This document shows, in pieces, positions 1-24,322 of a stretch of DNA of 24,322 nt. This stretch comes from a virus. The notes beneath the pieces are model-generated. The model was not told where the DNA came from. It was given only the letters and a program-made list of their open reading frames with translations, and did not search any database. Position 1 is the first letter of the stretch. Every line of letters begins with the position of its first letter. Where the stretch lies: IMG/VR virus record IMGVR_UViG_3300044237_000360, positions 1 through 24,322 of that record, one strand, 5' to 3'. A program made the translations under genes and the position numbers.

Positions 1-312
1 TCCGACACCTCCTATAGCTGATGTACCCACTTGCGAGCTTGGTGTAATATTTGCTTTACCCGTTATTGTTAAGGTTCCAACAGAAACTGTTGCCAGTTGT
101 GTTGTCGGTGACACATTAGCTTTTGCGACAACTGTAGGTGTGCCAAGTGCAGATGTCGATGATTGTCCTGTAAGGGTAAGATTAGCTTCACCATCAATAC
201 TAGGTGATCCTACGGATCCTGTGCCGACTTGTGATGAGGGTGTTATATTAGCTTTAGCTACAACTGAAACAGTGCCAAGTGCACTTGTAGCTGCTACACC
301 TGTGAGTGTAAC
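1..312 (-). repeat. In-frame 66-nt tandem repeats (22 aa)
   Basis: Four full units (312-247, 246-181, 180-115, 114-49) and a partial fifth (48-1) read as 22-residue repeats without any indel. Units alternate between two types: one begins VTLTG or LTLTG with TSALG, the other begins ITPSSQVG or VSPTTQLA with SVG. The real period may therefore be 44 residues. DNA identity between units is only moderate, so selection appears to act on the protein rather than on recent duplication. Confidence 0.85.
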
Positions 313-378
313 GGGTATGGGTTCACTCCAAGGCCCTTCTCCCCAGGTGCCTCGACCCCAACCAGTTATATTAGCCAT
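1..378 (-). CDS. 22-residue-repeat virion protein, 3' end outside window
   Basis: The frame is open from an ATG at 376-378 to the window edge, giving 126 residues without a stop. The first 22 residues are rich in Gly and Trp (ANITGWGRGTWGEGPW). After them the protein consists of units exactly 22 residues long, each with a TSALG or GSVG core and most ending in AN. Such Ser/Thr/Ala/Gly/Val repeats suggest stacked beta-hairpins, as in fibrous or surface virion proteins. Similar N-termini followed by repeats occur in marine podovirus structural proteins as I remember them, but I cannot name a family. It starts 4 nt after the stop of the upstream gene, at the distal part of the virion operon. A tail-fibre or head-fibre role is inference. 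Confidence 0.75.
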   Translation of the reverse strand, partial: MANITGWGRGTWGEGPWSEPIPVTLTGVAATSALGTVSVVAKANITPSSQVGTGSVGSPSIDGEANLTLTGQSSTSALGTPTVVAKANVSPTTQLATVSVGTLTITGKANITPSSQVGTSAIGGVG

Positions 379-382
379 AAGG

Positions 383-811
383 CTAAGCTATTCTGATAAT
401 CGCTGTGCTTGCTGCTGCTGCAGGAAATACTATAGTAAAATCGCCTGCTGTAGATGTTTTGTCACCACCAAAATCTATAGTTGCTACAGATTTATTACTA
501 TCTGATGAGTTGTAAATCATACAACCTCTAGCAGTTATAGTTGCAGTTCCAAATGTTAAATCTGCAAAATCAGTAAAACCAGTGGTGCCACTAGATGTAG
601 GATCTACTCTAGTTAAATTACTACCGCCAGATGTGTAGTTTGTGCCACTAGCTTGTCCTGTAGTGGTAAAAGCTGTAGTTGTAGCACCTAAGGTAGCTGA
701 ACTTGTATATAAGGCTAATTTAAAGGTATCACCACCAGAGTTTTTAAAATTATGCACAGCTTCAAGAAGTTCTTTTTTGAAACTTGTGGTTAAAGTAGAG
801 CTTATAGCCAT
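383..811 (-). CDS. Putative virion structural protein, 142 aa
   Basis: The protein is rich in Thr, Ser, Gly and Ala. A short amphipathic N-terminus (SFKKELLEAVHNF) is followed by sequence with strong beta character (FKLALYTSSATL, FTDFADLTFGTATITARGCM, FTIVFPAAAA). This composition fits a small capsid, tail or fibre-associated protein. Proteins beginning with a similar LYTSSATLGA segment are common in marine phage structural clusters as I recall, with no assigned function. It lies between a 99-aa gene and the 22-residue-repeat protein in the virion operon. The ATG at 809-811 is the first in frame. Exact role unknown. Confidence 0.75.
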   Translation of the reverse strand: MAISSTLTTSFKKELLEAVHNFKNSGGDTFKLALYTSSATLGATTTAFTTTGQASGTNYTSGGSNLTRVDPTSSGTTGFTDFADLTFGTATITARGCMIYNSSDSNKSVATIDFGGDKTSTAGDFTIVFPAAAASTAIIRIA

Positions 812-812
812 A

Positions 813-1112
813 TTAAATACCTCTAATAATTTTTGCTAATTCTTCCTCTCCACCACCTATTAAATCTTGTATTAGAGAGGCTTTATAAGATTTTAACGCA
901 TTTTTTATATAAATCAAACACACTTGATATATAGCATCTTTGTAAGCTTTGGCTTGTTCTTTGATATGTGGCTCCTTGTCTTCAGAGTAACTTACAATTT
1001 TTTCTGTAAGTCTTTCAGCCCAAAATTCAGGGGGATGGCCACCAAAATTTGTAGTTTTAGCTTCAATAATACCTAATTCTGGCATCCCAGCAGGTGTGAT
1101 CTTATCTACCAT
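813..1112 (-). CDS. Conserved hypothetical phage protein, 99 aa
   Basis: I do not recognise a named domain. The N-terminus reads MVDKITPAGMPELGIIEAKT, followed by PPEFWAERLTEKI and then a mostly helical remainder (EQAKAYKDAIYQVCLIYIKNALKSYKASLIQDLI). No signal peptide or clear membrane segment is seen; the VCLIYI patch is short and flanked by charges, so an amphipathic helix is more likely. The start overlaps the end of the 243-aa gene by 7 nt, and 1 nt separates its stop from the next ATG, which places it firmly in the virion operon. Its position next to late structural genes suggests a virion or assembly role, but nothing in the sequence shows this. Confidence 0.7.
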   Translation of the reverse strand: MVDKITPAGMPELGIIEAKTTNFGGHPPEFWAERLTEKIVSYSEDKEPHIKEQAKAYKDAIYQVCLIYIKNALKSYKASLIQDLIGGGEEELAKIIRGI

Positions 1113-1837
1113 TTTTTAGGTTCTGGTGGTTTTAAATGACTGTCGTTGCGATCAATTAGCGTTGGTTCTTGCGATTTTTTAACTATATCTAGATTATCAA
1201 TGCGTTCTAGCTTTATACCCTTTTCATCTACTAAAATGATATATGGATTTTTAAGTCTATGATAACCATAAAGTTTCTGTTCTGCTGGTACATCTGTATC
1301 TAATAAACTTGATGTATGCGCTACTTCTACTTGCATACCCGCAGAAATACACTTACTCAACCAGAACTCTACGCACCCTCGCCCTGCTTCTGCAAAGTGC
1401 AAATTACCTTTGTAAGAGAAATCTATACCAAAAAGTTTAAGATTTGCAACTTCATTCCAAAATGCAAAAGCTATAGCATAGGCTACTGTGTTGTTTAGGT
1501 AATGACAATTTGAATACTGGACTACTTCTTCAAGTGGATATTCAACCAATCCAGGGCATCTTTCATCTAACTCACATGTATATATAGGACCTTCATGTTC
1601 TAAAAGCATTTCTTTCATACTTTCTGTCTGACCACCAGCGTCCTCTGTATCTAAAAATCGTGATGCAGGATCCATCATAAATACTCTATCGTGATATATT
1701 ACCGATGCTACTCCATTTATGGCCCATACTTCATCAAAATGAACCCCATGCGATTTAGCTAAATTATAATCAAACCAACTTTTACCCATACCAACGATGG
1801 CAACTGTTTTGCCTTTAAGGCTTTCTGTATTACTCAT
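1106..1837 (-). CDS. Rossmann-like protein, DUF115/MptE-like candidate
   Basis: The 243-residue protein opens with a strand-loop-helix that looks like a nucleotide-binding start: KTVAIVGMGKSWFDYNLA at about residues 10-27. DEVWAINGV follows (about 35-43), then DRVFMMDP, and later the segment LNNTVAYAIAFAFWNEV with NLKLFGIDFSY (about 114-142). This order matches the DUF115/MptE-like and sialyltransferase-like proteins, where a Gly-rich first loop, a VWAIN-type second strand and a GVD-like strand recur. That assignment is by motif reading only. Such proteins in other genomes handle pterins or transfer sugars, so surface modification of the virion or host is possible. The last 40 residues are charged. 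Alternatively it may be a non-enzymatic virion protein. Confidence 0.7.
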   Translation of the reverse strand: MSNTESLKGKTVAIVGMGKSWFDYNLAKSHGVHFDEVWAINGVASVIYHDRVFMMDPASRFLDTEDAGGQTESMKEMLLEHEGPIYTCELDERCPGLVEYPLEEVVQYSNCHYLNNTVAYAIAFAFWNEVANLKLFGIDFSYKGNLHFAEAGRGCVEFWLSKCISAGMQVEVAHTSSLLDTDVPAEQKLYGYHRLKNPYIILVDEKGIKLERIDNLDIVKKSQEPTLIDRNDSHLKPPEPKKW

Positions 1838-1844
1838 TTTTATT

Positions 1845-2519
1845 TTATGAAACCGATGACCTCAAAGAATCGTAACGGTATTCATCTCTTCTCCCCCTAG
1901 CTTCTGCAAGATTTTTCAACCTTGATATTTCCATCATAAAGCGTTGCTCATATTGTTGTTGCATGTCGCTTTCCCCTTTTAAAAATATATTTGCCTCTAC
2001 TAAACACCCATACAATAAAGCGTTTCTAGCATTAGTAGACAGCCATGTGCCCGTAGTATCTGTAACTAATGAAGTTGGTTTGAAAAGGTAATGTAACTCA
2101 ACACTGTAATTGGAATCTGGCACAGGACTTACTATTAATGTAGAGCCATTATTTGTCGCTGTAGAGAGCTCTTTATCAAAATCAGCATAATACTTGGGTA
2201 AATCCCTAAGCGTTGTATCTGTTGGATCTACGATGTATTCACGCATAAAAGATGGATGTTTTTTATCTAAATAATGATAATCACCATTGCCATCAATAAC
2301 TGCGAGTGAAAAACTCATTTGAAAGTCTGACGGTGTTGTTAAATATGTGTTGCCTGCGGTTAGAGAGCCTGTTACATTTTTTCTAAAAAAGTCAAACTGC
2401 ACTAATTCAAATATGCGTTCTTCAGCGTTTTTTATAAAGTCATCTAAGCTGTTTACAAAGGTAGTTTCTTCGTTTTCAACATAGTTTTGTATTAATGTCT
2501 TGAGTTCGGCTAATGTCAT
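1845..2519 (-). CDS. Head-tail adaptor-type protein (SU10-like family)
   Basis: The N-terminus MTLAELKTLIQNYVENEETT, a helical stretch (DDFIKNAEERIFELVQ) and a following NVTGSLTAGNTYLTTPSDF segment are the pattern I know from adaptor proteins of short-tailed phages such as SU10. These form a ring beneath the portal and join head to tail. The central part is beta-rich (LIVSPVPDSNYSVELHYLF) and the C-terminus is helical and charged (ISRLKNLAEARGRRDEYR), as in adaptor helical bundles. At 224 aa it fits the family. The ATG overlaps the stop of the preceding gene by 4 nt. Assignment as adaptor is fairly good; its exact position in the neck is inference. Confidence 0.75.
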   Translation of the reverse strand: MTLAELKTLIQNYVENEETTFVNSLDDFIKNAEERIFELVQFDFFRKNVTGSLTAGNTYLTTPSDFQMSFSLAVIDGNGDYHYLDKKHPSFMREYIVDPTDTTLRDLPKYYADFDKELSTATNNGSTLIVSPVPDSNYSVELHYLFKPTSLVTDTTGTWLSTNARNALLYGCLVEANIFLKGESDMQQQYEQRFMMEISRLKNLAEARGRRDEYRYDSLRSSVS

Positions 2520-2857
2520 GTGATAACTATTGTAACCTCACCTACACTACCTGTCATCTTGGAAACTGTAAAGTTTGCAGGTAAAGTTGATGGGTTCATG
2601 TAGTCTGGTCTAAAGATATTTGAATTTACAACAACAACAAACCCTTCACCTTCTTCTGCGTCATTATTAGGACGTGGTTTGTATAAAGCCTCAGGATCCG
2701 CAGTAGCAGTGAGTGGCTCTAATTGTGGATGTTTTGGTTCATAACAATGTGGACAAACCTTAGCACCATTCCATTCTTCTTTTAACTCTAGAAGCTTATA
2801 TTCAAAACCACATCTATCACATAATGCTTTTGCAAATTTACCTAAAGCGTATGCCAT
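2516..2857 (-). CDS. Zinc-ribbon virion-module protein, 113 aa
   Basis: Two CxxC knuckles are visible, CDRC at residues 13-16 and CPHC at 35-38, separated by about 18 residues. This is a classic zinc-ribbon spacing. EPKHPQLEP follows directly. The rest (about 45-113) is acidic then beta-rich, ending GEVTIVIT. Proteins with this N-terminal ribbon and a KHPQLEP continuation are frequent between neck genes of marine podoviruses, in my recollection, without known function. It sits between the two adaptor-type genes: its ATG overlaps the upstream stop by one base and its stop overlaps the downstream start by 4 nt. Strong coupling suggests a structural or assembly partner of the neck. DNA binding cannot be inferred from the ribbon alone. 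Confidence 0.75.
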   Translation of the reverse strand: MAYALGKFAKALCDRCGFEYKLLELKEEWNGAKVCPHCYEPKHPQLEPLTATADPEALYKPRPNNDAEEGEGFVVVVNSNIFRPDYMNPSTLPANFTVSKMTGSVGEVTIVIT

Positions 2858-3528
2858 TAGTTCATCCTTATGTCAGGTCTTACTCTAAATGATGCTCTAT
2901 CCTCATCTTGATCTGCAGCTCTTCTAAATTCTTCCTCATACATTGCTTTAAGTTGTGGTGTAAGTTGTGGATTCTTCTTCATAGACAAGTAGTACGCTAA
3001 ACCAGCAACAAAACAAGGATAAAACCTAAACGGCATGTCCATAGTATTAGTTGCAGCATCTGCATCATCCATTCTTACAAGCTTGTTAAAAACTAAAATA
3101 TCCGTGCTATTTTCTGGTGCAGGCCATATTTTTAAAGCAGGTGTAGTTAATTTATCAAAAAAGAACTGTGAGGGTCTTGCTTTTGTTTCTTTATTTGGAA
3201 TGTTTAGATATTCAGATCTACTAATTCTGTTCATGCTAATATCAGTTTGCTCTTGGTTTACAGTCCTACGCACCACTACATCTAATACATCAATTACATT
3301 AGCATTTAATGAATAACTAGAAGTGCCTTCAGTAACAGTTTGTGTGGCTTGTTCTATAGTCCATTGATTGAGACCTCTATTAGCCCATTCAGCTAACATA
3401 AGATTTACACTTCTAATAGCAGTTTTAAGATCATATCCTGTTCTTAATTCAGCACCACACCTCTCGTAGGCCTCTTCTATAAACTCTGTTACATTCGGTT
3501 CAAAATTTGTGCTGCCAGATAATGCCAT
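2857..3528 (-). CDS. Neck/tail adaptor-type structural protein, 223 aa
   Basis: The sequence starts with a helical segment (VTEFIEEAYERCGAELRTGYDL, AIRSVNLMLAEWANRGLNQW). A beta-rich middle follows (TSSYSLNANVIDVLDVVVRR, ALKIWPAPENSTDILVF), then a C-terminal helical part ending PQLKAMYEEEFRRAADQDEDR. This helix-sheet-helix plan, with a conserved IEEAYERCG start and LKIWPAP centre, is what I associate with tail accessory or adaptor proteins of P22-like and SU10-like podoviruses. It precedes the zinc-ribbon gene and the second adaptor gene, with one-base overlaps on both sides. A neck or tail-tube role is likely; which ring it forms is not visible. Confidence 0.72.
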   Translation of the reverse strand: MALSGSTNFEPNVTEFIEEAYERCGAELRTGYDLKTAIRSVNLMLAEWANRGLNQWTIEQATQTVTEGTSSYSLNANVIDVLDVVVRRTVNQEQTDISMNRISRSEYLNIPNKETKARPSQFFFDKLTTPALKIWPAPENSTDILVFNKLVRMDDADAATNTMDMPFRFYPCFVAGLAYYLSMKKNPQLTPQLKAMYEEEFRRAADQDEDRASFRVRPDIRMN

Positions 3529-4217
3529 TAATCTTTCCTATCATCTTGATTATATAGATTATCAAATGTTGTGTATGAATCCATATAACTATCGTGTTTC
3601 TCTGCTGAGTGAATCCATTGACTTGGTGAAAAATCGGGCGGCCCGTCACCAACACGCCAAAGAGCTGGATTTGTAGCTCTCACTCTATTGTTTGGTAAAG
3701 CTACAAAATTACCAGTATATTCACCAGCGTCTGTCAAATATAACACATGTGACTGTTTATGTTGAGCAGAATCGTCTGCGATACTATTTTCTGTGTAATC
3801 TACAGTAAACATATAGGTGCCTGTATAGAACTCACCCCCTATTTTGCATATCCAGGGAGAAGAGCTAACTCTATCTAATACTACTACTGAATGATGATGA
3901 CTCAAACAATCCCAAGGTTGTGCTAAATGATCCTCCATAGGTGTAGGCCATTCATCCACTGGTACATCAGCTATAAGTGCTTGTATTGGCATCCTTGCCC
4001 ACATAGCACCACCATGTATATTTTCATCTGGATGATCCTCTAGATCTGTTTCGCAACCAGTGAATACCACTTGAAAAGACAAAGATCTGTCTGGAATAGT
4101 GTTAACTGCAAAGGCTAAGGCATGCAGATATTCTCCGTGATATTTTTGATGGTTTGCTGTAAATTCTTTACGCACCCAACATTTGAACTGTGGTATGTTC
4201 GATATTAGATAAGACAA
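3528..4217 (-). CDS. Conserved virion-module protein with TTG start, 229 aa
   Basis: No named domain is recognised. The protein has several aromatic and histidine-rich stretches (YHGEYLHALAFAVNTIP, GGAMWARMPIQALIADV, CLSHHHSVVVLDR) and looks like a compact globular beta-rich protein with an acidic C-terminus. Similar proteins occur in marine phage neck modules as I remember them. The start appears to be TTG (4215-4217): the only in-frame upstream codons before a TAG are GGG, GTT and ATT. An AGGGGG Shine-Dalgarno sequence lies about 6 nt upstream of the TTG. The weak start codon behind a strong ribosome site may set a low copy number. It directly follows the small basic-protein block and precedes the adaptor genes. 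Confidence 0.72.
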   Translation of the reverse strand: MSYLISNIPQFKCWVRKEFTANHQKYHGEYLHALAFAVNTIPDRSLSFQVVFTGCETDLEDHPDENIHGGAMWARMPIQALIADVPVDEWPTPMEDHLAQPWDCLSHHHSVVVLDRVSSSPWICKIGGEFYTGTYMFTVDYTENSIADDSAQHKQSHVLYLTDAGEYTGNFVALPNNRVRATNPALWRVGDGPPDFSPSQWIHSAEKHDSYMDSYTTFDNLYNQDDRKD

Positions 4218-4238
4218 AATAACCCCCTAGTCTTAGTT

Positions 4239-4493
4239 TTAAACTCTTCCGCCTTTTGACATGTATTTACTAGCTTTTCCACCTCTAGCCATGTACTTTG
4301 AAGCTTTACCACCTTTAGCCATATATTTAGATGCCTTCCCACCTTTTGCCATATATTTAGATGCTTTTCCGCCCTTTGCCATATATTTTGAAGCCTTACC
4401 GCCTTTTGCCATGTATTTTGAGGCTTTGCCACCTTTAGCCATGTACTTACTGACTTTACCGCCCATAGCGTATCCTTTTGTTCTTCTATACAT
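4239..4493 (-). CDS. Lysine-rich decapeptide-repeat protein, 84 aa
   Basis: After a short MYRRTKGYAMGG leader the protein is a tandem array of the decapeptide MAKGGKASKY with small variations (VSKY, MARGG, MSKGG), ending KGGRV. Each unit carries three lysines, two glycines, one methionine and one tyrosine. No hydrophobic core is possible, so it is probably extended or disordered and strongly basic, as expected for a nucleic-acid or polyanion ligand. A good AAGGA ribosome site precedes the ATG and overlaps the end of the 62-aa gene. Function unknown; candidates are DNA condensation in the head or a multi-site substrate for the SET protein encoded 1 kb upstream. A second frame (4205-4432) is open across the repeats but has no independent support. 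Confidence 0.75.
   Translation of the reverse strand: MYRRTKGYAMGGKVSKYMAKGGKASKYMAKGGKASKYMAKGGKASKYMAKGGKASKYMAKGGKASKYMARGGKASKYMSKGGRV
4261..4470 (-). repeat. Seven 30-bp tandem repeats inside the decapeptide gene
   Basis: Seven adjoining 30-bp units begin at 4261, 4291, 4321, 4351, 4381, 4411 and 4441 on the plus strand, each starting ATRTAYTT and ending CC or near it. Differences between units fall mostly at third codon positions of the minus-strand gene, so the decapeptide is conserved while the DNA drifts. This points to selection on the peptide rather than a recent slippage product. The length is a multiple of three in all units. There are no unique spacers, so it is not a CRISPR array. 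Confidence 0.9.
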
Positions 4494-4495
4494 AA

Positions 4496-4684
4496 TTAAT
4501 CCTTTTTCTTTGGTCTGCCTTTCTTAGCAGTTGTTTTCTTTGCAGCAGCCTTTTTTTTCGGCTTTACTTGATTGCCAGAAGAATCTAAATAAATACGATC
4601 TTCGACAACGGGCTGATCTGGTCTGACTTTTGCATCAAGTCTTGCTTGTAATTTTGGATCTACACTAGATTTTTTCTTTGGCAT
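4496..4684 (-). CDS. Histone-H1-like basic protein with AT-hook-like tail, 62 aa
   Basis: The 62-residue protein has a charged N-terminus (MPKKKSSVDPKLQARLDAKV), a short middle (DRIYLDSSGNQV) and a C-terminal tail of lysine, alanine and proline (KPKKKAAAKKTTAKKGRPKK, then KD). The KKGRPKKK stretch matches the AT-hook core GRP flanked by basic residues, which binds the minor groove of AT-rich DNA. The KKAAAKKTTAKK part resembles histone H1 tails. This suggests DNA binding and compaction, either in the virion or on host DNA; the function is inferred from composition. It lies between the EF-hand-like 148-aa gene and the decapeptide-repeat gene, two to eight bases from each. Confidence 0.75.
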   Translation of the reverse strand: MPKKKSSVDPKLQARLDAKVRPDQPVVEDRIYLDSSGNQVKPKKKAAAKKTTAKKGRPKKKD

Positions 4685-4692
4685 ATCTTCTC

Positions 4693-5139
4693 CTAACTAA
4701 TAGTTGTGACCTTTCTTTTGTCAGGTCTGACAGCTCCACAACCTCTTGCTATAAAGCCACCTTTTTTCATTTTAACACGATTTTGTTTTTTCATGGCTTT
4801 TTCGATTGCCATACCTCTTTTCATCTCATAGGATGAAATTTTGCCATCTTTATCAAGATCTGCTTTTTTTCTATTCTTTAACATTGTTGTGCCTCCTGTC
4901 TTCATAGAAACTCTTGCCTTTTTTGTGTTTGCAACCACTGTTTTACCTTTAGCCCCTGCTCTTTTTTTCTTTCTTGCAGTTTTTGCTCTTTCTGACTTAG
5001 ATAAACTTCTAGCTTTTGCAGCTGGTAAACAACGATCTGGGTTTTTTTTATCTTTACTTGTGCCGCAAGGCCCTTTAATAGATCCATCTGTGCCAATGCG
5101 CACCCAGTTTTGTTCACGCCACTGCTTAAGTTGTCCCAT
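4693..5139 (-). CDS. Basic protein with EF-hand-like loop, 148 aa
   Basis: Three parts can be read. Residues 1-42 include DWVRIG-type sequence (NWVRIGTDGSIKGPCGTSKD) with two cysteines; this opening is widespread in marine phages as I remember. Residues 43-90 are lysine/arginine-rich (KSERAKTARKKKRAGAKGK). Residues 94-105 (DLDKDGKISSYE) fit a calcium-binding EF-hand loop with Asp at positions 1, 3 and 5, Gly at 6, Ile at 8 and Glu at 12. The C-terminus MKKGGFIARGCGAVRPDKRK shares its GGF..RG.GAV pattern with the next protein upstream. Start ATG overlaps the preceding TAA by one base (TAATG). Function unknown; a basic virion or DNA-associated protein is plausible. Confidence 0.75.
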   Translation of the reverse strand: MGQLKQWREQNWVRIGTDGSIKGPCGTSKDKKNPDRCLPAAKARSLSKSERAKTARKKKRAGAKGKTVVANTKKARVSMKTGGTTMLKNRKKADLDKDGKISSYEMKRGMAIEKAMKKQNRVKMKKGGFIARGCGAVRPDKRKVTTIS

Positions 5140-5462
5140 TACCTTAGTCTATCTGACATGACAGCACCTTGGCCTCTAATACTTACGAAGCCACCCTTAG
5201 CCTTTTTTTTCCTTTTTTTACTGCCTTTTGCATAATTAGGATCTTTACAATACTTCGATGCAGCCATATTTGCATATGCTGAAGGGTATGTATCAAAAGT
5301 TCTTTTTGCCCAAGCTTTGCCCTCTGGGCAAATTTTGCCTCCACTTTTAACTTTACCTCCCTTTTTCATTTTAAGAGTTTGTAATGTTTTTGCTTGTTTT
5401 GCATGCGTTTTGCTTGCTTTTTGCAGACCCTTAATAACTTTTTTTAATTTTTGTTTAGCCAT
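5139..5462 (-). CDS. Basic protein with YPSAYAN motif, 107 aa
   Basis: The first 40 residues are a lysine-rich helix (KQKLKKVIKGLQKASKTHAK) followed by KMKKGGKVKSGGK. Residues 44-75 hold the motif CPEGKAWAKRTFDTYPSAYA, with a second Cys shortly after (KYCKDP). The YPSAYAN signature occurs in many small phage and giant-virus proteins of unknown role, possibly the DUF5872 group; I could not check this. The C-terminus is KAKGGFVSIRGQGAV, matching the 148-aa neighbour. The start overlaps the end of the SET gene by 8 nt and the stop overlaps the next start, so expression is tightly coupled. Its many lysines make it another potential substrate of the SET enzyme. Confidence 0.75.
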   Translation of the reverse strand: MAKQKLKKVIKGLQKASKTHAKQAKTLQTLKMKKGGKVKSGGKICPEGKAWAKRTFDTYPSAYANMAASKYCKDPNYAKGSKKRKKKAKGGFVSIRGQGAVMSDRLR

Positions 5463-5790
5463 AATTTAACTCGTCTAAATGATAGTTTAGCGTAAGCTCC
5501 TCGCCAACACTAATTTTTTTTGATGTAATTACATTAAAAACTCTATAGTCGTCCCAGTCTAATTCTTCGCTAAGGTAACAATTTGAATCTTCTGAGTGAT
5601 TTAAAAAGCCCCCTATGGATGTTCTTACATAACCTTTTATAATAGGAACTTTTATATGTGACATACCTAAATCAAAATCTTTGTCAATATTATCTACCGC
5701 AAACAGTCCATATCCTTCTATAGGGCTTTTTTGAACTTCAATACAATCTGGTAATGGTTTGTAATAAAATTTATTATAAACAGGATACAT
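5455..5790 (-). CDS. Minimal SET-domain protein-lysine methyltransferase
   Basis: At 111 residues the protein is almost only a SET domain, which uses S-adenosylmethionine to methylate lysine side chains of proteins. The marks are visible in order: KSPIEGYGLFA at 21-31 (SET-N with the SAM-binding GxG region), GGFLNHSEDSNCYL at 60-73 (pseudoknot NHS..N), and ISVGEELTLNY at 93-103 with the expected catalytic Tyr at 103. No pre-SET or Cys-rich post-SET region is present. Its size is close to the chlorovirus vSET enzyme (119 aa), which methylates histone H3. It overlaps its neighbours on both sides (TAATG upstream, 8 nt downstream), all encoding lysine-rich proteins. Substrates are not shown by the sequence; the neighbouring basic proteins, host ribosomal proteins or HU-type proteins are candidates. 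Confidence 0.85.
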   Translation of the reverse strand: MYPVYNKFYYKPLPDCIEVQKSPIEGYGLFAVDNIDKDFDLGMSHIKVPIIKGYVRTSIGGFLNHSEDSNCYLSEELDWDDYRVFNVITSKKISVGEELTLNYHLDELNYG

Positions 5791-6080
5791 TATTTAGTTC
5801 TGCCAAATTTTTTACGTATTGAGTCTTTACCACGCCTAAATATTTCTGCTTGCCTTGGCTTGCCACCATACTTAGATCTTTGTTCACCCACTGTTAATAT
5901 TTGTATTAATCTAGCAAAAGGTTTTTTAGTTTTTTTAACTTTAGCAACTGTATCTCTTGCATCTTGGACTGTAGCATATTTAATAGAAACTGTATCTTTA
6001 GGGTTTTCATCAGTATAAAGCCTTCGACCTGAACCTTTTGGTTTTTTACCAGTGCCTTTCTTTGGATCTGACTTAGCCAT
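5790..6080 (-). CDS. Conserved basic phage protein, 96 aa
   Basis: The N-terminus reads DPKKGTGKKPKGSGRRLYTD followed by ENPKDTVSIKY. I recognise this GTGKKPKGSGRRLYTDENP pattern from small proteins of cyanophages and other marine phages, where no function is assigned. The second half is amphipathic and basic (ATVQDARDTVAKVKKTKKPF, RLIQILTVGEQRSKYGGK, then RRGKDSIRKKFGRTK). No cysteine or membrane segment. It precedes the SET gene, with the TAA and ATG sharing one base, so the two are probably translated together. It could be a substrate or partner of SET, or a DNA-binding virion component; both are inference. Confidence 0.75.
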   Translation of the reverse strand: MAKSDPKKGTGKKPKGSGRRLYTDENPKDTVSIKYATVQDARDTVAKVKKTKKPFARLIQILTVGEQRSKYGGKPRQAEIFRRGKDSIRKKFGRTK

Positions 6081-6380
6081 TTAACATTTCCACCTTCTTC
6101 TAGCTTGTCTAATTCTTGAATTTGGATTGTTTCTTGTTTTTGCAGAACTTTTCTTTAATTGCCCTAGCGACCTTGCACAAAAAGATTTTCTTCTTTTAGC
6201 TGCTTTGCTACCTTTTTTTACCTTGCCAGTAACAGCGCCTTTTAATTTAGATCCTGGGTTAGCTTTTCTATAAGCTCTTATTCCTTTCTTAGTCATACCC
6301 GCCCCTTTTTTAGTGGGGCGGTAATTACCACCTTTACCAGTTGTTCTGCGTATTTGTTTAGCTTTTCGTCTGGTAGCCAT
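6081..6380 (-). CDS. DUF6321-like basic protein, 99 aa
   Basis: The central block GAGMTKKGIRAYRKANPGSK (27-45) with KLKGAV, then GSKAAKRRKSFCARS (57-71), and the extreme C-terminus RRRWKC match the DUF6321 pattern as I remember it from marine phages and giant viruses: a GMT.KG...YR..NPGSKL start, an RR.SFCAR centre and a terminal W.C. The function of that family is unknown. About a third of the residues are Arg or Lys. The two conserved Cys could bind metal or a partner. It begins the basic-protein block after two structural genes and ends one base before the next start. Confidence 0.78.
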   Translation of the reverse strand: MATRRKAKQIRRTTGKGGNYRPTKKGAGMTKKGIRAYRKANPGSKLKGAVTGKVKKGSKAAKRRKSFCARSLGQLKKSSAKTRNNPNSRIRQARRRWKC

Positions 6381-6383
6381 TCA

Positions 6384-6788
6384 TTAATAGTTTTTGTTCA
6401 AAACTAAGATTATCGAATACGCATCGCCACTAGAGTGACCAACTGTTGTGAAGTCTATATCGCCTGTAACACCTGAACCTGCATTGTTAGGTATACCACT
6501 AAATCTATCATCATAATACTCATCACCTGTGCTATCTGCAGGTAGTGGTATTGCTAAAACATTAGTGGATGCGTCAAATTCTATATCTACACCCATACCT
6601 CTGGTTGCCCAGTATATGCGTGCTATAGAGACGCTGGTACAAGCTTCTCCTGCACTGTTGGAGGTCAATGCGGATACATCTACTTTTTTAACACTAGATT
6701 CGCCTGTACCATCAGACTCGTTTGTAAACTTTAAGATAGCAACTCTTTCACCATCTTGGATAGTTTGTGACGTTACTGTATCTGCCAT
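6384..6788 (-). CDS. Putative virion structural protein, 134 aa
   Basis: An acidic, beta-rich protein with a conserved-looking start, MADTVTSQTIQDGERVAILK, followed by FTNESDGTGESSVKKVDVSA. Proteins with this TSQT..DG.R.A..KFTN.SDGTGES start are common in marine cyanophages and related viruses, where they are called structural or hypothetical. Later segments (IARIYWATRGMGVDIEF, NVLAIPLPADS, AYSIILVLNKNY) suggest a jelly-roll or immunoglobulin-like sandwich. It lies after the 238-aa beta protein in the post-capsid part of the operon. A decoration or minor head protein is the most economical guess. Confidence 0.75.
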   Translation of the reverse strand: MADTVTSQTIQDGERVAILKFTNESDGTGESSVKKVDVSALTSNSAGEACTSVSIARIYWATRGMGVDIEFDASTNVLAIPLPADSTGDEYYDDRFSGIPNNAGSGVTGDIDFTTVGHSSGDAYSIILVLNKNY

Positions 6789-6797
6789 TGTTTACTC

Positions 6798-7514
6798 CTA
6801 TCTTTCGACTGCTGCAACTACGTAATCAATTGTCATGGTTTGTGCAGAAGCTTCACCATTTTGAATACCAAATGATACTGTTAATTCTTCATCATCTGGT
6901 AAGTTAGTGATTGCAACACCCACAGGTTTTGCGTTATTTATAGAATAAAAAACTTTAGAGGCATCTGGATCTATAAACCATGTAGTAGTAATGAAAGTAT
7001 CGTCAGCCATTGTTGCTACATCTTCAGTAGTAGTAGCTGTGTTATCTTTCTCAACTAAGAAATCTAGGCCTGCATCACCATCTGCTGAGATAAAAAATAC
7101 ACCGTCTGTTGTATCAAGTGGTGTTGTATCAGTAATACCCAGACCCATTACAAAGTCTGATTGGTCAACGTCATTCACTTTAAATCTAGCTGAAAAGTAA
7201 GCTTTTTTACTGGTGCTAAGTTTAAAACCTTCACCTTTTAATTGTAAAAAGTCTAAGTCATTATCTCCAGCAGCATTAGTAAGCAATAAAGCTCCACCAG
7301 CTGATGAAGTTACGGCTTCAGATGCACTTCCTGTGCCAGCTTCAGTAGTTGTAATCGTCCAATCACCAGAGTTATATGTAAAAAAGTCATTGTGATACAT
7401 ATAAAACGTCTGATCTGACGGATATGGTGCGAACATAGGCTGGTTTTTCTTGTGCTCGGAAGCAACAGTATTACCTGCCCAAAGTATTAGGTTTTGAAAA
7501 TGTGGATTAGCCAT
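6798..7514 (-). CDS. Putative head decoration/jelly-roll protein, 238 aa
   Basis: The start MANPHFQNLILWAGN leads into long beta-rich sequence: DFFTYNSGDWTITTTEAGTG, ALLLTNAAGDNDLDFLQL, KKAYFSARFKVNDVDQSDF with FVMGLGI, TWFIDPDASKVFYSIN, TMTIDYVVAAVER. The order is that of a concanavalin/LamG-like sandwich as found in phage decoration and carbohydrate-binding proteins. It is the first gene after the capsid-gene terminator. An AAAGGAG ribosome site sits 7-8 nt before the ATG. Within the leader a TATAAT hexamer (minus strand, 7577-7572) could act as a -10 box, but no good -35 pairs with it. Function inferred from fold impression only. Confidence 0.75.
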   Translation of the reverse strand: MANPHFQNLILWAGNTVASEHKKNQPMFAPYPSDQTFYMYHNDFFTYNSGDWTITTTEAGTGSASEAVTSSAGGALLLTNAAGDNDLDFLQLKGEGFKLSTSKKAYFSARFKVNDVDQSDFVMGLGITDTTPLDTTDGVFFISADGDAGLDFLVEKDNTATTTEDVATMADDTFITTTWFIDPDASKVFYSINNAKPVGVAITNLPDDEELTVSFGIQNGEASAQTMTIDYVVAAVER

Positions 7515-7618
7515 TATGAACTCCTTTATCTTGTATTAATGGAAACCTTGCGGCCCTCATCAAGCTAATTAATTATATAACCTCTTAAATTCTATACCTA
7601 AATTTACGGACAAGCAAC

Positions 7619-7642
7619 AAAAAAGGGAGCCGAAGCTCCCTT
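7619..7642 (-). terminator. Rho-independent terminator after the capsid gene
   Basis: On the minus strand AAGGGAGC, the loop TTCG and GCTCCCTT form a perfect 8-bp stem with the very stable UUCG loop, directly followed by a run of T (7624-7619). The stem spans 7642-7623. It lies 44 nt past the end of the major capsid gene and before the 238-aa gene. It would end or attenuate transcripts so that capsid mRNA is more abundant than the downstream genes. Confidence 0.85.
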
Positions 7643-7686
7643 AGAAAATTGTAGATGAGTTAGAAACGCTACAATAAATCGTTCCT

Positions 7687-8589
7687 TTACGCTCCTTGAG
7701 AACCGAATACGGCTCTAAAGTTTGAATATCCGAAGCTATAACGCTCTCTAGCCTTATATCTCATATTACCTGTATCGAAGTCTCCCTCTAATGCAGTTTG
7801 CATTGGTGATCTTTCAAAATACTTAAAGCCGTCAGGGCAGTCAGTTTTAATGAAATAAGCATCAGTATCTGTAAGATAGTTATTTACAACATATCCATCA
7901 GGAAGCATGCCCATATTATTGATAGCGTTAATATCGTTATCAGATGTGGCTACTCTGCCTGGTGTGTTGAGTAATCTATCAGCTACAAACACTAACTGTG
8001 GTGGAATGATGAGTTTCATTCCTCTTAAAGCAATATTAAGACCTCTATCATCTGTTAATGTAGAAATACTAATAAGGTTGTCTTCAAGAGATGTCTCATT
8101 TAAGTCCGCCATAGTAGTTGCTCTGTTTGCTAGTGAACCACCGCCGCCTAGTGGGTGATCTGTAGCTATCAAAGTTTTACCATCACCGCCAGTAACACTA
8201 AACGCATTGTTTAGTACTGCTGCAGCTTTGATTTGCTTTGTGTTTGCCATAGATCTAGCCAAGGCTTTGGTATATCTTGCTCCGAGTCTATCATAAAGAT
8301 TATCCTCAATTGCTTCTTCAGTAAGTGCGAAAGCTAAAGCCACTGTTTCGTGGGTATAACGTGAAGTGTAACCTTCGTTAGCTGTATCAAATCTGACACC
8401 GCTTCCTTCAGCTTTTACTTCAGCATTACCAAACCCTACTATTAGGGTTTCTTCTTCAAACGCTCTATCAGAAGTTTCTGCATCGTAGATCTCTGTATGT
8501 TGAGCTTCGTATCTGGCATATTCCATACCGAACAAAGCATTAAGACCTGGCTCTAATTCTTTAGCTAATTGTGCTCTATTTATTGCCAT
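7687..8589 (-). CDS. Major capsid protein (HK97 fold)
   Basis: The 300-residue protein has the layout of HK97-fold major head proteins: a helical N-terminal arm (RAQLAKELEPGLNALFGMEY, residues 5-24), an E-loop-like beta segment (ETLIVGFGNAEVKAEGSGVR, about 47-66), a long spine helix region (VALAFALTEEAIEDNLYDRL, about 83-102) and a P/A-domain with LKLIIPPQLVFVADRLLNTP-like sequence (LIIPPQLVFVADRLL). The C-terminus is aromatic (RERYSFGYSNFRAVFGSQ). It forms the icosahedral shell. Its position after the scaffold and two head-associated genes, and the terminator just after it, agree with this. There is no sign of an internal protease or delta domain in this protein; the scaffold is a separate gene. 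Confidence 0.9.
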   Translation of the reverse strand: MAINRAQLAKELEPGLNALFGMEYARYEAQHTEIYDAETSDRAFEEETLIVGFGNAEVKAEGSGVRFDTANEGYTSRYTHETVALAFALTEEAIEDNLYDRLGARYTKALARSMANTKQIKAAAVLNNAFSVTGGDGKTLIATDHPLGGGGSLANRATTMADLNETSLEDNLISISTLTDDRGLNIALRGMKLIIPPQLVFVADRLLNTPGRVATSDNDINAINNMGMLPDGYVVNNYLTDTDAYFIKTDCPDGFKYFERSPMQTALEGDFDTGNMRYKARERYSFGYSNFRAVFGSQGA

Positions 8590-8592
8590 TTA

Positions 8593-9153
8593 TTATACTC
8601 CTGTTGGGTCGACATAGAAATGCTCATTAAATTTAACAATAACATTCACATTAGCTGAACCTGTTGTACTGTTGTCTGGATCACTCGAGAATCCCATGAT
8701 TCTAAAAGTAGCAGTTGTCGCAGCCGTAGTACCAGATAATTCCATAGCTGACATACCAGTTTTGGTAGAGCCAGATGTATAGGAAATATCTGCATTTAAA
8801 CCTACATCAGTTTGGGCTGGAGAGCCTGCACTCTGGATTTCAAATACAGCATCAGGATCATCTATTACGAACGCTTTTATATCGGACGATACAGTGCCAT
8901 CAGGATAGTGTGAACTAAAAACAGTCTCACCTGCAGAGTTTGTAAAAGTACAACCTCTAAACACACCTAAGGCTTCATCCCCAGCAGCAGCTACTAAAAT
9001 AGTACCTGTGTTGAGCATTTTAACTAAATCGCCTGAAAAAATATTCCCAGAAGCACCTGAGGCAATTTCGTATTCTGTGACTCCACCATTTTGGACTCCA
9101 GAACCTAATTTACCTACTACTCTTGCTCCAAAGGGGGCATTTTTGTTTGACAT
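8593..9153 (-). CDS. Head-associated structural protein, 186 aa
   Basis: The start (NAPFGARVVGKLGSGVQNGG) leads into VTEYEIASGASGNIFSGDLV, then short beta segments (LNTGTILVAAAGDEALGVFR, IKAFVIDDPDAVFEIQ, TFRIMGFSSDPDN, NVNVIVKFNEHFY). The pattern of FGAR..G..G.....Y.I......+IF.GD.V is one I know from proteins encoded just upstream of capsid genes in marine podoviruses, often called structural. It resembles a small beta-barrel decoration protein. It sits 3 nt from the capsid gene, which strongly supports a head role; decoration is inference. Confidence 0.75.
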   Translation of the reverse strand: MSNKNAPFGARVVGKLGSGVQNGGVTEYEIASGASGNIFSGDLVKMLNTGTILVAAAGDEALGVFRGCTFTNSAGETVFSSHYPDGTVSSDIKAFVIDDPDAVFEIQSAGSPAQTDVGLNADISYTSGSTKTGMSAMELSGTTAATTATFRIMGFSSDPDNSTTGSANVNVIVKFNEHFYVDPTGV

Positions 9154-9188
9154 AATAAGTTACCTATATTTGTATATATTTTTAGCGA

Positions 9189-9671
9189 TCAACTTCGTTG
9201 ACCACCACCAAAAGTTGTTTTGCTTTCTCTCCTCGGTTTTAAAATCGGGGAGTTTGGATCTGATTCCTTCATAAGATCATTGTCCACAGCATCTTGCTGG
9301 GTTTGTGCACGCTCTGCGTAGTAGGAGTTTCTCTCATTACGTGTTTCATTAGGAATCCTAGCCAAAAGCAAACCACCTCGTTTTAATACTCCTGCATGTT
9401 GCCCTTCATCCATAGTGGTGTATTTCATTCGTTCCTCAGCAGGTATTTCCTCAGCTCTAACGAGTTCAAATCCCTCGCTCAATCTATCAGAAATATTGCC
9501 TCGATCCTCTACACCTAGATTCTCGGCCCTTATCCACCTATGAGTATAACCCTCAGGTGCCGCAGGAGCATCCAACCGTGATGGCGGGCTCCATACTTTG
9601 CGAGCTTCTTTGCTTGCTCGAGTGTCAGCAGAACGTGAAGTTCTGTTTAAATTTTTGTTATCTTCTGTCAT
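9189..9671 (-). CDS. Conserved head-module protein, 160 aa
   Basis: A polar, largely helical protein without cysteine or membrane segments. Recognisable stretches are the Trp/Pro part VWSPPSRLDAPAAPEGYTHR followed by WIRAENLG, then SDRLSEGFELVRAEEIP, GVLKRGGLLLARIPNETRNE and a C-terminal KPRRESKTTFGGGQ. Proteins with this W.PPS.LDAP..P.GY.HRWIR pattern are regular neighbours of scaffold genes in marine phages, in my recollection, with no assigned function. Here it lies between scaffold and the 186-aa head protein. An assembly factor or an internal head protein is likely. There is no obvious catalytic motif. Confidence 0.75.
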   Translation of the reverse strand: MTEDNKNLNRTSRSADTRASKEARKVWSPPSRLDAPAAPEGYTHRWIRAENLGVEDRGNISDRLSEGFELVRAEEIPAEERMKYTTMDEGQHAGVLKRGGLLLARIPNETRNERNSYYAERAQTQQDAVDNDLMKESDPNSPILKPRRESKTTFGGGQRS

Positions 9672-9676
9672 AACTA

Positions 9677-10603
9677 TTACCTTTTAACATATTTTGCGTA
9701 CTCTGTTAAGGGTACGTTTAATTTTTTTGCCATTTGTACTTCTGCAGGAGACAGTTTTACTTGCCTTTTTGAGCTCGTATTACCTGCTACTCTGCCTGCT
9801 GAAGCCACCTTTTGTTGAGGCTTCGTCTTTACAGAAGACTCTTCAAACTTGTGTGGAAACTCTGATCGCATCATTTTATCGACTTCATTGTAATACTCGT
9901 CTGTTTTTGGATCATAGCCCTCTTGTATTAATTTTTGATCAATTGAAAACGCAGCTAGCGTCATAATTTCATCTTCACCAAACCATTCATTTTGCTCAAC
10001 CCATTTTTGTTGTTTTTCATCAAGCTGTGGGGCTGGTTGTGGTTGTACTGGCTGTTGATAATTTTGTTGGAGATTTTGCACCTGTGTTTCTTGCTCTAAA
10101 GCAGTTTTAGATGCTTGAACTCTTGTTTCTTCAACAGCTATTTTAGCTAAAACATCTTGAGCTTTTGCGACTTTTTCATAATCTTGATTTTCATGGGCTG
10201 ATTTTAAAGCTGTCATCGCCTGGGTTTTTTGTGATTTAAGTCTACTCTCAGCTTCAGTTAAAAAAGATCTGTCTAAAGTTGAACTACGAGCCCGTAATTG
10301 TTCATTTTGAGCTGCAGTGCTTTTTGCATATTCATAAGCTGAATCTCTGCCTCTTTCTGCCTCTCTTAACTTTCTAGTAAGAGTATTTATTCTTTTTTTA
10401 ACTTTAGCTGAGTAATCCTCATGCTCATCTTGTTTTTTTGTTTCTTCCGTTTCTGAAACATCCTCTACAACAGCCTCTGCCTCAACATCGTTAGTTTCAG
10501 TAGTGGTTGTTTCGGGTTGATCTTCCTCTACAGGATCTAGTTCAACAATTTCTCCCTCTTCTATGTCTGTTTCTTCAACTGCTTGTGTGTTTTCTTCTGC
10601 CAT
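9677..10603 (-). CDS. Capsid scaffolding protein
   Basis: The 308-residue protein has the typical scaffold build. Residues 1-65 are very acidic (EETDIEEGEIVELDPVEEDQ). Residues 66-190 form a long charged coiled coil (KVKKRINTLTRKLREAERGR, AQNEQLRARSSTLDRSFL). A Gln/Pro-rich linker follows (QPVQPQPAPQL), then a small helical region with NEWFGEDEIMTLAAF, and a basic C-terminus (VKLSPAEVQMAKKLNVPLTE, then YAKYVKR) that would contact capsid subunits. Scaffolds bind capsid protein, guide shell assembly and leave before packaging. It lies between the co-chaperonin and head genes in the usual place. No protease motif is seen. Confidence 0.87.
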   Translation of the reverse strand: MAEENTQAVEETDIEEGEIVELDPVEEDQPETTTTETNDVEAEAVVEDVSETEETKKQDEHEDYSAKVKKRINTLTRKLREAERGRDSAYEYAKSTAAQNEQLRARSSTLDRSFLTEAESRLKSQKTQAMTALKSAHENQDYEKVAKAQDVLAKIAVEETRVQASKTALEQETQVQNLQQNYQQPVQPQPAPQLDEKQQKWVEQNEWFGEDEIMTLAAFSIDQKLIQEGYDPKTDEYYNEVDKMMRSEFPHKFEESSVKTKPQQKVASAGRVAGNTSSKRQVKLSPAEVQMAKKLNVPLTEYAKYVKR

Positions 10604-10611
10604 TTTTTCTC

Positions 10612-11106
10612 CTAAACTGCAAGAATATCGTCTGGATCTAAGATTGTGGCTATAACTTCATCATCATTAATAATTCTACATTCAGATTCATCTCCGAGTT
10701 TGAAACGAGCACCAGCATATCTGCCAATCAATACCCATTGTTTTTCCTGACACCAAGGTTCTGCAAATTTATTTGCATCTTTATAGCAATCAGGACCCAT
10801 TTTTACAACATACCCCACAACTGTAGCTAGAGATTCTCTATCTAAAGTTTGTTGTACTAAATGAATACCACCTTCAGTTACACCTTTACCTTTGTAAGGC
10901 AGTATTAAAATACGCCAACCTGTTGGTTGTGGCATACGCTCTAAAATTGATTTGTCGAGAAGTGTAGGGTCAAGAACACGTGCCTCTTGTGACACATATG
11001 GTAATTCTTGACTAACTTCCTCTTTTGTTTCCTCTTGTTTTACTGCAGCTTCTTCTGCTTCTATTTCTTTGGCTATATGTTCAGGAACCTGTATCTTCGA
11101 TGTCAT
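10612..11106 (-). CDS. GroES/Cpn10-like phage co-chaperonin
   Basis: Residues 1-58 are an acidic, Glu-rich extension not found in bacterial GroES. From about 62 the Cpn10 pattern appears: GWRILILPYKGKGVTEGGIH with a GGI-type loop (about 62-82, the mobile loop that docks to GroEL), then LATVVGYVVKMGPDC, WVLIGRYAGARFKLGD and a C-terminal DEVIATILDPDDIL. The co-chaperonin caps GroEL and helps fold large proteins; T4 gp31 does this for the T4 capsid protein. Its place between portal and scaffold/capsid genes suggests it supports folding of the capsid protein in the host chaperonin. The start region overlaps the preceding gene by 26 nt. Identification rests on motif reading and is fairly secure. 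Confidence 0.8.
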   Translation of the reverse strand: MTSKIQVPEHIAKEIEAEEAAVKQEETKEEVSQELPYVSQEARVLDPTLLDKSILERMPQPTGWRILILPYKGKGVTEGGIHLVQQTLDRESLATVVGYVVKMGPDCYKDANKFAEPWCQEKQWVLIGRYAGARFKLGDESECRIINDDEVIATILDPDDILAV

Positions 11107-11290
11107 CTTGTATTACCCTTCCTAGCAGCTCTCTAAATATATTTTCTGCGTCAGCGAGAGAACTGTACCGCCCACGCAAAAACTCGTATTGTGCATGGTC
11201 TTTGCACCCTGCGAGCATTGTGTCTGTAATGTCTTCTCTTCTAAGTTCTAGCTCTTTTAAAAACTTTTTACTTAACCAAGCTTCAGACAT
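11081..11290 (-). CDS. Conserved small helical protein, 69 aa
   Basis: The protein is highly charged and helical: MSEAWLSKKFLKELELRRED, then DHAQYEFLRGRYSSLADAEN and IFRELLGRVIQDD. Small genes of this type (start with a WL motif, then Y..LRGRY.SL) occur directly after portal genes in marine phages, as I recall, without known role. Its stop region overlaps the co-chaperonin start by 26 nt, and its ATG shares a base with the preceding stop, so it is coupled on both sides. The long overlap argues that both genes are ancient residents. Function unknown. Confidence 0.72.
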   Translation of the reverse strand: MSEAWLSKKFLKELELRREDITDTMLAGCKDHAQYEFLRGRYSSLADAENIFRELLGRVIQDDIEDTGS

Positions 11291-11496
11291 TAATAAACAC
11301 CAGAAAACTTACCGCCAAATTCTGCGGCTCCCATCCCTCTTGCTTTGCCTTTACCCATACCAGGTTTTGGTGTGGTATTTGCATCAAAAGTGCCAGCATC
11401 AGACTTTAAAGAAACACTACCCTTATTACTATAAGGATTTTTATTCTTCAAAGGGGTGGGGGTTTTCTGTTGTTTGATCTCTGTTCTTTTAATCAT
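11290..11496 (-). CDS. Small basic protein with RGMGAA..GG motif, 68 aa
   Basis: The N-terminal 50 residues are polar, rich in Lys, Pro, Thr and Asn, and probably disordered. The C-terminus reads GKARGMGAAEFGGKFSGVY, a compact motif that I know from short proteins encoded next to portal genes in marine phages. It also resembles the RG.GAV pattern at the ends of the 107- and 148-aa basic proteins here. This suggests a short shared docking or sorting signal. The gene follows the portal gene after 39 AT-rich bases and shares one base with the next gene. Function unknown. Confidence 0.7.
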   Translation of the reverse strand: MIKRTEIKQQKTPTPLKNKNPYSNKGSVSLKSDAGTFDANTTPKPGMGKGKARGMGAAEFGGKFSGVY

Positions 11497-11535
11497 GTGC
11501 CTAATTATGTGGCTCTATTTTTATTTTTGCAAGTT

Positions 11536-14010
11536 TTATTTTCTATTTTGCAAATCTAACATTTTAAAACGGGCTTGTTGTTCAAGCCTTTCTCTTGCAG
11601 TGTCGTCACGTAAATCTGCTATATCTTCTTGTGCTTCTATTCTCTCACGATCTACCGTTGCACGTAATTGTGCCTCTTGTGCTTTCCGTTGTTCTTCTTG
11701 TAAGAATTGTTGTTGCTCCATAGATAATTCTTGGCCTCGCAATGCTAATTCTTGTTTTCTAATAGCAACTAATGGATCTTCGTCAGTAGGTGCTTCTATC
11801 TGTTGCATAAATTCAGTGACAAGCTCTGCCATGATGGGTGAAGAAAATTGAGCTATCATGTCATTGACTTGTAGGGCAAGTTGCTCTGCTTCTGCAGGTG
11901 ATGCTTGTTGTGCTTGTTGTTCAAGTTGTTGCAGTTGTTGTTGCATTTCTGGAGGCATTTGTTGTCTACCTAAAGCATCTGCCTTCATTTGTAAATGTTG
12001 CATAATGTGTGAATGAATTAAAGATTGAACTTGTGCGTTCATCTGCACAGGTGGTGACTTTAACAATGCCATATGCGTGGCTATATGTGCGTCATGGTTT
12101 TGTTGTGGAAAAGCTTGTGCTTGTTGACTTAATAAAAGTTGGTTGTTCTCAAATCCTGCTTCAATTGGCTTTGGATCAGTAGGGGGCGGTGGTTGTAAAA
12201 TTTTATCAATATTATCCACACCTATGGCCGCATACATTCTTTTGTATGATTCATAAATACCACTTTGTCCATGCACTTCTGGATTAGATTGTACTAATTG
12301 CATCATCTCCTGTGCCATAGCTATTCTTTGTGACTGGCTAAATATATCTGGGTTTGATACAGGAAAAATATCAACTCTTTCATCAAAGTCACTTAATTTT
12401 ATATTTGCTTGGCCACCAGCTATAGCATAGGGATACTCTTGAGGTAAGTATTCTTGAAACACTTGTGCAAGCAACTTAAATTCTTTTTTCTGTGAGTTAT
12501 GTAATCTTTTGTGTATAGCTGATAAAACCTTCGTTGATCTCTCAAGCAAAGCTAATGTTGTGCCTACAGGTGCGTTGGGATTGCCTTGCCCTGTGTTGAT
12601 TTCGGCAATAGAAGCAAACTTTTTACCACCATCAACCAAAATACCAAGTAAGTTGAGTAAAGTACTACTAGGCTCTTTGAATGGTAGAGGTTGTATGGAT
12701 TCCCGTAACGAGCCACCAGGCGCATCAACATCTCTAAACTCACCTGGTTGGATAGGTGTGTCCTCATCTCTAATTCTAATACCACGGGTTTTGAATCCAG
12801 CAGGTAGATTTGCTAATGTCCCAGCATCAATAAGTTGTCTAAGTATTGAGGTTGAGGCTTTTGACAAACCACCAATCATATGTGTTAAACCAAACCCATA
12901 GAACCCTAAACCTGGTAAAAACTTAAAATGCACAAAATACTCAATTTTGTTTTTTAAGGGATCTGTCTCTACAAAATTTCTGCGTATAGATAAAACATCA
13001 TTTGAATTAGCATCAAGAGTTACAATATATGGCAGTTTTACGCCAGTTGGCATACCATCTGCATCCAGATCCTCAAAACCATCTATTTCAAGGTTACAAT
13101 GCACTTCGTACAATAAAGACACCTCTCCTGTGTCATAAGATGGCTCCAAACCAGATAATTTGTTAATTTCTTCCTTAGCGTCAGAGGTTACTGACTCTTC
13201 ATCACCTGTTTCTATGTCAATTTTCCTATAAAAACCTAGAGCTTGTAGTTTTTTAACCTCGTTTTCAGGCATTTTCACTACATTAGTGATGCGAGGGCAA
13301 GTTTCTAAGTCCGTAGTAAAATAAGGAACTATCAAATCTTCAGGAGCTACAAATTTAGAAACTGCCCTGCCTAATCCTTCATCATAATAAACTTTTTTAA
13401 ATGCAGATCCTGCTAATGGCAGGTAAAACAACATTTGGTCTAATTCTTCATCAAATTCTTCCATAACATGAACAATCTGATAATTCATAAACTCTTTAAC
13501 TCTCTGTGCTTGTTCCTCAACAACATCATCATAGGCACCAATGACTTGTGTTTTTACAGGGCCGCCAGATGGCAAGAGTTCTTTGTATGCTTGTGCTTGA
13601 AAAGTTGTGACTGCTTCGCCTAATAATGGGTGAATAACTCCAGATGCACCTTCAAATGGCTCAGATCTTTCATCATCAAACTTCATGCCTAAATATTTCA
13701 GACCGTCTGTGTATGTTTTCTCCCAATCTTCTCTCGATGACTTGTCTTTTTCAATGCCGTCAATCAATTGATTTGAAATGCGCATGAGTTCTGTCTCATC
13801 TAACATTTCTGCTAAGTTTTCATTGAATCCACTTTCAATAGGCTGTTGCAAATCTGACTCTAAAATAGCACTTCCATCCTCTTGCATGACAAAATCACCG
13901 TCTTGTGCCATTTCTAAAGCTTCAATTGCTACACTTACGCCTTCTTCACCTAACGGTACTTGGTTTTCTTCATTTAAAACGGTTGGATTTATGTCTTTTT
14001 CTATTGCCAT
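11536..14010 (-). CDS. Portal protein (P22-like, long)
   Basis: At 824 residues it has the length of portals of large podoviruses. The portal ring is the DNA entry and exit channel at one capsid vertex and docks the terminase. Conserved-looking stretches include SNQLIDGIEKDKSSREDWEK with TYTDGLKYLGM (about 81-111), FEGASGVIHPLLGEAVTTFQ (about 119-138), a stem/wing region with LPSGGPVKTQVIGAYDD and a clip-crown part GNPNAPVGTTLALLERSTKV. The last 180 residues are Gln-rich and coiled (EMQQQLQQLEQQAQQASPAE, then ERIEAQEDIADLRDDTARER), consistent with a long barrel helix entering the capsid. It follows TerL with a TGATG overlap. The fold class is inferred from length and gene order. Confidence 0.88.
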   Translation of the reverse strand: MAIEKDINPTVLNEENQVPLGEEGVSVAIEALEMAQDGDFVMQEDGSAILESDLQQPIESGFNENLAEMLDETELMRISNQLIDGIEKDKSSREDWEKTYTDGLKYLGMKFDDERSEPFEGASGVIHPLLGEAVTTFQAQAYKELLPSGGPVKTQVIGAYDDVVEEQAQRVKEFMNYQIVHVMEEFDEELDQMLFYLPLAGSAFKKVYYDEGLGRAVSKFVAPEDLIVPYFTTDLETCPRITNVVKMPENEVKKLQALGFYRKIDIETGDEESVTSDAKEEINKLSGLEPSYDTGEVSLLYEVHCNLEIDGFEDLDADGMPTGVKLPYIVTLDANSNDVLSIRRNFVETDPLKNKIEYFVHFKFLPGLGFYGFGLTHMIGGLSKASTSILRQLIDAGTLANLPAGFKTRGIRIRDEDTPIQPGEFRDVDAPGGSLRESIQPLPFKEPSSTLLNLLGILVDGGKKFASIAEINTGQGNPNAPVGTTLALLERSTKVLSAIHKRLHNSQKKEFKLLAQVFQEYLPQEYPYAIAGGQANIKLSDFDERVDIFPVSNPDIFSQSQRIAMAQEMMQLVQSNPEVHGQSGIYESYKRMYAAIGVDNIDKILQPPPPTDPKPIEAGFENNQLLLSQQAQAFPQQNHDAHIATHMALLKSPPVQMNAQVQSLIHSHIMQHLQMKADALGRQQMPPEMQQQLQQLEQQAQQASPAEAEQLALQVNDMIAQFSSPIMAELVTEFMQQIEAPTDEDPLVAIRKQELALRGQELSMEQQQFLQEEQRKAQEAQLRATVDRERIEAQEDIADLRDDTARERLEQQARFKMLDLQNRK

Positions 14011-15470
14011 CAGTAATATACCCTTCTAACTGGTGCTTTTTCTTCGTCTGAATAGTCATCCTCAAGAGATACTAAACCACCTTCTCTAAAACGCATCAGA
14101 GCTTGAGTCATAGTATCACATAAATCATCATTTTTACCAAAAGGGAAGGCAGCACACTCCTCAATCATCTCTTCAGCAAACTTGCGTTGAGGTGCATAGA
14201 CTAAACTTGACTCAAAAATAGGTGCAACGGAGTGCATACGTGTGGATTTATCGTGTCCTCTAGTAGGAGAGTAGTTAACCACTGGTATACCTAGTCTTCT
14301 AAGTTCATGTGTTAACGGTGTGCCAGAGGCTTTGGCTTCGATTAGCGTCATATCTGGCTCCCAGTACTTGTACTCATTAAACGCAATACGTTTGAGTTCT
14401 GGAAAATCCCATCTGCCCTTTTGTGCATCTAGCAAAATTAAACAATCAGGTGAGTCTGCGTTTGGACGAAACACACCCCAAGTAGAAATAGCAGAATAGT
14501 CAGCGTTTTCTTTCTTAGAAAAAGCAGTATCATAGCTTTGAATTATATAGCTAACAGATGGCATTTCGTCATGCTCCCAAATATTCCACCATTCTCGCTT
14601 TATTATCGAACCTTCCTCTGAAGTAGGGTTCTGCATCCACTGAGCGTTCCATTTTTGCACAGGCAGGGATGCTTTTACCTTCTCTAATTCAGTTATATCC
14701 CAAAACTCTGGCCATAAAGCGTTGTTTGTATCGGGAAAAATAGCAGGAAACTCTACTATCTCCCACTGATCTGCAGCTTCTTCTTTCTGTGCATCAAGTA
14801 ATTTTGCAGTGAGATCTATCGTACTCCATCGTGTCATTACAACAATAATGGCACCACCAGGTTGTAAACGCTGTCGAGGTCCAGAGGTGTACCACTCCCA
14901 ACAAGACTCTAATGCGCTTGGACTCAAAGCATCTTGTTCGGAGTGTGGGTCGTCAATAATTAATAGATCTGCACCACGACCTGTAATAGCACCACCGACA
15001 CCTGCGGCAAAATATTCACCACCTTTGTTAGTCTCCCACCGACCAGCAGATTTAGAATCAGCTTGCAGTTCTACGCCATCGAAGATTCTTTTATATTCAA
15101 CAGAATCCATCATATTTCTCACTTTTCTACCAAATCTAACGGCAAGTTCGCCTGTGTGGGTGGTTTGCATAATCTTTCGATTAGGTTGTTTACCCATAAT
15201 CCACGCAGGAAAATAGGTTGAGCAAAATTCAGACTTAGTGTGTCTTGGTGGCATATTGACAATTAGCCTATTTATTTTGCCATTAGCAACATCTTCTAGC
15301 TTTTTAGCAAAGATTTCGTGATGGCGACCACAAATAAACTCTGGCCACATTTGTTCTACGTAGAACAAGAAGCTGTTATGACACTGTTCTTGTTTGTTCA
15401 GCGTTTCTAGTCGTTCTTGCAGGACTAGAGTTTCTTTAATCTCTTGATCTGATAAGTGGGCAAGCTTCAT
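14010..15470 (-). CDS. terL: Terminase large subunit (packaging ATPase-nuclease)
   Basis: This 486-residue protein drives DNA packaging and cuts the genome. Walker A-like VNMPPRHTKSE is at 71-81, Walker B DLLIIDDPH at 168-176, and a coupling motif IVVMTRWS at 209-216. The RNase-H-like nuclease has SYDTAFSKKENADYS (Asp 314) and LIEAKASGTP (Glu 378), and a late acidic pair in GKNDDLCDT (448-449) that completes the metal site. All key residues appear intact. Start and stop overlap the neighbouring genes (ATGA upstream, TGATG at the portal). The small subunit gene is not adjacent but lies 8 kb away at 23256-23819. Confidence 0.95.
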   Translation of the reverse strand: MKLAHLSDQEIKETLVLQERLETLNKQEQCHNSFLFYVEQMWPEFICGRHHEIFAKKLEDVANGKINRLIVNMPPRHTKSEFCSTYFPAWIMGKQPNRKIMQTTHTGELAVRFGRKVRNMMDSVEYKRIFDGVELQADSKSAGRWETNKGGEYFAAGVGGAITGRGADLLIIDDPHSEQDALSPSALESCWEWYTSGPRQRLQPGGAIIVVMTRWSTIDLTAKLLDAQKEEAADQWEIVEFPAIFPDTNNALWPEFWDITELEKVKASLPVQKWNAQWMQNPTSEEGSIIKREWWNIWEHDEMPSVSYIIQSYDTAFSKKENADYSAISTWGVFRPNADSPDCLILLDAQKGRWDFPELKRIAFNEYKYWEPDMTLIEAKASGTPLTHELRRLGIPVVNYSPTRGHDKSTRMHSVAPIFESSLVYAPQRKFAEEMIEECAAFPFGKNDDLCDTMTQALMRFREGGLVSLEDDYSDEEKAPVRRVYY

Positions 15471-18037
15471 AATTCAGCTAATATAGCGTCTATATCAACT
15501 GCACCACCGTATCTAAAAGCGTTGATACCACGCTTACTTATTGCGTCAAGTAATTCTGGACTAAATTTTAGGTAAGTACCGTCAAATTCTGATCCTGTAT
15601 CCACTGTTTCTAAAACGCCTTTTTCATCTACGCCTAATTCTTTGAGAACTTTTTTTATTTCATCTGCAGCATCTTGATAATTTTGCATAACACCTACTTT
15701 ACCTTCACCACCTTCTCTAACTGCTTGATCTTTAATAATACTTACTCCATCAGCATTTTCTTTATAAGCTTTCAATATGTTAGCTCTCATGGGTAATATG
15801 GTATATCTGTCTCTACCGCCTTTGTAATTTGGGCCTTGAGGCAATCCTTCTGTTTTTGCTGCTACTGCTTTTTTCAATATTTTCACACCATCGGCTAATT
15901 CTATATCTTTGGTGCCGATATCAACAATATCATCAAAATAAGCTCTGACACGATCCTCTACTCTGGGGCCTGCGTCAAAGTATTTCTGTCTACCGCCTCG
16001 TTGGCCTTCAGTCATAAAAAATATTTCTTCTGGTGATTTATCCAAAGACTCTGCAAGAGGTCTGCCAGTTATTCTTTCAATATCTCTTGGCTTTATAGAA
16101 AACTCAGTTATGCCAAGATCCATAATTTCTTGGTCTAATCCATCTAGTAATTCAATGACTTCATCTGGGTCGGGTTCTATACCTCTAAATTTATCTGCTT
16201 GAATTTTTTGTACTCTAGCAACTTTTTTGTTGTAATCAGCTAGTTTTTTCATTGTCGCGGCTTGTTGTTTAGGATCTATGAATCCTGTGCCTGGTTGCAC
16301 CACAACTTTTTGGTTAAGAACCTCTTCTATTTTTCTTCTTTTAAGTAATTCTTTTATTAACTTCATTAGTACTTCATCATCCAATTCCCGTAAATTTTTG
16401 TAGCCTTTTGCCATAAGTGTGGCATCAGTAACTTTTGGATCTAATGCTTTAATATCTTTAAATATTTGCGCAGCTTTTGGTTTCTTATACCTGCCACCTT
16501 GACTTGCAGGCCTAATATAATCTTGTTTCAGAATCAACAAGGTTTCCTCTCTAATACCAGATGGTATTTCGTAGTCCACATAGCCTTTAGTAAAGTATTC
16601 GTAGTTATCACCTAACAAACTTTTTTGTGTTGCCACATCATTATCAAGCAAAGCTTTACGTAGTTTGGGATTTATCCCATCAACAAAAAACTCATAAAAA
16701 GTATCTCCTGTCATCCCACTAGGCATTTGTGTTAAATCTGAGTACCCTAAATCTGTATCTTGTAAAAAATCTTTTAAAATAGCGGCTAGTGGTCTGTTTC
16801 GTGTAGGAGCACCAAGTCTAAGCTGAACTGTTTCATCAATTCTTTTTATCTCGTTTAAGCCACCAGCATCTTCAAACACTTTCTTAATCTGTTTTCTAGG
16901 CTCTCTGTACTTTTTAGCAGCTTCTTTTTGAAAATCACTTTGAATACGAAAAACTTCTTTTATGTTGTCATTAAGTTGTAAGTCTATATTCTCAAAGGCT
17001 TTGTCAATAGAATTTCTTTGTCGTGCAGACAAATCGCCTCTTGCAGTGAAATATCTTGCACCTGGTTGAGTAATAGCTTCGCCATCAAACACATAGGCAC
17101 TGTTGCCACGGTGCCCTTTGTCAAATTTGCTCTGGCTGTAATGATCTGGTGTCTTTCGATATTCGCCTGTACCTCGCATAAAATATACATTCTGCCGTTG
17201 ATCACCGACATCTACATAAGTTGGTTTTGAGCTTGGATGTTCAAATTCTCCTACAGGTACTCCGCGAATTTGTAACGATTCCCGTTGTGCTCTTTGCATG
17301 TAATCATCTAAAAATTTACGACTTACCGTTTCTTGTCCTTCTGTTTCACTAAGCAGTCTTGTGCTTGGTGAACCATCGGGATCTATCAGTCGCAATAATT
17401 TAAGTTCTCCCTCTGGCAGATTGTCAGCTTTCATAGCGTCAATCCATTCGGTGACTGTTTTTGATTGTTCGCTTGATTTCAAAGATCCAATATCAGGTTG
17501 ATCGTAGCCATTGAGCCATTTACGAGTTTTTGAACCAAGGTTTAGTTGGTTGTAATTGATTGAAGAACCCAGATAATCTAGTCCACCGCCTGTTCTGTAA
17601 TCAAGCTCAGCTAAGGGACGTTGTTGGAAAGGCTCAACTTCGGGTAAAGGTGGATCCTTCGGTGCTGAGGGTTGCAACGACTTGCCAATAGGGGGTTTGG
17701 CTTTTGTTGGAGTATCAATTGCTTTTACACCAGATTTTGTTGCACCCCTAGCACCACGAAGGAATCTAAATAACGGTATCAAACTTACGCCTGCTAGTGC
17801 AGATATGCCTATATTACCCGCTGCGCCTAATCTATCGCCTGCTTCTATGTTGGCTTTGGCTCTACGACCAAACTCTCCAACCTCGTAAGCAGCGATTGCA
17901 TCACCTACGCCAGGAGAGATACTTACAGCTATTTGATCTACAAGAGGCAGTTCTTCAAAGGTACGATAGGCTTCACGGATGTTACCTTCAGATATCTTGG
18001 TACTAAGATCTGCTAGTGTTTCTTTACGTGCAGCCAT
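15467..18037 (-). CDS. Large internal virion protein candidate, 856 aa
   Basis: N-terminal residues 1-100 include a Gly/Ala-rich hydrophobic stretch (GNIGISALAGVSLIPLF, about 74-90) that could insert in membranes. Around 270-370 a domain with a VYFMRGTGEYRKTPDHY segment ends in FRIQSDFQKEA. This resembles the EIQSDW-type motif of large polyvalent proteins of marine phages. Residues 370-690 are mostly helical. The C-terminus reads LKFSPELLDAISKRGINAFR and then YGGAVDIDAILAEL. Such long proteins next to the terminase are often ejected with the DNA. It starts 6 nt after the 328-aa gene and has a 4-nt overlap with TerL. No lytic transglycosylase motif is visible. Ejection is inference. Confidence 0.72.
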   Translation of the reverse strand: MAARKETLADLSTKISEGNIREAYRTFEELPLVDQIAVSISPGVGDAIAAYEVGEFGRRAKANIEAGDRLGAAGNIGISALAGVSLIPLFRFLRGARGATKSGVKAIDTPTKAKPPIGKSLQPSAPKDPPLPEVEPFQQRPLAELDYRTGGGLDYLGSSINYNQLNLGSKTRKWLNGYDQPDIGSLKSSEQSKTVTEWIDAMKADNLPEGELKLLRLIDPDGSPSTRLLSETEGQETVSRKFLDDYMQRAQRESLQIRGVPVGEFEHPSSKPTYVDVGDQRQNVYFMRGTGEYRKTPDHYSQSKFDKGHRGNSAYVFDGEAITQPGARYFTARGDLSARQRNSIDKAFENIDLQLNDNIKEVFRIQSDFQKEAAKKYREPRKQIKKVFEDAGGLNEIKRIDETVQLRLGAPTRNRPLAAILKDFLQDTDLGYSDLTQMPSGMTGDTFYEFFVDGINPKLRKALLDNDVATQKSLLGDNYEYFTKGYVDYEIPSGIREETLLILKQDYIRPASQGGRYKKPKAAQIFKDIKALDPKVTDATLMAKGYKNLRELDDEVLMKLIKELLKRRKIEEVLNQKVVVQPGTGFIDPKQQAATMKKLADYNKKVARVQKIQADKFRGIEPDPDEVIELLDGLDQEIMDLGITEFSIKPRDIERITGRPLAESLDKSPEEIFFMTEGQRGGRQKYFDAGPRVEDRVRAYFDDIVDIGTKDIELADGVKILKKAVAAKTEGLPQGPNYKGGRDRYTILPMRANILKAYKENADGVSIIKDQAVREGGEGKVGVMQNYQDAADEIKKVLKELGVDEKGVLETVDTGSEFDGTYLKFSPELLDAISKRGINAFRYGGAVDIDAILAEL

Positions 18038-18043
18038 GGTAGG

Positions 18044-19030
18044 CTATTGAGATATAGATTCTAGGATATTGGCTATTTCCATGTCTCTATTAGACATAGG
18101 ACTAGCCGCTTGATTTCGAATCATGATTTTTTGTTGCTCAAGTTGATCTATTTCATTTACTAAATTTTGAGCTCGTAATAATTCATTGTTTCTTACAGCC
18201 ATTTCGTACTCTCTATATTTATTTTTAATATCGTTTTCGATAGTAAATATTTGAGAAAAAGGTGGTCGTTCGGCAAATCTAGGTTCGTTGTCCATGCCAG
18301 CTGCACCCATAGCTAAGGCTATACCTTTATCTCTGTTAGATAAAGTTGCAGCACCACCCTCAGCAAATAATAGAGATACAGGTTCTATAGCTCCAGATTC
18401 AAGCTCTGGAACGGTAGGTTGACCATACATTTCCATGTTTCTTTGGCGTTCAAGCTCCTCTTGGTATCCTTGTTGTATCTCCATAAAAAACAATGTTGCA
18501 GGCATAGCTGCTTGCTCAACTAGTCCAGAGGCTTCATCTACCGCTTCTGAAATACTTTTGCCCATTTTAGCCGCTGCTCTACCTATCTGTTCTGGATCTA
18601 GCGACATTCTATTATCTAAACTGTAAGGTTCAGTAAAACCCTCTGTAGCATCATACATACTAGCTGCACCAATGCCCGCTACTGGACCAGCTACTTTTAG
18701 AAGCTTCATCACGTCAGCATCTGTTTTTGGGTCTAAAATACTACGTAAACCACTTCTTTGAAAAGGTCCTGTTTTTGTTTTATATTGTTCCAAAATTTTA
18801 TCTATGTTTTTATTAGATCTTTTTACGTATTCAGCGTATTCAGGAGTGTCAAACATACCTTGTGCTCTAGCTTTTGCTACTGCATCGTCAGCCTCTTTCA
18901 TTATTCTTGCTTCAGCTAATTCATCCAGCTTGCCAGGAACAATTGGAATATCAGTGCCATAAATGTAATCATCTGGATTCTTCCTACCAGTAAGTTTTTG
19001 AAAAAGCTTTCTTAAAGCACGTAATTTCAT
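18044..19030 (-). CDS. Internal virion protein candidate, 328 aa
   Basis: The first 12 residues are basic (MKLRALRKLFQK). Residues 36-95 are charged helix (DELAEARIMKEADDAVAKAR). A short hydrophobic Gly/Ala stretch (LLKVAGPVAGIGAASMY, about 110-126) could be a membrane-active helix. The remainder is helical and ends in a coiled coil (NNELLRAQNLVNEIDQLEQQ). A LLFAEGGAATLSN stretch resembles the EGG/YGG motifs seen in other proteins of this operon. No known domain is recognised. Its place before the 856-aa protein and terminase suggests the pair are ejected or packaged together. The start overlaps the 92-aa gene by one base. Confidence 0.7.
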   Translation of the reverse strand: MKLRALRKLFQKLTGRKNPDDYIYGTDIPIVPGKLDELAEARIMKEADDAVAKARAQGMFDTPEYAEYVKRSNKNIDKILEQYKTKTGPFQRSGLRSILDPKTDADVMKLLKVAGPVAGIGAASMYDATEGFTEPYSLDNRMSLDPEQIGRAAAKMGKSISEAVDEASGLVEQAAMPATLFFMEIQQGYQEELERQRNMEMYGQPTVPELESGAIEPVSLLFAEGGAATLSNRDKGIALAMGAAGMDNEPRFAERPPFSQIFTIENDIKNKYREYEMAVRNNELLRAQNLVNEIDQLEQQKIMIRNQAASPMSNRDMEIANILESISQ

Positions 19031-19308
19031 TATATGCCGAACATCTCCCTAGCCATTTGTAGCTCTTCCATAGTAATACCAACTTGCTCTAAAAATGCTT
19101 GTATTTCAGCATCTGAGGCACCTTGATCTACCATTTGTTGTAAAATATTTATAATTTGCATGAGGGCTTGTTTAGCCTCTTCTTGGTCTGATCCAGAGAT
19201 CTGATCTAATTCTGATTGCATTTGAGCTGGCATTTGCTGACCCATCGGAGTCCCTTGATCGGGCATCATTACAGGGTCTACCTGCATATTCATCATATCT
19301 TCTTCCAT
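19030..19308 (-). CDS. Met/Gln-rich acidic protein, first gene of virion operon
   Basis: The 92-residue protein is unusually rich in methionine and glutamine (MEEDMMNMQVDPVMMPDQGT, QQMPAQMQSELDQISG) and then becomes helical (EEAKQALMQIINILQQMVDQ). It looks like a small chaperone or oligomerising helix pair. The ATG at 19306-19308 has a GAGGT ribosome site about 6 nt upstream. The stop (TGA/TAA region) overlaps the next ATG. It is the first gene after the regulatory region, so it opens the 19-kb operon. Similar Met/Gln-rich starts are seen in marine phages; the function is unknown. Confidence 0.72.
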   Translation of the reverse strand: MEEDMMNMQVDPVMMPDQGTPMGQQMPAQMQSELDQISGSDQEEAKQALMQIINILQQMVDQGASDAEIQAFLEQVGITMEELQMAREMFGI

Positions 19309-19404
19309 TCGGTACCTCGTAGATAAAATCTGATATTAACATAAAAACAAAGACGATGACTAGCATTGTGCTACAAATGTATTTTGTTTGTGTTCGTTAT
19401 TAAG

Positions 19405-19448
19405 CTTGTGTGTGTATATACTGCGTAGCACGATTTTTGTCCCCCCCC
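19405..19448 (-). repeat. Intergenic module copy 1: G-run, TATA, CACACACA
   Basis: Read on the minus strand it holds GGGGGGGG (19448-19441), GCTACGCAG, then TATATACACACACA (19420-19407). The same core recurs at three more intergenic sites in the same orientation. Here a possible promoter is GGGACA, 17 nt, TATATA, about 110 nt before the virion operon. It is weak by sigma-70 rules (4 of 6 matches in each box), so it may need a phage activator. Confidence 0.55.
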
Positions 19449-19504
19449 TTACTTTTTGTAATCTTACCGACCGAAAATATGTGATCTAAAAGAATCCTAA
19501 GCAT

Positions 19505-19529
19505 AAAAAAAGGGACAATTAAGTCCCTT
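19505..19529 (-). terminator. Rho-independent terminator after the 57-aa gene
   Basis: Minus strand: AAGGGAC, a 6-nt loop, GTCCCTT, then a run of seven T (the last stem base included). The stem is 7 bp. It ends the short 67-aa/57-aa transcript just before the virion operon's own leader, separating the two units. The plus-strand reading also has a few T after it, so a weak bidirectional role is possible. Confidence 0.75.
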
Positions 19530-19548
19530 CTTTTCTCCGATTATGTGG

Positions 19549-19722
19549 TTAAGGTTTGCCGAAATTATCTATGTAATTCTGTAAGCCTTCTCTATCTATG
19601 ATCTCAACTGTTGTATAGTTTCCATCATCATCTTTATTAATTTTGATAAATCCTAAAGATTCTAAGTCTTTAATTGATTGAATAAATAAAGGATTATCTT
19701 TTAAGTTATTTATGTTCAACAT
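19549..19722 (-). CDS. Small unknown protein, 57 aa
   Basis: The ATG at 19720-19722 overlaps the preceding TAA in TAATG, so it is translationally coupled to the 67-aa gene. The product starts MLNINNLKDNPLFIQSIKDL and goes on with LGFIKINKDDDGNYTTVEII. It is acidic, helical at first, then beta. A hairpin terminator follows 20 nt after its stop, which supports a real gene at the end of a two-gene operon. I recognise no family. It is likely a small host-interaction or regulatory protein. Confidence 0.6.
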   Translation of the reverse strand: MLNINNLKDNPLFIQSIKDLESLGFIKINKDDDGNYTTVEIIDREGLQNYIDNFGKP

Positions 19723-19925
19723 TAATTGATCTCATTAGGATTAGGCAATTGAACGACATTGTCACCTTCTGCATCTTGCAAGTTCAATAACTCTCTCATC
19801 TCACCATGAATACCACCATTCGAAATAACAGTTTGTCCATTGATTACAAGATGGTCAAGATTAGGTTCAACAATACCTAACGGAATTGAAACATCATCTA
19901 TTATTATTTGTGCAAACATTTTCAT
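19722..19925 (-). CDS. Small unknown protein, 67 aa
   Basis: The start ATG (19923-19925) lies behind a textbook AAGGAGG ribosome site. The protein reads MKMFAQIIIDDVSIPLGIVE, then NLDHLVINGQTVISNGG, and ends in an acidic, Asn-rich tail (GDNVVQLPNPNEIN). A short beta-rich domain is likely. A predicted promoter lies at 19962-19992, 37 nt upstream. It is followed, with a one-base overlap, by the 57-aa gene. No family is recognised. Confidence 0.65.
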   Translation of the reverse strand: MKMFAQIIIDDVSIPLGIVEPNLDHLVINGQTVISNGGIHGEMRELLNLQDAEGDNVVQLPNPNEIN

Positions 19926-19961
19926 ATAGACCTCCTTATTGATCTAATAGTTAAAGAATCT

Positions 19962-19992
19962 ATTGTACCATGAAATGGATACATATTGTCTA
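19962..19992 (-). promoter_or_regulatory. Promoter for the 67/57-aa genes, with GTATCC box
   Basis: Minus strand: TAGACA (19992-19987), 19 nt, TACAAT (19967-19962) followed by AGAT. The spacer contains TGTATCCA, the reverse of the GGATACA box shared with four other sites. The spacing is longer than ideal. TAnAATAGAT is shared with the promoters at 20636-20663 and 20942-20971, which supports a real family. Confidence 0.5.
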
Positions 19993-20038
19993 CTTTTTTT
20001 ATTAATGTTTTTTTTGATCTAGACGAATTGGAGTGAAA

Positions 20039-20155
20039 ACCTGGACAGCGGCCTAAGACACTGGCGTTTTTTTCCAGGTGCGGCTTTTTGTGTGTGTAAG
20101 TGCTTGTATGCGTTGGCAGTCCGACCCGACCCGATAAACTCACGCCCGACCCGAC
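20039..20155 (-). repeat. Intergenic module copy 2: GTCGGG tracts, CACACACA, hairpin
   Basis: On the minus strand there are two GTCGGG-type blocks (20155-20143 and 20134-20120), then CACTTACACACACA (20102-20089) and an inverted repeat ACCTGG/CCAGGT (arms 20079-20074 and 20044-20039). The stretch 19926-20209 has no supported gene; a minus-strand reading frame there (19922-20143) has neither ribosome site nor sensible composition. Confidence 0.55.
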
Positions 20156-20189
20156 ATAAGGAACACCAACACATACAAAGCGATTGTAA

Positions 20190-20219
20190 TAATAAAGAGT
20201 GTGTCCAAGCTAGCACTCT
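20190..20219 (-). terminator. Weak terminator at end of 87-aa gene
   Basis: Minus strand: AGAGTG (20219-20214), a 12-nt loop containing the gene's TAG stop, CACTCT (20201-20196), then TTATTATT. The stem is only 6 bp and the loop is long, so activity is uncertain, but its position right at the end of a two-gene unit is fitting. Confidence 0.4.
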
Positions 20220-20473
20220 AAATACTGTAACTCGCTTTCTCCTTTTGGCAACAAAGCACGCTTTATACATTTGTTATCTACATAAAAGCGGTATTCTCTA
20301 TCTCCATTATCTAGTTCTTTGTGTGTTGTCCTATGGTTTAGGAAGTGGTGAGAGTTTCGGCCACTCGTCCCAACTCTAACCTCAACCTCGCCACGCTCTC
20401 GCACTCCGTAAGATTTACTTCCGGAATATATACAAGCTGTTATATTGTTCCATATTGGATAAGATCTACTCAT
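20210..20473 (-). CDS. Unknown protein, 87 aa
   Basis: The protein has an aromatic N-terminus (RSYPIWNNITACIYSGSKSY), then GVRERGEVEVRVGTSGRNSH and a C-terminal NHRTTHKELDNGDREYRFYV. It looks like a small mixed alpha/beta fold. I recognise no family. The ATG overlaps the stop of the 46-aa gene in ATGA, and an AGAGGGGGT ribosome site precedes it, so both genes share the promoter at 20636-20663. A weak hairpin terminator is at its end. It is probably an early-expressed phage protein of unknown function. Confidence 0.65.
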   Translation of the reverse strand: MSRSYPIWNNITACIYSGSKSYGVRERGEVEVRVGTSGRNSHHFLNHRTTHKELDNGDREYRFYVDNKCIKRALLPKGESELQYLEC

Positions 20474-20610
20474 TTTGACCCCCTCTTCAATTCTTGCTTA
20501 GCTTCTTCAATTACTGATTTATTTTCTGGATTGTAATTAATCAAAAGATCAGCTACTGATTTATTCTTTGTTGCTATTTTGAGAATAGCTTCATTTACTC
20601 GTTTGTTCAT
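20470..20610 (-). CDS. Small helical protein, 46 aa
   Basis: The product reads MNKRVNEAILKIATKNKSVA and continues DLLINYNPENKSVIEEAKQE, ending LKRGSK. It is a charged helical hairpin. I chose the ATG at 20608-20610 rather than an in-frame ATG 45 nt upstream because a TAGGAG ribosome site sits 6 nt before it, and the upstream ATG would lie within the promoter. The consensus-like promoter and tight coupling to the 87-aa gene support a real gene. A small DNA-binding or host-interacting role is possible, but no motif shows it. Confidence 0.6.
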   Translation of the reverse strand: MNKRVNEAILKIATKNKSVADLLINYNPENKSVIEEAKQELKRGSK

Positions 20611-20635
20611 TATTTCTCCTACTATTAAAAGATCT

Positions 20636-20663
20636 ATTATAGCAGGTGGATACAAAATGTCAA
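20636..20663 (-). promoter_or_regulatory. Near-perfect sigma-70 promoter with GTATCC operator
   Basis: Minus strand: TTGACA (20663-20658), 16 nt, TATAAT (20641-20636); both boxes are perfect consensus. The spacer starts TTTTGTATCC, the reverse of the shared GGATACAAA box. An inverted repeat AGCAGGT/ACCTGCT (20641-20647 and 20663-20669) encloses the spacer and could be a repressor site. It drives the 46- and 87-aa genes, 26 nt before their ATG. Confidence 0.75.
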
Positions 20664-20698
20664 CCTGCTTTTATTTGGTGATCTTAGACGGATGCAGT

Positions 20699-20785
20699 GC
20701 CAGAGGCGGCCCTGGATCTATTATTGTGTTTCGTTTGTGTGTGTTTATCTACGCAGTAGCAAAGAAACCCGACTCCCGACCCCCG
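20699..20785 (-). repeat. Intergenic module copy 3
   Basis: Minus strand order: GTCGGGGG, TCGGG, AGTCGGG (20787-20768), GCTACTGCGTAG, then ATAAACACACACAA (20748-20735), and a GC-rich imperfect inverted repeat CCAGGGCCGCCTCTGG (20715-20700). The layout matches modules 2 and 4. A terminator hairpin using the same GTCGGG sequence adjoins it at 20794-20815. Confidence 0.55.
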
Positions 20786-20789
20786 ACAT

Positions 20790-20815
20790 AAAAAAGCCCG
20801 ACATTGATCGGGCTT
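20790..20815 (-). terminator. Strong rho-independent terminator
   Basis: Minus strand: AAGCCCGA, loop TCAATG, TCGGGCTT, then TTTT; the 8-bp stem is perfect and the T run spans 20795-20790. There is no protein gene before it on the minus strand, only the promoter at 20942-20971, which makes it the end of a short RNA. Confidence 0.8.
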
Positions 20816-20936
20816 AGATGTTCGGGACACTACGCAACTTTTCTTTGTGCTTTCGCTGTTAGTATCAATCCTAGAGATTAAGTTTTATTATTTTATTCTA
20901 TTGTATTTATATAGACTCTTTAACTTAATGTCTTAA
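20794..20936 (-). ncRNA. Small RNA candidate, about 145 nt
   Basis: A promoter-like pair ends at 20942 and a strong terminator lies at 20815-20790, with nothing convincing to translate between them. The minus strand has no ATG until the terminator loop; a TTG-started 12-codon frame (starting near 20872) has its AGGA too close. The 5' half is AU-rich; the 3' half holds a GCGAAAGC mini-hairpin and the terminator stem. Ends are predicted, not seen. It may act as a phage small RNA or be the short readout of a leader. Confidence 0.4.
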
Positions 20937-20941
20937 TATCT

Positions 20942-20971
20942 ATTCTACTACATAATGGATACAAAAAGCAA
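20942..20971 (-). promoter_or_regulatory. Promoter candidate with GTATCC box, upstream of small RNA
   Basis: Minus strand: TTGCTT (20971-20966), 18 nt containing TGTATCCATT, TAGAAT (20947-20942) followed by AGAT. The -35 is poor (3 of 6), the -10 good. From GTATCC to the -10 is 9 nt, exactly as in the promoter at 19962-19992. It is probably under the same control as the other GGATACA sites. Confidence 0.5.
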
Positions 20972-21000
20972 CTCTTTTTTTCATTAATGCTCGATCCGTT

Positions 21001-21108
21001 TGCCTGACCCCGCTGGCAAAATCTGGCATATGTGATGTGTGTTAAACTGTGTGTGTATATAGCTAAAACCAGAGACAATCCCGACATCCCGACACCCCGA
21101 CCCGACCC
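21001..21108 (-). repeat. Intergenic module copy 4, quadruplex-capable
   Basis: Minus strand: five G-tracts separated by 2, 2, 4 and 5 nt (21108-21080), satisfying the usual G-quadruplex pattern, then TAGCTATATACACACACA (about 21064-21047), AACACACA, and a GC-rich part with two TGCCAG copies (21028-21023 and 21018-21013) facing a GGCA end. In the other orientation these are CCCGAC repeats. Confidence 0.55.
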
Positions 21109-21221
21109 GATTGATTATAGGGCTTTTTTCGTGCTTTTATTTTGCGAAGGGCGACTTGGTGAGGGGGTAGATGCGATTTATCCTCAAAATACCATCATAT
21201 AAATATTCATTACTGTAAAAA

Positions 21222-21236
21222 ATAGATACAAATAGT
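21222..21236 (+). promoter_or_regulatory. GATACAAATAGT box, upstream copy
   Basis: ATAGATACAAATAGT at 21222-21236 is nearly identical to the box at 21258-21272 in the early promoter, 36 bp downstream. The even spacing, about three and a half helical turns, fits two protein binding sites in front of the plus-strand operon. The flanking hexamers make only a poor promoter by themselves. Confidence 0.5.
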
Positions 21237-21249
21237 TTACTAATATATC

Positions 21250-21277
21250 TTGACATATTGGATACAAATAGTAAAAT
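21250..21277 (+). promoter_or_regulatory. Early promoter of the plus-strand operon
   Basis: TTGACA (21250-21255), 16 nt, TAAAAT (21272-21277): perfect -35 and 5 of 6 at -10. The spacer carries TTGGATACAAATAG, so a protein bound there would cover the promoter. The first gene starts 38 nt downstream behind GGAGG. A host-type promoter suggests expression right after infection. Confidence 0.7.
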
Positions 21278-21314
21278 TAAGACTTAGTTATCACATTTAA
21301 TAAACGGAGGAAAT

Positions 21315-21740
21315 ATGGCAACTAGATCAAATATAGCTTATGAACAAGCTGACGGAAAAGTTATAGTCACTTACTGCCACTATGACGGATATCCAGAATA
21401 CAACGGCAGAATCATTAATAAACACTACAACAACAAAGCTAAAGCAAAAGAGTTAGCTAATGTTGGTTATCTAAGTGGACTTAAATCAACTATTGCTGAG
21501 TCAATAGAAGATAGAGTGCATCAAGATAAACCTAAAGTGTATGACAACATCAGACAGTATTTGAATGATGTAAATTGGGATATTGAGTATGCATATCTGT
21601 ATAGCAATGAGCAATGGTATATCTTAGACGATATGATGAAAGTAGATGATGATTACAAGATCATAGATCAAAACTTCAAACCAACACAGTTCAAACCTTT
21701 ATGGTCTGTTCTGGCACGATTAGAGAGAGTATCAGCATGA
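21315..21740 (+). CDS. ATRSxIxY / YCHYDGYPEYNG family protein, 141 aa
   Basis: The start MATRSNIAYEQADGKVIVTY and then CHYDGYPEYNGRIINKHYN match a family I know from T4-like and many other phages and plasmids: MATRS.I.....G.....Y.H.DGYP...G..L...Y. Members are of unknown function and often lie in early gene clusters. The rest is acidic and aromatic (DIEYAYLYSNEQWYILDDMM). A GGAGG site precedes the ATG and the early promoter is just upstream, so it is the first gene of the operon. Its stop overlaps an ATG in ATGA. Confidence 0.8.
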   Translation: MATRSNIAYEQADGKVIVTYCHYDGYPEYNGRIINKHYNNKAKAKELANVGYLSGLKSTIAESIEDRVHQDKPKVYDNIRQYLNDVNWDIEYAYLYSNEQWYILDDMMKVDDDYKIIDQNFKPTQFKPLWSVLARLERVSA

Positions 21741-21778
21741 TTAGGAAGTTTTAACAAGACGCAATAGTCAATGAACTC

Positions 21779-21994
21779 ATGATTGGAATACATGAGACTA
21801 TTGATAAAACCATGAAAAGAGCAAAACGCAATAAGGACATTAAGACAATGGAGAAAGTTGCAAATTGGTACAAAAACATGGAGACAACCAAGAACACCAT
21901 CACGGATAAACTTGCAGTAGCTTTATTAGACAAAGCTAATCAAGGCAGAATAGAACAAGTATTAACCCAGATCATGAAAGAGTTAGAGGTATAA
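21779..21994 (+). CDS. Helical early protein, 71 aa, original start cut off by a stop
   Basis: The product is helical and basic (MIGIHETIDKTMKRAKRNKD, TMEKVANWYKNMETTKNTIT) and ends in a second helix (NQGRIEQVLTQIMKELEV). The ATG at 21779 has no ribosome site. In the same frame an ATG at 21737 overlaps the upstream stop (ATGA) and has an AGAGAGAG site, but TAA at 21752-21754 ends it after five codons. The intervening codons read QDAIVNEL, which continues the helix naturally. The gene may be expressed by reinitiation, may be mutated, or the TAA may be a sequencing error. Function unknown. Confidence 0.6.
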   Translation: MIGIHETIDKTMKRAKRNKDIKTMEKVANWYKNMETTKNTITDKLAVALLDKANQGRIEQVLTQIMKELEV

Positions 21995-21996
21995 CA

Positions 21997-22131
21997 ATGG
22001 ATAAATGTAATCTATGCAAAAAACAAGTAGATGAAAGATCAACGCAAGATCAAGCAGGTTATTCGTTATGCCTTACTTGTAGTAATCAATACACAGACGA
22101 AGAATTAGTTGAAATTATGGAGAATCAATAA
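21997..22131 (+). CDS. Zinc-finger-like protein, 44 aa
   Basis: The short product begins MDKCNLCKKQVDERSTQDQA and continues GYSLCLTCSNQY, with CxxC at residues 4-7 and 25-28. This spacing fits a treble-clef or zinc-ribbon knuckle. The acidic C-terminus (TDEELVEIMENQ) is helical. An AGAGGT site is 7 nt before the ATG, and the stop shares a base with the next ATG (TAATG). Small zinc proteins of early phage operons often bind host RNA polymerase or nucleic acid, but here this is inference. Confidence 0.7.
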   Translation: MDKCNLCKKQVDERSTQDQAGYSLCLTCSNQYTDEELVEIMENQ

Positions 22132-22250
22132 TGAAACCAACAGACGCAGAAAATACTATTAAAAAGCTTAAATATCCAAAACACTTACGCCATTTATCTT
22201 TAAAACGCTTAAAGATTCTGGCAAAGGTTTTTGCACCGAAAGGAGGGTGA
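22131..22250 (+). CDS. Small basic protein, 39 aa
   Basis: The product MKPTDAENTIKKLKYPKHLR, then HLSLKRLKILAKVFAPKGG, is basic with a likely amphipathic helix. It begins with a one-base overlap with the zinc protein stop, and its last codons contain the AGGAGG ribosome site of the next gene. It may be a real small early gene or mainly a coupling device. No family is recognised. Confidence 0.5.
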   Translation: MKPTDAENTIKKLKYPKHLRHLSLKRLKILAKVFAPKGG

Positions 22251-22463
22251 ATGATGCAAATTAAAACGCCAAGAATACAAATTAATGAAGTCAAAGATTG
22301 GCTTGATACTTTTGACGGCAATGATGCAACAGTAATTTTAGCTGCGATTGCGAACAATGAACTTAAAACCGAAGAAATGATTGATAGCATCTTAGCTTTT
22401 GCTGAAGGAGAAAATAACATAGCAAAATTTTGGTATGAACAAATGTGGAGGAAAGAAGAATGA
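22251..22463 (+). CDS. Unknown early protein, 70 aa
   Basis: An acidic helical protein: MMQIKTPRIQINEVKDWLDT, then TVILAAIANNELKTEEMIDS, ending KFWYEQMWRKEE. Two ATGs follow each other; the second (22254) lies at the better distance (7 nt) from AGGAGG, the first only 4 nt. It ends inside the next start (ATGA). No family recognised; the size and place suggest a host-takeover protein. Confidence 0.65.
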   Translation: MMQIKTPRIQINEVKDWLDTFDGNDATVILAAIANNELKTEEMIDSILAFAEGENNIAKFWYEQMWRKEE

Positions 22464-22684
22464 GCAAACCAATAACAAAATCCAAATATAAAGTGTATAC
22501 AAGTTGGATTGGCTATTCTGAAATAGTAGTTGAAGCTAAATCAAAAGAAAAAGCTAGAGAAATAGTTGATGAAGGAAGCTACGATCCTAGTAATGAAAAA
22601 TTTACATTTAATGGCTTGGATTATGGTGGAGAAGAAGAAGAAATTTATGATGTAGAGGAGATAAATGATGTCAACCTATTATAG
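22460..22684 (+). CDS. Unknown early protein, 74 aa
   Basis: I place the start at 22460, where ATG overlaps the preceding TGA and GGAGG lies 9 nt upstream; a longer in-frame version starting at 22445 would overlap by 19 nt and lacks a ribosome site. The product reads MSKPITKSKYKVYTSWIGYS and then EIVVEAKSKEKAREIVDEGS, followed by a very acidic tail (GGEEEEIYDVEEINDV). The first half, a strand then a helix with an AxSKEKAREI stretch, resembles small beta-alpha phage proteins whose acidic surface could mimic DNA. Function unknown. Confidence 0.65.
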   Translation: MSKPITKSKYKVYTSWIGYSEIVVEAKSKEKAREIVDEGSYDPSNEKFTFNGLDYGGEEEEIYDVEEINDVNLL

Positions 22685-23009
22685 ACCAAGCAAACCAATA
22701 CGACTTGACGACATTAAGAACAATGAAGTCTTACAAGAGATTGGATTCGAGATAACAAATTTGAAAGACAAGAAATACTTTTGTCATGAAGGAAACTATA
22801 TACATTTTGAACTGAACGATAACAATGAAGTTATAGATCTATTTCGTTATGGTGGCAATGACGCAGATGCAATCCTTATACCATTAGAGCAAATGTTCAA
22901 AGTAGAATTCATATCGGAGTATGATCTTGGTTATGACGATCTGGCACACGCAGACACTTCTGTCCGTAGATTTCATATCAAAGACGGACAAATTCATTTT
23001 CAAGAATGA
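22665..23009 (+). CDS. Unknown acidic early protein, 114 aa
   Basis: The protein is rich in Asp, Asn and Tyr (TYYRPSKPIRLDDIKNNEVL, HFELNDNNEVIDLFRYGGND, EFISEYDLGYDDLAHADTSV). It ends with RRFHIKDGQIHFQE. AGAGGAG stands before a double ATG (22665, 22668). It overlaps the previous gene by 20 nt and its TGA overlaps the next ATG. No domain is recognised. The strong negative charge could suit a DNA-mimic inhibitor, though this is speculation. Confidence 0.65.
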   Translation: MMSTYYRPSKPIRLDDIKNNEVLQEIGFEITNLKDKKYFCHEGNYIHFELNDNNEVIDLFRYGGNDADAILIPLEQMFKVEFISEYDLGYDDLAHADTSVRRFHIKDGQIHFQE

Positions 23010-23083
23010 TTGATACATGGTTTTATATAACCATAGCTATCTATGTATTGATTTACCTATGTTCTGATAGGCCAGATGTGTGA
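23006..23083 (+). CDS. Single-span membrane peptide, 25 aa
   Basis: Between two larger genes an ATG at 23006 opens 25 codons: MIDTWFYITIAIYVLIYLCS then DRPDV. The middle 17 residues are hydrophobic and would span a membrane once, with a charged C-terminal end. It is linked by ATGA to the gene before and by GTGA to the gene after, which strongly suggests it is translated. No ribosome site of its own is obvious, so it depends on coupling. It may be an inner-membrane peptide that modifies host physiology or lysis timing. Confidence 0.5.
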   Translation: MIDTWFYITIAIYVLIYLCSDRPDV

Positions 23084-23277
23084 TTAAGTTAGACATTGAG
23101 ATAGTTGACTTCGATCCCACACTTTACGACCTAGAACGCTACAAAAATATCCATTTTAGCCCTTTTAAGGTGGGTTTTCTTGTTTATAGAGACAACAAAC
23201 TCATACACACAGCTTGGTTTACTTCAGAAACTGCACTATTTAAAGGTTTAGATAGCTATTTAGACTCTTTTGATTGA
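23080..23277 (+). CDS. Unknown early protein with GTG start, 65 aa
   Basis: The start is GTG (23080-23082), overlapping the TGA of the membrane peptide. The product (IKLDIEIVDFDPTLYDLERY then KNIHFSPFKVGFLVYRDNK) looks like a small alpha/beta fold with aromatic residues. It is the last gene of the operon and its 3' end overlaps that of the small terminase gene by 22 nt. No terminator is seen in between, so the two convergent transcripts may interfere. Function unknown. Confidence 0.6.
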   Translation: MIKLDIEIVDFDPTLYDLERYKNIHFSPFKVGFLVYRDNKLIHTAWFTSETALFKGLDSYLDSFD

Positions 23278-23819
23278 TCTTTTACTTCTTTCAAGAGTTT
23301 GCCAGGACCCTTTTTGTTTTCAATATTAGCTTCAACTATATTTCCCATAAGTTGTTCTAACCTGGCTTCAACTTCTTCCCGACTCATTTGATCTACTTTA
23401 CCAAACTTAACTTCCTTCCGATCTACAATAAGGCCCCCGACTTTCAATAACGAGTTCTGGGCCGAGATTGCAGCGTTAAATGACCCAGCTTCCATTGCTT
23501 TATCTCTTATGTCGTATAAATCTTGTACCGCCCGATCATAATTTAATTCATACTTCTTTTTAGCCTGATTCATCAAATAGTTATACTCTTGCCTAATCAA
23601 GGGCTTGTCCATTAACTTATTGGCCGCTTGACGAGGATCCTTATACCCAGCTTTATAGGCACATTCTACTAACGATAACCGAGGATTATTAACTGCGATC
23701 CAAATAAAATTTCTCTGTCTACGATTTAGTTTCGTATCCAGATTGCAGTATTCTATTGGCGCTTCTTCGTCAGACGACAGGATTGGTTCATATTCTAGTT
23801 TATTTTTTCTATGTCCCAT
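23256..23819 (-). CDS. terS: Terminase small subunit
   Basis: The 187-residue protein shows the Terminase_2-like N-terminal DNA-binding part: LNRRQRNFIWIAVNNPRLSL (about 31-50), VECAYKAGYKDPRQAANKLM (a helix-turn-helix, about 51-70) and KPLIRQEYNYLMNQ. A central oligomerisation helix follows (YDRAVQDLYDIRDKAMEAGS) and a basic C-terminus that would touch the large subunit. It recognises the packaging site and regulates TerL. It is far from TerL, alone, and opposite to the early operon. The ribosome site is weak; a TATAAATA stretch lies 30 nt upstream of the ATG. Confidence 0.85.
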   Translation of the reverse strand: MGHRKNKLEYEPILSSDEEAPIEYCNLDTKLNRRQRNFIWIAVNNPRLSLVECAYKAGYKDPRQAANKLMDKPLIRQEYNYLMNQAKKKYELNYDRAVQDLYDIRDKAMEAGSFNAAISAQNSLLKVGGLIVDRKEVKFGKVDQMSREEVEARLEQLMGNIVEANIENKKGPGKLLKEVKDQSKESK

Positions 23820-23888
23820 GTTTGTTTCGCACTAGAGCTATATTTATATACTAGCTACCCCCACTTAACCCCATAGTGTTTTGAAAGC

Positions 23889-23919
23889 ATACTTGAAGAT
23901 CTATGACCTGGTCAAGTAT
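23889..23919. repeat. Inverted repeat upstream of terS
   Basis: ATACTTGA (23889-23896) and TCAAGTAT (23912-23919) form an 8-bp inverted repeat with a 15-nt interval that contains the smaller palindrome GACCTGGTC. It lies about 70 nt before the terS start within the 227-nt intergenic stretch 23820-24046, which otherwise is AT-rich and without a gene. It could be a regulator or packaging-recognition site; there is no strong T run on the minus side, so it is not a good terminator for it. Confidence 0.4.
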
Positions 23920-24046
23920 TTTGTAAGTTTTTTATTGTATTTTTATCAAAGTCTTGTGACAAAAATGAAAAAAATAAAATAATCACGAAAAGCCTATTCT
24001 TATCATGTTTTTTACTGTCATGCTTTTTTGACAATAATTGACAATA

Positions 24047-24286
24047 TTAACGAGGTATTGTTTTATCGGCATATTTAGCCAGTAATTCAACTACCAAGTT
24101 TGCTACTTCTTTGTCGTCAAACTGATCATTCAATTGTGATATACAAAAACTTAAAGCAGCTAACACAATATTAAGTTTGTCTTCACCCCGATATTCCATG
24201 TTTTGAAACATGATATCTAGGCGTTCACAAACTTCGTGTAGTGTAGGTTTCCCTAGCTTCTCTTTGATTGCTACCAATTTTGGCAT
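24047..24286 (-). CDS. Unknown helical protein, 79 aa
   Basis: The product starts MPKLVAIKEKLGKPTLHEVC and continues ERLDIMFQNMEYRGEDKLNI, ending ELLAKYADKTIPR. It is helical throughout, with two Cys. The next upstream in-frame codons lead to a TGA after two residues, so the ATG at 24284-24286 is the only start; its ribosome site is poor. The gene stands alone between terS and the window edge. Function not recognised. Confidence 0.6.
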   Translation of the reverse strand: MPKLVAIKEKLGKPTLHEVCERLDIMFQNMEYRGEDKLNIVLAALSFCISQLNDQFDDKEVANLVVELLAKYADKTIPR

Positions 24287-24322
24287 ATCGCATCATAACA
24301 CGATTAATCATTTTGCATATCC

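Follow-up and report, generated by a model that had tools for sequence, protein, structure and literature searches.

Among the described systems, those closest to the locus presented here are a chlorovirus enzyme and two cellular SET proteins with basic substrates. The vSET protein (A612L) of PBCV-1, a histone H3K27 methyltransferase, is, like the phage SET protein, a minimal SET domain encoded by a virus, and the two are of comparable size. Chlamydophila pneumoniae cpnSET methylates the lysine-rich, histone-H1-like protein Hc1, and Methanosarcina mazei Go1-SET methylates MC1-alpha, a small basic DNA-associated protein (both reviewed in PMC3980110). vSET acts on eukaryotic host histones, whereas the host of our phage is most likely bacterial, so that the phage substrate must be a non-histone protein. 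For cpnSET, interaction with and methylation of Hc1/Hc2 were measured, whereas the phage case is one of gene linkage, and any kinship of its basic proteins with Hc1 would be hypothetical. MC1 is a known DNA-binding protein, whereas the basic phage protein B5 is without a match in the PDB at E 0.001 and its DNA-binding role is putative. The phage SET protein would resemble cpnSET/Hc1 or Go1-SET/MC1-alpha only if our guess at the substrate is right.

In searches of open-access papers no phage SET enzyme was found described, and the main texts of the papers on HTVC023P-type phages and on pelagiphage infection contain neither SET proteins nor methyltransferases; protein-lysine methylation by phages therefore seems little studied. 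This agrees with the original prediction that no phage system of this type had been described, although databases already contain proteins from uncultured Caudovirales phages that are named as SET. Two things are new here: marine phages like HTVC027P have a modular basic island with B5+SET as an optional cassette, and the phage protein is related to cellular SETs of SAR11; no paper describing either was found in the open-access literature.

The SET protein and its basic neighbours

The DNA analysed (the window, 24,322 bases) is a virus record from IMG/VR. Its large terminase has its nearest relatives in phage 023Pt_psg01, the Pelagibacter phages HTVC027P and HTVC023P, and phage DSL-LC04 (56-61% identity), and from this proximity to pelagiphages the host is most likely a bacterium. 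The gene order of HTVC027P (TerL, portal, GroES-like, scaffold-position, capsid) is matched by the window. The basic-gene island (Table 1) has capsid genes on one side and head-tail genes on the other, within a virion gene block of capsid, Cpn10-like protein, portal, and TerL.

Table 1. Features in and around the basic-gene island of the window
Feature	Position	Strand	Length	Description
g3528	3528..4217	(-)		Tail-side island border; member of phrog_3704, whose annotations read 'ferredoxin' or 'PurM'
B1	4239..4493	(-)	84 aa	KASKYMAKGG decapeptide repeat
B2	4496..4684	(-)	62 aa	Basic; KKGRPKKK tail, AT-hook-like
B3	4693..5139	(-)	148 aa	Basic; C-terminal RGCGAV tag; phrog_23735; EF-hand-like loop DLDKDGKISSYE
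B4	5139..5462	(-)	107 aa	Basic; C-terminal RGQGxVMxxRLR tag; phrog_27331
SET-domain protein	5455..5790	(-)	111 aa	GYG residues 26-28, NHS 64-66, N70, GEELTLNY 96-103
B5+SET cassette	5463..6080	(-)	~618 bp	Absent from the close relative L442
B5	5790..6080	(-)	96 aa	Basic; leading partner/substrate candidate
B6	6081..6380	(-)	99 aa	Net charge +36; first gene of the island; DUF6321, Pfam PF19846, 45.6 bits
g6384	6384..6788	(-)		Acidic protein; island border on the capsid side; served as SET-independent anchor
Major capsid protein	7687..8589	(-)		Pfam Phage_capsid_4, 53.3 bits; 67% identity to the annotated capsid of HTVC027P

The predicted SET reading frame with intact motifs was found as claimed. 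It matches Pfam SET (PF00856) with 34.4 bits against a curated cut-off of 22.4, and both phmmer and the family profile retrieve MLL1 and vSET from the PDB. Its motifs align with IHGRGLF, FINHSCEPNC and GEELTYDY of MLL1, the terminal Tyr included, and in an alignment of 32 divergent rows G26, G28, N64, H65, N70, E98, and Y103 (the putative catalytic Tyr) are invariant. SAH-bound structures of MLL1 exist, and from the conserved motifs aligned with that protein we infer a SAM pocket in the phage SET. The comparison with vSET that had been proposed likewise gave a predicted SET fold: the AlphaFold2 model (pLDDT 84.3) finds vSET 3kma by Foldseek with E 1.6e-6 and superposes on it with Z 11.3 (89 residues, rmsd 2.5, 29% identity), and on MLL1 with Z 12.1. 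The median dN/dS of 0.038 over 286 pairs indicates strong purifying selection. The protein is acidic (pI 4.7, net charge -8) and belongs to phrog_28741 (E 6e-22). NCBIfam gave, for relatives, just far-below-cut-off matches to a Legionella SET effector, which we read as the common SET core. Taken together, these data support a genuine and conserved SET protein that is probably active.

All six small basic genes of the original prediction are present at the lengths it gave. Their products have pI values of 10.4-12.0 and net charges of +13 to +36, and the genes tested around the cluster are all acidic except g9189 (neutral) and g11290 (pI 10.2). The genes do overlap or nearly touch, as had been noted: B6 and B5 abut; the stop of B5 and the start of SET overlap by 1 bp, sharing the A of TAATG; the stop of SET and the start of B4 overlap by 8 bp (ATGGCTAA); B4 and B3 overlap by 1 bp; B3 and B2 lie 8 bp apart, and B2 and B1 2 bp. 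Overlapping and abutting joints are typical of translational coupling.

The label 'histone-like' fits these neighbours by composition, and histone-like DNA condensation by them is hypothetical. B6 falls in DUF6321, a family of unknown function, and has relatives in 116 phage records and more than 590 IMG/VR matches. Among the basic proteins a fold search was made for the B5 model, which has no match in the PDB at E 0.001 and just Dps and Cre helices at E >1. B5 is predicted to form a disordered basic N-terminus and a C-terminal three-helix bundle, and 34 columns are invariant in the alignment of its 21 relatives. Pfam searches gave no match for B2, B4, or B5 and sub-threshold matches for B1 and B3, that of B3 being to EF-hand_1 (E 9e-4, below the curated cut-off); an EF-hand in B3 was rejected, the strict pattern occurring in the window protein only and looser forms in some relatives. 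An AT-hook in B2 fared likewise: the AT-hook-like KKGRPKKK pointed out earlier is there, but just 7 of 34 distinct homologues retain a GRP core with basic flanks, so that the AT-hook is not a conserved feature. The reported lysine decapeptide of B1 is encoded by 6.6 tandem copies of a 30-bp unit (4252-4449).

Distribution of SET and of the basic island

SET proteins of at least 70% identity were taken as window-type, and a basic context was counted where at least two basic genes lay within three genes of SET. All 58 distinct neighbourhoods of window-type SETs have this context, which exceeds chance: further away in the loci of that group, 7% of the genes are basic by the same rule. Genes were called simply as the longest ORFs, and individual ones may therefore be wrong. 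The context persists in loci whose capsid and most other genes have diverged or are not recognised (L074, L081-L085, and L126-L130), and it is kept even with a different island composition (among L074, L082, and L126-L130). Of 53 distinct arrangements, 30 have B5 upstream of SET and 42 have a member of the B3/B4 cluster downstream.

The reverse does not hold. Fetching islands by the flanking genes g6384 or g2857, blind to SET, gave 79 distinct loci, of which 15 carry SET and 64 (81%) lack it; the resulting rate of 19% applies to near relatives only, because the best 80 matches to the window were sampled. In the same set, 63 of the 64 SET-less islands carry at least two basic genes. The island of basic genes is modular, with SET as an optional, lineage-specific addition to it. 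B5 is the sole family enriched with SET, being present in 12 of the 15 islands with SET versus 23 of the 64 without (p=0.003, with seven families tested, 15 SET-bearing loci, and p uncorrected for kinship); the other island families gave p=0.34 or more. Apparent associations of SET with DUF6321 and with a YWSC-type family vanished in the loci fetched by flanking genes, and were an ascertainment artefact, B6 and B4 having been the queries that brought in the islands without SET.

Among complete isolate genomes, HTVC033P has B5 without SET, HTVC027P and HTVC023P have neither, and in Kolga, P-SSM7, and P-RSM6 SET is present and B5 absent. These three SET genomes count against B5 as the substrate, as do HTVC033P and the SET-less islands with B5. 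On one contig (L148/L213) B5 is present and SET absent, with a clean TAATG joint.

The close relative L442 (IMGVR_UViG_3300030085_000866) runs from B6 directly into B4, exactly B5 and SET being missing. In the window the cassette is bounded by two 8-bp repeats of ATGGCTAA (6073-6080 and 5455-5462), the sequence with which both B5 and B4 begin, and the same sequence stands at the joint in L442. By blastn, the window matches L442 with 92% identity up to 6073 and picks up again at 5462 with 91%. The difference may be a loss or a gain of B5+SET. Such a closely related phage pair with and without the cassette is a clean natural comparison.

This SET family has a wide distribution among marine phage contigs. 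Marine phage SETs of phrog_28741 and hypothetical proteins of P-SSM7, P-RSM6, and Kolga EXVC016S belong to it, at 42-45% identity by tblastn with 85% of the protein aligned, and differ from the window SET in lacking its N-terminal extension MYPVYNKFY and in lying outside basic islands. The linkage had been expected to weaken if SET moved independently of the basic genes in homologous phages, and outside the clade of the window it does so: a basic context was counted in 0/9 neighbourhoods of the sister group, 0/41 of the Kolga type, 6/63 of the P-SSM7 type, and 0/2 of the P-RSM6 type. What stands of the claimed linkage is its conservation within one phage clade, whereas most islands of near relatives lack SET and the other SET groups are mostly found elsewhere, adjoining nrdB/talC, gp25/baseplate wedge, helicase, or glycosyltransferase genes. 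In the sister group a relative of B5 lies on the same contig in 9 of 11 loci, 1.4-2.6 kb from SET and non-adjacent; none was seen in 57 Kolga-type and 81 P-SSM7-type SET loci, the flanks there being limited. In a maximum-likelihood tree of 66 SETs the rows with basic context form one branch (support 97/90) with one change; many inner forks are weak because there are few columns. On this tree the basic-island context arose once, so the linkage may reflect inheritance plus module exchange.

Relatives of the SET family were also found in 34 of 297 (ca. 11%) sampled SAR11-family genomes, the best matches in two of these (G004 and G117) resembling phage sequence by identity or neighbours. The SAR11 cellular SET opens with MY(K/R)PLP...SPIEGLGL, measures ca. 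123-166 aa, and is chromosomal and beside metabolic genes, whereas the window SET has 111 aa and sits in a phage island. Metabolic genes adjoin it in 9 of 10 inspected neighbourhoods: a class-III aminotransferase with alanine dehydrogenase, an FAD/GCV_T oxidoreductase, a Rieske oxygenase, or an M24 peptidase. The set of aminotransferase, alanine dehydrogenase, and NMT1-like transporter we take to reflect taurine use. The SAR11 proteins show that this SET family also serves a role in the absence of phage basic proteins.

Possible substrates of the phage SET

Our preferred reading, held tentatively, is that SET is an accessory late lysine methyltransferase that would target B5 and possibly other island proteins and so tune nucleic-acid or capsid binding. 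The minimal enzyme would be an accessory module of the virion-block (late) operon, made late and with its translation coupled to that of the basic proteins; it would touch these through its acidic surface and methylate specific lysines in B5, perhaps also in other island proteins, and the methylation would adjust how they bind nucleic acid or the capsid during assembly. As 64 of the 79 islands do without SET, such methylation would be optional, an adjustment that the island can dispense with. The small size of the proteins would allow them to be tested directly in vitro. We consider it rather unlikely that the locus amounts to a phage protein-methylation system in which SET, co-translated and gained or lost with its basic substrate B5, marks lysine-rich proteins at assembly time as a phage counterpart of chromatin-protein methylation. 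A dedicated enzyme-substrate system of SET and basic island was rejected as a general rule, since either is found without its partner.

The leading candidate substrates are B5 and the island proteins, with a host target nearly as likely. SET could be a host-takeover or auxiliary enzyme acting on a host protein of the target class of the SAR11 SET, the island being merely a swap site for small late genes. The cellular form in SAR11, with its metabolic neighbours, makes this a serious rival; most phage SETs lie outside basic islands and four-fifths of the islands lack SET, which also speaks for it. That window-type SETs are nevertheless always in a basic island, and that B5 and SET are jointly absent from L442, argue the other way, and a common target with the SAR11 proteins is not to be assumed because the window SET shares only ca. 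33-36% identity with them. Improbable in our view is methylation of a virion structural protein outside the island (the capsid, g3528, or a head-tail protein), the late-operon position reflecting timing only. The island does lie inside the virion gene block, P-RSM6-type and some P-SSM7-type SETs adjoin baseplate genes, and g3528 remains adjacent to SET in L081, L082, L085, and L126, where the other genes are mostly unrecognisable as relatives; relatives of g3528, however, occur in 114 phage records, most of them without SET. A SET protein devoid of catalysis, serving as an acidic chaperone, would suit the charge contrast with its strongly basic neighbours, but is very improbable given the invariance of the cofactor and catalytic motif residues in the 32 divergent rows and a dN/dS of 0.04; moreover, the Kolga-type SETs are not acidic.

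The first island position and the basic proteins

The island, a modular row of small basic genes between the capsid and head-tail genes, was compared in 79 loci fetched by their flanking genes, regardless of the presence of the SET gene. Its first position (L440-L578) is occupied by a DUF6321 gene, as with B6 in the window, in 33 loci and by a family ending in YWSC in 44; the two types never occur there together (0/79), and two loci have neither. The YWSC-ending family, which has no Pfam match, is also present in the SET-bearing pelagiphage Kolga EXVC016S, and the C-termini of the two types are similar in appearance (RRKSF.AR ... W.C or YWSC). In the T4-like cyanophages S-B43 and S-SCSM1, DUF6321 forms the terminal part of a longer protein that the records label as a structural or virion protein, and this is a hint that the domain is part of the virion.

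The basic proteins B3 and B4, like some of those in many other loci, end in a common tag, approximately GG..(I)(A)[RK]G[CQ]G.VM..R[RKL]. Among the fetched loci it was found in 166 of 829 distinct basic proteins versus 3 of 3,927 others. The small basic proteins that bear it are otherwise unlike one another, and the tag might serve as a signal for sorting or assembly. The EF-hand-like loop of B3 is partly retained among relatives as DLNKDGK(I/L)SSYE.

Coordinates of the features discussed (window, except for Kolga EXVC016S)
Feature	Location	Remarks
g3528	3528-4217	borders the island on the tail side
EF-hand-like loop DLDKDGKISSYE	in B3, 4693-5139	EF-hand_1 E 9e-4, sub-threshold
C-termini with common tag	B3 and B4, 4693-5462	
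First island position	6081-6380	B6
GroES-like co-chaperonin	10612-11106	Cpn10, 29.6 bits (cut-off 21.1)
Ribosomal protein S21	L606 36025-36231	Kolga EXVC016S

Flanking and neighboring genes

Cyanophage members of the g3528 family carry the annotation PurM or ferredoxin; these names look like misannotations, and no Pfam domain was matched by g3528 at E 0.1. The gene remains adjacent to SET in L081, L082, L085, and L126. The GroES-like gene is placed between the portal and scaffold-position genes, as it is in the closest isolates by terminase, HTVC027P and HTVC023P.

SET genes of SAR11 and S21 of Kolga

The cellular SET gene of SAR11 (L596-L605) repeatedly adjoins either genes for a class-III aminotransferase and alanine dehydrogenase or genes for a Rieske oxygenase, an FAD/GCV_T oxidoreductase, and an M24 peptidase. 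The S21 protein of Kolga EXVC016S is a lysine-rich protein of host type.
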